Positions 1 through 64,000 of a DNA stretch of 64,000 nucleotides are shown piece after piece. A program made the translations under genes and the position numbers. The DNA comes from Bacteroidaceae bacterium (lineage in GTDB: Bacteria > Bacteroidota > Bacteroidia > Bacteroidales > Bacteroidaceae). Positions within the stretch are counted from its first letter, which is position 1; each line of letters begins with the position of its first letter. The stretch spans positions 1-64,000 of the forward strand of contig JAKSJD010000004.1 in assembly GCA_024398435.1 (NCBI GenBank). Reading direction: 5' to 3'. The notes beneath the pieces are model-generated. The model was not told where the DNA came from and ran no database searches. It saw only the letters and a program-made list of their open reading frames with translations.

Positions 1-17
1 CCAAATTGCTAGTAATG

Positions 18-93
18 ATAATATGTATTTCATATAATTATTTGTTTTTAGTTTCATAATATGTATTTCATATAATTATTTGTTTTTAGTTTC
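18..93. repeat. Two perfect 38-bp tandem copies
   Basis: Positions 18-55 and 56-93 are identical AT-rich 38-bp copies. The stop codon of the minus-strand lipoprotein gene (86-88) lies in the copy nearer the gene, so the duplication added a second 3' end beyond the stop without changing the protein. Confidence 0.95.
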
Positions 94-664
94 GGGGAAT
101 ATATTCACTGATATCAGCCATAACGTCTATTGATTTTCGTTGCCTTACCCCAACGCCAACACTATCACCATTTACATATTGTATTTTTGCATAATCTATA
201 GTTATTGTAATTTTTATCAAGCCATCAATCATATTAAAACTGGGACTTGGGTGCATGTTCAAAGAAGGCGTAGTTGAGTTAATACAATATACTTTTCGTT
301 GGACGGAACTATCTGGAGTTATGTCAAATGTTTTAATTGGATTATGAATTGACAAATCACAAGAAGCATTTGAGTGACTATAATGATCAGAACTGTGCCA
401 TGAAAAATCCACAGATACATAAAAATCATCGTTGACACCTTCAATATTTTCTTGTCCAGAAACTGTTCCTCCAATTATTGCGACAACATAATTTTCTCCG
501 TTAACACTTCTTGTTCCCCTTGCCATGGTTTCGAGTTCAACCCAACCATTGTCGTAATCATCGTCTTCTGACGAACAGCTTGCATAGATTGACGCTGCGA
601 GCATCAATGCTATCACAGCCAAAAGGCTATGCATGCCAAATAAGCTTTTTTTCTTCTGTTTCAT
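86..664 (-). CDS. Surface lipoprotein of unknown function
   Basis: 192 residues. The N-terminus is a lipoprotein signal peptide: basic start, hydrophobic stretch (residues 13-28), then Cys30 in ASC-SSEDDDYD. The Ser plus acidic run after the Cys matches the Bacteroidetes surface lipoprotein export signal, so the protein is probably on the outer face of the outer membrane. The mature part is beta-rich looking and not recognised. It is the last gene of a four-gene minus-strand operon, 51 nt after the transglutaminase-like gene. Its leader is nearly identical in DNA to that of the first gene of the same operon (4212-4736) while the mature parts differ. Confidence 0.8.
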   Translation of the reverse strand: MKQKKKSLFGMHSLLAVIALMLAASIYASCSSEDDDYDNGWVELETMARGTRSVNGENYVVAIIGGTVSGQENIEGVNDDFYVSVDFSWHSSDHYSHSNASCDLSIHNPIKTFDITPDSSVQRKVYCINSTTPSLNMHPSPSFNMIDGLIKITITIDYAKIQYVNGDSVGVGVRQRKSIDVMADISEYIPRN

Positions 665-715
665 TGTTTTTTAATTTTTAATTTGTTAATAAATATTTAT
701 TTCAAGCTATGGTCG

Positions 716-3511
716 TTACCACCAGACTTGCTCTCCATTCTCGTAGGTGAAGATACGCTCTTCGTGGCCTTTGGTCATATCACGCAATACATACAGTCCT
801 CCTTTTGGCATTTTGTGGAAGACAAGTTCATTGCGCATGGCTTTCATGTTGGCAATCTCCTCCCAACCATCATTGTGCCAATAGTAGAGTTTGTATTCGT
901 CTCCTATCTCCACTCCATTGCCGTCGTTGCGCGGAATGAAACGAATCTTGCCGACTCTTGACGGACTGTATGGTTGAAGACCAACCCAATGACCGTCAGG
1001 ACTGACGGCATCGAACCCTGTAAGTATATCCCCGTCAAACACTTTTTCAACGCTTGCCCAAGGCTGACCTTCCGTTCCAATCATCTTGCCCTTTATCTGT
1101 TGACCCTTCTCGTCATAGAATACGAGTTCGTTGATATTGCAATACGAACCATTGGGACCGATATAGCGCAAGTATCTGTATCTGTCGGTTATCGTGTCGC
1201 TTACTTCCACTTCATACCAATTGCCATTGGTCAGTCCGTCAAAGATGTAGAAATTATTAGCATCTGAAAAATCCGACTTGTTGGCTCCCTGGAATCTGCC
1301 TCCCGACATTCTACTGTTGAAATGATCTTCCTTGCCCATGAATGGATATTTGCGCAACAGTTTCATTGTCTGCTTTCCCTTCATGATGGCTATATCCCTA
1401 ACTTGCCCCGATGAAGTCAGCAGGAACGGATTGCCGAACGGCTTTATCTGTCCGTCTTCGTAGAATGCTGCTATATACATTATGTCACGCCCCATCGACT
1501 TGAATGTGACCTTGCCCTTTGAGATGTTTCCATAGAATACAGGTACCCACTGCCTGTTGTCAAAAACACAAATATACGCTACCTTATGGTCGGTATATTC
1601 TTCGGGGATATCCCTGACAATGTCAGTCGTGGTATAGTATTCATCGGTTACATCGATATAGTCGGGTGCTACAAACAAGTTTGGCAGCTCGGTCTCATAA
1701 CGTAAGTCGTTGGCATAGCTGCGGTTCAGTTGGAATCGATGGCGCAAGATCTTTGGTTTCTTGTAACTGTGGTAGTAATGCATCGTGTCGCCTGGAGCAG
1801 TTCCCATATAGAACGGTGTGGATGAGCCGTCTGGCTTTATCAACACACTCCATGAATGCGACTGACTTCTGTTGCCCCAGTGCGGAGTGAAATCTACAGC
1901 TGACGGAATGCCAAGACTGCGGCAGATATATACCAAGTAGTCGGCCTCATCCCTGCAGTTGCCAGTGCGGAATTTGCAAAGTGAAGTAGCCTTTGGCGGT
2001 ATGGTACTCTCGTATGCTATCCATTCCCATTGGTTTGTAAGGTCGAATGCTTTCAGTGCTTTTGATATGGCACTTCCCAACACAAACAAACTGTTAACAC
2101 CGTCGGAACTGACGGTTTGGCGGTTGATGATAATGTTCCATTTCTGCGAATCGCGGCTACTGTAAGGATTCTGGACCAATATCTCCTTGCCACTGACACT
2201 GTCGGTAATGGATTCGAGGAACAAACCGCTGTCTTTATTCATTATCTTATAGTAGCCTCCAGATGCGGGCAATACTACCCACTTCTGATGGTTGCCTCCT
2301 CCATATTGGAAGAAACTGATCGGAGCGTTTGGCTCAGTGAGGCAATACCTCACTTCCATGCATCTGCGGGTGCTGTCGGTATCATGAGAAAATAAGTTCC
2401 AGCATGCATATCCAATGTAAGTGAAATCAAACAGGGTGTTTCCTTTCGACTCTTTGCGGAGCTGAATCAGGTCAAGGGTTGGGGAATAAACAGTGTCGGA
2501 CATGATGAAATGTCGGGTTTTCTTATTTTGTATTTGGCATACAGCATTTGAAAAGTCGGTTTGCCTGTTCTCATCATATGGTTCTATGTTGGCAACCTGA
2601 ATCCTGTCAAGACCAACGGAACCATTGAGCAGACGCAGAGTCAGGATGTTTTTCCCTTGCAGCAACCTTGCATCGTATCCTATACGTTCATCCTTGAATA
2701 TATCTAAAGATGGGGTAAGTTCGAAATGCAGCGTATCGACAACCGTTCCGTTAATCACAATTTCTGCTGCAGATTCTTTGTCAACAGAAGTATAGCGGAA
2801 GTATATGAATTTTCTTGATGGCAGCGGCGACATAATCTTATATGAGACTTCAGCACTGCTGCCCTTCATCATTACCATCTTTCCGCCTGAGGCACTTTCT
2901 TTCGATACAATATCAGCACCATCATACATGGCATTCTCCGACTCCATATATACACCTCGCTTGCTCCACACAACAGTGTCGCTTAGATAGTAATACTCGG
3001 AAGCTATCAATTCGCGCCAGTCGCTGAGAGGTTCATTGAGCAATCGATAAGGCAGGACATAATCAAAGAAGATACTTTTATCATAGTCCTTGCTCCAACC
3101 GGAATGGTTCCAAACATAGCAAGCATCATCAACTGCATTGATAAGGTAGGCGGCAGAAACGGAATTTATGTCAACGATTGGCTTTGCCTTACTGTCATCA
3201 ATATTCTTTTTGAGATTATTGAATGCTTCAACCCTATTCTGAGTTGGCGCTGCAGCCATCTCTCGGTATGCACTGTCAAGGGAATCCATACATGCACCAG
3301 TATATGTGTAATGGTATGGCATATTGATTATGAGAAATCTGGCAGCATCGTATTTCAATCCATCAGGATCGTTCTTGAAATGCTCCAACACCTTTTCCAT
3401 TTCACCCCTGTTGTCGCCAGCACGCAATAATGCCTCATCCAATTCGGAATCGCATCCATAGCTGCAAGCAATCAAGAGCAATGTGCAGATTATGTTACAT
3501 ACCTTATTCAT
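716..3511 (-). CDS. Transglutaminase-like lipoprotein with ricin-type and discoidin-like regions
   Basis: 931 residues. Lipoprotein signal with Cys20 (SYGC). An N-terminal helical region (about 25-200) is followed by a beta domain (200-310), a ricin-like beta-trefoil region (about 322-460, two Q-K-W motifs in GGNHQKWVV and SRDSQKWNI), and a transglutaminase-like core with Cys519 in GNCRDEADY and His552 in QSHSWSV. The C-terminal third (about 770-931) resembles an F5/8 type C (discoidin) carbohydrate-binding domain. A Cys-His pair in this setting fits a protease or amide-bond enzyme acting on cell-surface or glycan-linked protein, but the substrate is unknown. It lies 14 nt after the secreted protein at 3526-4209 in the same operon. 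Confidence 0.75.
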   Translation of the reverse strand: MNKVCNIICTLLLIACSYGCDSELDEALLRAGDNRGEMEKVLEHFKNDPDGLKYDAARFLIINMPYHYTYTGACMDSLDSAYREMAAAPTQNRVEAFNNLKKNIDDSKAKPIVDINSVSAAYLINAVDDACYVWNHSGWSKDYDKSIFFDYVLPYRLLNEPLSDWRELIASEYYYLSDTVVWSKRGVYMESENAMYDGADIVSKESASGGKMVMMKGSSAEVSYKIMSPLPSRKFIYFRYTSVDKESAAEIVINGTVVDTLHFELTPSLDIFKDERIGYDARLLQGKNILTLRLLNGSVGLDRIQVANIEPYDENRQTDFSNAVCQIQNKKTRHFIMSDTVYSPTLDLIQLRKESKGNTLFDFTYIGYACWNLFSHDTDSTRRCMEVRYCLTEPNAPISFFQYGGGNHQKWVVLPASGGYYKIMNKDSGLFLESITDSVSGKEILVQNPYSSRDSQKWNIIINRQTVSSDGVNSLFVLGSAISKALKAFDLTNQWEWIAYESTIPPKATSLCKFRTGNCRDEADYLVYICRSLGIPSAVDFTPHWGNRSQSHSWSVLIKPDGSSTPFYMGTAPGDTMHYYHSYKKPKILRHRFQLNRSYANDLRYETELPNLFVAPDYIDVTDEYYTTTDIVRDIPEEYTDHKVAYICVFDNRQWVPVFYGNISKGKVTFKSMGRDIMYIAAFYEDGQIKPFGNPFLLTSSGQVRDIAIMKGKQTMKLLRKYPFMGKEDHFNSRMSGGRFQGANKSDFSDANNFYIFDGLTNGNWYEVEVSDTITDRYRYLRYIGPNGSYCNINELVFYDEKGQQIKGKMIGTEGQPWASVEKVFDGDILTGFDAVSPDGHWVGLQPYSPSRVGKIRFIPRNDGNGVEIGDEYKLYYWHNDGWEEIANMKAMRNELVFHKMPKGGLYVLRDMTKGHEERIFTYENGEQVWW

Positions 3512-3525
3512 ATATATTTATTTAG

Positions 3526-4209
3526 TTATTTTGTTGTAATGTATATTATCAGAGGTTTGGCAGCAAAGATTGGAGCCTTTGGAGCAAACACCTTTTTCAA
3601 GTATTCTGTATTCTCAGAAATAACTATCTTTTTGACTTTACAAGCATATTCAGGAATCAACACATCATCAAGACTGCCTACAGATTCCCAACTATAATGG
3701 TATTCATCCCACGGAAGCGTTTCTGTGGTTTCTGGCCAACGTTTATGGAATCCCGTTGTCATTGCATATCTGTAATTAATAAACCAAACAATTGGCCGTT
3801 TTCCATATTGTGGACCTTCATCGAATATCATCAAATGAGTATCACGGTAGTTTAGATTGCCTACAAGCCGATCTCCTCCCATATAAGAACGATACAAACT
3901 GCCAGAATGTAGAGGATACCAAATACCTGTATAATCTCGGTTCCCAAATGTACGAAGGTCAAGTTCTGGCAAAGGTCTAACTCTGTCTTCATATAATCCC
4001 CAAAAATATCGATTGATGCGCTCTATCTGCTTTGGTTTGGGATTCAAAGATGCAACATGTTCCTCAAGCCAATTTGCAAAAGTCTTTGCAGAGTCAGTCA
4101 CATTGACTTCGTAAACGGAATCAAGTTGCAAGGTTTGTGAATATGAAGGAAAAAAAGTACATATACAAATCACTATGAGTATGCTTTTACTGAAATTATT
4201 GGTTCCCAT
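3526..4209 (-). CDS. Secreted protein of unknown function
   Basis: 227 residues with a signal peptide (hydrophobic residues 9-23, likely cleavage after SYS-Q). I do not recognise the mature part, which is rich in Tyr, Trp and Arg. It sits 2 nt after the lipoprotein gene 4212-4736 and 14 nt before the transglutaminase-like gene, so the three are almost certainly co-transcribed and probably act together at the envelope. Confidence 0.75.
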   Translation of the reverse strand: MGTNNFSKSILIVICICTFFPSYSQTLQLDSVYEVNVTDSAKTFANWLEEHVASLNPKPKQIERINRYFWGLYEDRVRPLPELDLRTFGNRDYTGIWYPLHSGSLYRSYMGGDRLVGNLNYRDTHLMIFDEGPQYGKRPIVWFINYRYAMTTGFHKRWPETTETLPWDEYHYSWESVGSLDDVLIPEYACKVKKIVISENTEYLKKVFAPKAPIFAAKPLIIYITTK

Positions 4210-4211
4210 TT

Positions 4212-4736
4212 TTAATCTACTATTGGAGTAATATAATAAGACATGTCATCGTATATTTCTATTGATTCCATTTTTTGTATATTATTCTTTTTCCAAATTA
4301 CACGTATTACACAATCAAAATGTGTATTTAAAAAGCCTTTTCTAATATAATCAATACCTTTTATTGTTACACCATCTGGATTATCAATTTCTTTAATTTC
4401 GGATCTTATCTGCATATTTTCTGCTAATCCACTTTCCCAGGAATATTTCACCTGTATTTCTAAATTGCTTTGAATAAAAGAATGTGTAATAGTTGTATCT
4501 CCAGCCCTAACACGATATGATCCAATAGTAATAGAATCCTCATTATTTGGATCTTCATTTCCTGATTCTCCTCCGATATTCATTTCACCTTCCGCCATGG
4601 TTTCAAGTTCTCCTAAACTACTTGAATCCCATGTGTCGTCATCTGACGAACAGCTTGCATAGATTGACGCTGCGAGCATTAATGCTATCACAGCCAAAAG
4701 GCCGTACATGCCATTTTGTTTCTTCTTCATTTTCAT
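4212..4736 (-). CDS. Surface lipoprotein, leader twin of the 86-664 protein
   Basis: 174 residues. The lipoprotein signal ends in YASC-SSDDDTW, with an acidic surface-export signal. Residues 9-33 repeat the leader of the protein at 86-664 almost exactly, including an ELETMA stretch shortly after the signal. The mature regions do not resemble each other. First gene of the operon that runs to position 86; promoter at 4826-4833. Confidence 0.75.
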   Translation of the reverse strand: MKMKKKQNGMYGLLAVIALMLAASIYASCSSDDDTWDSSSLGELETMAEGEMNIGGESGNEDPNNEDSITIGSYRVRAGDTTITHSFIQSNLEIQVKYSWESGLAENMQIRSEIKEIDNPDGVTIKGIDYIRKGFLNTHFDCVIRVIWKKNNIQKMESIEIYDDMSYYITPIVD

Positions 4737-4825
4737 ACTTTTTATTATAAAATGTTAACATTATACGTTTTACTAATACATACTTTTTGCATAGATACAA
4801 TTCCACCCATCATCTCTTTCGAGCG

Positions 4826-4833
4826 CAAAGTTA
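4826..4833 (-). promoter_or_regulatory. -7 box (TAACTTTG) for the 4736-86 operon
   Basis: On the minus strand this reads TAACTTTG, a match to the Bacteroidetes -7 consensus TAnnTTTG. It leaves a leader of roughly 85 nt before the ATG at 4736. Confidence 0.6.
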
Positions 4834-4927
4834 CATAACACATAAAACACCACCAAATTTTTTGAGGAGAAAAAGTAAACAAAAAGTAAACAATGGCCTC
4901 AAAACCCCGATGAAACCGAGCATTTTT

Positions 4928-5005
4928 GCGAGGTTCGACGGATGTCAAATCGCGCTTTTTTGCACTTTCATGGCGAGGTTCGACGAAGGCAAACCGCGCT
5001 TTTTT
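4928..5005. repeat. Imperfect direct repeat, period 45 bp
   Basis: Two copies of a sequence beginning GCGAGGTTCGACG and ending CGCGCTTTTTT start at 4928 and 4973. They fill much of the gap between the 4736 promoter and the 5023-5403 gene. No gene is visible in 4840-5022. Confidence 0.7.
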
Positions 5006-5022
5006 GATACCTTTAGTACCGA

Positions 5023-5403
5023 TTATATCTGAAATGAACCACTGAATATGGAACCATTCCTTAACTTAATATATAATGTGTATGTACCCGATGGGAGAGT
5101 AGAGACATTGAGCTGTGTGGATGCATGACCATTCACGTAGATTGTGTCGTCTGCTACTTCATTGCCATCTTCATCTTCTACATAGATATCTGCATATCCT
5201 GCATACCAATCAATATAGATGGTAATCACTTGCTGATAGATATAGGCCGAAGCTGATACACTGCCTGATTTAATACCACCGTCTCCGGTTAAACCGCCAA
5301 AGATTCCATCTGGCTCATTGTTTGGTTGCGGAACATCCTGAGCAAAACAATTTAATGCAACACTGCTCATTGCAAATAGTAAAAATAAAACTTTTGTCTT
5401 CAT
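5023..5403 (-). CDS. Small secreted DUF3244-like protein
   Basis: 126 residues. Signal peptide with likely cleavage at CFA-QD (residues 1-21). The C-terminal 80 residues form an Ig-like beta domain ending in STLPSGTYTLYIKLRNG, typical of the small DUF3244-type secreted proteins of Bacteroidales. No partner gene; it has its own promoter at 5442-5449. Confidence 0.75.
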   Translation of the reverse strand: MKTKVLFLLFAMSSVALNCFAQDVPQPNNEPDGIFGGLTGDGGIKSGSVSASAYIYQQVITIYIDWYAGYADIYVEDEDGNEVADDTIYVNGHASTQLNVSTLPSGTYTLYIKLRNGSIFSGSFQI

Positions 5404-5441
5404 ATAAATATGATTTTTTGTTTATATAATGTTTTCGGCTG

Positions 5442-5449
5442 CAAAGTTA
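5442..5449 (-). promoter_or_regulatory. -7 box (TAACTTTG) for the 5023-5403 gene
   Basis: Minus-strand TAACTTTG, 39 nt upstream of the ATG at 5403. Confidence 0.6.
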
Positions 5450-5512
5450 CGAATGTTTTTTCAATTGAACAGCATAAATGGGGTGGACAATTTGCAAAAG
5501 GGTTTTGTTTAT

Positions 5513-5797
5513 TTATATAAACAAAAACGTTTTTTGGAGGTGGACAATTTCAGTTTTTATGATAAAAACAGCGTAAAAAAATCGTTTTTTTAGTATCTTT
5601 GCAACCAAAAAGATAAAGAAATATATGAAACGACTCTTGTATATCTTACTTCCTATAATCGCCATCCTAGTTGGATGTAATGGAAGTGATACGGATAAAA
5701 TGCTCTCATCAGTTGACAGCATCTCTTTCATATCGTTTCCACTGCATCCTACAAGTATGTCAATCACAGGAAAAATAATAAACAAGAATCTTTTCAT
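5513..5797 (-). pseudogene. Truncated lipoprotein leader, minus arm of the inverted repeat
   Basis: 94 codons on the opposite strand, starting with the same kind of leader (VGC at residue 18, then GNDMKEMLSTDESI). After the palindrome centre it runs through antisense and AT-rich sequence (Phe/Ile/Lys-rich), so only the first 35 residues or so look like real coding sequence. Confidence 0.4.
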
Positions 5798-5826
5798 AAT
5801 TGAATAACTTTGAATTGCAAAGATAC
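5594..5826. repeat. 233-bp imperfect inverted repeat carrying a promoter and lipoprotein leader on each arm
   Basis: The arms meet near 5710. Each arm, read inward, has TATCTTTG (5594-5601 on plus, 5819-5826 on minus), an ATG 22-24 nt later, and a lipoprotein leader: MKRLLYILLPIIAILVGCNG on plus and MKRFLFIIFPVIDILVGCSG on minus. The arms are roughly 70 percent identical in DNA by eye. RNA from either strand would fold into one long imperfect hairpin. Confidence 0.85.
5625..5807 (+). pseudogene. Truncated lipoprotein leader, plus arm of the inverted repeat
   Basis: 60 codons: a good lipoprotein signal (VGC at residue 18) followed by SDTDKMLSSVDSIS, then the sequence runs into the reverse complement of itself and stops. 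The start resembles the N-termini of large Bacteroidales TPR-containing lipoproteins, so this looks like the 5' end of such a gene cut off by an inverted duplication. It could still be expressed as a small lipopeptide. Confidence 0.45.
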
Positions 5827-5990
5827 AAAATATTATGGGAAAAAAGCTATAGATTGTGAATAAAAAAAGAAGAATAAAGATTGTTCAATGATATATGGCA
5901 ACGATAATCGGTATCTGATTTTCAAAATCTAATATTTCGATGAATGTTTTATTTCTTATACTTTTAGAATATTCGTAATAATTTGTAGAT

Positions 5991-6020
5991 AAAAAAAGAC
6001 CCCTCTGGTCAGGAGGGGTC
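5991..6020 (-). terminator. Intrinsic terminator
   Basis: GACCCCTC (5998-6005) pairs with GAGGGGTC (6013-6020); on the minus strand the stem is followed by seven U. Confidence 0.75.
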
Positions 6021-6292
6021 GACTGGTGTATGGGATTCAAATATTGACTGAGTTTCGTGTAATAGTAGAAGAGTATTTATTGTTGTTATATATGTTATTG
6101 CAGTTAGTAACGATGCATAATCGTCTTACTTTTATAATCAAAATCATTATTTTTTCTCTTCCGGATTCAGCTTGTCGGTCACTCTCACGAGCACCGACAA
6201 GTCTGTAAAAAATAATCCGTACTTAACTATTAACCAGTCTAACTAATTTATTATGAAAACTTTTTGCTCTGTATGATTTTTATTTTCGGTGG
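5991..6292 (-). ncRNA. Candidate small RNA with promoter, internal hairpin and terminator
   Basis: On the minus strand a TAACTTTG box at 6293-6300 is followed by about 290 nt with no convincing reading frame. It contains a 9-bp stem (6193-6201 with 6171-6179) capped by a second short stem with a GUGA tetraloop, and ends in a terminator hairpin plus U-run at 5991-6020. The unit is complete for an independent RNA. It does not match an RNA family I can name. Confidence 0.45.
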
Positions 6293-6388
6293 CAAAGTTA
6301 CGATGTTTTTCGTTTTGTGGCTGTAGGTGATTTAGTCAAGTTATGTTGGTAAATTAGTTTTTTTGGGGTAAATGCATCATAAAACATC

Positions 6389-6425
6389 AAAAAACCACGA
6401 TTTCATCGAGAAAACGTGGTTTTTT
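6389..6425. terminator. Terminator after the dipeptidase gene
   Basis: The 11-bp stem 6389-6399/6415-6425 has A-rich and T-rich flanks, so it can end transcription on either strand. It lies just beyond the stop codon at 6441. Confidence 0.7.
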
Positions 6426-6440
6426 TGTAATAGTTTATTC

Positions 6441-7136
6441 CTATTTTATTGGTTGCCTTTTTTCAGCTTTTATCTGTGCTCTGGTCTTCCAATTGAAGTG
6501 CCACCATTCAGTTTTCAGTACCTTGAACCCACCTTCATTCATCACCTCACGAAGTAGTTTTCTGTTGTCGATTGCCTGTTGGGTGATGATGTGCTTGTTG
6601 AGCATTTCGGTTTCGAATTCCGGATGAGCAGCCCTTCCCATATAGTCAACTTTCGTACCCATTGGAATGGTATCGCCCTTTTCGTCGCAAATCGAAATAT
6701 CAACCGCAAAACCATAGTTGTGGAGTCCTCCTCCGTTGGCTGGATTGCTCACATAGATGTTTTTCGAAGTTCCCTTCACTACATTCCACATCTTCTGTTG
6801 GATTGACATTGGACGTGCAGCATCGAAAATGATAAGGCTATACTCTGGATGAATCTGCTTCAGTCGTTGCTGGCATTTCTTCAGTGCTTTGGCTGCATCG
6901 GGATGGAGAAAGGCTTCGTTGAGGTCGGTATAGAGAACCTTGCCAGTAAAATTGTCTGGTCGAGTGTACATTAAGCTTACCTTGATTGTGGAATCGGCAT
7001 CCAGAATATTCACATATCCCTGTTTTGCCATTCGAGCAGCAGTGGATTCCTTTGTTTGTTGTGCAAAGGCTGAAGTGCTCGTTGCCAAAAGCAATGAGAT
7101 AATTAAATATGTGAAGAAATGCTTGTCTGTCTGCAT
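6441..7136 (-). CDS. D-alanyl-D-alanine dipeptidase, VanX-like (M15D)
   Basis: 231 residues with a signal peptide ending near AFA-QQ (residue 25). Zinc and catalytic residues of the VanX family are visible: His139 and Asp146 in LHNYGFAVD, Glu210 and His213 in TEWWHFNW, and Arg108 in DAARPMS. The family cleaves D-Ala-D-Ala released during wall turnover. In this organism it is exported, so a role in periplasmic peptide recycling is more likely than vancomycin resistance. It lies 3 nt after the DUF3943 gene, at the end of the pdxB operon. Confidence 0.85.
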   Translation of the reverse strand: MQTDKHFFTYLIISLLLATSTSAFAQQTKESTAARMAKQGYVNILDADSTIKVSLMYTRPDNFTGKVLYTDLNEAFLHPDAAKALKKCQQRLKQIHPEYSLIIFDAARPMSIQQKMWNVVKGTSKNIYVSNPANGGGLHNYGFAVDISICDEKGDTIPMGTKVDYMGRAAHPEFETEMLNKHIITQQAIDNRKLLREVMNEGGFKVLKTEWWHFNWKTRAQIKAEKRQPIK

Positions 7137-7139
7137 AGA

Positions 7140-8681
7140 TTATATCGAATAGATGATACCTAATTTCCATTCGTGGCTCTTAGCACGAACTGTTGGATAA
7201 TACTTGTAGTAGGAATTGCGGAAATACAAGTCCAAAGTAATGTTGGCCCTCAGATTTTTGCAGAGATTGCATTGCAGCGACGAGTTGTTGGTGAAGATTG
7301 AATGGTTGCCCTGGTCGCCCCAGCAATTGAATCCAAAACCGTTTTCCGTACGGAATGTAATTTCTTCTGGAGTATATCCTTTGATGGTATAAAGTTTTGA
7401 GAAATAGAACTGATTCAGGAATGTCAGATGCTTTTTGAGAGAAATAACGGTGTTGTTGCGAACACTGAAACCAGTTCCGAAATTATAGCGTCGGTATGGA
7501 TAATAGTCGGTTGTGGAACCTCCCAAAACCACATCACTGATGATGGTGTTGTTGGAGAAGAATCCATGTCGGAGTTGCTTTTCTGCATATAATCCCCCGC
7601 CGAAACTCACAGCCTCTGAAATCACGGCAAAATTATGAGCATCCTGTGAGTTTTTCGAATAGTGGTCGACATATTTCACGTGCTGATAGAATCCGATATC
7701 GTATTTCCAATCCTTCCTATCCTCCAACTGTTTGTCAGCTAATCTACCCATGATTTCCATATAGCCTACGGTTGGATGCTTATCATCAAGATTGGCAAGG
7801 AGTGCAATGCTGAACAAATCGTAAGGTTTGCTCTTTCCTCTCTCGTTGAATCGGTTTCCGTAGTTGAATTCAAAGTCGATATAAGGTGCAGCCATCTTGT
7901 CCCTATTGCCCTTGTCCTCAATGAAATTGCGGTAACCCAAACCGAGGTCGAACGAATATGGTTGTGGTTGCAGGCGCTTTCCTCTCGACGGACTTATCCT
8001 CCATGTTTCGCCTGTGAGCAAACGATGAATGGCTCTCACTGGATTGAGTGCCGAACCGATTATTTCCCTGACCACTCGGTTGGCTCCAACACGTGAATCA
8101 TCAAAGAAAATATCCGAAACTCGGTGGGTCACTTCGCCTATTGCCGAACCTCCGACACCCGTTGAGAGCAAGTCGTTGATTGATGGTGGGTTGGTTTCGC
8201 AGAAATATTCCCAAGTAAGGCTTCCGATGATTGGATAGAGCAACGAAACTCCATAGCTCAAACCTTCATTTCGTGCTGCATTGTAGAACAAACTGCCATG
8301 GTAAGGATGGGAGAATTGATTGCCAGAGAAGCTGTCGCCATCCCATACAGGCCATTTCTTGAAGTGGTCCTCAAGTACATGATTGCTTATACGGGCATAA
8401 TGTCTGTCCTGCACATAATAATCCCAAGCCAGGATGGCAGCATTGATAGAGAGGTCTTTAGCTAAAGCCACTAATGGGCGTTGCTTCACAACCACCAATG
8501 TGTCGATGCCTCCAAGTCGTTGGAGGTGCATTTTTCTTCCAAAGATGCTATCATGCCAAATGCTGTCGGCGTAGAGCAATACATCATTATCGTCGACATC
8601 ACTGTATGTTGCCTCGTCCTGAGCATTGCATCCCAATGCCAACATCCAAATGCTTAATAGTAGTATTATATTTCTTTTCAT
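7140..8681 (-). CDS. DUF3943 outer-membrane protein
   Basis: 513 residues. Signal peptide (residues 1-20, CNA-QD). The first half has hydrophobic helical segments around residues 80-220; the second half alternates Tyr/Phe-rich strands and short turns typical of an outer-membrane beta barrel, ending in an aromatic-rich stretch (WKLGIIYSI). The overall pattern fits DUF3943 proteins of Bacteroidetes, whose role is unknown. Its start overlaps the pdxB stop by 4 nt, so it is translationally coupled to pdxB. Confidence 0.75.
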   Translation of the reverse strand: MKRNIILLLSIWMLALGCNAQDEATYSDVDDNDVLLYADSIWHDSIFGRKMHLQRLGGIDTLVVVKQRPLVALAKDLSINAAILAWDYYVQDRHYARISNHVLEDHFKKWPVWDGDSFSGNQFSHPYHGSLFYNAARNEGLSYGVSLLYPIIGSLTWEYFCETNPPSINDLLSTGVGGSAIGEVTHRVSDIFFDDSRVGANRVVREIIGSALNPVRAIHRLLTGETWRISPSRGKRLQPQPYSFDLGLGYRNFIEDKGNRDKMAAPYIDFEFNYGNRFNERGKSKPYDLFSIALLANLDDKHPTVGYMEIMGRLADKQLEDRKDWKYDIGFYQHVKYVDHYSKNSQDAHNFAVISEAVSFGGGLYAEKQLRHGFFSNNTIISDVVLGGSTTDYYPYRRYNFGTGFSVRNNTVISLKKHLTFLNQFYFSKLYTIKGYTPEEITFRTENGFGFNCWGDQGNHSIFTNNSSLQCNLCKNLRANITLDLYFRNSYYKYYPTVRAKSHEWKLGIIYSI

Positions 8682-9664
8682 TCGTTTGTTTCTCTTCTTA
8701 TAGGATAGTTGCTTCTGAATTCCTCGAATGCCTCCGGATTTTGTTTCAGTTTGTCAGAGTCGCTTCGGAGAGTGTCCACGGAAAGCAATTCAGATTCAGG
8801 CAAATTGATTGTTGGAGTGAATGGTTTTCCTATGAAATCAGCTACTGCCATGAGCGACATCTTAGTTGCATTTGCCTTTCCGTCAGCTGAATAACCGGCT
8901 ATATGAGGCGTTGCAACTATTGCCTTTGCCAGTAATTCACGGTTTATATTAGGTTCGCCTTCCCATGTGTCTACCACAGCATCACATACTTTTCCTTCGT
9001 CAATTGCCTTGATGAGTGCCTCGTTGTCAACCACTTCGCCTCGTGCTGCATTGATTAGCAGAGGATGATTGGCAAGGTGGTTAAAGAAGTCGGCATCGGC
9101 CATGTGGTAGGTTGGATACTTGCCTTCACGTGTGAGTGGAGTGTGGAATGTGATGATGTCGGCTTTGGTTGCAACTTCCGACAAATCCACGAATTCCCTG
9201 CCTTCGAATGTTTCGCCTCGTTCCTTTCTTGGAGGGTCGCAAAGTACGATATTCATTCCGTTTCGGATGGCATCCTTTGCAACGAGCGAACCAACATGCC
9301 CAACTCCTACTATTCCCAAGGTTTTACCTTTCTGCATCCTACCTGTCAGTGTCAAGGCATTACGGATATACTGACAAACCGAACGGGCATTGCATCCAGG
9401 GCAATTCGTCCATTTTATCCCGATGAAATCGCAGTAATCGGTGTCAATATGGTCGAAACCGATGGTTGCAGTGACAATCATTTTGACCTGAGTATTCTCG
9501 AGCAGTTGGCGGTTGCAGCGAGTGCGGGTACGGACAATCAGAACATCAGCATCCCTGACATCCTCATTGCTAATCGACTTGCCCGGAAGGTAAACTACCT
9601 CGTCGGCAAGGTGTTCCGCCAATCCTTTCAGATACGGAATCTTATCGTCTGCAACTATTTTCAT
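8678..9664 (-). CDS. pdxB: 4-phosphoerythronate dehydrogenase
   Basis: 328 residues. It oxidises 4-phospho-D-erythronate in the deoxyxylulose-5-phosphate-dependent route to pyridoxal phosphate (vitamin B6). The D-2-hydroxyacid dehydrogenase layout is clear: NAD-binding GVGHVGS, then the catalytic Arg in INAARGEV, Glu in TWEGEPN and His in TPHIAGYS. The start MKIVADDKIPY is typical of PdxB. First gene of a three-gene operon with the DUF3943 protein and the dipeptidase. The promoter box at 9669-9676 lies only 4 nt before the ATG. Confidence 0.92.
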   Translation of the reverse strand: MKIVADDKIPYLKGLAEHLADEVVYLPGKSISNEDVRDADVLIVRTRTRCNRQLLENTQVKMIVTATIGFDHIDTDYCDFIGIKWTNCPGCNARSVCQYIRNALTLTGRMQKGKTLGIVGVGHVGSLVAKDAIRNGMNIVLCDPPRKERGETFEGREFVDLSEVATKADIITFHTPLTREGKYPTYHMADADFFNHLANHPLLINAARGEVVDNEALIKAIDEGKVCDAVVDTWEGEPNINRELLAKAIVATPHIAGYSADGKANATKMSLMAVADFIGKPFTPTINLPESELLSVDTLRSDSDKLKQNPEAFEEFRSNYPIRRETNE

Positions 9665-9668
9665 GCTG

Positions 9669-9676
9669 CAAAGTTA
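9669..9676 (-). promoter_or_regulatory. -7 box next to the pdxB start codon
   Basis: Minus-strand TAACTTTG, four bases before the ATG at 9664. If this box is used, the transcript would begin at or within a few nucleotides of the start codon. Confidence 0.5.
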
Positions 9677-9770
9677 ATGAATTTTTGCTTTGATTATATA
9701 ATTATTGGCCAAATTAGCAACAAATCCTTACTGAATGACAACTAAAACAGGTGCCAACCCCCATTTGCCA

Positions 9771-10709
9771 CTATCTTTTCATGACAATTGGATAGAGTCG
9801 GTTTGTGATGTAATAGAACAACACAGCAAAGAAGAAACCTGCAATCGAATCGATGAGATAATGTGCTTTAATATAGACAGTTCCACAGCAAAGCAGCAAG
9901 TAGAATGGGAACATTACCCAGAAGAGCCATTTGTTGCCGGTTCGCCAAGCCAAGAGCATTGTTACTGTACTCATTCCCACATGACTGCTTGGGAAGGCGG
10001 CTGTTGGGCGTTCACCTATTTCCTGTGCTCCTATCACGAGTTGACTGAATATTCCCTTGATGTCGATCGACAGCATTTCGGTATGGTCCTTGAAGTAATA
10101 GCCCAAATCAGGGAATCCAGTCCAACCATCAGGTCCATATATGTTGGCTAATGCACAGAAATAGTACTGAGGACCAGCCACTGGAAGGAACTGATAGATG
10201 AAGTAGAAGAGGAAGAACGAACCAAGGAAGATGAAGAGGGTCTTATCGTATTCGCGCATACGGAAAAGCAGGTAGAACACGATGACCGACATCATCATAT
10301 AATAATATAGGTAATAGCCCATATTGAATGCCTCACTCCAGAACACGTCAGGTACGGCCTTGTCGAATTCCAATGCTGGCTGGCATCCGAAGAGCAGTTG
10401 GTCGAGTCCTGCAAAGATGTGGTCCTTGTATGGGAGTTGACTGCAGAAGTCGTAGTTTTCGGGATACCACCAAATGAGCATCAGCAAAGGAGGGAACGAA
10501 CGCCACGCCATTGCCAGTTTCTTTGGCATTTTCTTCGAAGTGAAGTATGTGAATACCATCACTGCCACGATACCCAGGCGAAGCATGAGCATTCCGACAG
10601 GATCGGTCAATCCATTCCAATAGCAAAGAATCATAATTGTTGTCACACACACATAGAACAATGTGACAACCTCCGCACTCATCAAATCCAGTTTTCTTTC
10701 TTGTACCAT
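9771..10709 (-). CDS. PAP2-family membrane phosphatase/phosphotransferase
   Basis: 312 residues with about eight hydrophobic segments. Active-site motifs of the PAP2 superfamily are present: ERPTAAFPSSHVG (Ser-His) and YIKAHYLIDS (His and Asp of the last motif). The layout resembles the PAP2_3 branch that includes inositol-phosphotransferases of sphingolipid synthesis, so a head-group transfer in the membrane is possible, but a simple lipid phosphatase is equally likely. An alternative start at 10682 would overlap the epimerase stop as TGATG; the two genes are coupled either way. Confidence 0.75.
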   Translation of the reverse strand: MVQERKLDLMSAEVVTLFYVCVTTIMILCYWNGLTDPVGMLMLRLGIVAVMVFTYFTSKKMPKKLAMAWRSFPPLLMLIWWYPENYDFCSQLPYKDHIFAGLDQLLFGCQPALEFDKAVPDVFWSEAFNMGYYLYYYMMMSVIVFYLLFRMREYDKTLFIFLGSFFLFYFIYQFLPVAGPQYYFCALANIYGPDGWTGFPDLGYYFKDHTEMLSIDIKGIFSQLVIGAQEIGERPTAAFPSSHVGMSTVTMLLAWRTGNKWLFWVMFPFYLLLCCGTVYIKAHYLIDSIAGFFFAVLFYYITNRLYPIVMKR

Positions 10710-11659
10710 TCTATTGTTTCTTTCACACCCCTTTCAAGTTGCCATTGTGGGGTGAAATTCAGTATTTCTTTCAATGGCGAAATATCGCAAGTCCAGTCGC
10801 GTTGTGCCATTATTTTGTATTTGTCGCGATTGAGCGTACTTGGTTTGCCCGTGAGTTTTGAGAACGATTCGCAGCAAGTGGAAATCATTCTGAGGAACCA
10901 TAAAGGACTTGTGATGTGGACTACTCCCTTCACTCCCAATTCCTTTTGAATCAAGTCGCTGAATGTTCGTGATGAATATACTTCTCCGTCGGTCACGTTG
11001 AATGTCTGTCCGTTTGCTTCTTTTTCTATGGCTGCAAACACGGCATCCACCAAGTCGCGGACATACACGAAGGTAAGTAATTGTGGCTCGAATCCTACGG
11101 CAAAGTCAACATGTTGCTTGATTGATTTGGCCATGAGGAAATAGTCTTTTTCTCGTGGTCCGTAAACTCCCGTTGGCCGCATGATAACCCATTTTTTGCC
11201 GATTTTATCGGGGAATTTCTCCTTGTAGAAGTTTTTTATCCACTCCTCGGTTTTGAGTTTGCTGTTGCCGTATTCCGAACCATAGATAGCGCTGAGGCTA
11301 CTCATATACACCAACTGACTTGGCATCATATCGAGTTCGGCCAGGGCTTCGACGAGGTTCTTCGTGCATTGGAAGTTGTGGAGGTCGAAATCTTCCTTCT
11401 TCAGACATTTGGTTGCACCCGCAGCATGAACAACAATGTCAAACTTCACGTTGGCATTCTGGAGTGCTTGTTTCAGGAGTTCCTTGTTAGTGAGGTTGAG
11501 TTCAATAAATTTCAAGTCGGGCAATTGCAACCACTTCTTGCTCGAAGTGCGTCGCATTGCAGCCCATGTGTCGAATCCTCGTTTCAATGCTTCCTCACAC
11601 AGAAAACTTCCTATAAAACCACTTGCACCTGTAATCAGGATTGTTCGTTTTGCGTCCAT
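10682..11659 (-). CDS. NAD-dependent epimerase/dehydratase (extended SDR)
   Basis: 325 residues from the chosen start. Rossmann motif TGASGFIG at the N-terminus, and YGNSK as the YxxxK catalytic pair with an upstream SSLSAIYG. It resembles sugar-nucleotide or dihydroflavonol-type reductases of the extended SDR group; the substrate is not clear. I chose MDAKRTI at 11659 because the promoter box at 11677-11684 would leave an earlier start untranscribed. Co-transcribed with the PAP2 gene, suggesting lipid or surface-sugar metabolism. Confidence 0.85.
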   Translation of the reverse strand: MDAKRTILITGASGFIGSFLCEEALKRGFDTWAAMRRTSSKKWLQLPDLKFIELNLTNKELLKQALQNANVKFDIVVHAAGATKCLKKEDFDLHNFQCTKNLVEALAELDMMPSQLVYMSSLSAIYGSEYGNSKLKTEEWIKNFYKEKFPDKIGKKWVIMRPTGVYGPREKDYFLMAKSIKQHVDFAVGFEPQLLTFVYVRDLVDAVFAAIEKEANGQTFNVTDGEVYSSRTFSDLIQKELGVKGVVHITSPLWFLRMISTCCESFSKLTGKPSTLNRDKYKIMAQRDWTCDISPLKEILNFTPQWQLERGVKETIEWYKKENWI

Positions 11660-11676
11660 TTCTAAAAAACTTAATG

Positions 11677-11684
11677 CAAAATTA
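11677..11684 (-). promoter_or_regulatory. -7 box (TAATTTTG) for the epimerase/PAP2 operon
   Basis: TAnnTTTG match on minus, 17 nt upstream of the ATG at 11659; it decides the start of the epimerase. Confidence 0.55.
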
Positions 11685-11728
11685 CAAAATAATTGCGAAA
11701 TAGGATTTACGATTCGCAAATAAATTAT

Positions 11729-11736
11729 TAACTTTG
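11729..11736 (+). promoter_or_regulatory. -7 box (TAACTTTG) for the small gene at 11767
   Basis: Plus-strand TAACTTTG, 30 nt before the ATG at 11767; divergent from the epimerase promoter 45 bp away. Confidence 0.6.
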
Positions 11737-11766
11737 CAACGATAATTCAAATCTCTAACCAAAAAG

Positions 11767-11973
11767 ATGTTTTTCAAAGACAACAGTGAGGCTGAACTCT
11801 TCGAGAGTTATGCTATGATGATTGGCATCCCTATCACCCGATGGTGGAGTGATATGTGGGTACAGGCCTATTCATTGCTTTATGGCGTGAGCACTCAAGA
11901 GGCCTTGACAGCCATTCAGAAGCGTAATGCCCAGTGGCAGAAGCGTTCTCGCTGCCGTTGTCATTGTCATTGA
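11767..11973 (+). CDS. Small conserved-looking protein, His/Cys-rich C-terminus
   Basis: 68 residues. It has its own promoter and a start consistent with it. The body (AELFESYAMMIGIPITRWWS) looks like a folded helical protein and the end is RSRCRCHCH, a possible metal-binding tail. No recognised family. It overlaps the convergent peptide gene 11967-12140 by 7 nt. Confidence 0.6.
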   Translation: MFFKDNSEAELFESYAMMIGIPITRWWSDMWVQAYSLLYGVSTQEALTAIQKRNAQWQKRSRCRCHCH

Positions 11974-12140
11974 TTGTCTTTCTCTCCAAAGGGTTCCCAC
12001 GAATTATCGTTTTTTTCCTTTGTATCGGCAGTCCAATCTCCTTCCTTTTCTCCAGAAATTGGTAAGTTCATGTCCATCAACGACCTTTCCCAACTGATGA
12101 TATCAACTCTGATTTGGGGTTGATTATATATTTTCTTCAT
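11967..12140 (-). CDS. Small peptide, PQI-type, downstream of a secreted protein
   Basis: 57 residues from MKKIYNQPQIRVDIIS. It starts with a short basic stretch and a Pro-Gln-Ile motif, has an acidic Gly/Asp/Asn-rich second half, and carries SWEPF near its end. It lies 19 nt after the secreted protein 12160-13512. The same arrangement recurs at 37850-38005 (MKYIKPQIEVITIS...AWEEF). The upstream in-frame ATG at 12152 is possible; I chose 12140 because it matches the second copy. Confidence 0.6.
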   Translation of the reverse strand: MKKIYNQPQIRVDIISWERSLMDMNLPISGEKEGDWTADTKEKNDNSWEPFGEKDNQ

Positions 12141-12159
12141 TTTTATTTCCACCCTCTTT

Positions 12160-13512
12160 CTATTTGGTCAATATTTTCTTACCATTCTCTATTACAATGC
12201 CCTTATAGTCGTTGCCAACTCTTTGACCAGCCAAATTATATCGTTTTTCACCCATTCCATCGATGATTTCCAGCGATTGGATGGCTGAGGTTTTGCCTAT
12301 GCAAACTCCCTTCACTTCATTGTAAGTTGTTGAAGTATGGAAATAGGCACGGAACGGATTGACCGTAAGACTACCGGCATTGTGGTATATCTTGCCATTC
12401 GAAAGGGCATAGATATTATCTGTTTCGGGCGTGAATACTTGTTTTGTATACACTCCTGCCATTGTCCATCCATCCTGGGATGCCACTTCTTCCACTTCTC
12501 CTGTAGGGAATATCTCCACATCCATTGCTGAAAAGTTGTTTTCGGTAGCCGAATAGATGTAGGGGCATTCATGTTTCGGATTGTCCACCTCATCGAATGT
12601 AAGGTATCCTGGGTCGGTGTTTGCCTCCGGTGCCAATTCATAGAATTGGATGTTCTTTGGCTTTGGGTTTGGAACGAACGGAAGAACCACAGTGCCAAAT
12701 CCCGATGGGGCATTACGTTTATAGAAAGCATCTTTGGCAGTGAAACCTTTTGGCACAGAATAGTCGTAGCCATCAGTGATGACGAGATAGTTGCAATAGT
12801 TGCCTACAACTACGTTGTGACTATCGTTTCCGTTCATGAGTGTGGCTGCCTGAGTTCCTTCCTTGAAGTACATCAGCGCATTTGGGTTTCGGGGTGTGAT
12901 AATGCCTCCCAATCCAGTGATCTTTGTGAAGTCGTAACTGGTTGTGGTGAGTTTGGTCTCGTTGTTTAATTGGTCTACAACAAATGAAGGCACAAAATCG
13001 GTCAACTGACTGAAATCCAACTGTTCTGGTTCGCCTACGATGAGATATGAGCAGGATGTTATTTTCGGAAATGTTTTGCGGTCGGTGAAGAATGTGTACG
13101 AATCGGCATATATGTTATGCATGTCTGTTGATACATCATTGTCCACAGCCACATGAAGCCTCACCACCAATCCCGTACCTTCGGGAATATATGCCGACTC
13201 GTCGGTCGAAACGAGTCGGTATTCTTCTTTCTCGAAGTCTTCACTCATAGCCCTTTTCAGTTCGTAAGAGGTAGTTCCGGTGGTTTGATTGTTAAGGCGC
13301 GAACCTTCGAAATCCCATTCGGTGATAGTGATTCCTTCGGGTAGGCGAATATCAAATTCTGCCCATTTCACCGCCTCTTCGTTCGACATCCACAGTTCCA
13401 ATATCCCCTCTGTTCCGGCTGTCAATCGAGTGGGAACAACGTTTATCACATTCTCTGCCATCATTTGAATGGTGCATAGGCACATGATGGCAGCAACACA
13501 CATTTTCTTCAT
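12160..13512 (-). CDS. Secreted protein with cohesin-like N-domain and YNLxGxRV tail
   Basis: 450 residues with a signal peptide (cleavage near MMA-EN, residue 19). Residues 20-155 resemble a cohesin/Ig-like beta sandwich (KWAEFDIRLPEGI, VVRLHVAVD). The middle is an unrecognised beta-rich region. The C-terminus, MGEKRYNLAGQRVGNDYKG followed by IVIENGKK, is the tail seen on many Prevotella secreted proteins. It is 5 nt after the GH51 gene and 19 nt before the peptide gene, so it belongs to the glycan operon. Confidence 0.7.
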   Translation of the reverse strand: MKKMCVAAIMCLCTIQMMAENVINVVPTRLTAGTEGILELWMSNEEAVKWAEFDIRLPEGITITEWDFEGSRLNNQTTGTTSYELKRAMSEDFEKEEYRLVSTDESAYIPEGTGLVVRLHVAVDNDVSTDMHNIYADSYTFFTDRKTFPKITSCSYLIVGEPEQLDFSQLTDFVPSFVVDQLNNETKLTTTSYDFTKITGLGGIITPRNPNALMYFKEGTQAATLMNGNDSHNVVVGNYCNYLVITDGYDYSVPKGFTAKDAFYKRNAPSGFGTVVLPFVPNPKPKNIQFYELAPEANTDPGYLTFDEVDNPKHECPYIYSATENNFSAMDVEIFPTGEVEEVASQDGWTMAGVYTKQVFTPETDNIYALSNGKIYHNAGSLTVNPFRAYFHTSTTYNEVKGVCIGKTSAIQSLEIIDGMGEKRYNLAGQRVGNDYKGIVIENGKKILTK

Positions 13513-13517
13513 ATATA

Positions 13518-16500
13518 TTATTTTACGGGAACAAGGCGGATGAGGCCTACCGAGTTCTCAGGCATTGTCATCTCGAATGATTTCTTCACTTGTCCGAGGT
13601 CGACAGTGTGAGGAACCACAGCTTCTGTGTAGCTGAATCTGCTACCGCCACCGAATGTGAATCCGCGAGGCATTCCAACGCCACGTGAATAGTCGTAAGG
13701 TGAATTACCTGCAGTGGCAGCGTTAGGGTCAACATATCCAGCATAGTGGTTTTGAGTGCCCTGGTTCTTGATTGCAGTGTTGTTCGAAGTGATGAATTCC
13801 ACGCTTGCAGTGTATTTCTGCCCACTTCCGGTGTTGATTGTGAGAGCCTTGTCGGCAGCTTCCGAATTCACGAACTTAATGAATATTTCTCCTGTTTCGG
13901 TGTTGATTGTAGGTGAAGTGAATACCTTTTCGTCCTTTGCCTTTCCGTCCATCACGTCAGTCATTTCGAATGCCTTGTTGCCTGCTACGGAGAAGATACT
14001 CTGATAGTAGTAGTTGCAAGTGCGCCACATTCCACGGTTGTCAAACCAAATGAGATTTGAGTTCCATTTGTTGAAGCCCTTCTTGCAGAGCAATGGAGCA
14101 TAGGCAGCCATCACCACCATGTCGGAGTTGCGTTCGAGACTTGTCCAGTAGGCAGCTTCTGCCATTGCCGAAGCATAGTCGTTGTTGCTTCCGTTGTTGG
14201 CAAATTCACCTACGAACACACGTGTTGGTCGACTTCTGTCGTATTTGATTCCGTCGGCACCGCGAACCTTATCGGCATTGTAGCGGTCGCCATTCTTATA
14301 GAACCAGTCGTTGCCTCTGTAGTAGTGTTCGTCGACGTATGTGTCCTGATATTTAGAGTCGATTTGCGACATGTTTTCATTGAATTCACGTCCATCGGCA
14401 GCCGAACCGGCAGTTGAAACGATGATGATATCAGGATATTTAGCCTTGATAGCTTTGTACATGATGTCGAATCTCTCCCAGAATTCAGCACCTCGGTTTT
14501 CGTTTCCGATGCCGAGATATTTGAGGTTGAACGATTCTGGGTGGCCCATCTTTGCGCGGAGGCTTCCCCATTTCGAGTCGGTCGAACCGTTGCAGAATTC
14601 GATGAAGTCGAGGGCATCATTAACGAAGATATCGTTGAAGCGCTTCTTGTCGGCCTCTGTTTCGAGAGGGGCGATGTATTGATGACCTGCAAACTGACAA
14701 GTCACACCGTTGTTGAGCACAGGCAATGGACTTGCACCAAGTGATTCGGCCATGAGCAGATATTCATAGAATCCAACATATTGTGATGTCCAATATCCCC
14801 AGTGGTTGCGGAAACCGATGCGTTCCTCCTCTGGTCCTACAGAGTTTTTCCAGAATGGTTGTCCGAAGTAGTTTGTACCTTCCGAAGCACATCCACCTGG
14901 GAATCGCATGAACTTAGGGTGGAGGTCGGCCAATGCCTGCATCAAGTCTTTGCGGAATGGACCAGCCTTACCGTCTTTCCATAGTTGTGAAGCTTCAGGA
15001 AGGAGAGTGACGAAGTCGAGGAAGAATGTTCCTTCGGCATCAGCCACGATTGCCAAACGGCTGTCCACTGAACGTTCAGCTTGCAGTTGTCCTGTATATT
15101 TCTGCCAATCGTCCTTGAGGTTGTTGATAGTGATCACGTTTGAGTTGGCCTTCCCCTGAGCATCCTCGAGGAACACCTTCACTGTTCCCTTGTAGCCCTG
15201 TCCCTGGAGATAGAGTCCGAGGTCGTATTTCACGTTTGCATTCACAGGGATTGAAGCCTTCTGAGTGTTGTTCGAATAGTAGTTGCCTTGGCGTTCACTT
15301 CCATAAGGAGCAATGCCATAACCGTTGGCAGCGATTCCGAACCCTTCTCCAGCCTTTTCGATGTCGAATCTTACGCTATACTGAACATATCTCAGTTCGT
15401 CGTCATGATTATCGTTAGGGTCGAAGTCGTAGTATCTTGGTTGGTTCTTCACCAATGGATGATCGCTCACGAGACGAGCCGTACCTACCGCATTTGTGTT
15501 CTTCACCACTGTCCAACCAAAGAAAACGGTGTCGGATTGTGAGAATTCCTTTGCAGGAGCTTCTGGCACCTTATATGCCTGGAACGAGTTGTTCTGAATC
15601 AGTTGGGCACAGATACCTCCGTCGAGCGATTGGTTGATATCCTCAAAGAAGATACCGGCCAATGTAGGACTTATGTCTATTCCAGTCTTCTTAGGGTTGA
15701 GAGTGAGCGTTCGGGTTTCAGTCTTCTTGAATCCTTGCAGTTGGAGCATCTTATCAGCCATGCGGTAACCCATGAGGCGCATACCTTCAGTGCTGAAGTG
15801 GAACTGGTCGCCAGTGCTTTCGCAACCGATGGAAGAAATCACGTATCCGTTCTTCATCACCTTTGGCAAGTTAGCCAACACTTTCTGGTTGAAAGCAGCA
15901 CAAACGCCACCCTGTTCAGCTTGTTTCAGTTCGCCGGCGAGCAAAGGAATTTCATCGGCCTTGAGACCCAATTCCCTGCAGAGGTCATCATGAATCTTCT
16001 TCAAGCGGCCACACCATTCAGGATCGTCAGGATTCGATTCGCCCTGATGCACGAGCATACCCTTGATCACACCCGATTTCTGTGCAATCTTAGCCATATC
16101 GAGCAATCGCTGATAAGGATTGTCGCCATATTGCTTGGCCATGTTGCCCAACCATTGACGGCTTGGGTCGGCATTTTCCTTAGCGAGATATTCTGCACAA
16201 GCATCCTTGTCCCAGAGTTCCAACTTAGCACCTGCAACCGACACGTTTATCACACCCACTTTGTATTGCTGAGGCAACACCTCGATCATTTTTCTTCCAA
16301 AGAAATCCACAGGTCCCATGTTGTTGCCTTCGCGGCAGATAGGAGGGGTAGCCTGATACCAGTTACCCATTTTTCTTCCATATCGAGGCATATCTACGGC
16401 AGCCATGAATTGGAAACGTTCATCGGTGAAGTTCTTGTCCTGTTCAGCAGGAGCAGCACCAGCTTCCATGTTCGACTGTCCGAAACAAAGGTAAATAAAG

Positions 16501-16595
16501 AAGTTAGGATCTGGTTTCTGAGCGTTTGCAGCCGAAGCCACAGCGAACATAGCCACCAGGGCCATCATCGCAATGTTCTTGAATTTCAGGTTCAT
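13518..16595 (-). CDS. Fusion of SGNH esterase-like domain and GH51 alpha-L-arabinofuranosidase
   Basis: 1025 residues; signal peptide ending ANA-QK. Residues 30-290 are an SGNH/sialate-O-acetylesterase-like domain: GQSNME with Ser41, HQGESN around 183-188, and Asp263/His266 in GDQFHFS. Residues 296-1025 are GH51: FMRFPGGC, Glu699 in GIGNENRG as acid/base and Glu797 in VFVGEFANNG as the likely nucleophile. Together they could deacetylate and remove arabinofuranose from arabinoxylan or pectic arabinan in the periplasm. It is 47 nt after the GH43 gene; no SusC/SusD pair is nearby. Confidence 0.9.
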   Translation of the reverse strand: MNLKFKNIAMMALVAMFAVASAANAQKPDPNFFIYLCFGQSNMEAGAAPAEQDKNFTDERFQFMAAVDMPRYGRKMGNWYQATPPICREGNNMGPVDFFGRKMIEVLPQQYKVGVINVSVAGAKLELWDKDACAEYLAKENADPSRQWLGNMAKQYGDNPYQRLLDMAKIAQKSGVIKGMLVHQGESNPDDPEWCGRLKKIHDDLCRELGLKADEIPLLAGELKQAEQGGVCAAFNQKVLANLPKVMKNGYVISSIGCESTGDQFHFSTEGMRLMGYRMADKMLQLQGFKKTETRTLTLNPKKTGIDISPTLAGIFFEDINQSLDGGICAQLIQNNSFQAYKVPEAPAKEFSQSDTVFFGWTVVKNTNAVGTARLVSDHPLVKNQPRYYDFDPNDNHDDELRYVQYSVRFDIEKAGEGFGIAANGYGIAPYGSERQGNYYSNNTQKASIPVNANVKYDLGLYLQGQGYKGTVKVFLEDAQGKANSNVITINNLKDDWQKYTGQLQAERSVDSRLAIVADAEGTFFLDFVTLLPEASQLWKDGKAGPFRKDLMQALADLHPKFMRFPGGCASEGTNYFGQPFWKNSVGPEEERIGFRNHWGYWTSQYVGFYEYLLMAESLGASPLPVLNNGVTCQFAGHQYIAPLETEADKKRFNDIFVNDALDFIEFCNGSTDSKWGSLRAKMGHPESFNLKYLGIGNENRGAEFWERFDIMYKAIKAKYPDIIIVSTAGSAADGREFNENMSQIDSKYQDTYVDEHYYRGNDWFYKNGDRYNADKVRGADGIKYDRSRPTRVFVGEFANNGSNNDYASAMAEAAYWTSLERNSDMVVMAAYAPLLCKKGFNKWNSNLIWFDNRGMWRTCNYYYQSIFSVAGNKAFEMTDVMDGKAKDEKVFTSPTINTETGEIFIKFVNSEAADKALTINTGSGQKYTASVEFITSNNTAIKNQGTQNHYAGYVDPNAATAGNSPYDYSRGVGMPRGFTFGGGSRFSYTEAVVPHTVDLGQVKKSFEMTMPENSVGLIRLVPVK

Positions 16596-16620
16596 AATGT
16601 TATTTGTTTTATTATTTATT
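16584..16620. repeat. 37-bp leader sequence shared by the GH51 and GH43 genes, copy 1
   Basis: Identical to 18182-18218. It covers the first four codons (MNLK) and the translation leader of the GH51 gene. The shared sequence suggests that one leader was copied from the other. Confidence 0.9.
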
Positions 16621-16642
16621 CATCATTCATCGTTTCATCGTC

Positions 16643-18193
16643 TTATCGTTTGCTCAGTCCCTCCTGAGTGAGAGGAATGAACTTGATGGAGCCATCCTTG
16701 TTGAAGTACATGTATTCGGCACATACGCTTCGGCGGCAATCTCCACCAGGTTCTCCGTTGAGATTGTACGAACCGTCATGGTAGATATAATACCATTTGC
16801 CCTTGAATTCAATGACAGAAGGGTGGATAGTGAAACCATGATTAGCCGAAGTGCTGATGAATCCACGATACTCCCAAGGTCCCTCAATCGATGTGGCAGT
16901 GCTGTATGCCATTTGTTCGGGTTGCACACCTGGAGCATCTGCAGCATAAACCAAGTAGTACAGTTTTTCACGCTTGAAGAGCCAAGGTCCCTCCGAATAG
17001 TTTCTCAGTGGCACTTTACGGATTTCCCCGTCCAGTTCCGTCATGTTCTTCTTCAGTTTCACCATGTAGCAATCTCCGTTGCCCCAAGCCATCCAAGGCG
17101 TACCGTCATCATCGATAAGCACTGTAGGGTCGATATCTGCATTGCCACGATATGAGTCGGGCGTCATATTGTCAGTGATCAGAGGACTGCCATCCTCACG
17201 TGCAGGTCGGAACGGTCCTGTAGGCGAATCACTTACAGCCACATCGATGGCATGTTCCGGTTTGTCCGTGCGGTCGAGAGTCACGTAGTAATAGTATTTC
17301 CCGTTAGCTTCCACCATTTGGGCAGCCCACGCACCTCCACGTTGGGCATAAGGGAAATCGCCAGCTTTCAAAACAGCTCCATGAGCCGTCCAGTGCACCA
17401 TGTCGGTAGATGAATAGCAAAGCCATTCAGGCATGTTGAACCATCCGCCCACTCCGGCCCTGTCGTGTCCCACGTAGGCATAAACCGTGTTGCCAACCAC
17501 TGTGAAAGCTGGGTCAGCCGTGAAATTATCAGTGAAGAGCGGATTCTGTCCCTCCACTCTTGGCAGAGGTTCGCCCTTGATATACAGATTGCGAATAGTT
17601 CCTTGTCGCACTTGCAAGGCATTAGGGAATCCACCAGGGAAACCACGGCCGATCACCCAAATCGAAGCATTATGGCGGAGAGCTTTTCCAGGGTAAGAGA
17701 GTGAAGCCGATTTGCCATCCACGGTCAGGGTCAGAGTCGAAGCATCCTTCTTGGCATCATATTCAGCCGAAGCCTCCACTGTGTACCATCTGTTCGTTTC
17801 CACCACATCGCCTGCCCAAAGTCGGTGAGCCTCCTCATTCTTATCCACCACTTCCACGAAGAAGTGTCGTGCCGTATTGTCATATCCAAGCGAGATATCC
17901 CCGTTCAGCGAATTTTTCCCGATAAGGTGGCTTGCCTTGCCTTCCTTGCATACGAACACCTGTTCCGTACCCAGTGTTCCACATTTCAGATCTGCCTTCA
18001 CCGTCCACTTCTTCTGCATATCTGCATAAGGCAGAGGGTGGTTGAAGTCGAGTTTATATTCATTTGTGTTCAGGTTCAGTTCTCCCTTCTCTGGGTCGAA
18101 ATTCCTTAATTTCCAGTCGTTCAGCGTATATTGAGCCGACGCACCCAAAGCCACAACAAAGGAGATGGATAATAAGATTCCTTTCAGGTTCAT
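16643..18193 (-). CDS. GH43 family arabinosidase/xylosidase with N-terminal concanavalin-like domain
   Basis: 516 residues with a signal peptide (GASA-QY, residue 20). Residues 25-205 look like a concanavalin/LamG-type beta sandwich. The five-bladed propeller of GH43 follows, with Asp227 in FTADPAF (base), Asp355 in DIDPTV and Glu401 in SEGPWLF (acid). Likely removes arabinose or xylose side groups and works with the GH51 enzyme downstream. First gene of a four-gene operon (GH43, SGNH-GH51, secreted protein, peptide). A weak -7 box, TAACTTCG, is at 18244-18251. Confidence 0.9.
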   Translation of the reverse strand: MNLKGILLSISFVVALGASAQYTLNDWKLRNFDPEKGELNLNTNEYKLDFNHPLPYADMQKKWTVKADLKCGTLGTEQVFVCKEGKASHLIGKNSLNGDISLGYDNTARHFFVEVVDKNEEAHRLWAGDVVETNRWYTVEASAEYDAKKDASTLTLTVDGKSASLSYPGKALRHNASIWVIGRGFPGGFPNALQVRQGTIRNLYIKGEPLPRVEGQNPLFTDNFTADPAFTVVGNTVYAYVGHDRAGVGGWFNMPEWLCYSSTDMVHWTAHGAVLKAGDFPYAQRGGAWAAQMVEANGKYYYYVTLDRTDKPEHAIDVAVSDSPTGPFRPAREDGSPLITDNMTPDSYRGNADIDPTVLIDDDGTPWMAWGNGDCYMVKLKKNMTELDGEIRKVPLRNYSEGPWLFKREKLYYLVYAADAPGVQPEQMAYSTATSIEGPWEYRGFISTSANHGFTIHPSVIEFKGKWYYIYHDGSYNLNGEPGGDCRRSVCAEYMYFNKDGSIKFIPLTQEGLSKR

Positions 18194-18218
18194 AATGTTA
18201 TTTGTTTTATTATTTATT
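18182..18218. repeat. 37-bp leader sequence, copy 2
   Basis: Same sequence as 16584-16620, at the start and leader of the GH43 gene. Confidence 0.9.
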
Positions 18219-18336
18219 TTCTCTCTCTTTCAAATTGTGGGGGCGAAGTTACGAAAAAATAATTATAACAACGAAAAAATACCGATGAAAATGTTAAAAT
18301 TCCGCATTCTCTATTGCACATTATATATTATTTAAT

Positions 18337-18344
18337 TATCTTTG
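18337..18344 (+). promoter_or_regulatory. -7 box (TATCTTTG) for the amidohydrolase gene
   Basis: Plus-strand TATCTTTG, 53 nt before the ATG at 18398. Confidence 0.6.
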
Positions 18345-18397
18345 TGGGCTGGAATAATGAGATATGATATAATTACTAACAAAACAAATTGATAAAT

Positions 18398-20167
18398 ATG
18401 AAGAAGTTTTTTATTATGTTTGTGCTTTGCACAATGACTTTAGCGTGTGGATTGATATCTTGCAGTGATGATGATGGTGAAACCATAAAAGAATATGCCG
18501 ACCTAGTGGTGTATGGCAAGATTTTCACGTCCGAATCCAATGCCATTGCAGAGGCTTTTGCCGTGAAGGATGGCAAGTACATCTTTGTGGGCAATAGGGA
18601 TGCTGCAGCGAAATATATCAATGCCGACACAAAGGTGATCGACCGTTCGGGTCAAGGTCTCGTGATGGCTGGATGCACCGATGGCCACGGCCACAATATC
18701 ATGTCGTGCTTCTACAACTACAGCAAGTATGTCATCCGCATGACTGCTCAGGACACTGGTGCCACCATTCTGGATAAAGTAAGGAGTTGGGCCAAAAAGT
18801 ACGATAACATACCATACATCTATGGTTTTGGATTCGACTACATTGCCCTCAGCACCACGAATGATTTTCCTACTCGCCAACAGTTGGATGCCATCCTCAG
18901 CGATGTTCCCGTTTACCTTGCCGACGGTGAGGGACATAAAGGCATTGCCAACAGCTATTGCTTCGAGAAAGCCGGAATCCTCACACCCGAAGGCAAGGTG
19001 CGTGATGATTTCAAGTATAAGCAATATGTAGTGGTGGATGAAGACAGTATGCCTACAGGTCTGTTGTTCGAACAGGCAGGCACCTATGTGCGTACTCATG
19101 GTTGTATAACCAACGATGGAGAAGATGTGTGGCGCCTTGCAGTTCAGGAAACCCAGTACAAACTCAATTCCATGGGATACACTGCCACCATCGAAGGATG
19201 GGCAAACAAGTTTGGTATGGTACCTTATTCTGTGGCAAAGAATATGGATAAGGCAGGCGAACTCACCCTCAATCTTGGAATGGCTTATGAAATCGAAAAT
19301 CTCAGCAAGGAAGAGGTGGATGCCGATTTGCAGGCAGTGTTTGATTTGAACAAGTCAAATACTACTCGTGTCCACACCAATTTCATCAAGCTCTTTATCG
19401 ACGGAACTGCCGAAACCGGCACTGGATATATGCTCATCCCAGCACCCGATGGCAGCAATGGTTTCCCTATCTGGCAGCCAAACGAACTGGAGGATTTGAC
19501 GCTTCGTGCCAACAAGAAGGGAGTGACCATGCACATCCACACCATGGGCGATGCAGCAGTGAAGGAAGTGGTGGATGCCTATGAAAAGGCCTACAAAGCA
19601 GGTTATCGCCTTCGCAACCAGATGGTCCACCTCCGCAATGTAGATGAGGCCGATTACGACCGAATGGCCAAGTACGATATCGTAGCATCATGTGGAGCCC
19701 TTTGGCATCGTATGCCTGAAGGAGGTGAGGAATATTTGGCAGATGTGTTGAACAAGAAATATATAGACGAAAGTTATCCTTATCAGTCGTTCCTCAACCA
19801 TAATGTCCACACCAGCATCTCAACTGATACCCCTGCTACATCTGGTTCTCCAGTCGACCCATTCGGCATCATGGAAGTGGCCGTTACGGGTACTCAGACC
19901 TTTGGAGAGGCAAACAACTGCCCAACTCCTTACAATACCGAAGATTGTGCTCGCAATCGTGCCGATTTCCTCCGTTCACTCACAATCGAAGGTGCTTACC
20001 AGATGCTAAGTGAGAAGACTCGCGGTTCTATTGCTGTTGGCAAGTGGGCCGACTTCATTTTCACCAACAAGGATGTGCTTGATGTAGATGAATGTCCAAA
20101 CAACCAACTGCACGAAGTCTTTGTTGAAGCCACTTACTTCGAGGGTAAGTGTGTGTACAATAAGTAA
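18398..20167 (+). CDS. Surface lipoprotein amidohydrolase (YtcJ-like, amidohydrolase 3)
   Basis: 589 residues from the ATG at 18398; a TTG 9 nt earlier is less likely. Lipoprotein signal with ISC-SDDDGET, an acidic surface-export signal. The amidohydrolase fold is clear: DLVVYGKIFT at the N-terminus, DGHGHN as the first metal motif, HIHTMGDAA, TDTPA and the C-terminal GSIAVGKWADFIFTN. Members hydrolyse C-N bonds in diverse compounds; no substrate can be inferred from neighbours. The exposed location suggests a role in processing external material. Confidence 0.88.
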   Translation: MKKFFIMFVLCTMTLACGLISCSDDDGETIKEYADLVVYGKIFTSESNAIAEAFAVKDGKYIFVGNRDAAAKYINADTKVIDRSGQGLVMAGCTDGHGHNIMSCFYNYSKYVIRMTAQDTGATILDKVRSWAKKYDNIPYIYGFGFDYIALSTTNDFPTRQQLDAILSDVPVYLADGEGHKGIANSYCFEKAGILTPEGKVRDDFKYKQYVVVDEDSMPTGLLFEQAGTYVRTHGCITNDGEDVWRLAVQETQYKLNSMGYTATIEGWANKFGMVPYSVAKNMDKAGELTLNLGMAYEIENLSKEEVDADLQAVFDLNKSNTTRVHTNFIKLFIDGTAETGTGYMLIPAPDGSNGFPIWQPNELEDLTLRANKKGVTMHIHTMGDAAVKEVVDAYEKAYKAGYRLRNQMVHLRNVDEADYDRMAKYDIVASCGALWHRMPEGGEEYLADVLNKKYIDESYPYQSFLNHNVHTSISTDTPATSGSPVDPFGIMEVAVTGTQTFGEANNCPTPYNTEDCARNRADFLRSLTIEGAYQMLSEKTRGSIAVGKWADFIFTNKDVLDVDECPNNQLHEVFVEATYFEGKCVYNK

Positions 20168-20205
20168 ACGAAAAACAACCTTAACCAACAACGATAACGG
20201 ATACG

Positions 20206-20251
20206 AAAACACCGATGGAAATGCCAAAAAACGCGATTCCATCGGTGTTTT
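20206..20251. terminator. Strong bidirectional terminator
   Basis: 15-bp stem AAAACACCGATGGAA (20206-20220) with its complement at 20237-20251, T-rich on both sides; 38 nt after the amidohydrolase stop. Confidence 0.85.
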
Positions 20252-20298
20252 TTAATCTATAACCGTTTCGGTTGTGTGTTCCGAAGTTTTGCCTCTGA

Positions 20299-20501
20299 AT
20301 CTACTAACTTCTATCTTCTAACTGCTAACTGCTAACTGCTATCTTCTAACTTCTATCTACTATCTTCTATCTTCTATCTTCTAACTGCTATCTACTAACT
20401 GCTATCTTCTATCTACTAACTGCTATCTTCTATCTTCTATCTTCTATCTAATATCTTCTAACTGCTATCTTCTAACTGCTATCTTCTATCTTCTAACTGC
20501 T
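20299..20501. repeat. Array of 29 degenerate heptamers
   Basis: 203 bp made of 29 consecutive 7-mers of the form A[A/T]CTNCT (mostly AACTGCT, ATCTTCT, ATCTACT), with one variant ending AAT. It fills the gap before the M13 peptidase stop at 20507. The same heptamer type recurs at 34835, 46492 and 62672. Confidence 0.95.
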
Positions 20502-20506
20502 GATAT

Positions 20507-22429
20507 TTACCAAAGCTTTACTCTTCGTTCAGGTGAGAGGTAGAGTCTGTTGTTTGGAGTTACGTTATAGAGTTGGTACCAGTCGTCGATATTGTTGACA
20601 ATTCCATTGATGCGGTATTCATTGATGGAATGCACATCATTTTCTACCTGTTTGATTCGTTCCTCGAGACTCGAATATTGGGCATACAGAATGGCATATG
20701 ACTTGAAGAATCGGCGTTTCATCTCCATGAGTTCCTCGCCGCTGAATTTGCCTTCCAGTTCCCTCACCTTCGTGAGATAAGCGATTTCCAGTCCTCCAAG
20801 GTCGGCCATATCTTCGGTAGTCGTCTTGAAGCCATTGCAGAAAGTAGTTCCGCCCACATGATATTGACTGAAGATACCAGCCAACTGGTCCTGCTTCTGC
20901 TTGAATACGAGTCTGTCATCAATCGACCACCAGTCGACCAGTTCCCCCCTCTCATTGAAGTTGGCCCCATTTGCATCGAATCCGTGACACATCTCATGGC
21001 CGATGATATACATGAGGAACGGCATTTCCCGGTTCATGTCCATCAGCAGTGAAGTGCTAGGAAGGATACACATCGCATTGACATTCTGGAGATAGAATGA
21101 ATTGGCAGAATAAGCCGGCGAACCAGTCATTGGAGTCATGTAGAACGAAGCAATGATATGGTCGAGATTGTGGTTGTCGCCACTGATAGCCATCAGTTTG
21201 GAGATGTGTGAGCGACCGATTTCGTGCAGTGCAGAGCAGAAATCCTTTGCTGCAGGCGTTTCAGCCTCATATCTCTCCCAGTCGAGAATTCCCGTGTGGC
21301 ATTCCATCGCATCGATTTTCTTCCTTGCCCCCGTTTTCGTGTAAGGACTCATCCATTCCGATTGTTCGATTCTTTCAGCCATTGTTCTTCGAAGCGACTC
21401 GAAAATCTCCTTGTTCCTTTGTCCGCATTCGGGTTTGACGTACAAATCACAGAAAGCATGCGAAATGTTCATCAAGAGGTTTGGATACAGAGCCGTCATG
21501 AAGAAGTTGGCCTGCGAACCAGGATGAAGTATGATATCCATATCGAACGAAACGGCTGCACACCAAAGGAACGCATCGGCAGCCTCCCTCATCTCGTCGT
21601 CCATCTTGTCCACGAGAGCGAAGTACTGACTTGTTATACTGTCCGAAGGCACGAAGTCGGGGTTTCTGTTGCCGAGAGCACGTGCAAACCCACTGAATGC
21701 ACCACGGTTTGTCCTTGAGTCCTCGTAAGATTCCACGTATCTTTTTATCCTCTTACATTCCTCCGAATTGCCCGCATCCAGATTGTCCACCGATTCCCCC
21801 TCGTCCTTGATATTGTCCCAAAGATACTTTTCAAACACTCTCGCCTTAGGCAACAGAAGGTTGTATTCATCCTTTATTCCAGCCAGAGTCAACTGCTCAT
21901 CTTCAATGTCCTTCACCATACCCATCCATACGGCAGTTCCGCCGATTCCGAATCGGTGTCCGTCCAGGAGCATAGGTCTGACAAGGAACAGAGGATAACC
22001 ATTCCTGCAATATTCGGCAGCCTTTTCAGGGAAATCCTTATCCCCCGAATGGTCGTTGATGCCGTTCAGTCTGTCGCGCATATTGGCGAAAGCCGCAGCC
22101 ATACCCTCCTCCGAAGCCGTCTCATTCTTCAGTTCGTTGAGCCTTTTGATGGCAGGAGTCGGATTGTCATCCCCATCACTGAACGCTACCTTCGAGAAGT
22201 CATCCTCCTGCTGAAACCAACGACTGAGAGGAGTCCAGAAATCCGAACCCTCAGCAACGATTCCCTTTCCGCATACAAAGCGGTAGAAATCATCGCCCGG
22301 CAACACGTCAGTATCCGCATACCCCTCGTATTGCCATTCCTCAGGCCCAAAAGGCCCCACTTCGTCTTTCGTACAAGCAGTCAGGCACACCACCATGCCC
22401 AAACCGCAGATTAAATGCGTTAGTTTCAT
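20507..22429 (-). CDS. M13-family metalloendopeptidase lipoprotein (neprilysin-like)
   Basis: 640 residues from MKLTHLICG at 22429; the longer frame to 22579 is read through repeat-rich leader sequence and lacks a signal. Lipoprotein signal LTAC-TKDE, with Lys-Asp-Glu fitting a surface-export signal. The zinc motif is IIGHEMCHGFD (HExxH), with the third ligand in EDMADLGGLEIAYL and the substrate-binding SFYLQNVNAM stretch. Cleaves peptides up to about 40 residues in this family. It is monocistronic, or expressed from the promoter at 22801. Confidence 0.88.
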   Translation of the reverse strand: MKLTHLICGLGMVVCLTACTKDEVGPFGPEEWQYEGYADTDVLPGDDFYRFVCGKGIVAEGSDFWTPLSRWFQQEDDFSKVAFSDGDDNPTPAIKRLNELKNETASEEGMAAAFANMRDRLNGINDHSGDKDFPEKAAEYCRNGYPLFLVRPMLLDGHRFGIGGTAVWMGMVKDIEDEQLTLAGIKDEYNLLLPKARVFEKYLWDNIKDEGESVDNLDAGNSEECKRIKRYVESYEDSRTNRGAFSGFARALGNRNPDFVPSDSITSQYFALVDKMDDEMREAADAFLWCAAVSFDMDIILHPGSQANFFMTALYPNLLMNISHAFCDLYVKPECGQRNKEIFESLRRTMAERIEQSEWMSPYTKTGARKKIDAMECHTGILDWERYEAETPAAKDFCSALHEIGRSHISKLMAISGDNHNLDHIIASFYMTPMTGSPAYSANSFYLQNVNAMCILPSTSLLMDMNREMPFLMYIIGHEMCHGFDANGANFNERGELVDWWSIDDRLVFKQKQDQLAGIFSQYHVGGTTFCNGFKTTTEDMADLGGLEIAYLTKVRELEGKFSGEELMEMKRRFFKSYAILYAQYSSLEERIKQVENDVHSINEYRINGIVNNIDDWYQLYNVTPNNRLYLSPERRVKLW

Positions 22430-22506
22430 TTCTTTCAAGTTCAAGGCCCCCTTCCCGTTCCCCCAAGGGGGAATGATGGGGATGAATTTATATTTTAGTT
22501 TTAGAT

Positions 22507-22535
22507 GTGGGTCAAGGGACAGGTACCTGACCCAC
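22507..22535. repeat. REP-like palindromic element, copy a
   Basis: GTGGGTC at 22507 and GACCCAC at the far end enclose CAAGGGACAGGTACCTG with the GGTACC core. Related copies are at 25510, 25906, 27271 and 34290. Confidence 0.8.
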
Positions 22536-22615
22536 ACTTTTTCCACCGACTTTTGCAACTTTTGATGCACTTTTTCCACCGACTTTATGTTTCATCGGCG
22601 TTTTTTAGTCACTGC

Positions 22616-22774
22616 CTATAATAATGGTGTCATATATATTGGAAGGAATTGGTGCCCTTTCTCTTCCCTATAATCCATGCAATGAATAATGTATGGGATA
22701 TGAACCTGATTAGGGAATTTCTTACGGAACTTTTCAATAGATGAGAACGTATAGTTCTTACCTGATTTTTCTTT
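22616..22774 (-). pseudogene. C-terminal fragment of an AAA ATPase with DUF4143 domain
   Basis: 52 codons open on the minus strand with no start: KEKSGKNYTF at the beginning and LPIYMTPLL at the end. This is the characteristic final segment of Bacteroidales AAA+ ATPases carrying DUF4143 (a K-S-G-K nuclease-like motif, then a closing LPxYMTxxL). Everything upstream is missing. The frame begins right after a stop at 22775-22777, so it is a decayed remnant. Confidence 0.7.
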
Positions 22775-22800
22775 TCATACAACATACTGTTTTGTGGGTG

Positions 22801-22808
22801 CAAAGATA
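22801..22808 (-). promoter_or_regulatory. -7 box (TATCTTTG)
   Basis: Minus-strand TATCTTTG upstream of the DUF4143 remnant; it could now drive the M13 peptidase gene with a leader of more than 350 nt, or be a leftover. Confidence 0.5.
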
Positions 22809-22954
22809 CTATATAAACACCAAACCGAGAAATATTTTAATGATTATTTGCACAAAATGGAGATTTTTATATAGGTTATACTACACCGAATGAAGATTTT
22901 TGGCATTTTTACTTCGGTTTCATCGGCAACCATCAGAAGCACAAAAAAGAACGA

Positions 22955-22986
22955 CTAAAAAAGCCCTCATCACGATGATGAGGGCT
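22955..22986 (-). terminator. Terminator of the BlaI/BlaR1-type operon
   Basis: AGCCCTCATCA (22962-22972) pairs with TGATGAGGGCT (22976-22986), followed on the minus strand by a U-run; 70 nt after the stop at 23056. Confidence 0.8.
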
Positions 22987-23055
22987 CAAACTTATTGCGG
23001 TCTATTCCTATAATGCTTGGTCAAGTTCCAGGCCCTTCTTTTTGTTCGATTTCTA

Positions 23056-24951
23056 TTAGTGGGAAACACTGGTTTCCATAACGAATGAAATCGGAACATG
23101 CATCTTGCAGTTTACAGGTTCGCCACGCTGGGTGCCTGGAATCCATTTGCCAGCGAGGTTGCGGACTACTCTCTTTGCTTCGGTCTTGAACTGATCGAGC
23201 ACATCTTCGTGGAGGGAAATTCGTTCCTGGGCATAGATGTCGCCATCCTTTGCCTTGTCGTAAGTCGATTGAGGCAGCGGTGTGCGGTCTTCTATGTCAC
23301 TGACCTTTGTCGCAAGTTGATTGCCGTACTTGTCGACTACGAATTCTATGGTAACGTTTGCTTCCTCACGATAGATACATGCCATTTGCGGATATTTTAT
23401 CTCGCTGGAAATGTAATTTGCCATAGCCACTGTTCCGCCTGCCCATTCAGGCATGGATTCTGCAATTACAAAGTCTGCATCATCCATTGAACCAGTCTCT
23501 TTCTTTGCAGATTCCGTCTTGGATGGAATAGGCGTCGTGTCTGCCGTATCCACCGGAACTGGAGAACCTACGACCGTCAATGTTGGCACATTGATACCTG
23601 GGGCAAGGTCTACTATAATGAAGGCAGTACCTTCAACTTTTTCTAAATGACCAATCTTTCTCTCAAATGTCTCGAATCCTGCATAAGAGACTTGAAGGGT
23701 TTCTCCGCCCTTTGGAACCTTGAGCGTGGCGGCACCATTTAGGTCAGTAACTCCATGACAGATGATTCGATTGTCCTTATCCTTGATAAGTACATTTGCC
23801 TTACTGAGACAATCCCCTCCTTTTTCCTTGACTGTGACTGTGAGAACAACAGGGTCGGCTTCTGACCCCTCCAAGGAAGCCACTTCTGAATTTTCCTCTA
23901 AAGGGATAGACTCTACTATCTGCACTTCAGTGAGGGATTGAGTCGGATTGCTGACTATCTGCGAAGGAAGGAGCAGCGGAGCTTTGGCCTCCTCATCCTT
24001 CAGGACTTCGGACACATCGTTGATTATGGCAGGACGTGCAAATGCAGCAAGTGCGATGCCGGCAAGCGGAAGGATGTAGAGAACCTTCAGACGTGCCATT
24101 TTGCTTGATTGTTTTCTGTACATCATAACTAATCGTTTTTTAATTGAGTGTTGATTAAAACCGTTGGCGAGCGGCTGCAGTCCACTGCCGGTGGAATTGT
24201 TTATCAAAAGCATTTGATATTCTGTAGGGTTTGCTCCGGAGAGCATTACTGCCTGGTCGGCTTCGTATTCGTGGACATCACACATATCGTGACGGAGCAT
24301 CCACGAGAACGGAAGGAACCAGAGCATATTTGAGGCGAAGTCACACAGAAGCATGTCGAGCGAATGATGCCGACGAACATGGGTGAGTTCGTGTATGATT
24401 ATAGATGACGGACCTTTGAGGTCGTTCTCGTTCATCACAATCCAATTAAACCAACTAAATGGAATCTGCACCTTATTATTAGTAAGGAATGTTGCGCACT
24501 TCGGCAATCTGGAATCCTTGCACTTGCTACTGCCGGCAATAACTTTTGCCAGCGAGAAGAACGACACAGCATATCTGAGCCAGAAGAAAACGAGTCCGAG
24601 TGCGTAGATGAGAATTAGGATGCGCGGAAGATTCAGATGGAAAGACGATGTTTCAGCCTTAGGAGTAACTGAAATCTCGGGATAGACAGCTACGGATGTA
24701 CTTTTGCCTTCTGAGAGAAAAGTGGAGGATGTGATTGCTGTCTCAATCTGCGAGAAACTTGAAGAGGTCAGTGTCTCGTGCGAGGTGGTGAACACGCAGA
24801 ACGGCATTACCATACTCAGAACGAGAATGCAGAGCAGTACTGTACGGTTGAAGGTGTGGAATGTCTCCTTTCGAAGGAACAATCCGTAGAGGGAATAAAG
24901 CAACGCGAGGCTTATTGCCCATTTGAGTATGTAGATGAAGAATGATGCCAT
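23056..24951 (-). CDS. BlaR1-type M56 membrane metallopeptidase with TonB C-domain
   Basis: 631 residues. Hydrophobic segments at 5-22, 35-55, 110-130 and 290-308. The M56 zinc site is H187-E188-LTH191 in IIHELTHVRRHH, with HEYEAD near 227 as the further ligand region. A carboxypeptidase-regulatory-like beta domain follows (about 370-450, LTVTVKEKGG...GVTDLNGAATL), then a TonB-like C-terminal domain (about 500-631). In the BlaR1/MecR1 family the membrane protease senses a signal and inactivates the paired repressor; the TonB-like end is common in Bacteroidetes versions. Lies 47 nt after the repressor gene. No beta-lactamase gene is adjacent. Confidence 0.88.
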   Translation of the reverse strand: MASFFIYILKWAISLALLYSLYGLFLRKETFHTFNRTVLLCILVLSMVMPFCVFTTSHETLTSSSFSQIETAITSSTFLSEGKSTSVAVYPEISVTPKAETSSFHLNLPRILILIYALGLVFFWLRYAVSFFSLAKVIAGSSKCKDSRLPKCATFLTNNKVQIPFSWFNWIVMNENDLKGPSSIIIHELTHVRRHHSLDMLLCDFASNMLWFLPFSWMLRHDMCDVHEYEADQAVMLSGANPTEYQMLLINNSTGSGLQPLANGFNQHSIKKRLVMMYRKQSSKMARLKVLYILPLAGIALAAFARPAIINDVSEVLKDEEAKAPLLLPSQIVSNPTQSLTEVQIVESIPLEENSEVASLEGSEADPVVLTVTVKEKGGDCLSKANVLIKDKDNRIICHGVTDLNGAATLKVPKGGETLQVSYAGFETFERKIGHLEKVEGTAFIIVDLAPGINVPTLTVVGSPVPVDTADTTPIPSKTESAKKETGSMDDADFVIAESMPEWAGGTVAMANYISSEIKYPQMACIYREEANVTIEFVVDKYGNQLATKVSDIEDRTPLPQSTYDKAKDGDIYAQERISLHEDVLDQFKTEAKRVVRNLAGKWIPGTQRGEPVNCKMHVPISFVMETSVSH

Positions 24952-24998
24952 AGAATATGGGGGCTTTTAGCCATTAGCTGTTAATTGTTCATTTATTG

Positions 24999-25355
24999 TT
25001 AACTATTCTTCAGTTGTTCGAGGAAGGCAATGAGTTCGTCGCGGCTAATCTTTTCCTCGTGAACAAGTGCAGAGACGACATTCATATAGGATTTATCGAA
25101 ATAGCGGTCGACGAAACTCGAGAACTTTGTTTTTCCATATTCGTTCTGTGAGACGGACGGTGCATAGATATAGCCCCTGCCCTTTGCCTCGTGAGAGAGA
25201 TACCCTTTCTTCTCAAGAAACTGAAACATGGTTGCGATAGTGTTGACATGAGGTTTTGGATCAGGGTAGATTGCTACAATGTCCTTAGGAGAACATGGAC
25301 CGTACTGCCATATCATCTCCATAACTTCCTCTTCCTTATTCGTGAGTTTTTCCAT
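24999..25355 (-). CDS. blaI: BlaI/MecI-family repressor
   Basis: 118 residues from MEKLTNKEEEVMEMIW, the standard start of this winged-helix family; an ATG at 25370 is also possible, while the longer frame to 25430 starts upstream of the promoter. The recognition helix region is HVNTIATMFQFLEKKGYL and the C-terminus is the dimer helix pair (SRDELIAFLEQL). It should repress its own operon with BlaR1 until the protease is activated. Two identical dyads flank its promoter (25377-25463). Confidence 0.88.
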   Translation of the reverse strand: MEKLTNKEEEVMEMIWQYGPCSPKDIVAIYPDPKPHVNTIATMFQFLEKKGYLSHEAKGRGYIYAPSVSQNEYGKTKFSSFVDRYFDKSYMNVVSALVHEEKISRDELIAFLEQLKNS

Positions 25356-25376
25356 ACTTTTTGTATTCATTAATTC

Positions 25377-25463
25377 AACTATTTTTTTAGTTCGCGATGC
25401 AAAAGTAGTAATAAAAAATAAAACCGCCAAATATTTTGACGTTTTTTAACTATTTTTTTAGTT
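25377..25463 (-). promoter_or_regulatory. BlaI promoter with two candidate operators
   Basis: The -7 box TACTTTTG is at 25400-25407 (minus). The 16-bp dyad AACTATTTTTTTAGTT (AACTA, 6-nt spacer, TAGTT) occurs identically at 25377-25392, over the expected transcript start, and at 25448-25463, upstream of the -33 region. The placement fits autorepression by a dimeric BlaI. Confidence 0.6.
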
Positions 25464-25509
25464 AACTTAATTCCGCAACACTTTAATTTAACATTATTTA
25501 TAAGCTCCT

Positions 25510-25534
25510 GGGTCAAGGGACAGGTACCTGACCC
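25510..25534. repeat. REP-like palindromic element, copy b
   Basis: GGGTCAAGGGACAGGTACCT then GACCC; an exact inverted copy is at 25906-25930. Confidence 0.85.
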
Positions 25535-25580
25535 GCTATAGCTGCTAGCTGAAATTCTGTTTAATCTTTTAATCTCAAAG

Positions 25581-25596
25581 CGTGACAATTGTCACG
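25581..25596. repeat. Perfect 16-bp palindrome
   Basis: CGTGACAATTGTCACG reads the same on both strands. It lies between the two inverted REP-like copies. Confidence 0.85.
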
Positions 25597-25625
25597 GTTA
25601 CCTTGTTTGTTTTTGAATCATGTTC

Positions 25626-25775
25626 CTAGCCATCATTCTTAACATAATAATACAACGATTCTGGAGTGAGAAAAGGATCAGCATCGAGATAAGTGATAGC
25701 AATCTCCAGAGGCACTTCAATCCCATACATCTCCCTCACCTCCTCCACCAACAATTCAGGAGTCGTCGTAATCAT
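25626..25775 (-). CDS. Short possible protein inside the inverted REP pair
   Basis: 49 residues, MITTTPELLVEEVREMYGIE at the start and DPFLTPESLYYYVKNDG at the end. Amino-acid composition is protein-like and it fills the space between REP copies b and d. No family recognised. It may be a tiny gene or the surviving piece of a larger mobile-element gene. Confidence 0.4.
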   Translation of the reverse strand: MITTTPELLVEEVREMYGIEVPLEIAITYLDADPFLTPESLYYYVKNDG

Positions 25776-25809
25776 CCTATTCTATATTATATATTATAGT
25801 TTCGTTTTG

Positions 25810-25841
25810 TTGATTAATATCTTATTCTAATGAATCAGGTA
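25810..25841. repeat. 32-bp direct repeat flanking the hydrolase gene, left copy
   Basis: Identical to 27249-27280; similarity continues with a few changes to 25857/27295, where both run into REP-like sequence. Confidence 0.9.
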
Positions 25842-25905
25842 ACTGTCCCCTTGAACCATTTGTTTATTCCATCAATGATGTTCTATATTCGATGAGTTTG
25901 TCAGC

Positions 25906-25930
25906 GGGTCAGGTACCTGTCCCTTGACCC
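25906..25930. repeat. REP-like palindromic element, copy d (inverted to copy b)
   Basis: GGGTCAGGTACCTGTCCCTT then GACCC, the exact reverse complement of 25510-25534. It ends 4 nt before the hydrolase stop. Confidence 0.85.
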
Positions 25931-25934
25931 GTTG

Positions 25935-27233
25935 TTATTTGTTGATTACGTTTATCCATGCAGAAATAGTGTCAAGAACATTTGAAGAGATGGTCTCCTC
26001 TATTTCTCCATATTCGACAACTAATCCCGTCTTGCAATTCTGAAATAGATGGTTGAGATTGTCTAATGCCAAAACCTTCTTATCTTTAGTTTTTAAATTA
26101 TTCTCCAGAAGACCAAGGTTCGTCTCATAATCTACTTGAGTGTCAAGCTTTCCGTTTAGTGCAAGTACTGGGCACTTTATCTTATGCAGCTCCTTACTCG
26201 GATCAAGCTGAAGGAAATACAGGAACCAAGGATTTGATGCTTGTTTCATGGCTGCATTGAATTTAGTTGCAAGCGAAGCATCCAAGTTAGTTGGGGCAGT
26301 TATTTCATTCGCTGCTTTTCCGGCAATGAGTTGGTCAAATCCGTTGTTCAAAGCATCGCAAAATGCACGAACCTGATCTGATGGAACACCAACTTTACTC
26401 AACAAAACGCTGTTCTGTTTCAGAAGACATTCTTTTCCATTGCCTACCATGCCGGCCAAAGACACGATAAAATCAGCCTTACCCTCTTCTGCAAGAAGCA
26501 GGGCGATTGTTCCTCCCTCGCTATGTCCAAGAATGCCTACGTTGATGAATCGTTCTCGTAGCAGTTTGATTGCAGCAAGAGCATCATGCTTTAGATGATA
26601 GGTTGTGTAGTTGACGAATATTTCATCCTTGTTTCCCCAAAAGCGATCGTCGTATCTGAGTGTTGCAATCCCTTTTCGTGCTAAGGCATCTGCTATCACA
26701 GCAAATGGCTTATGGTCAAATAGTTCTTCGTCACGATTCTGCTGACCACTACCTGTCACCATGACTACAGCAGGGGTGTTCTTGGTATAATTCTCTGGCA
26801 ATGTCAATGTGCCATGTAGTTCAACCTCTCCATCCTTGAATGTTACTTCTTCTGTCTTGTAAGGAAATGGCGCAACTGGTGTTTGAGGACGTTTAGGCTT
26901 CTCTATCTCTGCCTGAGTGAGGGTAAGGGGAAAAGACATGCCAGATTGCTTGAAGTTTCCCGATATTTCCTGACCATTCATTTTGCCCTCGTAACTTGCT
27001 CCAATCATAGGAATAGCAATTACCACCTCTCCATTGTCAGATGGTGTCCATTCTGTTTTTATGCCCTTTGCTCCTTGTTTAGGAGAATCCATCGTACAAC
27101 CTTTGTCTGAGAAATTAAATACGAGTGGTAGTTTTTGCCCCATTACATTAAGTTCTCCAGACCAGCTGCCAGTCTGGGCATGTCCAGCGATGATAGACAT
27201 GCAAGCTATTGTAAAAGAAAGAATTTTCTTCAT
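25935..27233 (-). CDS. Secreted alpha/beta hydrolase
   Basis: 432 residues with a signal peptide (HA-QTG, residue 19). Residues 20-125 form a small beta domain common at the front of Bacteroidetes hydrolases (SGELNVMGQKLPLVFNF). The catalytic domain has the nucleophile in GHSEGG, the acid in NGKLDTQV and the His in LNHLFQ. Likely an esterase or acyl hydrolase of the Aes/dienelactone-hydrolase-like group; substrate unknown. The gene is bounded by 32-bp direct repeats and REP-like elements, as if it were a movable cassette. Confidence 0.85.
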   Translation of the reverse strand: MKKILSFTIACMSIIAGHAQTGSWSGELNVMGQKLPLVFNFSDKGCTMDSPKQGAKGIKTEWTPSDNGEVVIAIPMIGASYEGKMNGQEISGNFKQSGMSFPLTLTQAEIEKPKRPQTPVAPFPYKTEEVTFKDGEVELHGTLTLPENYTKNTPAVVMVTGSGQQNRDEELFDHKPFAVIADALARKGIATLRYDDRFWGNKDEIFVNYTTYHLKHDALAAIKLLRERFINVGILGHSEGGTIALLLAEEGKADFIVSLAGMVGNGKECLLKQNSVLLSKVGVPSDQVRAFCDALNNGFDQLIAGKAANEITAPTNLDASLATKFNAAMKQASNPWFLYFLQLDPSKELHKIKCPVLALNGKLDTQVDYETNLGLLENNLKTKDKKVLALDNLNHLFQNCKTGLVVEYGEIEETISSNVLDTISAWINVINK

Positions 27234-27248
27234 AAATATTTTGGTTTA

Positions 27249-27280
27249 TTGATTAATATCTTATTCTAATGAATCAGGTA
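27249..27280. repeat. 32-bp direct repeat flanking the hydrolase gene, right copy
   Basis: Identical to 25810-25841; it begins 16 nt upstream of the hydrolase ATG. Confidence 0.9.
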
Positions 27281-27308
27281 CCTGTTGCTTGAACCTGTCC
27301 CTTGAATC
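27271..27308. repeat. REP-like element, degenerate copy e
   Basis: CAGGTACCTG core followed by two partial CCTTGAA ends. It marks the left edge of the restriction-modification operon. Confidence 0.65.
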
Positions 27309-27332
27309 ACTATTAGAATCTTTTAAATAAAA

Positions 27333-27350
27333 GCCCCGCCGCTGCGGGGC
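27333..27350 (-). terminator. Terminator of the restriction-modification operon
   Basis: GCCCCGC/GCGGGGC stem with a 4-nt loop, followed on the minus strand by a T/A-rich tract; about 105 nt after the last stop (27456). Confidence 0.75.
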
Positions 27351-27455
27351 CCCAAGTTTAGTGAATTAAAATTTAAGTAACCTATCTTATATATTATTAT
27401 TATATAATTCAGCAGATCAAGCAACTGTCCTGTTGGTGTAAAAAAATACACACTA

Positions 27456-29021
27456 TTAAAGTTTTAAAACACCATTCATAGTGGTGTCTTTAAAGGTGTG
27501 CCAAATCTCAAGTTCAACCATTTTGTAATCATCAAATATTTGCTTAAGATATTCAATCTCGAATACCAAACGGAGGTCGGTCTTGTCTTCATTCTTTTGA
27601 CCTTCCTTACGATAGCCAAGGCGTGCTATCTTAATGTAATAAAGATCGCGGATACCCTTGCCTGAAAAATAAGGCATGAAGTAATAGAGTTTGTTGAGCG
27701 CAACTGTTGAAGGGAATTTTTTACCAGTATAGTAAATCTTCGCAGAGCCATCAATATATTGCTCCCAGTTGTCTTTTTTGACATTGCAAATGAGGAGATT
27801 CTTGGTGATGTCAACATCCAACAATTTCTTCTCGGAAATTTTTTCATATTCAGCCTCGTCATCCTCTCGAGCCATGAAGTTCTGAGTAATTGGACTGAGC
27901 TCATATTGGTCGAAGAGATCAAGAAAGTTGAGTTGTTTATATATCGGCCCAGATTTTTTTTCTTTTATTGGACAAAATGCCCCTTCTGGATTTTTACCCA
28001 AATATTCTTTGATTTCATCGACGTTAAGTGTACCATGAGAAACGATAGCTTTTTCAAGTTGTTTAGCGACATACCACATTAACACTGGAGGTACAGCATT
28101 TCCTATTTGTTTATAAGATTTTGGCTCTGACTCATTCAGGATAAAATTTTCAGGGAAAGATTGAATCCTTGCAGCTTCACGAGGAGTAAATCTTCTGTAT
28201 AGCTCTGATGTTGCATCTACAAGGAGAATGGGATCTCTCGAATTCATGCTTGTTTTTGCAAGATGGGAAGTAATTGTCAAACAAGGTTTAGACAAGTCTT
28301 GCCATAGTCCACGTTTCATATTATTCTTGGCATTCTTTACACCTTGAACTGCTTTTGAGGAGAAATAATATTTTTGTTCACTTATATCTAATCTGTCAAT
28401 AACAGCCCCTAATGGAATGGCTTCCGTCTCTGTACAAATAGGGATCGGATACTCATAATTGAAAACGAAATCATTACGAATACCAATTATGATAACGCGT
28501 TCCCTTCTTTGAGGTACTCCGTATTCTACTGCTTTTAGGAGCTTGAATTGCACACGATACCCACATTGACAAAATTCGCTAATTATCTTATTTATAATAT
28601 TTCCTCCCTGTAGGGTCATAAGTCCTTTAACATTCTCACATATAAAATATTTAGGATGTTTTATATTCAAGAAGCGTACTATTTGTTTATAGAGTTTTGC
28701 CCTATCATCATTTGTGTCTTTTGTTGGGTTAACAGTACTAAATGACTGACATGGGAATCCTCCTATCATAATGTCAACATCAGGGATTTGTTCAAAATCC
28801 ACTTCCGTAACATCAGCGCATACTGCCTTGTGCTTGAAATTCTTATTGTATGTGTCAACCGCCCATTTGTCGAAGTCAGCTGCATATACGATTTCAAAAG
28901 GAAGTTCTTCGTACTCTTTACCTAAGTACGTAAAACCGCCTACCATGCCAAGGTCGGAACCGCCACAACCACAAAATAAAGAAGCAACTTTCAATTTATT
29001 ACTGGGCATATCTTTCTTCAA
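27456..29021 (-). CDS. DNA C5-cytosine methyltransferase 3, with C-terminal extension
   Basis: 521 residues. Motif I SLFCGCGGSD, catalytic Cys91 in GGFPCQSFS, E129-N-V in ICENVKG, QRRER at 171 and the closing IGNAVPP at 306-312 give a complete m5C enzyme in residues 1-330. Residues 345-521 are extra and unlike the other two methyltransferases in the operon; they include YYFMPYFSGKGIRDLYYIKI and no motif I can assign. It could be a DNA-binding, modification-reading or nuclease domain. It overlaps the nuclease-like gene by 23 nt. Last gene of the operon. Confidence 0.9.
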   Translation of the reverse strand: MKKDMPSNKLKVASLFCGCGGSDLGMVGGFTYLGKEYEELPFEIVYAADFDKWAVDTYNKNFKHKAVCADVTEVDFEQIPDVDIMIGGFPCQSFSTVNPTKDTNDDRAKLYKQIVRFLNIKHPKYFICENVKGLMTLQGGNIINKIISEFCQCGYRVQFKLLKAVEYGVPQRRERVIIIGIRNDFVFNYEYPIPICTETEAIPLGAVIDRLDISEQKYYFSSKAVQGVKNAKNNMKRGLWQDLSKPCLTITSHLAKTSMNSRDPILLVDATSELYRRFTPREAARIQSFPENFILNESEPKSYKQIGNAVPPVLMWYVAKQLEKAIVSHGTLNVDEIKEYLGKNPEGAFCPIKEKKSGPIYKQLNFLDLFDQYELSPITQNFMAREDDEAEYEKISEKKLLDVDITKNLLICNVKKDNWEQYIDGSAKIYYTGKKFPSTVALNKLYYFMPYFSGKGIRDLYYIKIARLGYRKEGQKNEDKTDLRLVFEIEYLKQIFDDYKMVELEIWHTFKDTTMNGVLKL

Positions 29022-30426
29022 TTACATTTGAATCAAAATTCATTTGGTAGACAGTAGGATGAACTTCTATAATTCCATCTTTAGCCTTCTTAAATGGGTT
29101 TTGGATTCTGACTATAAACGTCTTTGTCTTGGTAAAATATACGCGATAAATATTATAGTATTCTCCATACTGTTCTGCAGCAACCCATTCTCTAGCTGTT
29201 ATATTCAGGGAATCCATCCAACCTTCATTACCAAAGTTAGGCTCGGTCACACGCTTTGTTGCTTTTACCTCAATATATCTTGCAAACTCAGGACGTGAAG
29301 GATTCTCGTCTGCCTCAATCGAAGATATATCATAGCCAAGTCCCTTTATCTTACCAAGCAAAAGTACTTTGTTAACCAAACGTTCCTTGTAATTACGAAC
29401 TCGTTCTTGTTCCAGTCTGAATACCAGTGCTTCACCTTTATCTCCAATGTCAACAGTAGATTCTGTAGCACCGCTATGAGCTTTTTGGTCTTCTCGACCG
29501 ACAACAACAATGTCTGTCAGGAAGTTAGTTTGCGTTTTAAGGAGTTCTTTGTTAAATGTACCATAACAAGCCTTCCAATCTTCCAAATAGATTATACGCT
29601 CTTCTTTTGTCGATAAAGAATAACTGTATGCATCGAACTTAAAGTTGTTGCGATTCTTGATGAATATCGCAATGGCTTCTGTTTCTTCTTTATTCAACCA
29701 AATATAAGTGGCATCCGTTTCTACGATATTGGCAAGTTCAAGCAAATTAAATTGCTCTTTAATGTGTTGCCAATCTCTCGAACCGCTAAGTATTGCTCGC
29801 TTGACTTTATTCTTGCGGTCAGCCATGATACGCTCATATACTTCCTTACAAGAAACATTGCCTTGAAGTACATCAAGATTGTTAAGTACATAGAAACCGA
29901 TTTCTTGCTTTGTCAACAATTCCTTTTCCAGCTGGCTCTGTGCATAATAAAGTAATTCAACGACATAACAGAAAGGCTTGATATGAATCTTGTTCTTCAT
30001 ATCGTCATTTACGAACTTAATCCATTTCGCACCATTTGGGAACTGGAAGTTCAAGCACAGATTCTTGAAAAACGTAGGATAGTCATTATTCTCGACCAAA
30101 TGTTTGCAAGAATTTGATTCATAGATATAAACCTTTCTATCACTATCCTCATACTGAGGATAATACAATCCCAACAAGGTTCCCGCAATTTCTGTTAAGT
30201 GGTTCTGAACTGTTTTTTGTTTATTTTCTGGCAATTCTTCGTATGTAGATGAACCACATAAAGCCTTTGAAAGAGTTCTATAGCAAGAAACCTTGAATAC
30301 TTCTTCTTCACAAGGACAATACTTATGAACCATGTTTGCATACAACGGAAGTAGGTCCTCCATGTCTGTCTGGCTTTTGCCTCTGATTATAGTACAACGG
30401 TACTGATGTTCTGGGATGTAACTCAT
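28999..30426 (-). CDS. Probable restriction endonuclease, DUF3883-type PD-(D/E)XK domain
   Basis: 475 residues. The C-terminal part carries a PD-(D/E)XK-like site: Glu331 in GDKGEALVF, Asp366 in GYDISSIE, and Glu386/Lys388 in RYIEVKATKR, followed by the Trp/Tyr-rich closing strand. This is the DUF3883 pattern. The N-terminal 300 residues (LLPLYANMVHKYCP, YYAQSQLEKELLT) resemble target-recognition parts of AlwI-like endonucleases. It overlaps the methyltransferase genes on both sides (4 and 23 nt), the expected arrangement for a nuclease kept with its protective enzymes. Confidence 0.75.
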   Translation of the reverse strand: MSYIPEHQYRCTIIRGKSQTDMEDLLPLYANMVHKYCPCEEEVFKVSCYRTLSKALCGSSTYEELPENKQKTVQNHLTEIAGTLLGLYYPQYEDSDRKVYIYESNSCKHLVENNDYPTFFKNLCLNFQFPNGAKWIKFVNDDMKNKIHIKPFCYVVELLYYAQSQLEKELLTKQEIGFYVLNNLDVLQGNVSCKEVYERIMADRKNKVKRAILSGSRDWQHIKEQFNLLELANIVETDATYIWLNKEETEAIAIFIKNRNNFKFDAYSYSLSTKEERIIYLEDWKACYGTFNKELLKTQTNFLTDIVVVGREDQKAHSGATESTVDIGDKGEALVFRLEQERVRNYKERLVNKVLLLGKIKGLGYDISSIEADENPSRPEFARYIEVKATKRVTEPNFGNEGWMDSLNITAREWVAAEQYGEYYNIYRVYFTKTKTFIVRIQNPFKKAKDGIIEVHPTVYQMNFDSNVIEERYAQ

Positions 30427-31466
30427 ATTTGTTCTTTTAAAGAGTTTGCAATTGTTTCTGCCATAATTGGTGGTACGGCATTACCAACCTGTTTTAACTG
30501 ACTTGTTTTTCCACAAAGAAAAATAAAGTCATCGGGGAACGACTGAAGTCGTGCTGATTCCCTAACGGTTGGCACTCGGTTATATTCATAGTGGAAGTGA
30601 TGATTATGTCCTGTATCAATTGTGATGCTTGGTTTTTTGCTGTTTAGACGTGTCCAAGCAATGTGCACTTTGCGTGTTTGTTGTAATTCTAACGGCAAGT
30701 CCTTATAATTCCCCCCATCAGGAACCAAAGCTATAATTCTTTGAGTTTGTTCCGTATGGACGGTAATGTCATGATTGTGCAAACATGATGTATTCTTACG
30801 CATCAATCTTTGATAATCACTCTGTGGCTCAGTTGGATATTGCCCCCCCTCCACTATGCTATATTCTGGTAAATCAGACAAAGCATCCTTTGTAGTCACA
30901 TAATCTTGTATAGTCTTTTGAGGGTACTCAAATTCTTTTCCATTGAGCATACCGACAAAAAATGCTCTTTTACGATTCTGGGGGACACCATAATCTGATG
31001 CTAACAATACTTTGTAAACTACCTTGTAACCTAAATTAGAGAAATCCCTCACGATTGCATCACTAACCATACCTTTTCCAAGTGACAATATATTGGGTAC
31101 GTTTTCGAGAACAAACGCTTTGGGTTTATAGTATTTTACCATACCTACGAAGCCTTTGTATAGTTTGTTTCGTTCATCATCGACTACTCGCTTACCTGCA
31201 ATGGAGAATCCTTGACAAGGTGGACCACCAATAATTACATCTACCTTCTGACCTTTGATTAGACTGTCAACTTCTGAGTAATCAATAGATGACAGGTCTG
31301 CACAAAGTGTTTCACTTCCTTTGTGATTATACTTGAAGGTGGTAAGGGCATCTTTCCATATATCAATGCCTAACAATATGTTATATCCAGCCTTCTCAAA
31401 ACCCAATGACAAACCTCCACAGCCACAGAACAAATCTAATACTGTATATTTTTTTTTCTTAGCCAT
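30423..31466 (-). CDS. DNA C5-cytosine methyltransferase 2
   Basis: 347 residues from MAKKKKYTV at 31466, which has a clear ribosome site (AAAGGAGAGC) unlike the ATG at 31490. Motif I LDLFCGCGGLS, catalytic Cys84 in GGPPCQGFS, ENVP at 121, QNRKR and the final VGNAVPP are all present. It modifies cytosine to 5-methylcytosine; the site is unknown. Its stop overlaps the nuclease start by 4 nt (ATGA), so the two are coupled. Confidence 0.93.
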   Translation of the reverse strand: MAKKKKYTVLDLFCGCGGLSLGFEKAGYNILLGIDIWKDALTTFKYNHKGSETLCADLSSIDYSEVDSLIKGQKVDVIIGGPPCQGFSIAGKRVVDDERNKLYKGFVGMVKYYKPKAFVLENVPNILSLGKGMVSDAIVRDFSNLGYKVVYKVLLASDYGVPQNRKRAFFVGMLNGKEFEYPQKTIQDYVTTKDALSDLPEYSIVEGGQYPTEPQSDYQRLMRKNTSCLHNHDITVHTEQTQRIIALVPDGGNYKDLPLELQQTRKVHIAWTRLNSKKPSITIDTGHNHHFHYEYNRVPTVRESARLQSFPDDFIFLCGKTSQLKQVGNAVPPIMAETIANSLKEQI

Positions 31467-31539
31467 TTGCTCTCCTTTTACATGAATCACTCTCAGATTT
31501 TTATCTCCTCACATATGTTACGTTTACCTATAAACCAAT

Positions 31540-33183
31540 TTAGGCCTGATTCAATAAACCAACAATACGAGCTTTTATGTTTTCGTAGGTTGTGTTCAAC
31601 TTATTTTTAGCAACCCTTGTTAATCTTGAGGTATGAGCAAGAGCATCTCGAATTGGCTTATATTCGCTAGCATCTTTGAACAAAGTATTATTTTTTCCCT
31701 TACCTTCTTTTCCTTCAACTAAGAAAACTAAATCGTCCATAGAGCAATACGATAAATCAGAGTCGTCCATTCTGATATTAATACTAATATTTGCCTTGTT
31801 TTTGGCTTCTTCAGCTCTCTTTCTCCAGTCTCCCAAACGTTTATTCCAATCATCAGGAAAGGGGATTCCCTTTTCTTGGATGTATTTACGCAACAAATTT
31901 TCAGAGAGAAAACATTCTCCATATGATGCAAAATTGAATTCTGCGTCATCTCTTAACTCATTAAGCCAATTATCAACTTTTTTATAACTTTCTTTATTGT
32001 CTTTTGAAGGTTTAAAGTCCTCTACAACCACATTGAAAAATTCCTGGGACTTACGCTGTTTTTTTGTTAATCGAGGATTTTCGGAATCTCCATCTTGATT
32101 GATCTCAGAACGCCAGATGTCCCAGTCATTAATAACTGTTTTTAGAAGTCCTTCCAACTCTTTCAATAAAGAGTTAAACTTTGGATCGTCCGGAACAACT
32201 CCTTCGCGACTACTTGTGAAACGATCATACTCGTCATCTAATTCATCAAAATGAATCTGACCATATAGATAGCTCTCAACGATTCGAGCCGTTGGGATAT
32301 GTCGCAAAACATCTTTTTCCCTTAATCTCCCATTTACATATAAGTCTATACTTATTTTTTCTTCAGTGCCCCTAATCTTTAAATCCGAAGGGGTTTCAAC
32401 AGATGCTAAAAATCCTTTAATTTGTTTATTGTCAATGGAAATATTTTTTGTCTTTTTGAATGCGCCGTCATTTATGTAGGGATCATCAATACCATTTATT
32501 GTCCATGCAAATTGCGTCTTCTCTTTTATTTGAGACAATTCGTCTAATGTTATAATTTCATCATTAATGAAAATATTGAAGGAAGAATCCTTAAGAGAAA
32601 AACGAAAATATAATGCCACGAGTTTGCGTATATAGTCAATCCTATTACGTATTCCGTCTTTGATACCATTAAAAATAATAAGTGTACCTCTACTACCTAG
32701 AATTGCAGAGTATTTTCTTATCGCTTGTTCTTCAAGAATGCCAAGCTTATAATCAGTGGAGCTTTTATCATCTTTTATAGCATCATCTAACCCTGAATTG
32801 TCAATAACTCCTCCAACAATGTCTGAATCCTCTTTTTTGGTGAGAATAGTTATTGTTTGAGCACAAGACAATAGAGCTAGCTTCCCGATGCCTTTTCGGC
32901 CTATATAAGGACGACCGCTTTTTGTGTGAGACACTTTGTCCTTTCGTTTGGAATAGCCAATTTTAAGGAACTTATTCTGAAAGTCCTCTTCATCCATTCC
33001 CAGCCCATCATCACGAACAAGAAGTTCCTTCTCTTCTCGATCAATAGTAATATACACATTTTGGGCATCCGCATCCCATGAATTAGATACGGCTTCACCT
33101 AATACGGTTATGAAGCTTCTATACAGATTTCTACCCAAATGATTCAGTATACTTAATGATATGTTAAAATTATATTCTTTCAT
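31540..33183 (-). CDS. GHKL (Hsp90/MutL/MORC-like) ATPase of a restriction-modification system
   Basis: 547 residues. The ATP-binding fold is at the N-terminus: Glu30 and Asn34 in GEAVSNSWDADA (N box), DDGLGMD around 58-64 (G1), and GRKGIGKLAL at 95-104 (G2 lid). The C-terminal half is charged and helical, without HNH or other nuclease signature that I can see. GHKL ATPases of the MutL/MORC type are known partners of m5C methyltransferases in bacterial restriction operons, where ATP-driven dimer closure may couple recognition to cleavage. It overlaps methyltransferase 1 by 14 nt. Confidence 0.87.
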   Translation of the reverse strand: MKEYNFNISLSILNHLGRNLYRSFITVLGEAVSNSWDADAQNVYITIDREEKELLVRDDGLGMDEEDFQNKFLKIGYSKRKDKVSHTKSGRPYIGRKGIGKLALLSCAQTITILTKKEDSDIVGGVIDNSGLDDAIKDDKSSTDYKLGILEEQAIRKYSAILGSRGTLIIFNGIKDGIRNRIDYIRKLVALYFRFSLKDSSFNIFINDEIITLDELSQIKEKTQFAWTINGIDDPYINDGAFKKTKNISIDNKQIKGFLASVETPSDLKIRGTEEKISIDLYVNGRLREKDVLRHIPTARIVESYLYGQIHFDELDDEYDRFTSSREGVVPDDPKFNSLLKELEGLLKTVINDWDIWRSEINQDGDSENPRLTKKQRKSQEFFNVVVEDFKPSKDNKESYKKVDNWLNELRDDAEFNFASYGECFLSENLLRKYIQEKGIPFPDDWNKRLGDWRKRAEEAKNKANISINIRMDDSDLSYCSMDDLVFLVEGKEGKGKNNTLFKDASEYKPIRDALAHTSRLTRVAKNKLNTTYENIKARIVGLLNQA

Positions 33184-34309
33184 ATGGTGTATATTTTATA
33201 TGAATTTTGATACTTTCTGCAATTACTGCTCCCAATTTTGGAGGTACCGCATTTCCAATATAGCGTGATGCTTTGGACAGAGAAACCTCTTGCTCATTGG
33301 GAAAGAACTTGTATGAAACAGGGAATGTTTGGAACATAGCTGCCTCTCGTGCTGAAATTGCCCTGTTCTGTTCTGGATGCCCAAAACGGCCATTGCCAAT
33401 CCCTGTGCATAGGGTTGTCATCGTTGGAGCAGGTTCTTCCCATACCATACGCCCGTAAACACTACCGAAACTTTTACCGCTTTCTTTCTTGTGACAATCT
33501 AAGAGCAATTCTTCCGGCCAGTCTTTCCAGCTTCCTCCATATGGCGTTGCTAACATTCTACGCATATTTAAAGGAGACAACTCTCGGCTGCGATGTAATG
33601 GATCCGAAGGACAAGTTCCGCCAGCTAATATCGGTGGAAGATTGCTAATAACATCTCGTACAGTAACATAGTGATCTTTGGTGTGAGTGGGAGGAATTAG
33701 CTCAATCTTTCCGAATCTTGAAGCCAACAGCACCAAGCGCCTACGAGTCTGCGGTATCCCATAATTAGGACAATATACGACTTTGTATCCTACATTATAA
33801 CCTTCTTCCTTCAACACCTTCACGAAATCTGCCAAAACAGACTTTAACTTAAATGAAGCAATGGCAGGAACGTTCTCCATTGTTACGATATCCGGATGTA
33901 CCTCTTTTACCAAGCGCCCGAATTCGTACAATAAGTTGTATTTGTCCTTATCTTTGTTCTTATTCTTAAATGCATACGAAGAGAAAGGTTGACATGGTGC
34001 ACATCCTGCTAAAACCCTTATAGATTTTTTAGAATATAAGGGACTGATGTCTTCCTTGGTAACTTGTCGGATATCTTTATAATTAAATTTTGCTTCATTA
34101 TTTGTTTCGTAAGCATATTGACAAGTCGAATCCAAATCAAAGCCAGCTAATATTTTGAATCCTGCAGACTTCATTCCATAACTAAGCCCACCTATTCCAC
34201 AGAATAAGTCAACCACTTCTATGGCTGGTAGCCTTCCACGTCTTTTATGTACTTTACCTTGAGTCATATCTGTTCTCTGTTCCTCGTAAGATTCAATGGA
34301 TGGGTACAT
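33170..34309 (-). CDS. DNA C5-cytosine methyltransferase 1
   Basis: 379 residues. Motif I VVDLFCGIGGLS, catalytic Cys106 in GCAPCQPFSS, E145-N-V-P, QTRRR at 187 and IGNAVPP at 351-357. First gene of the operon. The first 14 residues (before MTQGKVHKRRG, ATG at 34267) are encoded by DNA that matches the REP-like element in about 19 of 25 positions, so the real start may be 34267. Between QTRRR and the closing motif lies a target-recognition region of about 110 residues that differs from those of methyltransferases 2 and 3. Confidence 0.92.
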   Translation of the reverse strand: MYPSIESYEEQRTDMTQGKVHKRRGRLPAIEVVDLFCGIGGLSYGMKSAGFKILAGFDLDSTCQYAYETNNEAKFNYKDIRQVTKEDISPLYSKKSIRVLAGCAPCQPFSSYAFKNKNKDKDKYNLLYEFGRLVKEVHPDIVTMENVPAIASFKLKSVLADFVKVLKEEGYNVGYKVVYCPNYGIPQTRRRLVLLASRFGKIELIPPTHTKDHYVTVRDVISNLPPILAGGTCPSDPLHRSRELSPLNMRRMLATPYGGSWKDWPEELLLDCHKKESGKSFGSVYGRMVWEEPAPTMTTLCTGIGNGRFGHPEQNRAISAREAAMFQTFPVSYKFFPNEQEVSLSKASRYIGNAVPPKLGAVIAESIKIHIKYTPYERI

Positions 34310-34314
34310 GACCC
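34290..34314. repeat. Diverged REP-like element at the start of methyltransferase 1
   Basis: About 19 of 25 bases agree with copy b (25510-25534), including GGTAC and TGACCC. It marks the right edge of the restriction-modification operon. Confidence 0.5.
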
Positions 34315-34385
34315 GCTTCTTTCGTTTCTATTATTATTTTACTTTCAGTCGGTTTTGCTGCCTATAGGAGCAGCGGCCTATAAAT

Positions 34386-34412
34386 GAAAATTAATTTTCG
34401 CCTACAAATATA
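34386..34412 (-). promoter_or_regulatory. Promoter of the restriction-modification operon with palindromic site
   Basis: -7 box TATATTTG at 34405-34412 (minus). The perfect 14-bp palindrome GAAAATTAATTTTC at 34386-34399 lies over the expected transcript start. Further down the leader TATAGGC occurs twice with a 9-nt spacer. A regulator could bind here; none is encoded in the operon unless one of its own enzymes does so. Confidence 0.55.
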
Positions 34413-34834
34413 AATAAAAAATTAATAATGTGGAAGAGAAAATGAAAAAATATTTATATTTTTCAACTAAATGGATACATGATGGGGCAAAATGGTTGGG
34501 GGGGGATGCACTGAAAAGAGAATGCTAGGATTTAATTTCCCGTGCTCACTCTCATCAGATATCCAATTGCAGTAGTTATTCAGGACTACATTGATTGCCC
34601 ATCTACTGGCTGGAGAAAAAATACCTGGCCGTATTGTATTCTCCAAAACCCTTGTTTTTGTTGATTTTGCAATGCTGCACAAGCAAAAAAACAACCCTAA
34701 CCAACAACGATAACCCTAACGATAAAAGTTAAGAGTGTAGAGTTGAAAAGTTATAAAAGTGATAAGAGTGATAAGAGTGCAAGAGTTATAAGAGTGTAGA
34801 GATTACAGAAATTTTAATTCGACGGAGTCAAATC

Positions 34835-34883
34835 AACTGCTATCTAGTATCTAATATCTCCTAACTTATATCTTATATCTATA
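34835..34883. repeat. Array of seven heptamers
   Basis: AACTGCT, ATCTAGT, ATCTAAT, ATCTCCT and three more of the same type as in 20299-20501. Confidence 0.85.
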
Positions 34884-34965
34884 AACTGGTATTTTATTCG
34901 ACTTGCTTTCTTTCTTCTTTCTCTGTTCTTTCTTCTTACTTATAAATAATCAAAGACTTTGTTAT

Positions 34966-34999
34966 GCAGTAGGATAATCTTAAATAATTATCCTACTGC
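34966..34999. repeat. 13-bp inverted repeat with 8-nt loop
   Basis: GCAGTAGGATAAT at 34966-34978 is perfectly complementary to 34987-34999. Confidence 0.9.
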
Positions 35000-35017
35000 A
35001 GCTTTGACGCACATACG

Positions 35018-35050
35018 CGCGAGGTCAATAGTGGAAAATTTGACCTCGCG
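35018..35050. repeat. 11-bp inverted repeat
   Basis: CGCGAGGTCAA (35018-35028) and TTGACCTCGCG (35040-35050) form a GC-rich stem 18 bp after the preceding hairpin. Confidence 0.9.
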
Positions 35051-35070
35051 TATAATTTAGATGCAAGAAG

Positions 35071-35120
35071 GACAAACTAAGACAAACTAAGACAAAGAGT
35101 GACAAACTGGGACAAAGCCT
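35071..35120. repeat. Five consecutive 10-bp units
   Basis: GACAAACTAA twice, then GACAAAGAGT, GACAAACTGG and GACAAAGCCT. The 10-bp spacing puts each unit on the same face of the DNA. Confidence 0.9.
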
Positions 35121-35143
35121 ACCCTTTAGTTTTCATTTTGCCG

Positions 35144-35151
35144 TATATTTG
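35144..35151 (+). promoter_or_regulatory. Orphan -7 box (TATATTTG)
   Basis: TAnnTTTG match just after the 10-bp repeats; no gene follows for 800 bp. Confidence 0.4.
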
Positions 35152-35308
35152 CAGTCGGTTGGTAGAGTTTAATTCAGTTCACGATTATCGGTTATCGGTT
35201 CACAGTTAATTATATGCTGGATACATAGTGGAGAGATTATAGTAGAAAGTGGAAAAGTGCAAGAGTGTAAGAGTGTATTGCAGTGCAGCACCTTGCAACA
35301 CGGAACTA

Positions 35309-35461
35309 AAAACATTATAAGAAATGGGGCAAAACATTATAAGGAATGACCCAAAACATTATAAGAAATGACCGTAAACATTATAAGGAACAGACCGATT
35401 TCTTATAAGGTTATCGACTTGTCGCTTGGTTTATCCAAGAATGAGGCAAAACATTATAAGG
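35309..35461. repeat. Modular repeat locus E1: 22-bp units plus one 30-bp-type unit
   Basis: Four exact-length 22-bp units (35309-35396) of the form AAAACATTATAAGRAATGRCCC, with a TTATAA core. Then a unit of the 30-bp type (about 35411-35442, TTATCGAC..GTCGCTTGG..CCAAG) and a further AAAACATTATAAG. Confidence 0.9.
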
Positions 35462-35541
35462 TTTTTTGGTCGGCAAAGCGGTATCAGGATTCTTGCATTT
35501 TGGATGCTCCAATATGAGCGTTTTTGCGTGAAGCAATTCAG

Positions 35542-35588
35542 ACCAATTCACCGTTCGCTTATATATATATGCGAATCGGTATATTGGT
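35542..35588. repeat. Large imperfect hairpin
   Basis: ACCAAT..ACCGTTCGC (35542-35558) faces GCGAATCGGT..ATTGGT (35571-35588) around an AT-repeat loop. Confidence 0.8.
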
Positions 35589-35853
35589 CAAAATTTTTGC
35601 TCGAAGTTCGGAATTATTAACACAAAGCCATCGTTAACTTTTCGTTTACTTTTTCCACTCTTGAACCTATAAACTTTGAACCTTGAACAAAAACCGAAAA
35701 ATGCATTTTTATTCAATTCAGCAATCGTATTGAACAAAAAAGTATGTTTTTCTCCAATACAATGATTATTATGAACAAAATTTTTTGGATTGCCTTCGGC
35801 AGATATCTAGAGAAAATCAAAGAGAAAATCAAATAAAAATAAAAAAATGACTA

Positions 35854-35892
35854 TTTCCTTTGTACTTCGCTCGATTTGCACTATCTTTGTCA
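35854..35892 (+). promoter_or_regulatory. 39-bp promoter cassette, copy 1
   Basis: Contains TTTG (35859-35862), 20 bp, then TATCTTTG (35882-35889), matching the -33/-7 layout. The whole 39 bp is identical to the reverse complement of 60384-60422. Here it serves the cysteine-rich repeat protein at 35948. Confidence 0.8.
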
Positions 35893-35947
35893 CCTGATTT
35901 GCAAATAGAAATATCAAAACAAAGAAAAATAGGACATACAACGCATT

Positions 35948-37831
35948 ATGAGAAAAAAACTTTTATCTCTCGCCCTCATGGCACTCGTGGCTTGCAGTGC
36001 TTGGGCACAGTCTCCCAACAGTGACTACCTCTGCTTCACAGCAAACACAGCGGGTTCAACGGTTGAATTGGTTAAGAATGGCGATGCATGTGATGTCGTC
36101 ATTCAATTCAGTACCAATCATGGTGATTCTTGGCAAACCGTTGACTTTTCAATAGAAACAACAACTGGTGTAATCCTACTTAACGATGCAGGTGACAAGG
36201 TCTATTTCCGCAATGCTGCCGATGAAGTGGCAACTGGATTCTCGCTAAACAGCAATAGTTATTACCAGTTTAAAATGTCTGGCAACATAGCTGCCAGCGG
36301 AAATGTGATGTCGCTTATTGACAAGAGATGCGGGGCAACTACCATACCTTGTGCAGGTTGTTTCTGTTGTTTGTTCTATGAGTGTCAAAGTCTGATATCT
36401 GCTCCCGAACTGCCTGCAACGACTTTGACAGACTATTGCTATGGCAGCATGTTCTGCAAATGCCCAAATCTGAGAACTGCTCCCGAACTGCCTGCAACGA
36501 CTTTGACAGATAATTGCTATGGCAGCATGTTCCATAGTTGTACAAGTCTGAAATCTGCTCCAAATCTGCCTGCAATGACATTGGCAAATAATTGCTGTCA
36601 GTACATGTTCAAAGATTGTATAAATCTGGAATCTGCTCCAAATATGCCAGCAATGACATTGGCAACAAAGTGCTATTTATACATGTTCGCTGGTTGTACA
36701 AATCTGAAATCCGCTCCTAAGTTGCCTGCAACGACATTGGCAGACTATTGCTATCAGTATATGTTCGAAGGTTGTACGGGTCTGAAATCTGCTCCCGAAC
36801 TGCCTGCGACGACTTTGAAAACAAGGTGCTATCAATACATGTTCAGCGGCTGTACGGGTCTGACATCCGCTCCCGAACTGCCTGCAACAACTTTGGCAAC
36901 GGCAACTTACTGCTATTCAAACATGTTCGAAGGTTGTACGGGTCTGACATCTGCTCCCGAACTGCCTGCAACGACTTTGGCAAATTATTGCTATCAGTAC
37001 ATGTTCAAAGGTTGTACGGGTCTGAAAACTGCTCCCGAACTGCCTGCAACGACTTTGAAAACAAGGTGCTATTATTACATGTTACAAGATTGTACAAGTC
37101 TGAACAATATCAGTGTTGTTGCTGTTAATGCTACTAATTCAAAGGACTGGGTTAAAGGTGTTTCTTCTTCTGGCACATTCGCATGTCCAAGTACGGTAAC
37201 AACGACTTCTCCTGGCACTTCAGCAAATCCTGTTGGCTGGACAGTCAAAAACTCCTACGACCTCACTATCACTGACGCTGGTTGGGCTTCAATGTGCGTA
37301 AACCTGCCATTGCAGGTTCCTACGGGTGTGGAAGTATATTATGCAAGTGCAGTGGACGGAAGCACAATCACCTTGACTCAGATAGAGGCAGGTACAAAGA
37401 TTGCCACAAAGACAGCAGTACTCGTAAAGGGTACAGGCACAGTGTCATTCCCAATCATGGGCGAAGCAGGTACGGCATACACCGACAACCTCTTCGTAGG
37501 AACATCTGTCGACAAGGCCTTCAATGCAGATAAGAATGGCGCTGTATATGTACTCTCTCAAGTTGACTCTACAGGCAAACCATTGTTCCAGAACTACGTA
37601 GGCACAACTCTCGGCGCTCATAAGATTTGGTTGCCAGCCAGTGCAGTAGGCGACAGCAACGTGAAGGAACTCCACTTCGTATTCGACAGCGAGAAGACTA
37701 CAGGAATCAACGTTATCGAACGCTCTGACAACTCCGGCAACGGCATGATGTACAACCTCAACGGTATGCGCGTCGATGGCAACTACAAGGGTATCGTGAT
37801 TATGAACGGGAAAAAGGTTTACAACAAATAA
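35948..37831 (+). CDS. Secreted repeat protein (DUF285/BspA-like) with YNLxGxRV tail
   Basis: 627 residues; signal peptide ending WA-QSP (residue 21). Residues 149-385 hold nine tandem repeats of about 24 residues, consensus LxSAPELPATTLxxxCYxYMFxGCT, each with conserved Cys, Tyr and Met-Phe. One copy has a 2-residue insertion. They look like the cysteine-containing DUF285/leucine-rich-like repeats of Bacteroidales surface proteins, probably for binding. A beta-sandwich region follows, then the tail MMYNLNGMRVDGNYKG. The small peptide gene starts 18 nt downstream. Confidence 0.85.
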   Translation: MRKKLLSLALMALVACSAWAQSPNSDYLCFTANTAGSTVELVKNGDACDVVIQFSTNHGDSWQTVDFSIETTTGVILLNDAGDKVYFRNAADEVATGFSLNSNSYYQFKMSGNIAASGNVMSLIDKRCGATTIPCAGCFCCLFYECQSLISAPELPATTLTDYCYGSMFCKCPNLRTAPELPATTLTDNCYGSMFHSCTSLKSAPNLPAMTLANNCCQYMFKDCINLESAPNMPAMTLATKCYLYMFAGCTNLKSAPKLPATTLADYCYQYMFEGCTGLKSAPELPATTLKTRCYQYMFSGCTGLTSAPELPATTLATATYCYSNMFEGCTGLTSAPELPATTLANYCYQYMFKGCTGLKTAPELPATTLKTRCYYYMLQDCTSLNNISVVAVNATNSKDWVKGVSSSGTFACPSTVTTTSPGTSANPVGWTVKNSYDLTITDAGWASMCVNLPLQVPTGVEVYYASAVDGSTITLTQIEAGTKIATKTAVLVKGTGTVSFPIMGEAGTAYTDNLFVGTSVDKAFNADKNGAVYVLSQVDSTGKPLFQNYVGTTLGAHKIWLPASAVGDSNVKELHFVFDSEKTTGINVIERSDNSGNGMMYNLNGMRVDGNYKGIVIMNGKKVYNK

Positions 37832-37849
37832 ATGAAGGAGGACAAAACA

Positions 37850-38005
37850 ATGAAATATATTAAGCCACAAATTGAGGTTATCACCATTTCATCACAGGCT
37901 ACAATGACGACTGTTTCGATCATAGGCGGCGACACCGAAATACAGCTCGGCAAGTATCGCAACAACGAAAACGACTTCGGTGGCGGTGCGTGGGAAGAAT
38001 TCTAA
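37850..38005 (+). CDS. Small peptide, PQI-type, second copy
   Basis: 51 residues: MKYIKPQIEVITISSQATM, then a Gly/Asp/Asn-rich second half ending GGGAWEEF. AAGGAGGA lies 8 nt before the chosen ATG; an in-frame ATG at 37832 is less well placed. The stop at 38003-38005 is immediately followed by the ATG of the next gene. Same layout and motifs as 11967-12140, including the position after a protein with the YNLxGxRV tail. Confidence 0.65.
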   Translation: MKYIKPQIEVITISSQATMTTVSIIGGDTEIQLGKYRNNENDFGGGAWEEF

Positions 38006-41000
38006 ATGACTATGAAGCGTATCCATAATTATATGTTTGCAGCTTTGCTGCTGTGCTTGGGCGGTAATGGTTTTGCCCAGGAGGATGTGACGAGCAAATA
38101 CGTGACGAACCCTTCGTTTGAGGACGATGACATCGCTTCGCTCTCGGTCGTGAACAACAGTGCCGACGGATTGCGTGGATATTCATGCTCGAACCCTAAG
38201 GGATGGACCGTGACGGGGGCCGACGTGGTGAAACTCATCGTCACCGACGATTGCTATGCCGACAACAACTTCGGTAAGTTCACTACCATTGCCGACGGTG
38301 AACAGGCCTACTACCTCAGAATGGGTTGGAGCACGGGACAGTCGTCGATGAAGCAAACCATCGCCAACTTGCCTGCGGGTAAGTACAAACTCGTGGTGGC
38401 CATGCGTTCGGGATACGTCAACAACGCCACTTCATCGGTCAGTGTGAAATGTGGTTCGGGTGCCACGACCGTTGCCTTCACCGGTGGCTACAACGGTGTG
38501 TTCGGTTCGTTGCCTTGGACGGATACGGAGGTGGTCTTCGAACAGGAACAGGACGGATCGGTCGTAATCGGTGCCGACGTGCAATGGCTGAGTGGCGGCT
38601 CGTGCGTGATGTTCGACAATTTCCGCCTCTTCAAATTGGCCGACGACTATGAGGAACCCGACGACCCAACGGAGAAGGATGTGGATTCGCCTACAGAGGG
38701 TGTGATCACATCGGAATTCGTGGCTGAAGCAGATATGAAGGCAGACCTCCTGCAGATGTTGGCCAACTTCTCGAAATATATGGTCAACGACTTCCAGGAA
38801 TGCCAGTCGCCTAACAACAAGAACGAGGCGTGCGGTGCCTTCAGGGGCGAGAACACGATGGCCAACAACGAACAGGGAGTGCGACCAAATGCCGACCTCT
38901 CGATGATCTGTGCGTTCCTCGTGAAATACGGAAAACCTGCGGGAGTGGCTCTTCCATCGGGCGTTACATGGAACCGACTGGAAGACATTGCGATGAAATC
39001 GCTCGTTTTTGCCTATTCCACCCATAAGGCCAACAAACTGAAGACTTGCTCGGGCGGCAACTACTGGGGTTCGACCAGTACGAGCGATGTGGCGTGGGAA
39101 TCGAGTCTCTGGGCTATGTCGGTGGCTTATTCGGCTTTCTTCCAATGGGACAAACTCAGCGACGCGCAACATACATATATCTATAATCTCCTCAAGGCCG
39201 AATGCAACTACGAACTGAACCGCTCCATCCCTACTGGATATTCGGGCGACACGAAGGCTGAGGAAAACGGATGGGAAGCCGACATACTGGCTGCAACGCT
39301 CGGTCTCTTCCCCGACGACCCTCTGGCCCCAAGATGGTTTGCACGACTGAGGGAATTTGCCATCAACAGTTATTCTCATCCTTCGGATGCCACCAACCGC
39401 ACCGTCATCGACCCCGACTACGACAAGAAGACCGTGGCCGACCTCTACAAAGGTCAGAATCTCTATAAGGACTATACTCTCCAAAACCATAACCTCTTCC
39501 ACACTTCGTATCAGAACGTGGTGATGCAGGAACTGGGTGAGGCGGCGCTCGCGCTCAAGATGTTCCAACTCGGCATCCACGGAACGGAAAAATGGAAGAC
39601 CAACGCACTGATGCACCATAATCAGGAGGTGCAGGACAGTGTGCTCAACTGGCTTGCACTGGCCGACGGCGAACTGGCTATGCCTAACGGCAACGACTGG
39701 AGCCTCTTCCTCTACGACCAAATCACTTCGTACTCTACATTGGCTTGTTTCCAACGCGACGCAAATGCCCTCATGCTGGAGAATCTTGCCTATAAGAACA
39801 TCAAGGCACGACAAAAGACCACTACCGACGGTTCGTGGCTTCTCAGAGCCGACGTGGGTGCCCGACGAATGGGTGTGGAGGGTCACCGTGTGATGATGAC
39901 TTACCTCATGCACGAAATCCTTCCAACGGCTGATATCACTCCTACGGAGTGGGACGACTTCAACGCCCGCTATTCGGAGGCAAAGATACTGACCTGCCAG
40001 AATGTGGTTCGTGCTTCGACGGACAGTAGATTCACCACCTTCTCGTGGAGCAACGGACTGAAATCATACACTGGATATATTGCTGCCAACAACCCCGACA
40101 AAAACAAAATCATCGTGCCTTACCGTGCCAACAACACGGGCAACTTCCTCGGATGGTATGAGGTGGAGGGCAAGGGAACAAACGCCACTCCGGTGGTTAG
40201 CGGCAAATACCAACTCCAGGGCAATGCCTACGTGATGAACGGAGAAATCAACACCAACGATGCTGCCCTCAACAACCGATTCGCCATCTATTCCACTCCG
40301 GGCAATCCTGTGGTGTATCTCGACAACGTGAAGGCTAAGACTTCGGGCACCATCAAGGCTGAGAAGGGTGGACTCATGGCCATTTCGGTGGACGAACTGA
40401 CCAAACTCAAGCGCTCTCTCTATTACGGTGGCGACAAAATCCACAACAAACTGCTCGACGGCAGTGTGTTCACACAACTCGACAGCCGATGGGTGAATAT
40501 CGACAACCAGGTGGGAATCGTAGGAGCAAACGAGGGAAAGACCATTGCCTTCGGCGACAAATCAAACAACAACTCCATCATGACGGCCAAGGTGTATCCG
40601 ATGTACAGCAACACTTCGCGCTCGTTCAGAACCGGACAAACGGTGGATGCACGAAACCTCATCTACTACAGCAATATCTCGGCCAAGGAAACGGCTAAAA
40701 TGGCTGACGAAATGGTCAACCTCATCTCTCTCCTCCCTACGGGTTGGAACGGTGTGATTGCTCCCGATGTCGATTGTGGCTACCTGCTCATCTCCAACTT
40801 CAACGGATTGTCGAGGGCAACGGTGGAAAACATCTCATTCAGAGGTTGGGCTCCAGTATTCAACAAAGAAACCACCATCACCGACAACACTGCTTCGGTG
40901 GAACTCACAATCGCAAAGAACAACAGCTACGCACAACCAATCAAACTCATGCTGAAGGGCAACAACCTCCTCGCACAACTCGAAACGGAAACATCGGTCC

Positions 41001-41302
41001 TTATCACAGCACAGGAAGATGCTACATGTGAGGTGGAAATATCACGACAAGGCAACGAAACCCCTGCCTACAGCGACGTTATCAGCATCGAAAAGGGTGC
41101 AACCATACGTGCCTACCTCGATGCCGACGGTGAGGTGAAGGTGGAAATCGTAAGTTTGCCTATCGACGATGCCATCCAACCAATCAGCATCGATGCCTCT
41201 GCCCCTGTCTACAACCTCCAGGGACTCCGCATCGCCTCTTCCATCGAACATCTCCTCCCTGGCATCTATATCCAGAATGGGCAGAAAATTTGGGTGAGGT
41301 AA
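38006..41302 (+). CDS. Large secreted protein with carbohydrate-binding-like N-domain and YNLxGxRI tail
   Basis: 1098 residues; the signal peptide is in MKRIHNYMFAALLLCLGG (second Met at 38012 may be the start). Residues 30-210 resemble a CBM4/9-like jelly roll (NPSFE...GW at the start, VMFDNFRLF at the end). Residues 240-650 are helical with many Trp and Tyr, similar to alpha/alpha-toroid polysaccharide lyases such as PL8, followed by beta-rich regions. I cannot point to catalytic residues, so lyase is a suggestion only. The tail is PVYNLQGLRIASS...GIYIQNGQK. Codons end in C or G much more than in neighbours. Confidence 0.7.
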   Translation: MTMKRIHNYMFAALLLCLGGNGFAQEDVTSKYVTNPSFEDDDIASLSVVNNSADGLRGYSCSNPKGWTVTGADVVKLIVTDDCYADNNFGKFTTIADGEQAYYLRMGWSTGQSSMKQTIANLPAGKYKLVVAMRSGYVNNATSSVSVKCGSGATTVAFTGGYNGVFGSLPWTDTEVVFEQEQDGSVVIGADVQWLSGGSCVMFDNFRLFKLADDYEEPDDPTEKDVDSPTEGVITSEFVAEADMKADLLQMLANFSKYMVNDFQECQSPNNKNEACGAFRGENTMANNEQGVRPNADLSMICAFLVKYGKPAGVALPSGVTWNRLEDIAMKSLVFAYSTHKANKLKTCSGGNYWGSTSTSDVAWESSLWAMSVAYSAFFQWDKLSDAQHTYIYNLLKAECNYELNRSIPTGYSGDTKAEENGWEADILAATLGLFPDDPLAPRWFARLREFAINSYSHPSDATNRTVIDPDYDKKTVADLYKGQNLYKDYTLQNHNLFHTSYQNVVMQELGEAALALKMFQLGIHGTEKWKTNALMHHNQEVQDSVLNWLALADGELAMPNGNDWSLFLYDQITSYSTLACFQRDANALMLENLAYKNIKARQKTTTDGSWLLRADVGARRMGVEGHRVMMTYLMHEILPTADITPTEWDDFNARYSEAKILTCQNVVRASTDSRFTTFSWSNGLKSYTGYIAANNPDKNKIIVPYRANNTGNFLGWYEVEGKGTNATPVVSGKYQLQGNAYVMNGEINTNDAALNNRFAIYSTPGNPVVYLDNVKAKTSGTIKAEKGGLMAISVDELTKLKRSLYYGGDKIHNKLLDGSVFTQLDSRWVNIDNQVGIVGANEGKTIAFGDKSNNNSIMTAKVYPMYSNTSRSFRTGQTVDARNLIYYSNISAKETAKMADEMVNLISLLPTGWNGVIAPDVDCGYLLISNFNGLSRATVENISFRGWAPVFNKETTITDNTASVELTIAKNNSYAQPIKLMLKGNNLLAQLETETSVLITAQEDATCEVEISRQGNETPAYSDVISIEKGATIRAYLDADGEVKVEIVSLPIDDAIQPISIDASAPVYNLQGLRIASSIEHLLPGIYIQNGQKIWVR

Positions 41303-41309
41303 TGATTGA

Positions 41310-41337
41310 TGCAGAATGCAGGATGCAGGATGCAGAA
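41310..41337. repeat. Four heptamers (TGCAGAA/TGCAGGA)
   Basis: Four adjacent 7-mers just after the 38006-41302 stop. The rest of the interval to the tRNA promoter holds more degenerate 7-8 bp repeats (TTCAAAG, TTACAAG) and no gene. Confidence 0.8.
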
Positions 41338-41567
41338 TTAATTCGGTTCAAAGTTCCAAAGTTACAAGTTCAAGGTTTCAAGATTCAGAGGCAAACCTAT
41401 GAACACACAACCACTGATAGCTGAGAGCTGACCGCTGATAGCTTATAAGAACCAAAAACCTTATGAAATTGTAGTTGCAAAGAGTAAAAAAGGGCTGAAA
41501 AAACAAAAAAACGAAGGAAAACGCAAAAAAAGTTTTCGTTTTCGTTTCCGTTTTCGTGAATTATTAC

Positions 41568-41575
41568 TACCTTTG
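41568..41575 (+). promoter_or_regulatory. -7 box (TACCTTTG) for tRNA-Leu
   Basis: TAnnTTTG match 13 nt before the tRNA 5' end. Confidence 0.65.
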
Positions 41576-41588
41576 CACCCGCTTGTAG

Positions 41589-41670
41589 GCCCAGATGGCG
41601 GAATCGGTAGACGCGCTGGTCTCAAACACCAGTGGGGCAACCCGTGCCGGTTCGACCCCGGCTCTGGGTA
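41589..41670 (+). tRNA. tRNA-Leu (anticodon CAA)
   Basis: 82 nt. Acceptor stem GCCCAGA/TCTGGGT, anticodon stem CTGGT/ACCAG with loop CTCAAAC (anticodon CAA, reads UUG), a short class II variable arm, and T-arm GCCGG-TTCGACC-CCGGC. The 3' CCA is not encoded. A promoter and a terminator flank it, so it is a single-gene unit. Confidence 0.93.
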
Positions 41671-41677
41671 CAATGCA

Positions 41678-41720
41678 AAACGGAAGCAGTTGACAACCAA
41701 TTGCTTCCGTTTCTTTTTTT
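41678..41720 (+). terminator. Terminator of tRNA-Leu
   Basis: AAACGGAAGCA (41678-41688) pairs with TGCTTCCGTTT (41702-41712), followed by CTTTTTTT. It also lies beyond the stop of the convergent sirtuin gene. Confidence 0.85.
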
Positions 41721-42414
41721 ATTTCGTCAAGAGATCGTAGAGGTCGGCCATTCCTTCGGTGGCACGTTTGGCAATGACGTGGATGCCCATATTGGATGGG
41801 ACATTAGGTGCGGGATCGATGAGATAGATCTGGGCAGAAGGATTGGCATAGTGGACAAGTCCGGCTGCAGGATAGACATTGAGGGATGTGCCGACAATGA
41901 CGAAAATATCTGCTTTCGACACTGCCTCCGCTGCCGGTTCGATCATCGGAACGGCTTCGCCAAACCATACGATGAATGGGCGCAACTGACTTCCATCCTT
42001 GGCTTTATCGCCATAGGCGATATCGAGATGGTCGGGGGTGAGAGTGACAAGTTGCGAAGGGTCGTTCGGTTCGTCGGTGGATGTGGCTTTCATGAGTTCG
42101 CCATGAAGATGAATCACATCGGTGCTGCCGGCGCGTTCGTGGAGATTGTCGATATTCTGAGTGACGACGGTGGTTTCGAAATGTTGCTGAAGGGCAGCCA
42201 CGAGTTGGTGGGCCTTGTTGGGCTCGACCTCGAGCAACTGATGGCGACGCTCATTGTAGAAGTTGATGACGAGACGCGGATCGCGCCAATAGCCTTCGAT
42301 ACTTGCCACTGCCTCAACGGGATACTGTTCCCAAAGTCCGCCTGCATCGCGGAAGGTGGTGATGCCACTTTCGGCACTGATGCCTGCTCCGGTTAAAAAC
42401 ACAAGTTTTTTCAT
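41719..42414 (-). CDS. cobB: NAD-dependent protein deacylase (sirtuin, CobB-like)
   Basis: 231 residues. NAD-binding GAGISAESGI and TQNIDNLHERAG, with catalytic His104 in HLHGE. Tyr53 and Arg56 in FYNERR match the Tyr-x-x-Arg pair of SIRT5/CobB enzymes that remove succinyl and malonyl groups. The protein contains no cysteine, so the usual four-Cys zinc site is absent. Single gene, convergent with the tRNA. Confidence 0.9.
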   Translation of the reverse strand: MKKLVFLTGAGISAESGITTFRDAGGLWEQYPVEAVASIEGYWRDPRLVINFYNERRHQLLEVEPNKAHQLVAALQQHFETTVVTQNIDNLHERAGSTDVIHLHGELMKATSTDEPNDPSQLVTLTPDHLDIAYGDKAKDGSQLRPFIVWFGEAVPMIEPAAEAVSKADIFVIVGTSLNVYPAAGLVHYANPSAQIYLIDPAPNVPSNMGIHVIAKRATEGMADLYDLLTK

Positions 42415-42506
42415 TTCGACACCTTATTTTTATATATTATGCATTGATTTTAGTGCAAATATAAAAATATTTCCGCATTCTGCATCCCGTTTTCTGCATT
42501 TTTTTA

Positions 42507-42514
42507 TATCTTTG
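42507..42514 (+). promoter_or_regulatory. -7 box (TATCTTTG) for the FKBP cluster
   Basis: 29 nt upstream of the ATG at 42543. Confidence 0.6.
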
Positions 42515-42542
42515 CACCGAAATATGCACTAAAACGCAAGAA

Positions 42543-43151
42543 ATGGATAAGTTAAGTTATGCTCTCGGCCTCGGCATTGGCCAACAACTCCGTCAGATGG
42601 GTTTGAAAGATGCCTTGAATATTGATGATTTCGCAATGTCGATTAAGGACGTGCTCGAAGGTAACGAACTGAAGGTGAGCAATGCTGAAGCTCAGATTTG
42701 TGTGCAGTCGTTCTTCGAAGAACAGGAAAAGAAACTTCAGGCAGAAAGAGCTGAGAAGGGCAAGGCAGAACTGGAGAAGGGCAAAGTGTTCCTCGAGAAC
42801 AACAGCAAGTGTCCAGGAGTGGTGACTACAAAGAGCGGATTGCAGTATGTCGTATTGCAGGAAGGCAACGGAAAGAAACCAAAGGCTACCGATAAGGTTC
42901 GCTGCCACTATGAGGGCCGACTGATTGACGACACTGTCTTCGACAGTTCGTACAAGAGAAACGAACCTGCTGTATTTGGTCTCAACCAAGTGATTGCAGG
43001 ATGGACAGAAGGTCTGCAACTGATGGCCGAAGGTGCGAAGTATCGCTTCTTCATCCCTTATCTCCTTGGCTACGGCGAATCAGGAGCAGGAGAGATGATT
43101 CCTCCTTATGCAACACTGATTTTCGATGTAGAACTTTTGGAAGTGATTTAA
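42543..43151 (+). CDS. FKBP-type peptidyl-prolyl isomerase, cytoplasmic
   Basis: 202 residues, no signal peptide. Residues 1-85 are the helical dimerisation arm of FklB/FkpA/Mip proteins (LSYALGLGIGQQL); residues 100-202 are the FKBP domain (GLQYVVLQEG, FDSSYKRNEPAVFGL, VIAGWTEGLQLM, ATLIFDVELL). Catalyses cis-trans isomerisation at Pro and acts as a chaperone. First of three FKBP genes in a row; the other two are exported. Confidence 0.9.
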   Translation: MDKLSYALGLGIGQQLRQMGLKDALNIDDFAMSIKDVLEGNELKVSNAEAQICVQSFFEEQEKKLQAERAEKGKAELEKGKVFLENNSKCPGVVTTKSGLQYVVLQEGNGKKPKATDKVRCHYEGRLIDDTVFDSSYKRNEPAVFGLNQVIAGWTEGLQLMAEGAKYRFFIPYLLGYGESGAGEMIPPYATLIFDVELLEVI

Positions 43152-43199
43152 CGAAAAGAGAAAATACATAAATAACTAATTAATTTTAATAAAAACAAC

Positions 43200-44066
43200 A
43201 TGAAAAAATTTATTTTCGCAGCAGTAGCTCTCGCTGCACTCGTATGCACATCATGCGACAACACTAATGTAAAGGCTGAAATGGGTGACAACGTCGACTC
43301 ATTGACTTATTATCTCGGAGTTTCTCAGGCTGACGGCTTGAAGCAGTACATGACAATGCAGCTTGGTGTAGATTCTGCATATCTCGATCAGTTCATCGCT
43401 GGTATGATCGAAGGCGCAACTTCAAAGGACGATCCTAAGCAGAACGCAACCCAGAAGGGATTCGAAGTTGGTAAGCAGGTTAAGGATATGGCTGAAAACC
43501 TCAGCAAGGAAGTTTACAAGGACGAAGCTGACTCAACTAAGCTTGTTCCTGTAAAGAATCTCCTCGCAGGTATCATCGCTGGCTTGAAGGGTGAATCAGG
43601 AATGTCAGTCGACAGTGCTTATGCTAAGTTCCAGGCTCTCCTCGCTCCAATCCAGGAAGCTAACATGGCAAAGCAGTATGGTGATTACAAGGCAGAAAAC
43701 GAAAAGTTCCTTGCTGAAAATGCAAAGAAGGAAGGCGTCGTAACTCTCCCTTCAGGACTTCAGTACAAGGTGATCGAAGCTGGTACAGGTGCTCTCCCAA
43801 CAGACACAACAACTGTAAAGTGCCAGTATGAAGGTAAGCTCATCGACGGAACTGTATTCGACAGCTCTTACGAAAGAGGCGAACCATTCGAAGTTGACCT
43901 CTCTATGCCACGCGTAATCCCAGGATGGGTAGAAGCTCTCAAGCTTATGCCAGCTGGATCAAAGTGGGAAGTTTACATTCCACAGGAACTCGCTTACGGA
44001 AAGCAGGATATGGGTCAGATCAAGCCATTCTCTACTCTTATCTTCACTATCGAAGTTCTTAAGTAA
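43200..44066 (+). CDS. FKBP-type peptidyl-prolyl isomerase, lipoprotein
   Basis: 288 residues. Lipoprotein signal (VCTSC-DNTN, Cys19), N-terminal helical arm ([16 protein letters not shown]), and C-terminal FKBP domain ([34 protein letters not shown]). Mip-like folding factor anchored in the envelope. 48 nt after the cytoplasmic copy and 5 nt before the third copy; codon choice is strongly biased, as in highly expressed genes. Confidence 0.9.
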
Positions 44067-44071
44067 GACAC

Positions 44072-45088
44072 ATGAAGAAATCATTCATAACATTTGTTTG
44101 TGCAGCTATATTGGCATTGCCAGTAGCTGCACAAACTGCTGAAAAGCCCCTCTCTCCAAAGGAGTTGAAGGCTAAGCAGAAGACCGAACTACAGGAATTC
44201 AAGAATAAGCAAAAGGCAGAATTGGCTGAATTCATCGCCAACCAACAAAAGGTTGCAAACGGTGTGGCTGCTCCTGCATTTGCCGTTGAAAAACCTCAGT
44301 TGGCCAACGACGGCGACAGCATTGCATACCTCTTCGGTGCACGCCAATCAAACGGATTGTTCCCTTACATCCAGGCCGAACTGAACGTGGACACTGCAAA
44401 ATATGCTAACGAATTCTTCCAGGGAATTCTCGACCAGGTGAACAAAGACCCTAACGATGAAAAACTCCGTGCACACGATGCAGGACAGGACATCGGTAAG
44501 AAAATCATGACCTTCACCGAACAACTCGGCAAGGACTACTATGCAGCCACTCCTGAGAAGACTCTCGACCCTCACATCGTGGCTAATGCCCTCATTGCCA
44601 CTCTCCAAGGTACAAGCGGATACACAGTACGCCAAGCAGGCGAACGCTTCGACTCGACAATGGCTGCTCGTACAGTGGCAAACCGCGAAGCAATCTACGG
44701 TCCAAACCGCGTTGCAGGCGAACACTGGCTCGAGGAAAACAAGAAGAAGGAAGGCGTAGTAACTCTCCCTTCAGGTCTGCAATATAAGATCATCACAAAG
44801 GGCAACGGCCCTATCCCTGCAGTTACAGACAAGGTTAGTGTCAACTACGAAGGTCACCTCATCGACGGAACTGAATTCGACAGTTCATACAAGCGTAAGG
44901 AACCAACTTCATTCATGATCAAACAAGTGATCAAGGGTTGGCAAGAGGCTCTTACAAAGATGCCTGTAGGTTCGAAGTGGGAAGTGTACGTTCCTCAGGA
45001 ACTCGGATACGGCGACCGTGAAACTGGTAAGATATTGCCTTATTCAGCACTTATCTTCACAGTGGAACTTCTTGAAATCGTGAAGTAG
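44072..45088 (+). CDS. FKBP-type peptidyl-prolyl isomerase, periplasmic
   Basis: 338 residues; signal peptide ending VAA-QTA (residue 21). A Lys/Glu/Gln-rich coiled-coil stretch (about 25-65) precedes the helical arm ([15 protein letters not shown]) and the FKBP domain ([37 protein letters not shown]). The coiled coil is not in the other two copies. Co-transcribed with them. Confidence 0.9.
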
Positions 45089-45132
45089 TTCCCCCTTCGC
45101 ACGCACACATATTATTACATATATAATAAATT

Positions 45133-45166
45133 AAAAGAGGACAACATCGCGGTGCTGCCCTCTTTT
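45133..45166 (+). terminator. Terminator of the FKBP cluster
   Basis: AAAAGAGG (45133-45140) pairs with CCTCTTTT (45159-45166), with additional inner pairs and a T-run; 44 nt after the last stop. Confidence 0.8.
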
Positions 45167-45193
45167 TTTATCTGTAATCCGTAATCCCTTTTT

Positions 45194-46450
45194 TTACTTA
45201 ATCGTAACCTTGAGAGGAGATTTCACGAGTTCGCTAAACTGGCTGAGATAAGCTTCCCAATCAGTGAGTGAAAGGATGTCGGTTTCTGGATTGCGGTTCC
45301 AACCACTTCCGAAATAATATGTGATGGCTGTCTCTGGCTGAAGAGTAGTAGATGCGAGGATGTGGCCAGTGGCTCCTGGAAGACCCTTCTCTTCCTTGTA
45401 TTCCATCTTAACACCTGCCTGAGGCATTACGACTCCAACGAAAATCTTGCCAAAGTCGTCGTTTTGCTCATAACGATACTTCTCCTTGTACTGGTTAGGG
45501 TCGCCACGGTCTTCGTATCCCATATATCCCAGTTCAGGATTGAGGAAGAAGCCCTTCTGATTTTCGTTGTGTATAACGATACCCGAAGCGAATGGGAGAG
45601 CCTTGGTCATGCCCTTATATGAAACTACAGCCTTGTTGAGGTGGGAACCAGCATCAAGACTTACAACACGTGTTTCGGTCACTTCGACACCATCAACCGT
45701 TTCCTTTCCGTATTGGAGTCGGACAGTGAAACGAAGAGGTCCCTTATCGAGAATGTCGTAATCTACATAGCAATAAGGATAGACGATGTTGCCCTTGGAA
45801 TCGAGGAGAGCAGATGTGCCGCATCCGAGAGTGGAACCAACCTTGTAGCAATCCATTCCGTTGCCATGGTCGACATGATAACTTACAGCATTGTAAATAT
45901 CGTCGGCAAGGTCGCCCTCGCTGAGACTGCGCAACTTAGCCATTGCTCGCTGGATATCAGGATTGAGTTCGTTGGCATAACGTTCTTCCACCACAAGTTT
46001 CGATGTGCGTTTGTTCCAAACATCATAGCCATAAGCCTTCTCTCCATTGCGCTGAAGAGCAGGTCCGTAGCAACGATAAGCCACTACATCATTCTCCCAT
46101 GCAATATCGTCGACTCGTTCAGGGAACTGACGTCCGAACACCTTTGGCTCGTACTCGGCTGGTGTGCCTTCGCTTACATAATAGATTGACTTGCCCTTGG
46201 CAGCCACTCCCACTTGGAAAATGAGCTTGCCATCATACGTAATCTGACATGGCACTTCGCGTCCATCAGCATCTTTCACTACGATACTTGTAGCTCCAAG
46301 CAACGACTTTACTTTTGCGGCATCCACTTCTACGAGTTCTCCGCTACGGGCAGTTTTCAATGAATTGCTCACTGTCACTGTCACCTTATCGGCTGCTGAT
46401 GCTGTAGCTACAACCATTGCAGCAACCAAGAATAAAAACGTTTTCTTCAT
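45194..46450 (-). CDS. Secreted DUF4861 protein
   Basis: 418 residues from MKKTFLFLVAAM at 46450; the frame continues 12 codons upstream without a signal. Signal peptide ends SA-ADK. The body matches the DUF4861 layout: an N-terminal domain with DADGREVPCQITYDG and a large beta-sandwich with FGRQFPERVDDIAWENDVVAYR and YYFGSGW near the end. DUF4861 genes often accompany pectin-degrading enzymes, but no such gene is adjacent here. Function unknown. Confidence 0.8.
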   Translation of the reverse strand: MKKTFLFLVAAMVVATASAADKVTVTVSNSLKTARSGELVEVDAAKVKSLLGATSIVVKDADGREVPCQITYDGKLIFQVGVAAKGKSIYYVSEGTPAEYEPKVFGRQFPERVDDIAWENDVVAYRCYGPALQRNGEKAYGYDVWNKRTSKLVVEERYANELNPDIQRAMAKLRSLSEGDLADDIYNAVSYHVDHGNGMDCYKVGSTLGCGTSALLDSKGNIVYPYCYVDYDILDKGPLRFTVRLQYGKETVDGVEVTETRVVSLDAGSHLNKAVVSYKGMTKALPFASGIVIHNENQKGFFLNPELGYMGYEDRGDPNQYKEKYRYEQNDDFGKIFVGVVMPQAGVKMEYKEEKGLPGATGHILASTTLQPETAITYYFGSGWNRNPETDILSLTDWEAYLSQFSELVKSPLKVTIK

Positions 46451-46491
46451 GATTCTTATATTTTTGAAATCTTTTATCTGTAACATGTAAT

Positions 46492-46533
46492 CTCTAAACT
46501 CTAAACTCTAAACTCTAAACTCTCAACCCTAAA
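46492..46533. repeat. Heptamer array CTCTAAA
   Basis: Four perfect CTCTAAA units, then CTCTCAA and CCCTAAA. The last unit contains the stop codon of RNase R (46529-46531). Confidence 0.9.
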
Positions 46534-48718
46534 TCTTACCCTTCTTGATGAAATCAAAATCGAGAGTCTTTCGGTAGAGATTTGCCTTTGCCACCTTAAT
46601 CACAATCTCATCACCGATGGTGAAGGCATGATGCGACTTGCGACCGATGAGGCAGAAATTCTTCTCGTCGAAGTCGAATGGTTCGCTGCCGAGGAAACGT
46701 ACGGAGATGAAGCCCTCGCACTTGTTTTCATCGATTTCGGCATAAACACCGGCTTCGGTAACTCCACTGACTTTGGCATTGAACTGCTCACCAATCTTAT
46801 CACTCATGAATTCCACCTGCTTGTACTTGATAGAAGCTCTTTCGGCTGATGAAGCCAACTCTTCCATTGCAGAACTGTGTTCGCACAAGCCTTCATATTT
46901 CCTCTGATTTGCACTTGGAGCACCAGCTGCATAGCGAGTGAGAAGACGATGAACCATAAGGTCGGGATAGCGACGGATAGGAGATGTGAAGTGGGTGTAG
47001 TAGTCGAATGCAAGTCCGTAGTGACCGATGTTGTGAGTACTGTAACGAGCCTTCATCATGGCACGAAGGGAAACATTCTCCACAAGATTCTGAATCTTCT
47101 CGCCATGAACATCCTTCAACAACTTGTTGATACTCTTAGCCACCTGAGTCTTCGAACCCTGAGTGACGATATGATACTTGAAACGACTTACAAACTGTGC
47201 CAAATTGTCGAGTTTGTTAGGGTCGGGAAGGTCGTGAATACGATAAGGCAGCGTCTTTGCCTTTTCACCCTTCTTCACCTTACCAACACTTTCAGCCACT
47301 GTACGATTGGCCAAGAGCATAAACTCCTCAATCAGTTTGTTGGCATCCTTTGCCACCTTGAAATAAACGCTCAGAGGTTTGCCATTCTCGTCGATTTCGA
47401 AACGAACTTCCTCGCGGTCGAAGTCGATGGCACCGGTGTGCATACGACCATCACGAAGGGCATGAGCCATTCGGTTGAGGGTGATGAGTTCGTCGTGGTA
47501 TTCCCCTGTACGCTTATCCTGAGCCACTGGGATGTGGCCTTCGATATCGTCGGCTTCACCGTTTTGCTCAAGTATTTCCTGCACTTCCTCATAGGTGAAT
47601 CGACGGTTGCTTCGGATGATAGTGTGGACGATTCGAGATGAATACACCTTTGCATTCTCATCCATGTCGAAAACGACGGAGAATGTCAGCTTGTCCTCAT
47701 CGGGACGAAGCGAACAAATGTAGTTGCAGAGGTGTTCAGGAAGCATAGGAACAGTACGGTCGACCAAGTAAACACTTGTGCCTCGCTTCTCTGCCTCCTT
47801 ATCTATGATTGAACCTTCAGTCACATAATACGAAACATCAGCAATGTGTACGCCCACCTCATAATGGCCTTTGCCAAGATCACGGATGGAAAGGGCATCG
47901 TCGAAGTCCTTTGCATCGCGAGGGTCGATGGTGAAAGTGGTTGTACTACGGAAATCCTCCCTTTGCTTGATTTCCTCCAATGGAATCACATCGCTTATCT
48001 GCTTTGCTGCCTTCTCCACATCCTTTGGATAAGAATATGGAAGACCAAACTCTGCAAGAATGGCATGCATCTCGGTTTCGTTTTCTCCTGCCTGTCCAAG
48101 CACTTCCTTCACACGTCCGATTGGATTGCGTGTGCTTTCTGGCCAGTCGATGATTTCCACCAATGCCTTATCGCCGTTCTTTCCTCCCTTGAGCTTGTCG
48201 GATGGAATAAACACATCATAAGGAAGGGAATCGTCGGGACGAGTGAGGAATGCCACACCATGATTGATTTGGAGTTCGCCCACCACTGGTTTCTTGCTTC
48301 TTTCCACAATTTCTATCACTTCTCCATAAAGGCGTTCCGACTTTTTCCTCGTTGCAAAAAGGCTCACTTTTACCTTATCGCCTGGAAGGGCATGAAGTGT
48401 GTCTTCATCGTAAACGCAGATGCCTTGGCCATCGTCCAAATCAACAAAGTTTCGACCTCCCGCTGTACGCTTGAATGTACCTTCCTCCACATGAGTGGTC
48501 TTTCCGTTGTAGGCAATTTCGCCATCATAGTTGCGGAAAATCTGCTCCTCATCGAGAAGTTCGTTGAGTACATCCACACAGAGAATCTTTACTGGATGTG
48601 TGGTCAGACGCAAAGCACCGAATACCTGCTTCAGAGTGAACGACTCCCTTGGTCTACTCGAAAGGAATGCCATTACGCGTTCCTTGAGGTCTTTTTTGTT
48701 AAGTTTTGAACGTGACAT
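46529..48718 (-). CDS. rnr: Ribonuclease R
   Basis: 729 residues. N-terminal winged helix (about 1-60), cold-shock domains (about 70-230), catalytic RNB domain with the metal-binding aspartates in TIDPRDAKDFDDAL and the YTHFTSPIRRYPDLMVHR motif, and a C-terminal S1 domain (about 630-725). A processive 3'-5' exonuclease for structured RNA and ribosomal RNA quality control. Single gene with promoter box TATTTTTG at 48755-48762. Confidence 0.95.
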   Translation of the reverse strand: MSRSKLNKKDLKERVMAFLSSRPRESFTLKQVFGALRLTTHPVKILCVDVLNELLDEEQIFRNYDGEIAYNGKTTHVEEGTFKRTAGGRNFVDLDDGQGICVYDEDTLHALPGDKVKVSLFATRKKSERLYGEVIEIVERSKKPVVGELQINHGVAFLTRPDDSLPYDVFIPSDKLKGGKNGDKALVEIIDWPESTRNPIGRVKEVLGQAGENETEMHAILAEFGLPYSYPKDVEKAAKQISDVIPLEEIKQREDFRSTTTFTIDPRDAKDFDDALSIRDLGKGHYEVGVHIADVSYYVTEGSIIDKEAEKRGTSVYLVDRTVPMLPEHLCNYICSLRPDEDKLTFSVVFDMDENAKVYSSRIVHTIIRSNRRFTYEEVQEILEQNGEADDIEGHIPVAQDKRTGEYHDELITLNRMAHALRDGRMHTGAIDFDREEVRFEIDENGKPLSVYFKVAKDANKLIEEFMLLANRTVAESVGKVKKGEKAKTLPYRIHDLPDPNKLDNLAQFVSRFKYHIVTQGSKTQVAKSINKLLKDVHGEKIQNLVENVSLRAMMKARYSTHNIGHYGLAFDYYTHFTSPIRRYPDLMVHRLLTRYAAGAPSANQRKYEGLCEHSSAMEELASSAERASIKYKQVEFMSDKIGEQFNAKVSGVTEAGVYAEIDENKCEGFISVRFLGSEPFDFDEKNFCLIGRKSHHAFTIGDEIVIKVAKANLYRKTLDFDFIKKGKI

Positions 48719-48754
48719 TATCGTGATGATTAATTGTAAACAAAGATTTGGCTA

Positions 48755-48762
48755 CAAAAATA
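48755..48762 (-). promoter_or_regulatory. -7 box (TATTTTTG) for rnr
   Basis: TAnnTTTG match on minus, 37 nt before the ATG at 48718. Confidence 0.5.
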
Positions 48763-48994
48763 CTATTATTTATGTTATGAGCCAAGAAAATATCCAAAAA
48801 CTTTCGTTTTAGCTCCTTAAAATGTCGATAAATCGGTTGTTGAGAGATTGAATGACTTTGCCGAATGGCAAAATACGTATTATTTTAGGTTGCTTATTGT
48901 CTTGATGTTAAAAAGGAGACAATTTTTGCATAAAAGATGAATATTTATCTATTTTTCTTTGTAGTTTTAAATTATTGCATTACCTTTGCAGTGT

Positions 48995-49092
48995 AAACTA
49001 ATGCTTACAGATTATCGTATTTGATAATTGCTTTGAGGTCTACCACAACTTCAAAAAAAAGACGGCACCCACATATTTATGGAGTGCCGTTG
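48995..49092 (+). ncRNA. Candidate small RNA between rnr and the Na/Pi gene
   Basis: A full promoter, TTTG (48958-48961), 19 bp, TACCTTTG (48981-48988), fires on plus where no plus-strand gene exists. The transcript would be about 100 nt and end at the ACGGCAC/GTGCCGT hairpin (49062-49090), though its following tract (TGTTTATTTG) is a weak terminator on this strand. If it reads through, it would be antisense to the end of the Na/Pi transporter gene. Confidence 0.4.
49052..49090 (-). terminator. Terminator of the Na/Pi transporter gene
   Basis: ACGGCAC (49062-49068) with GTGCCGT (49084-49090), followed on minus by eight U (49053-49060). Confidence 0.8.
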
Positions 49093-49141
49093 TTTATTTG
49101 TCTATACGATGATTAACTACTTGAAACAAAGCGAATTACAT

Positions 49142-50851
49142 TTATGCTTCGTTCTTTCTTTCCTTCACATCGCTGATGGCTTCGATGACGTTGACTACAT
49201 AGTCGCCGAGCTTTTCACATTCGCCGATGATGTCCATGTAGTAAACACCCATCTGATAGTCGTATTCATGGTTGTTGACGGCAATGATGTTCTGGTTCTT
49301 GAGTTGGCTGCGGTAGTTGTTGATTTCGTTTTCGATATTGAACGATTTGTTGTAGTCAATATGTTGCCAGTCAGCCTTTGCTACCGATACGTTCATTTCT
49401 GCAAGTGCAGCTTCGGCAAGGTTCATCATGCTGTGGATGTGTTCGATTTGGCTTTCTGTGAATTCTTCGGTTGTATGTTTGCGTTTACGTGCAAAAGTAC
49501 GTGCCAGATTGTAGCAACTATCGCAAATACTCTCGATTTCGGTCACTTCACGAAGCATTTTCTGTATGGTGCTCTTACTTTCATAACTGAGTCGGCCATC
49601 GCTCACTTTGTTGAGGTAGTCGGCTATTTCGAGTTCCATGCTGTCGCTGATATTCTCGTACTTTTCAATTCGTGAATACAACTTGTTGAAGTCCTCGATT
49701 TTATCAATGCCCATGAGGTCTTGAACCATGTGGAACATCTTCATTGAACGCTCGGCATAAACAGCAATTTCCTTCTTTGCCTCGAGGATTGAAAGTTCGG
49801 CTGTGGAGAGAAGACCTCCGCTGATATACTTGAGTCGTGGACTTTCTTCTTCACCTGCGGTTTCCTTCGATTTGATTATCCAGCAAACCACTTTTTCGAG
49901 TGGGCGGATGAACCAAATGAGGATTAGGGTGTTGAACACGTTGAACGATGTGTGGAATGCTGCAAGAACGGCATTGAGGATGCTTTTGTCTTCGAGTGGA
50001 GTTCCTGGTTCGTAACCTACGAATCCGCATACCATATTGACGAATGGATGGAAGATGCAGAGCACCCAAATCACACCGAAGATATTGAATATCAAGTGGG
50101 CCATTGCAGCTCGGCGAGCTTGTGTTGAAGCCGAGAGAGCCACGATGTTTGAAGTGACGGTTGTACCGATATTTTCACCCATTACAAGGGCAATACCCAT
50201 ATAGATATCGAGCACTCCAGCTGAGCAGAGGGTCATTGTGATGGCCATGATAGCTGCCGAACTCTGTACAGAGCATGTGAGCAATCCGCCGATGAGGAGG
50301 AAGAGGAAATACGAACCGTATCCCCATCCGCTGATTGAGGCGAAGAAATCGGTTATCGTAGTGTTTTGGTCGAGTTGCATGTTTGCGGCATTCTCTTTCA
50401 GGGTGGTCAAACCCAAGAGCATGAAACACAAACCTATGATGAATTCTCCGGTGTTTCGGTTTTTGTTGCTGTAGATGAGTGCCATTGCAATGGCGATAGC
50501 TGCGTAAACAACGTATTTCATGTCGAAACTTCCGCCGAGTACCATAATCCATGCAGTGGCCGTAGTACCGATGTTGGCTCCCATAATCACCGAAATGGCT
50601 TGTGCCAATGTGAGGAGGCCTGCACTGACGAAACTTACTGTCATGACCGTACAAGCCGTAGACGACTGAATCGAAGTAGTAATAAAAGCGCCGGTGAGAA
50701 CACCTGTGAATCGGTTAGTTGTCATTGTGCCGAGGACATTGCGAAGCTTGCTACCTGCCATCTTTTGCAAGCCTTCACTCATGACCTTCATTCCATACAT
50801 CAACAGTGCCACAGAACCTATGAGCACTATGAATGGTAAGTAATTTTCCAT
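49142..50851 (-). CDS. Na+/phosphate cotransporter with PhoU-like C-domain
   Basis: 569 residues. Two inverted Na/Pi repeats with QSSTA (about residue 62) and QSSAA (about 205) motifs, each followed by GANIGTT or GENIGTT, in eight or more membrane segments. Residues 350-569 are a cytoplasmic helical PhoU-like domain. Imports phosphate with sodium, with the PhoU domain likely controlling it. Divergent from the kinase gene at 50957; a -7 box TATTTTTG is at 50934-50941. Confidence 0.92.
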   Translation of the reverse strand: MENYLPFIVLIGSVALLMYGMKVMSEGLQKMAGSKLRNVLGTMTTNRFTGVLTGAFITTSIQSSTACTVMTVSFVSAGLLTLAQAISVIMGANIGTTATAWIMVLGGSFDMKYVVYAAIAIAMALIYSNKNRNTGEFIIGLCFMLLGLTTLKENAANMQLDQNTTITDFFASISGWGYGSYFLFLLIGGLLTCSVQSSAAIMAITMTLCSAGVLDIYMGIALVMGENIGTTVTSNIVALSASTQARRAAMAHLIFNIFGVIWVLCIFHPFVNMVCGFVGYEPGTPLEDKSILNAVLAAFHTSFNVFNTLILIWFIRPLEKVVCWIIKSKETAGEEESPRLKYISGGLLSTAELSILEAKKEIAVYAERSMKMFHMVQDLMGIDKIEDFNKLYSRIEKYENISDSMELEIADYLNKVSDGRLSYESKSTIQKMLREVTEIESICDSCYNLARTFARKRKHTTEEFTESQIEHIHSMMNLAEAALAEMNVSVAKADWQHIDYNKSFNIENEINNYRSQLKNQNIIAVNNHEYDYQMGVYYMDIIGECEKLGDYVVNVIEAISDVKERKNEA

Positions 50852-50902
50852 GTTTTTTTGTTATTTTCTTATTTAATGTTTTGCTGTGAAAGAAAAATGT
50901 TG

Positions 50903-50910
50903 TAACTTTG
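50903..50910 (+). promoter_or_regulatory. -7 box (TAACTTTG) for the kinase gene
   Basis: 47 nt before the ATG at 50957. Confidence 0.6.
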
Positions 50911-50933
50911 AGGCATCTCCCACATTTCGAGTG

Positions 50934-50941
50934 CAAAAATA
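50934..50941 (-). promoter_or_regulatory. -7 box (TATTTTTG) for the Na/Pi gene
   Basis: Minus-strand box located inside the leader of the divergent kinase gene, so the two 5' ends would overlap by about 10 nt. Confidence 0.45.
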
Positions 50942-50956
50942 AAAAAAATATTAGAT

Positions 50957-51958
50957 ATGACGAAAGAAGATACCATAATTTTGCAAGTTCACGATAAAAA
51001 AACTCACGAACTCGAGTTTATTACGCTTCGCAATATCAAAGACCTCAACTTTGCCATTGACAACGGCATGGCAAGAGATGTTATCAATATGTCGGAAATT
51101 TTGATGGATCAGCGAATCAATAAGATTGCCGACGACATCAGCGACCGCGGCACTGCCAGAGTGATATTGATTGCTGGACCTTCATCGAGTGGAAAGACCA
51201 CTTTCAGCAAGCGTATGACGCTTCATCTCATGGCCAACGGAATGAAGCCTTATCCAATTTCGCTCGACGATTATTTTGTGGACAGAACCCGCACTCCAAT
51301 CGATGAAAACGGTGAATACGACTATGAATCGGTTCATGCACTCGACCTCGAACTCCTCAACAAGCACATTATCCAATTGCTTGCAGGTCATGAGATAGAA
51401 CTGCCTCGCTATGACTTCCCAACCGGAACAAGCCAGAAGAGCGGCAAGCGCCTGCGTCTCGACGATGATATGGTACTCATCTTCGAGGGCATTCACGGGC
51501 TCAATCCATTGCTCACGTCTCAGATTCCAAACGAGCAAAAGTTCAAGATTTATGCTGCTCCGATTGCTCCTATTCATATTGATAAGGACAACATGGTTTC
51601 GAGCACTGACAGCCGACTCATCCGACGAATCCTCCGCGACAATAAATATCGCGGTACTTCGGCTCAATCCACTATTGCCCGCTGGCCAAGCGTCCGCCGA
51701 GGCGAAGAGAAGTGGGTGTTCCCGTTCCGCCAATTTGCCGATGCAGAGTTCAATAGCGTTCAATATTACGAGTTGGCCATTTTCCGTGATAAGGTCATTC
51801 CTATTCTTGATGAAATCACACCGGAAATGCCTGAATATGAAGTGGCTCAACGATTGAAATCCACTCTCCAACTCTTCCACAGCATCACCGACTATTCGCA
51901 CATTCCTTCCGTTTCTCTTCTCCGAGAATTCACGGGCGGAAGTTCGTTCAGATACTGA
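50957..51958 (+). CDS. Nucleoside kinase (uridine kinase/PRK family)
   Basis: 333 residues. P-loop GPSSSGKTTFSKR at about 74-86, SLDDYFVDR, and EGIHGLNP in the lid region. Resembles the uridine-kinase-like C-terminal part of the Bacteroidetes/Firmicutes proteins of about 550 residues that begin with a TGS-like and a threonyl-tRNA-synthetase-like domain. Those N-terminal domains are absent here and the promoter lies right before this start, so the short form appears genuine. Likely phosphorylates uridine/cytidine or a related nucleoside. Confidence 0.85.
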   Translation: MTKEDTIILQVHDKKTHELEFITLRNIKDLNFAIDNGMARDVINMSEILMDQRINKIADDISDRGTARVILIAGPSSSGKTTFSKRMTLHLMANGMKPYPISLDDYFVDRTRTPIDENGEYDYESVHALDLELLNKHIIQLLAGHEIELPRYDFPTGTSQKSGKRLRLDDDMVLIFEGIHGLNPLLTSQIPNEQKFKIYAAPIAPIHIDKDNMVSSTDSRLIRRILRDNKYRGTSAQSTIARWPSVRRGEEKWVFPFRQFADAEFNSVQYYELAIFRDKVIPILDEITPEMPEYEVAQRLKSTLQLFHSITDYSHIPSVSLLREFTGGSSFRY

Positions 51959-51975
51959 TTATGAGGCGGTGAAAA

Positions 51976-52085
51976 ATTTCTCGCGAAACATCGGGCCATT
52001 TCTCGCGAAACATTGAGTCATTTCTCGCGAAACATTGAGTCATTTCTCGCGAAGTTTGACCTTATTTCTTGCGAAACTTTTTCGA
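51976..52085. repeat. Modular repeat locus E2: five 22-bp units with TCGCGA core
   Basis: Five consecutive 22-bp units starting ATTTCTCGCGAAAC (the last ATTTCTTGCGAAAC), beginning 18 nt after the kinase stop. Unit length and layout match the 22-bp units at 35309, but with a different palindromic core. Confidence 0.95.
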
Positions 52086-52131
52086 CCTGTTTCATATTGC
52101 TTTTTCTTTGGAAAAACATTCAATTATGTAA

Positions 52132-52163
52132 GCCCCACTTTACAATCATTCGTTTAGTGGGGC
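52132..52163. repeat. GC-rich hairpin upstream of the CoA-transferase
   Basis: GCCCCACT (52132-52139) pairs with AGTGGGGC (52156-52163). It may end transcription from the kinase gene, although the following tract is only partly T-rich. Confidence 0.6.
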
Positions 52164-52223
52164 AAATCATATTTTTGGCAGTTTTATTGCAAAGAAATAT
52201 TTGGCCATTAAAAGAAAAAGCAC

Positions 52224-52231
52224 TACCTTTG
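52224..52231 (+). promoter_or_regulatory. -7 box (TACCTTTG) of the CoA-transferase gene
   Basis: With TTTG at 52200-52203 as -33 (20-bp spacing); 39 nt before the ATG at 52271. Confidence 0.7.
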
Positions 52232-52270
52232 CATCTCGAAAGAAAATCAGGAAATTAAATTATATTTAAA

Positions 52271-53770
52271 ATGGCATTTACAAGAATTACAGCTGCCGAA
52301 GCTGCAGCATTGATTCAGAATGGAGACAATATCGGTCTCAGTGGTTTCACACCAGCAGGTACTGCTAAGGCAGTAACAGCAGAGTTAGCAAAGAAAGCTC
52401 ATGCAGAACATGAAGCAGGTCGTCCTTTCCAGGTAGGCATTTTCACAGGTGCCAGCACAGGTCAGTCGTGTGACGGAGTTCTCTCAAACGAACACGCCAT
52501 CCGCTATCGTGCACCTTACACTACCAACCCTGACTTCCGCAAGCATGTAAATGCAGGTGAACTTGCCTACAACGACATCCACCTCGGCATGATGGCTCAG
52601 GACCTTCGCTACGGTTTCCTCGGCGACGTTGACTATGCAATCATCGAAGTTTGTGCAATCGAACCAGACGGAAAGGTTTACCTCACAGCAGCCGGCGGTA
52701 TTTCTCCAACAATCGCACGCCTTGCAAAGAAGGGCATCATCCTCGAGCTCAATGCATTCCACTCTCCAAACTCAAAGGGAATCCACGATGTTTACGAGCC
52801 ACTCGACCCTCCTTGCCGCAAGCCAATTCCAATCGAGAAGGTAACCGACCGCATCGGTACTCCATATCTCCAGATCGACCCTAACAAGGTGATCGGAGTT
52901 GTTGAATGCAACCTCCCAGACGAAGCACGCTCATTCAAGGATGCTGACCCAATCACAGACAAGATCGGCGAAAACGTTGCCAACTTCCTCATGAACGAAC
53001 GCAAGCGCGGAATCATTCCTCCTTCATTCCTTCCATTCCAGAGCGGTGTAGGTACAACAGCCAACGCCATCCTCTTCGCCCTCGGCAGCAACCCAGAAAT
53101 GCCTCAGATGGAAATCTACACAGAGGTGCTTCAGAATGCCATCGTCGACCTCATGTTCCAAGAAAAGGTAAAGTGCGCTTCTACTTGTTCACTCACAGTT
53201 ACAAACGACAAGCTCCTCAGCATCTACGATAATATCGACTTCTTCAAGGACAAGCTCGTTCTTCGTCAGTCGGAAATCTCAAACAATGCAGAAGTAATCC
53301 GTCGTCTCGGCCTCATCGCCATCAACACAGCTATCGAAGTCGACCTTTACGGACACGCTAACTCAACTCAAATCTGCGGTACAAAGATGATGAACGGAAT
53401 CGGCGGTTCAGGCGACTTCGAGCGCAACGCATTCCTCTCAATCTTCACTTGTCCATCAGTAGCAAAGGGCGGTATGATTTCTTCTATCGTTCCATTCTGC
53501 TCACATATCGACCATACAGAACACGATGTAAATATCATCGTAACCGAACAAGGTGTTGCCGACCTCCGCGGAAAGAGCCCAATCCAACGCGCTCAGGCAA
53601 TCATCGAAAACTGTGCACACCCTGACTACAAGCAACTTCTTTGGGATTACCTCAAGATTGCTGATAAGGGTCAGAGCTGCCACAAGCTTTCTGCTGCTCT
53701 TGCTTTCCACGATACATTCCTTCGTGAAGGCGATATGCACAACACCGACTTCTCTCTCTACGTAAAGTAA
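52271..53770 (+). CDS. Acetyl-CoA hydrolase/succinate-CoA transferase family
   Basis: 499 residues. Class I CoA-transferase fold in two halves: GDNIGLSGFTPAG at the start, FQSGVGTTANAI and MEIYTEVLQNAIVDL (catalytic Glu) in the middle, YGHANSTQICG and IVTEQGVADLRGKSP near the end. In Bacteroidales such enzymes exchange CoA between succinyl-, acetyl- or propionyl-CoA during succinate/propionate/acetate fermentation. The strong codon bias and consensus promoter fit high expression. Followed 21 nt later by the exonuclease gene. Confidence 0.92.
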   Translation: MAFTRITAAEAAALIQNGDNIGLSGFTPAGTAKAVTAELAKKAHAEHEAGRPFQVGIFTGASTGQSCDGVLSNEHAIRYRAPYTTNPDFRKHVNAGELAYNDIHLGMMAQDLRYGFLGDVDYAIIEVCAIEPDGKVYLTAAGGISPTIARLAKKGIILELNAFHSPNSKGIHDVYEPLDPPCRKPIPIEKVTDRIGTPYLQIDPNKVIGVVECNLPDEARSFKDADPITDKIGENVANFLMNERKRGIIPPSFLPFQSGVGTTANAILFALGSNPEMPQMEIYTEVLQNAIVDLMFQEKVKCASTCSLTVTNDKLLSIYDNIDFFKDKLVLRQSEISNNAEVIRRLGLIAINTAIEVDLYGHANSTQICGTKMMNGIGGSGDFERNAFLSIFTCPSVAKGGMISSIVPFCSHIDHTEHDVNIIVTEQGVADLRGKSPIQRAQAIIENCAHPDYKQLLWDYLKIADKGQSCHKLSAALAFHDTFLREGDMHNTDFSLYVK

Positions 53771-53791
53771 AGATTGTAAATTGTACATAAT

Positions 53792-54544
53792 ATGAAACTG
53801 ATTTCTTGGAACGTGAACGGCCTCCGTGCCTGCTGTGGCAAGGGATTTGAAGAAATCTTCAACAATCTCGATGCCGACTTCTTCTGCTTGCAGGAAACAA
53901 AAATGCAAGCCGGACAGCTCGATATTGCCTTCCTCGGCTACCAATCCTATTGGAACTATGCCGACAAGAAAGGCTATTCCGGTACAGCCATTTTCACACG
54001 CCACCAACCAATCAGTGTTGCCTACGGAATCGGAGTCGACGAACACGATCATGAAGGAAGAGTCATCACACTCGAGATGCCCGACTTCTATCTCGTCACC
54101 GTCTACACTCCAAACTCACAAGACGAACTCCGCCGACTCGATTATCGTATGCAATGGGAAACCGATTTCCAAAACTATCTCTGCAAGCTCGACCTTGTGA
54201 AGCCAGTCATCGTCTGTGGCGATATGAATGTGGCACACGAGGAAATCGATATCAAGAATCCAAAAACCAACCACCGCAATGCCGGATTCACCGATGAAGA
54301 GCGTGGCCGATTCTCCGAACTCCTCTCAAAAGGATTCGTCGACACATTCCGCCATTTCCATCCCGACGAGGCAAACATCTATTCGTGGTGGTCGTATCGA
54401 TTCCATGCACGCGAGAACAACACAGGTTGGCGCATCGACTATTTCGTATGCTCCGAACGCCTCAGGAATCGTCTCACCTCTGCATCCATCCATACCGACA
54501 TCTATGGTTCCGACCATTGTCCAGTCGAACTATGCTTGGATTAA
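53792..54544 (+). CDS. xth: Exodeoxyribonuclease III
   Basis: 250 residues. All AP-endonuclease/exonuclease motifs are visible: SWNVNGLRA, LQETKMQ (metal Glu), CGDMNVAHEEID (Asp/Asn), WRIDYFVC and GSDHCPVEL (catalytic His). Repairs abasic sites and blocked 3' ends. Lies between the CoA-transferase and the LOG gene with short gaps, probably in one transcript. Confidence 0.95.
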   Translation: MKLISWNVNGLRACCGKGFEEIFNNLDADFFCLQETKMQAGQLDIAFLGYQSYWNYADKKGYSGTAIFTRHQPISVAYGIGVDEHDHEGRVITLEMPDFYLVTVYTPNSQDELRRLDYRMQWETDFQNYLCKLDLVKPVIVCGDMNVAHEEIDIKNPKTNHRNAGFTDEERGRFSELLSKGFVDTFRHFHPDEANIYSWWSYRFHARENNTGWRIDYFVCSERLRNRLTSASIHTDIYGSDHCPVELCLD

Positions 54545-54571
54545 CCCGTTGACTTGTAGACTTATAAATAT

Positions 54572-55120
54572 ATGAACATAGAAAAAATCGGAGTATTCTG
54601 CTCCTCATCAGCCGATCTCGACCCTCTCTACTACGAGCAAGCCGAATTGCTCGGCAAGTGGATAGGCGAAAACGAGAAAACCCTCATCTATGGAGGAAGT
54701 CGCTGCGGACTTATGGAAGCCGTGGCACAAGGTGTCCACAAGACGGGTAAAGGCATCGTCGTTGGAGTCATTCCAAAGATACTCATCGACCGCGAAATGG
54801 TCAGCGAATGTGTTGGTATCAAGGTACCAACCGAAGGTCTCACCGATCGCAAGGCATGGCTCATCAAGCTCAGCGATGTGATGGTAGCAATGCCAGGCAG
54901 CGTAGGCACACTCGATGAAGCCTTCTCCGTAATGTCGGAAAATGCCATTGGCATCAACACCAAGAAAGTCATCTTCTGGAATATCAACGGTTTCTGGGAC
55001 GGTCTCTTCTCCATGTTTGAAGGCTTGAAACAGACAGGCGTTGTCAATAAGCCTCTCGAACACTTCTATATGCGAGCCGACACACTCGAAGAAGTAATCA
55101 AGTGCATCGAAAGCATATAA
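54572..55120 (+). CDS. LOG-family nucleotide phosphoribohydrolase
   Basis: 182 residues. Rossmann-like fold with IYGGSRCGLMEAVA and MPGSVGTLDEAF. The family hydrolyses nucleoside 5'-monophosphates to base and ribose 5-phosphate (LOG or pyrimidine/purine nucleotide hydrolases). The usual PGGxGTxxE motif reads PGSVGTLDE here: the second Gly is Ser. Starts 27 nt after xth. Confidence 0.88.
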   Translation: MNIEKIGVFCSSSADLDPLYYEQAELLGKWIGENEKTLIYGGSRCGLMEAVAQGVHKTGKGIVVGVIPKILIDREMVSECVGIKVPTEGLTDRKAWLIKLSDVMVAMPGSVGTLDEAFSVMSENAIGINTKKVIFWNINGFWDGLFSMFEGLKQTGVVNKPLEHFYMRADTLEEVIKCIESI

Positions 55121-55191
55121 TCTTCTCGTTGACTTGTTGCCCCATTGACTAAAAATTGTAATTAGTAAATAGTCCAATAGTAAATAATAAG

Positions 55192-56151
55192 ATGTTGCGT
55201 AAAATCATCGGAATAGGCGAAACAATCATGGACATCATCTTCAAGAACGGCCAACCAACCGCAGCCGTTCCCGGAGGAAGCGTGTTCAATTCAGTCGTCA
55301 CACTCGGCCGCCTCGATCAGAATGTCACATTCATCAGCGAAACCGGTAACGATAAAGTTGGAAAAATCATTCTCGACTTCCTTGCCGAGAATGGAGTCGA
55401 CAACCAGAATGTATGTGTCTACTACGATGGACGCACACCAATCTCCCTCGCATGGCTCAACGATAATGGCGATGCCAACTACGAGTTCTATAAGGACTAT
55501 CCAAAGGCACGCCTCGATGTCATTTGGCCACGCATCGAAAAGGGCGATATCGTGATGATGGGATCGTATTTCGTGCTCAATCCAGTACTCCGTACCAAGG
55601 TAAAGGAATTTCTCAACTATGCCAAGGAGCGCGAAGCCATTATCTACTACGATTTCAACTTCCGCAGCACTCATCGCGAGGAAGCCATCAAACTATATCC
55701 CGACATACTCGAAAACCTCGAATATGCAGATATAGTACGTGGATCCACTGAGGACCTCGATAATATGTTCCAGTGCAGCAATCCAGATGAAGTGTATCAG
55801 CGCGAAGTCGATTTCTATTGCAAGAATATGATTTGCACCGATGGAGGAGGATCTATCCGTCTCATTTCTCCAGAGGTAAGCAAACGATATGAAGTGAAGC
55901 GCGTGCCAGTGGTAAGCACCATCGGAGCAGGCGACAACTTCAATGCAGGCGTTGTGTTCAGCCTTCTCCGCGAAGGCATCACGAAAGAAGGCATCAATAG
56001 CATCAGCGAACAGCAATGGGATCGCATCATTCAATGCGCCATCGACTTCTCATCACAAGTATGCCAAAGCCTCAACAACTCCATCTCCAAGCAGTTTGCC
56101 CAGAACTATCTTGGCAAGGGAGATGCTCCAAAGACAACACTCTTCGATTAA
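55192..56151 (+). CDS. PfkB-family carbohydrate kinase
   Basis: 319 residues. N-terminal PGGSVFNSVVTLGRL and C-terminal VSTIGAGDNFNAGVVFSLL (anion hole and catalytic Asp) define the ribokinase/fructokinase family. The start IGIGETIMDIIF is typical. Phosphorylates a sugar or nucleoside; neighbours do not fix the substrate. 18 nt before the carbamoyltransferase gene. Confidence 0.9.
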   Translation: MLRKIIGIGETIMDIIFKNGQPTAAVPGGSVFNSVVTLGRLDQNVTFISETGNDKVGKIILDFLAENGVDNQNVCVYYDGRTPISLAWLNDNGDANYEFYKDYPKARLDVIWPRIEKGDIVMMGSYFVLNPVLRTKVKEFLNYAKEREAIIYYDFNFRSTHREEAIKLYPDILENLEYADIVRGSTEDLDNMFQCSNPDEVYQREVDFYCKNMICTDGGGSIRLISPEVSKRYEVKRVPVVSTIGAGDNFNAGVVFSLLREGITKEGINSISEQQWDRIIQCAIDFSSQVCQSLNNSISKQFAQNYLGKGDAPKTTLFD

Positions 56152-56169
56152 TAACACAAAATAAGAACG

Positions 56170-57132
56170 ATGAAAGTATTTCAGAATGTATCCGATATAG
56201 GGCCACTCGACCAAGCCCTACGCGAAGCCTTCGAAATCAAGGCCGACCGCTACAAATTCGAGAATCTCGGTCGTCATAAGACCTGTCTCCTCATATTCTT
56301 CAACAATAGTCTTCGTACACGCCTTTCCACACAAAAGGCAGCCATGAACCTCGGCATGAATGTCATCGTGCTCGATGTAAATCAAGGAGCATGGAAACTC
56401 GAAACAGAGCGAGGCGTAGTGATGGACGGTGATAAGAGCGAACACCTGCTCGAAGCCATTCCTGTAATGGGTAGCTATTGCGATATCATAGGAGTTCGCA
56501 GTTTTGCCAAGTTCGAAAGTCGCGAAGACGACTATAGCGAGAAGATTCTTCAGCAGTTCATCCGCTACAGTGGCAAACCAGTGTTCTTCATGGAAAGTGC
56601 TACGGTGCATCCTCTTCAGAGTTTTGCCGACCTCATCACAATAGAGGAATACAAGGAACGCCCACGTCCAAAGGTAGTGCTTTCTTGGGCACCACATCCA
56701 CGTGCACTGCCACAAGCCGTGCCAAACTCTTTTGCACAATGGATGAATGCAGCCGATGTTGATTTCGTTGTGACTCATCCACATGGTTACGAACTCGACC
56801 CTCAGTTTGTAGGTAATGCCAAAGTAGATTACGACCAGATGCATGCTTTCGAAGGAGCCGACTTCATATATGCCAAGAACTGGAGTTGTCCAGGAGTGGT
56901 AAATCCAGCCGATTATGGAAAGGTATTGAATAAAGACCTTTCGTGGACAGTAGATGCAGCACACATGGCTGTCACCAACAATGCCCATTTCATGCATTGC
57001 CTTCCAGTACGTCGCAATATGATTGTCACCGACGATGTCATCGAATCTCCACGAAGCCTAGTCATTCCAGAAGCTGCCAATAGAGAAATCTCAGCTCAGG
57101 TAGTGCTGAAAAGAATCCTTGAAAGCTTATAG
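56170..57132 (+). CDS. argF': N-succinylornithine (N-acylornithine) carbamoyltransferase
   Basis: 320 residues. Carbamoyl-phosphate site NNSLRTRLST, HPLQSFAD and HCLPVRRN. The family-specific stretch after the SLRTR motif (LNMNV-like GMNVIVLDVNQGAWKLE) matches the Bacteroidetes enzyme that uses N-succinyl-L-ornithine instead of ornithine in arginine synthesis. Other arg genes are not adjacent. Its last three codons and stop are duplicated downstream in a 59-bp tandem repeat. Confidence 0.9.
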   Translation: MKVFQNVSDIGPLDQALREAFEIKADRYKFENLGRHKTCLLIFFNNSLRTRLSTQKAAMNLGMNVIVLDVNQGAWKLETERGVVMDGDKSEHLLEAIPVMGSYCDIIGVRSFAKFESREDDYSEKILQQFIRYSGKPVFFMESATVHPLQSFADLITIEEYKERPRPKVVLSWAPHPRALPQAVPNSFAQWMNAADVDFVVTHPHGYELDPQFVGNAKVDYDQMHAFEGADFIYAKNWSCPGVVNPADYGKVLNKDLSWTVDAAHMAVTNNAHFMHCLPVRRNMIVTDDVIESPRSLVIPEAANREISAQVVLKRILESL

Positions 57133-57260
57133 AGATTAGGCGAAGCCAAATCTGCATTTCAAGGAAGTACCAACTGCTTGAAAGCTTATAGAGATTAGGC
57201 GAAGCCAAATCTGCATTTCAAGGAAGTACCAACTGCTTGAAAGCTTATAGAGATTAGGCG
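57121..57260. repeat. 59-bp tandem repeat, two full copies and a partial one
   Basis: Copies at 57121-57179, 57180-57238 and partial 57239-57260. The first copy includes the last codons and stop of the carbamoyltransferase. Confidence 0.95.
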
Positions 57261-57273
57261 AAAATACATACTA

Positions 57274-57306
57274 AAACCCCTCCTGTCAATAGATAGTGAG
57301 GGGTTT
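57274..57306. terminator. Bidirectional terminator
   Basis: AAACCCCTC (57274-57282) pairs with GAGGGGTTT (57298-57306), between convergent genes. Confidence 0.8.
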
Positions 57307-57324
57307 ATTGTTGAATATGGGGAA

Positions 57325-58983
57325 TTAATACATCTTATGATCCAGCAACTTATGAACCAGATACATAATAATAATTAACAAGGTGTAAGACAACACGATG
57401 GCAATGATACTTGGTTGCCAATAAAGAACCGCAAAGTCAAGTCCTCCTATCCATGCAGCCACTTGATTCATTGTCCAAGCTGTTCCAATCATCATGCTTG
57501 CCACAATCTTACTTAATATCGGAACAAACGAAATCAACCACCATAATGCAGTAATCCAAAGCAACAATGTGGTTAATGCACAGATGATGAGATTGCTGAA
57601 CACCGAGAGAAGAGGCACACAGCCGAAATAGTAGCCAACAAGAGGCATTGTGAACAAACCACACACCGTGGAAGTCATGACCATGCTGATTATCCATTTC
57701 AAGCTTCTGCTCCAAATGGTGTGCTGTTTCGATAGTTGCTTCAAACTGACGTATCTATGAATGAAAGGAAGTCCTATGGCAATTCCGAGCATAGACATGA
57801 ACGACAACTGAAATCCAACGTCCATCAACCACATTGGACGAATCAGTAACATGACGAATGCAGCAAGCGACAAACTGTTCAGCAGATTGCCTCGCCTGTC
57901 GAGCAAGTCGCATACAATCATGATGCTGCACATGATTGAAGCCCTTACAAGCGAAGGAGGACAACCGGCAATAATCGTGAATGCCCATATTCCAAGCATT
58001 ACGAGCAAATTCAAGCGTCTTCTTCCCACAATGGTTAAAAAGCAGAAAGGCAGAATAAGTTGCATGATACCATAAATGATGGTCAGATGCAATCCAGAAA
58101 GTGCTAAAACATGACTTACTCCGGCTCTTGAATAGTTTTGACGAATCGAATCGTCCAATGCTGCCTTGTTTCCTAAAGTCATTGCCTCGATTATTGCACC
58201 TTCGTCGCCATCGATTCCGGCATTCTTCAGCGAAGCCGACATTCTCCTTTGCAAACCTCGCATAATCTGCAACCAGCTTTTCTTTTGTGCTTCGTCATCG
58301 TTGATTTCCCAGCAATCCTCCGGAGAATAGCAAGTAGCACTTACGCCTTGGCGAAACAAATAGTCGGAATAGTATTTATATGGATTTCCTTCGTTTTCCC
58401 AAGGGCAAGTAGGGTCAAGGCCGTAAGGCGTTTTCATTGTTATCCGTCGCCCTAAATAGTCGATAGAATCGGTTGATACAGTGTTTCCCGAATCTTTAAG
58501 ATAGGCAAGAATCTTTGCTCCTTCATCTGTTTTTATCTTTACGGCAACCGATTTTGTTTTCTTGATTGGATTTTCAATTATTGTGCCACTTATATATTCC
58601 GTTGAATCAAGTTTTGCGAATACTATCTTATTGAAAGTCAACGCGTAAATAATCATTCCAACGGAGAAAATAAGGAGATTCCAGGCAAAAGCAAATCCAT
58701 TGACCGAATCTTTTCTGTTGGTAAGGAACAAACTGACGACCATTACAATCATCATGCCGAATCCACCCCATATCAACCATGAAATGCATCTTTCCCCTTG
58801 ACTCCAAACGTCGGTTGACGAATCTATGCAATCAGATAGCAAAGCCCACGAAAATAGAATTCCACAAATCAGTGAAATCGTCCACCACACGTTTCTTGGA
58901 CAAGCCAAGCGACTTCGTCGATAACTTGGACGAGCCAAGCGACTTTGTCGATAACTTGATATTTTCGCGAGAAAGGCCGTCAT
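57325..58983 (-). CDS. comEC: ComEC/Rec2-family DNA uptake channel, short form
   Basis: 552 residues with about ten membrane segments. The competence-domain hallmark is present: SRAGVSHVLALSGLHLTIIYG, and earlier the OB-like soluble region with YLGRRITMKTPYG. The C-terminal metallo-beta-lactamase domain of Bacillus ComEC is absent. Residues 9-28 (SYRQSRLARP, SYRRSRLACP) are encoded by two 30-bp repeat units that also occur at 60530-60589 and 35411, so the N-terminus has been replaced or extended by repeat DNA. Starts 7 nt after the DUF2851 gene. Confidence 0.88.
   Translation of the reverse strand: MTAFLAKISSYRQSRLARPSYRRSRLACPRNVWWTISLICGILFSWALLSDCIDSSTDVWSQGERCISWLIWGGFGMMIVMVVSLFLTNRKDSVNGFAFAWNLLIFSVGMIIYALTFNKIVFAKLDSTEYISGTIIENPIKKTKSVAVKIKTDEGAKILAYLKDSGNTVSTDSIDYLGRRITMKTPYGLDPTCPWENEGNPYKYYSDYLFRQGVSATCYSPEDCWEINDDEAQKKSWLQIMRGLQRRMSASLKNAGIDGDEGAIIEAMTLGNKAALDDSIRQNYSRAGVSHVLALSGLHLTIIYGIMQLILPFCFLTIVGRRRLNLLVMLGIWAFTIIAGCPPSLVRASIMCSIMIVCDLLDRRGNLLNSLSLAAFVMLLIRPMWLMDVGFQLSFMSMLGIAIGLPFIHRYVSLKQLSKQHTIWSRSLKWIISMVMTSTVCGLFTMPLVGYYFGCVPLLSVFSNLIICALTTLLLWITALWWLISFVPILSKIVASMMIGTAWTMNQVAAWIGGLDFAVLYWQPSIIAIVLSYTLLIIIMYLVHKLLDHKMY
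58895..58970. repeat. Modular repeat locus E3: two 30-bp units inside comEC
   Basis: Units at 58895-58924 and 58925-58954 begin CTTGGAC and contain CCAAGCGACTT and GTCGATAA. They are followed by a fragment with TTTTCGCGAGAAA that matches the 22-bp TCGCGA units at 51976. In frame with comEC (10 codons per unit). Confidence 0.95.
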
Positions 58984-58990
58984 TTATGTT

Positions 58991-60373
58991 TTAATCTTGA
59001 GGTTCGTCTTCCTTCCACAGCCATTGATTGTCGCTTTTCATAAAGTCTAAGCCAAACCTGCAACGAAGGCAATCGTGGCAACGACACATTTTGTTCATCA
59101 TCTCAATCAATGCCTGGCTATCCATTGCCGATTCGGGCATCATACCAGCATTTTTCCATTTTCGGATGATGTTGTTGTCTTCCGGAGGCAATTGCTCAAC
59201 CAGTGCCACAGCTTTCTCCATCAGCGAATAATCTTCCTTGTATTTGCCATAGGCAAACATCATAGGCACTACGCTGTTTATCACAATCAGGCGCCTTGAA
59301 TCGATAGACAGACACTTATCGATTGGTTTCGACTGAGTGGATGAAAACGTGTAGTGAGTTTTCCAATAGTTGCTGACTTTGGTGGTAAGCAATTCAAGCA
59401 GTTCGTCAACATTTTCCGCACTTATCATCCTTGCGAATTTCAATTTGCCCTGATATACAAGCATTGCCAATTGTGCAATACGGATATGAGGGAAGTTTTG
59501 AGGGCGCATCCGGAGGAATTTCCATCGGTTAGGGTCGACGGATTCCAATCCAAACTTGTTTTTCATGAAATTGTAGTTTCTGCGAAGGCGTGCCAAATAT
59601 TCGTCGTTTGCTGCATCTGCCCTATAGAATTCAGGAATCATGCAATCGTCGAGCAATCCTGCAACTCCGAAGAACATTGCCTCAATCATTTCCAAATCGT
59701 CGCTGTGTTTGCCTATTGCCGGCCACGAAACCTTATTGCCAAACTCTTCAAACACATCTCCGTTCACTCCAAAACCGAAATTGCGTGCAATCGTGATGAA
59801 AAGAGTTTTTTCCCAGTTCATTTCACACAATGTCCGTCGCTTATTGATAACCTCCACCTGACTTTGCAATCGCTGAACATAGATTGAGGTAAGCCAAATG
59901 TGGACAGTGAGTTTTGGAATCGTAGGCAAGACAGATTGGCAAGGCAAGTCAAAGGGCGAAGGAGGATTCAGTGAATTGTTGATTTTATCCAATATCGACG
60001 ATGGAATGGAGATTTGCAATTGCGGAACGACCCTTCCATCTGCAGTTTTTACTTCTTCATCCGATTCCAACACAACATGCAGAATCACCGACGAATAAGC
60101 AGGGTCAGTATGGTGGGAATGACGATACCAATCAGATGCCTTACGATGAATTTCCACGGTTCCCACCATTTTGATTCCTCCAATGCTGATGCGAGCTTCG
60201 GTATAGTCGGGACCTGCATTGGAATTGGGATAGCCAGCATTCTCAACAATCACTTGTTCTCCGGTCGTGGTTGTCAAACCATGGGGATAATACAACTTAT
60301 GTTGCCATACATATTGAATTATTTGTTCAGAAACATTCTCCTTCTGCCTATTATTATCTTTCATGACAAACAT
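58991..60373 (-). CDS. DUF2851 protein
   Basis: 460 residues, predicted cytoplasmic. The layout matches DUF2851 of Bacteroidetes: EQIIQYVWQHKLYYPHGL near the start, NAGPDYTEARISI, and a C-terminal Cys-rich CRCHDCLRCRFG. The N-terminal half has charged motifs reminiscent of a nuclease fold (VEIHRKASDWYRH), but I do not assign activity. Transcribed from the 39-bp promoter cassette at 60384-60422, with comEC downstream. Confidence 0.85.
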   Translation of the reverse strand: MFVMKDNNRQKENVSEQIIQYVWQHKLYYPHGLTTTTGEQVIVENAGYPNSNAGPDYTEARISIGGIKMVGTVEIHRKASDWYRHSHHTDPAYSSVILHVVLESDEEVKTADGRVVPQLQISIPSSILDKINNSLNPPSPFDLPCQSVLPTIPKLTVHIWLTSIYVQRLQSQVEVINKRRTLCEMNWEKTLFITIARNFGFGVNGDVFEEFGNKVSWPAIGKHSDDLEMIEAMFFGVAGLLDDCMIPEFYRADAANDEYLARLRRNYNFMKNKFGLESVDPNRWKFLRMRPQNFPHIRIAQLAMLVYQGKLKFARMISAENVDELLELLTTKVSNYWKTHYTFSSTQSKPIDKCLSIDSRRLIVINSVVPMMFAYGKYKEDYSLMEKAVALVEQLPPEDNNIIRKWKNAGMMPESAMDSQALIEMMNKMCRCHDCLRCRFGLDFMKSDNQWLWKEDEPQD

Positions 60374-60383
60374 GTTTTATTGT

Positions 60384-60422
60384 TGACAAAGATAGTGCAA
60401 ATCGAGCGAAGTACAAAGGAAA
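60384..60422 (-). promoter_or_regulatory. 39-bp promoter cassette, copy 2
   Basis: Identical (reverse complement) to 35854-35892, with TATCTTTG at 60387-60394 on minus. It lies 10 nt upstream of the DUF2851 ATG. Confidence 0.8.
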
Positions 60423-60504
60423 TCTCGAAAAACTTATATTATAGAGTCATCATTATCCATAGGATATAATTGAATTGTCCAAATTGTCCATAGAAAGAAG
60501 TCTG

Positions 60505-60592
60505 TTCCTTATAATGTTTTACCCCATTTCTTGGATAAACCAAGCGACTTTGTCGATAACTTGGATAAACCAAGCGACAAGGTTGATCACTT
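60505..60592. repeat. Modular repeat locus E4: one 22-bp unit and two 30-bp units
   Basis: A 22-bp-type unit (about 60505-60529, CCTTATAATGTTTTACCCCA) is followed by 30-bp units at 60530-60559 and 60560-60589. The last unit contains the stop codon (60587-60589) of the methyltransferase gene. Confidence 0.95.
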
Positions 60593-61783
60593 GCAGAGAA
60601 TAAGTACTTTTCGTTCGTCGGCCAAAGTGGTGGCGAAGAGATAATGGTTGCCGCCTTCAGCCAGATGAAGTTTCTTTCTGAGTTCGGCTACGGTGGATGG
60701 GAAATTGCGTACGGTGAGGTTGGCTTTCTTCAGTTGACTTATTGTTTTCAATTCGTGTTTGTTCATCTGAAATACTTGCTCTATCTCAAAGGTTCGCCCT
60801 GGGAAATCCTCGATGAAATCGGCCGAAACGTACAAATGACTGTTCGAATGGAGTTTGTCAATTCCATAGTGTTGGGAGATGGATTTGAAGCAACTGGCTT
60901 TCATCAGTGAGGCATTTGGTTCGTAGAGATATTGTGGCATTTCGCTTTGTCCGATTTTGTCGGCTTCAGCTATTTTGCTTATTGCTTTGGCTTCGCCGGA
61001 ATTGGTGAACGTGAATGTTTGCTGACATCTGGATGTGAGGTTGGCACACGTGATTCGCACTTCGTCTGTAGTTTCTTTGCTGATGATGGCTACCACTTCC
61101 TTGCATTCGCCATCGACACTGACTATATGAATTTCCCTCACTCCATGCAATTGGCGGATGGTGGCACTGACGTCGAGCATTGGTGAGAGCTTTATCATGC
61201 ACCAGTCGGATTTTTCGAGCAAAAGGTCGTTGAGTGATGTGACATCGGGTAGGCAATCGCTGATCAGCACTGTTTTCCGTCCGTTGGCATCGCGACGTGC
61301 AGGGTCGATGAATATGAGATTCTGATGTGGAAGGTTGGCTATGAGTTGTTCGCATTGTCCGCAGACAATATGTATGTTGTTCAATCCCAACAGTGGCAGG
61401 TTTGTTTCTGCTATTTGGCAAAGAGCGGGGTTTTGTTCGATGTAGGTGACTTCCTGAAAATGATGGCCGAGAATTGTGAGGTCGACACCAAAACCACCGG
61501 TGAAATCGGCGATTTTAGCTTTTTCCGGCAGTGATTTGATGAGCGAAGCCTTGTATTCGGCTGTGAGTTGTGACGAACATTGTTCGAGTGGCAGATGCTC
61601 AGGATAGACGATTCCATCGGTGGCATACCAAAGGGGAAGTTTCTTTTCTGCTATCTGCCTTCCACGAATCTGCACAACGGCTTGGCGCACGTCGATGTCG
61701 GGGTATTTCCCTGCATGAAGTGCCAGTTCGTTTACATCATCGTGAAGATGTGTCTGAATGAATTGTTCGAAACTGTCGGTCAT
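60587..61783 (-). CDS. Class I SAM-dependent methyltransferase with THUMP-like C-domain
   Basis: 398 residues. SAM-binding motif IADFTGGFGVDLTIL, then YIEQNP and FIDPARRDANG. The C-terminal region (about 320-398) resembles the THUMP-like domain found on this Bacteroidetes family. RNA is the likely substrate, unproven. Its ATG follows the stop of the CvfB-like gene with no gap. The last codons and stop fall in repeat locus E4. Confidence 0.85.
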   Translation of the reverse strand: MTDSFEQFIQTHLHDDVNELALHAGKYPDIDVRQAVVQIRGRQIAEKKLPLWYATDGIVYPEHLPLEQCSSQLTAEYKASLIKSLPEKAKIADFTGGFGVDLTILGHHFQEVTYIEQNPALCQIAETNLPLLGLNNIHIVCGQCEQLIANLPHQNLIFIDPARRDANGRKTVLISDCLPDVTSLNDLLLEKSDWCMIKLSPMLDVSATIRQLHGVREIHIVSVDGECKEVVAIISKETTDEVRITCANLTSRCQQTFTFTNSGEAKAISKIAEADKIGQSEMPQYLYEPNASLMKASCFKSISQHYGIDKLHSNSHLYVSADFIEDFPGRTFEIEQVFQMNKHELKTISQLKKANLTVRNFPSTVAELRKKLHLAEGGNHYLFATTLADERKVLILCK

Positions 61784-62668
61784 CTATTCCTCTGAATATC
61801 CAGTGATTCGTCCTTCTTTGGTGATGTGAAGTCCATCGGGTTCGATGGTGATGAGGTGGCGTTTGTAGAGGTCGCCCACGGCTTTCTTGAATGTCTTTTT
61901 GCTGACTCCAAACTCTGCATAGATGTCTTCAGCAGGGCTCTTGTCGTGGAACGGACAGAAGCCTTCTTCGCTGTCGGCAATAATTTGGAAGAGTTGTTCG
62001 GAGAAGTCGAGAACATTTGCCCGACCTGATTGCTGAAGTACGATATCGAGTTTTCCGTCTTCACGCACGTTTTTCACGTAAGCCGTCAGTTTATCACCTG
62101 TGTGGATGTCGCGGAAAAGTTCGTTTTGATAAATCAATCCGCCGAACTTGCCATCCACGATTGCCTTGAATCCGAGTTCTGTCTTTTGCTGAATGAGCAC
62201 TTTGACGCTGTCGCCTTCGCGGTATGGAGGGCGTTCCTGAGAGAAGAACTTTTCAACCTTTGCTGAAGCCACGATGCGCGATGTGAGAGTGTCGATGTAG
62301 CAATACACAATGTAGCTCTTGCCCTGCACCATTCGCATTTTCTGTTCCTTGAAAGGGCAGAAGAGGTCTTTCATAAGTCCCCAATCGAGGAAAGCACCGA
62401 ATTGGTTTGTCCATTTCACTTCGAGGAAAGCAAACTGTCCCACTTCCACCAAAGGGTGTTCGGTGGTAGCGATGAGGCGTTCTTCATTGTCAAGATAGAG
62501 GAACACGTCGACAATATCTCCAATCTTGCAATCGCGTGGTACATAGCGCTTTGGCAATAGTATGTCGCCTATTTCGCCAGCGTCGAGATAAACGCCGAAA
62601 TCCACTTCACGCACTACTTCGAGTTGGTTTCTCTTTCCAAGTCGGATGTCTGTATTAATCTTCTCCAT
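61784..62668 (-). CDS. CvfB-like S1 RNA-binding protein
   Basis: 294 residues. Three S1-like OB folds (about 8-65, 70-135 and 145-215) and a C-terminal winged helix (about 225-290, EFGVSKKTFKKAVGDLYKR). CvfB-type proteins bind RNA and affect gene expression in other bacteria; the target is not known here. Upstream of the methyltransferase in the same transcript, consistent with RNA biology. Confidence 0.88.
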   Translation of the reverse strand: MEKINTDIRLGKRNQLEVVREVDFGVYLDAGEIGDILLPKRYVPRDCKIGDIVDVFLYLDNEERLIATTEHPLVEVGQFAFLEVKWTNQFGAFLDWGLMKDLFCPFKEQKMRMVQGKSYIVYCYIDTLTSRIVASAKVEKFFSQERPPYREGDSVKVLIQQKTELGFKAIVDGKFGGLIYQNELFRDIHTGDKLTAYVKNVREDGKLDIVLQQSGRANVLDFSEQLFQIIADSEEGFCPFHDKSPAEDIYAEFGVSKKTFKKAVGDLYKRHLITIEPDGLHITKEGRITGYSEE

Positions 62669-62671
62669 TTA

Positions 62672-62755
62672 TTCTAACTAATAACTGATAACTGATATCT
62701 AATATCTTTATCTGATATCTTCTATCTTCTAACTAATAACTTGTATCTTCTATCT
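62672..62755. repeat. Array of 12 heptamers overlapping the lolD 3' end
   Basis: TAATAAC, TGATAAC, TGATATC, TCTATCT and similar 7-mers. From 62733 on they encode the last seven codons and the stop of the ABC transporter gene. Confidence 0.85.
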
Positions 62756-63410
62756 TCTCGTCCACCACTTCTCCATCTACAAGTCGGATGGTGCGGTCGG
62801 TGGTGGTGGCCAATTGTTCGTCGTGGGTGACGATTACGATGGTGTGGCCAAACTTATCGCGAAGGTCGAAGAAAAGTTGATGGAGTTCGCTTTTGTTTTT
62901 GCTGTCGAGACTTCCCGAAGGTTCGTCAGCAAGGATTACTGAAGGGTTGTTGACCAATGCTCGGGCCACTGCCACCCTTTGTTTTTCGCCTCCTGAGAGT
63001 TCGTTTGGCTTGTGGTTGGCTCTGTCTTCAAGTCCGAGGAATTGCAGCAGTTCCATTGCTTTCTTCTTTGCCTCTTTCTGCGAAACGCCTGCAATCATAG
63101 CAGGAATCATGATGTTTTCGGCTGCTGTGAATTCGGGCAGCAACTGGTGGAACTGGAACACGAATCCAATATGCCCATTGCGAAACTTGGCCATTTCCTT
63201 TTGTCCCAAGTTGTTGACGCTTATTCCGTCGATTGTAATTTCGCCGCTGTCGGCATCGTCGAGAGTACCGATGATTTGCAGGAGTGTGGTTTTTCCGGCT
63301 CCGCTCGGACCTACGATGCTCACTACCTCGCCTTTATTGATGTGAAGACTTATGCCCTTCAACACCTGAAGCGAACCAAAGCTTTTCTTAATGTCTTTTA
63401 TGTCAATCAT
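62733..63410 (-). CDS. lolD: LolD-like lipoprotein-release ABC ATPase
   Basis: 225 residues from [12 protein letters not shown] at 63410; the longer frame to 63485 lacks similarity to the family. Walker [11 protein letters not shown]-loop [10 protein letters not shown], signature LSGGEKQR, Walker [13 protein letters not shown] and the H-loop VTHDEQ are complete. Powers extraction of lipoproteins from the inner membrane with LolC/E-type partners, which are not in this window. The last residues (KIEDTSY) come from heptamer repeat DNA. Confidence 0.88.
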
Positions 63411-63451
63411 ATATATTGTGTATTTATTGTCAATGAATATCCCCCATCTCT

Positions 63452-64000
63452 TTATCCAATTTTGCTTATCCACTTCGAGAGCCAAGCAGAGGTGCGCGAC
63501 ATTTCGAACTGTCCGCCATGAGGTTCGGAGAAGGTGTAAGGTTCGTTGTTGCCCTCGTATTGGTCAGGATAAACTACCATGAGGTTGCAGTGGCTGAAAT
63601 TGTCCTTCAGCATGCGAGGCAATTTGTTGAATGCCTTCTGATAGCTGATGCCGCCTTGGCGAGCAGCCACGACGACGAGCAAATGGTCGGAATGGATGTC
63701 ATCCTTCATCTGCTGGAGTTCGTTCCACGATTCCATCAACTTATATTCAGCGCGGATGCTCTTGTGGTTGGTGTGGACATATTGGTAGATGAGTCGGCCG
63801 GTGGCTTCGGTGGAATGGAATTCGATTCGGCAACCGATTTCGGTCGTAAATCGTGCGATGCGTTCAATCCATCTGTAGAATCCAGCTTCGTATTCGGCTC
63901 TGTCGGGTACAGCTACCACGATTTTGCGGATGGTGTTGACAGGTTGTTGTATTCCGGCTATGATGAGTTGGCGACTCATGGCTTGGATAAGTCCTCCGAC
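63452..64000 (-). CDS. C-terminal part of a cation/proton antiporter (partial)
   Basis: The frame stays open to the edge of the window, so the gene continues beyond it; an internal Met at 63979 is not the start. The visible 183 residues have no membrane segments and resemble a universal-stress-protein-like domain ([30 protein letters not shown]) found at the cytoplasmic end of Bacteroidetes Na+/H+ antiporters. 41 nt upstream of lolD. Confidence 0.65.

Follow-up and report, generated by a model that had tools for sequence, protein, structure and literature searches.

The paraMORC proteins, described as families 1–5 in the excerpts of PMC2292703, carry family-specific C-terminal domains, with an RE fold in paraMORC3 and a TIR domain in paraMORC4; the same excerpts, from Iyer and colleagues, place Vsr-family nucleases in MORC operons and draw an analogy to MutL. 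Restriction loci encoding HEPN–paraMORC fusions have been on record since 2013, the relevant passages of PMC3710099 placing Ymh-HEPN at the paraMORC C terminus in restriction–modification (R-M) neighbourhoods, proposing a PrrC/RloC-like suicidal role and defining the HEPN superfamily motif as R-x4-6-H. M.HgiDII is an m5C enzyme for GTCGAC (excerpt of PMC5867850), and VcSduA, a GHKL-type Shedu, uses a PD-(D/E)XK nuclease effector for direct restriction without host death (excerpt of PMC12137116).

The locus described here lies in the window, the whole 64,000-nucleotide stretch analysed, and comprises five intact open reading frames: three m5C methyltransferases (MT1–MT3), a GHKL ATPase and a nuclease (Table 1). 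These are, almost certainly, two separate immune modules in tandem—A (MT1 and the ATPase) and B (MT2, the nuclease and MT3). All three methyltransferases, which the sequence-only reading had called complete and co-oriented, carry PCQ, ENV and GNAVPP and score 209–256 bits against PF00145 (cut-off 22 bits); no further PF00145 match occurs in the assembly, itself 77.6% complete. MT1 overlaps the ATPase by 14 nt and MT2 the nuclease by 4 nt, and 73 nt separate the ATPase from MT2 because the MT2 start is placed at ATG 31466, the better candidate, behind AAAGGAGAG. These spacings stand as first read, whereas the 23-nt overlap of nuclease and MT3 needs a TTG start; the likely MT3 start, ATG 29009, shortens it to 11 nt. 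For MT1, the true start is likely ATG 34267, since the N termini of its relatives begin there. The operon has a GC content of 37.3%, against 44.8% in the rest of the window.

Table 1 Features of the two modules (positions in the window)
Feature	Position	Strand	Basis
MT1, m5C methyltransferase, module A	33170..34309	-	PF00145, 209 bits
ATPase, module A, 547 aa; paraMORC-type GHKL-S5 head and helical C-terminal domain	31540..33183	-	
GHKL-S5 head of ATPase, about residues 1–333	32185..33183	-	Profile matches; AlphaFold model/Foldseek
HEPN-like all-helical C-terminal domain of ATPase, residues 362–547, proposed effector	31540..32100	-	
R512-x4-H517-T518 motif (RDALAHT), proposed HEPN active site; end of penultimate helix	31630..31650	-	
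MT2, m5C methyltransferase, module B	30423..31490	-	PF00145, 256 bits
Nuclease, module B; BpuJI-type recognition part and NOV_C (DUF3883) part	28999..30426	-	
BpuJI_N DNA-recognition region, residues 6–284	29575..30411	-	PF11564, 1.5e-55; PDB 2vla, 1.4e-54
NOV_C nuclease region, residues 331–436	29119..29436	-	PF13020 (DUF3883), 3e-10
MT3, m5C methyltransferase, module B; unusual C-terminal extension	27456..29021	-	PF00145, 254 bits

The ATPase bears the GHKL boxes that had been read from its sequence—GEAVSNSWDADA at residue 29, DDGLGM at 58 and GRKGIGK at 95—and matches HATPase_c_3 at 1.4e-21. Head residues E30, N34, D59, G60, G62, G98, G100 and K101 are kept in 85 of 85 sequences. The best Foldseek match to its AlphaFold model (mean pLDDT 85.2) is MORC2 (4.9e-13), with MORC3, MORC4 and TRAP1 also matched. 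It is a GHKL-S5 protein of the paraMORC type, having GHKL motifs, an S5-like second domain and an R-M neighbourhood: 78 of 84 loci have an MT1 relative (at least 45% identity) immediately upstream in the same orientation. The set combines the best 80 out of 144 genome-contig loci with four viral ones, two of which (L134 and L135) seem to be duplicates; the 80 include the records also numbered G229, G209, G048 and G098, and flanks extend up to 8 kb, less at contig ends. The 80 genome loci bear 23 named phylum labels, archaea among them.

The sequence-only reading treated the ATPase as an accessory and overlooked its C terminus, which resembles an effector in its own right. R512, H517 and T518 are invariant in all 85 sequences while residues 511 and 514–516 vary, so that every sequence has the HEPN motif in the form R512-x4-H517; further invariant tail residues are G365, R377, C424, E428, N429, R432, R471, M482, L485, L529 and N535. 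Searching the tail against the PDB with Foldseek placed Csm6 (6tug) at rank 2 (E = 1.8), SO_3166 (5yep) at rank 10 and HepT (6m6w) at rank 21, with nothing at E ≤ 0.001. Sequence conservation across the HEPN superfamily is poor. HEPN sequence families gave no match to the window tail at E ≤ 1, and HEPN_Swt1 matched 2 of 80 tail relatives (best 0.013). A tail profile scored a probability of 1.3% against the MAE_28990 HEPN set and retrieved six chance-level chains from PDB sequences, no HEPN protein among them; Pfam, PADLOC and NCBIfam offer no name for the tail, and the viral model library no match. We consider a HEPN fold probable for this domain, which may act as an RNase.

Our preferred reading, to which we assign a probability of roughly 55%, is that MT1 marks self and that unmarked DNA triggers the ATPase, then an RNase and finally abortive infection, within two tandem modules. 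MT1 would methylate its sites in host DNA, self-marking as in HgiDII/BbrUII, but with the HEPN-like domain standing in for the DNA-cutting tail that the GHKL-S5 switch protein has there. The head, an ATP-dependent dimer, would sense unmethylated sites on incoming DNA, with methylation as the gate; its closure would activate the paired HEPN domains via R512/H517, and these would cut RNA and halt translation. The infected cell would thereby abort phage production, a self-sacrifice alarm rather than classical restriction. That module A contains a methylation-gated RNase is, in our estimate, evenly balanced. The MT1 target might be GTCGAC, a guess drawn by analogy from the relatedness of the ATPase head to HgiDII.

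One methyltransferase family is used with different effectors. MT1 relatives adjoin full-length HgiDII-type (NF050001) members, the protein of locus L044 matches PF09509 (1.4e-23), and that of L042 matches the PADLOC SpbK model in its tail, with no TIR label from Pfam; SpbK is a TIR protein, and we label this tail accordingly. A tree built with FastTree holds 102 of 140 rows, about half of the window-type rows having been dropped, and its midpoint root is for drawing only; viral MT1 loci (the best 80 of at least 510) gave 70 distinct methyltransferases after dereplication. Tentatively, and at slightly under even odds, module A would be a widespread two-gene system coupling R-M self-marking to a HEPN ribonuclease instead of DNA cleavage. 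Unmethylated DNA would raise the alarm, a MORC-like ATP clamp would sense it and RNA would be attacked. Such a system would form one branch of a plug-and-play family that joins the same methyltransferase and GHKL head to DNase, TIR or HEPN effectors.

The strongest competitor sees in module A a restriction enzyme of the HgiDII kind with a DNA-binding or structural helical tail; cleavage of unmethylated DNA at the MT1 site would then be due to the protein or to a nuclease site that has escaped notice. The BbrUII/HgiDII model NF050001 does match the head (287.3 bits, residues 4–372, positions 1–376 of 659), PADLOC type II REase models match residues 4–366 (3e-37), and true HgiDII-type enzymes are served by MT1 relatives. 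Against this, the score lies below the 550-bit equivalog cut-off, which L034 and L156 pass with whole-model scores of 751 and 729 bits, and nothing is matched past residue 372. Searched by itself, the tail hits none of the PADLOC families, and its invariant residues contain no D-ExK pattern; we judge this reading unlikely.

A somewhat less likely alternative casts the ATPase as a matchmaker in the manner of MutL, passing DNA on to a distinct nicking partner, either Vsr or a nuclease of the host, with a tail that binds nucleic acid or protein. Of 83 loci, 27 have Vsr immediately after the ATPase (PF03852 confirmed in three, at 3.9e-18 to 2.6e-32), in keeping with the Vsr nucleases of MORC operons and the MutL analogy introduced above. 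Yet the examined flanks of 46 of the 83 contain no Vsr, even though in 77 of the 83 the sequence runs on for 600 nt or more past the ATPase gene, and the window operon has none. Repair of deaminated m5C, as in Dcm/Vsr, accounts for a Vsr beside an m5C methyltransferase.

More improbable is a toxin–antitoxin-like addiction system, in which the HEPN tail would cause post-segregational killing unless MT1 protects, phage defence being a side role. The pair does occur on plasmids in Paracoccus and Celeribacter, and in Celeribacter an IS1380 element interrupts the ATPase gene and leaves MT1 intact, the pattern to be predicted for an effector that carries a cost. The molecular working would, however, be identical to that of the preferred reading, and most of the loci are chromosomal or metagenome contigs.

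Module B is ordinary, and its sequence identifies it as a type IIS restriction system of the BpuJI kind, predicted to cut outside an asymmetric site. A DUF3883-type nuclease had been proposed, and the NOV_C match bears this out; the first 280 residues, previously unnamed, are a BpuJI recognition part. The E...D...ExK site is also present and invariant in six aligned sequences, as E332, D366, E386 and K388, its first residue having been misnumbered E331. PADLOC REase_II (PDLC03432) matches residues 1–468 at 4e-100. Two methyltransferases flank the nuclease gene in the window and in five of seven other loci (L235–L241; one at a contig end; relatives H51 and L053 are outside this count): MT2 relatives (49–67% identical) lie upstream in five of the seven, one being cut by a contig end, and MT3 relatives (42–64%) downstream in five. 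The MT3 extension (residues 329–521), which has no match in the PDB, recurs in only one Salinivirgaceae genome among the loci compared. The recognition domain would bind a short asymmetric site and the NOV_C domain cut DNA, with MT2 and MT3 protecting one strand each. BpuJI itself recognizes CCCGT.

Three m5C enzymes for one nuclease had seemed an oddity; two fit an asymmetric-site nuclease and the third goes with the ATPase. The MT1–ATPase pair and the module B trio each recur in other genomes without the other, as the earlier suggestion of two fused systems split at this point predicted. A single five-gene system, in which the ATPase would power the BpuJI-like nuclease, making cleavage ATP-dependent, and three methyltransferases would protect, draws on the shared strand, tight spacing and single probable transcript, but we reject it as scarcely credible: the nuclease occurs in 0 of 84 ATPase loci (within the flanks examined), the ATPase and a separate MT1 are absent from 7 of 7 nuclease loci, genes other than module B follow the pair in 12 Bacteroidales loci, and BpuJI_N with NOV_C fits from end to end a type II REase model that includes no ATPase.

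If the preferred reading of module A is true, many loci currently classed as type II restriction enzymes on account of a methyltransferase and a GHKL head would instead be methylation-gated suicide switches, and DNA methylation would serve as the guard of abortive infection. With 23 phylum labels among the genome loci and neither active site altered in any of the 85 aligned sequences, such a finding would have wide reach. A long-standing question would become testable, namely which signal the MORC-type ATPases of prokaryotes detect and how they relay it to the effector. Eukaryotic MORC and sacsin-like proteins have related heads, and the finding would bear on them too.

Searches of the open-licence literature, which covered the validated systems of PMC13092281 in excerpt, yielded no window-type HEPN–paraMORC pair and no report joining HEPN, GHKL and cytosine methyltransferase. 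Module B compares directly with BpuJI in its recognition region, the sole BpuJI part in the PDB, as well as in its REase_II match and its asymmetric-site logic with two m5C enzymes. Module A shares with HgiDII/BbrUII an m5C methyltransferase beside a GHKL-S5 protein, a matching head and MT1-type partners, and differs in its score (287 versus 550 bits) and in having a helical HEPN-like tail in place of the nuclease. Like VcSduA, an anti-phage system, it may use a GHKL head to regulate a C-terminal effector; unlike it, the effector would not be a PD-(D/E)XK nuclease that spares the host. The GHKL and S5 head, R-M neighbourhood and family-specific tail agree with paraMORC families 1–5, whereas none of the five tails that the excerpts of PMC2292703 describe is HEPN-like. 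Closest is the Ymh-HEPN–paraMORC arrangement as excerpted, with HEPN at the paraMORC C terminus and methyltransferases adjoining; PF09509 is matched by the L044 protein but not by the window tail, which therefore belongs to a different tail family. In design, the module A pair resembles the HEPN–paraMORC fusions known since 2013, with a tail family of its own.

The operon singled out by the sequence-only reading, with C5-methylcytosine (m5C) methyltransferase, GHKL ATPase and nuclease genes, is confirmed: its minus-strand genes (MT1, ATPase, MT2, nuclease and MT3) are all intact and match the Pfam families tabulated below. GC content is 37.3% in the operon versus 44.8% in the remaining window, and we found no further PF00145 gene in the assembly (77.6% complete).

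Features of the operon and its surroundings
Feature	Coordinates	Strand	Content
Operon	27456–34309	−	Five genes
MT1 (module A)	33170–34309	−	PF00145
ATPase (module A)	31540–33183	−	HATPase_c_3; GHKL-S5 head, helical C-terminal tail with R512-x4-H517
MT2 (module B)	30423–31490	−	PF00145
Nuclease (module B)	28999–30426	−	BpuJI_N and NOV_C
MT3 (module B)	27456–29021	−	PF00145
MT3 C-terminal extension	27456–28037	−	Residues 329–521 (~190 residues)
Upstream repeats	about 35300–35470		Several near-copies of TTATAATGTTTTG(C/G)(C/G)TCATT-like text; AT-rich, non-coding
Large ORF	35948–37831		Repeated LPATTLADYCYQYMFEGCTGLKSAPE units; by eye, a BspA-like leucine-rich surface protein

Modules A and B are each found apart elsewhere; the window is therefore a junction of two systems. 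Among 84 ATPase loci (the best 80 of 144 relatives on one-genome-per-species contigs, plus four from viral contigs), an MT1 relative (≥45% identity) lies immediately upstream on the same strand in 78, is otherwise oriented in two and is absent from four; the pair is also plasmid-borne, in Paracoccus and Celeribacter. The 80 genome loci (77 bacterial, three archaeal) span 23 named phylum labels plus five unranked. Within the window's order, a near-whole-length ATPase match occurs in 5/295 genomes, its own included. Nuclease relatives occur in 7/294 other genomes of this order, one matching by its C-terminal region only, and on an Acinetobacter plasmid. MT2-like and MT3-like genes flank the nuclease as in the window at five of the seven loci examined (L235 and L238–L241, counting L238, where the contig end truncates the MT2-like gene); in the contig stretches available, neither L236 nor L237 carries an m5C gene, and the L237 nuclease ORF is shortened. 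Pair and trio each occurring without the other, the earlier suggestion of two fused systems is right; that of a single system fails, with the nuclease at 0/84 ATPase loci and the ATPase at 0/7 nuclease loci examined.

The 12 listed Bacteroidales relatives carry varied genes 3′ of the module A pair, several with a different methyltransferase or Vsr gene. In L054–L064 (Bacteroidales), the cassettes in this stretch vary and include further m5C genes, Vsr genes and ORFs without an assigned identity, so that it resembles a preferred insertion spot for restriction genes.

Judged by sequence, module B is a known kind of system, and one asymmetric site served by two m5C enzymes is ordinary type IIS logic. 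The nuclease recognition region matches BpuJI (PDB 2vla, 1.4e-54), a PADLOC type II REase model spans residues 1–468 of 475 (4e-100), and NOV_C residues E332, D366, E386 and K388 are kept in 6/6 aligned sequences, down to 24% identity. Neither Pfam nor PDB gave a match for the MT3 extension. In a set of 243 loci, its only recurrence is in a Salinivirgaceae genome (L037/L054; 51.5% over 130 residues), beside the module A pair, on another methyltransferase adjoining the ATPase gene.

Module A is a new form of restriction–modification (R-M) linked to paraMORCs (prokaryotic MORC-like GHKL-S5 ATPases), with a probable HEPN effector (an all-helical domain with proposed RNase activity). The main argument for reading the ATPase tail as an effector is that DNase, TIR or HEPN domains fill this place elsewhere, beside a methyltransferase family that is itself largely constant. 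Among the best 80 of at least 510 viral-contig MT1 relatives, neighbours are GmrSD_N plus MAE_28990-type HEPN proteins (39), GHKL proteins with a REase tail (25), window-type (two), GHKL–TIR (one) or GHKL with an unassigned tail (one); 12 have no recognised effector neighbour. Spot checks found full-length BbrUII/HgiDII neighbours (L034, L156), SpbK-like tails (L222 and L042, the latter with an MT1 sharing 67% identity with that of the window), HEPN_MAE_28990 (L150, L151, L152) and a GHKL protein bearing Ymh-HEPN (L044). A three-gene set of MT1 family, GmrSD_N protein and MAE_28990 HEPN protein, common in viral or prophage contigs, is seen in L150–L152, L155 and most HEPN_MAE loci; similar operons appear in Table 1 of PMC3710099.

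On a FastTree phylogeny built from 102 of the 140 MT1-type proteins, no fewer than 18 effector changes are required (starred branches force 6, 6, 8 and 2 in the four effector classes), with labels still clustered relative to shuffles. Similarity to the variable recognition stretch of the window's MT1 (residues 206–300; class means 0.55–0.59) matches that of the whole protein (0.53–0.60) in every class; thus effectors are exchanged around a marking enzyme that changes little.

In the most likely mechanism, MT1 would, from its family, methylate host DNA at its site. By analogy with MORC and MutL, the GHKL-S5 head would bind ATP and dimerise around DNA, and it would be triggered, as are HgiDII-type enzymes, by unmethylated sites on incoming DNA. 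The R-x4-H motif and probable fold suggest that paired HEPN domains would then be activated, cutting RNA and not DNA. A HEPN effector has a precedent: for fusions of Ymh-HEPN with paraMORC in R-M loci, Anantharaman and colleagues proposed that they act like PrrC/RloC (PMC3710099). Module A merits a direct test.

One complication is that a Vsr gene directly follows the ATPase at 27/83 loci and lies anywhere in the flanks at 37/83; the window operon lacks one, its genome's Vsr gene lying elsewhere. We read Vsr as repairing m5C that has been deaminated, consistent with an active m5C enzyme; it could instead be a DNA-nicking partner. On Celeribacter indicus plasmid pP73D (L033, 7675–11092), an IS1380 transposase gene interrupts the ATPase gene but not that of the methyltransferase, a pattern that a costly effector would predict. 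Of the four ATPase loci lacking MT1, two (L093, L113) have an upstream ORF that starts ...RPSQLLWTYGPGALIDLPNLSVITMGLDRW and may be DISARM DrmB-like; the ATPase may have been recruited to this context too.

The ATPase AlphaFold model (mean pLDDT 85.2) has its nearest structural matches in MORC2 and TRAP1, in line with membership of the paraMORC group, which Iyer and colleagues placed in R-M operons (PMC2292703). The window tail differs in family from that of Ymh-HEPN–paraMORC fusions, having no Ymh match by Pfam. HgiDII/BbrUII enzymes share the head of the window ATPase, but their NCBIfam model scores 287 bits over residues 4–372, below its cut-off of 550, and matches nothing beyond residue 372.
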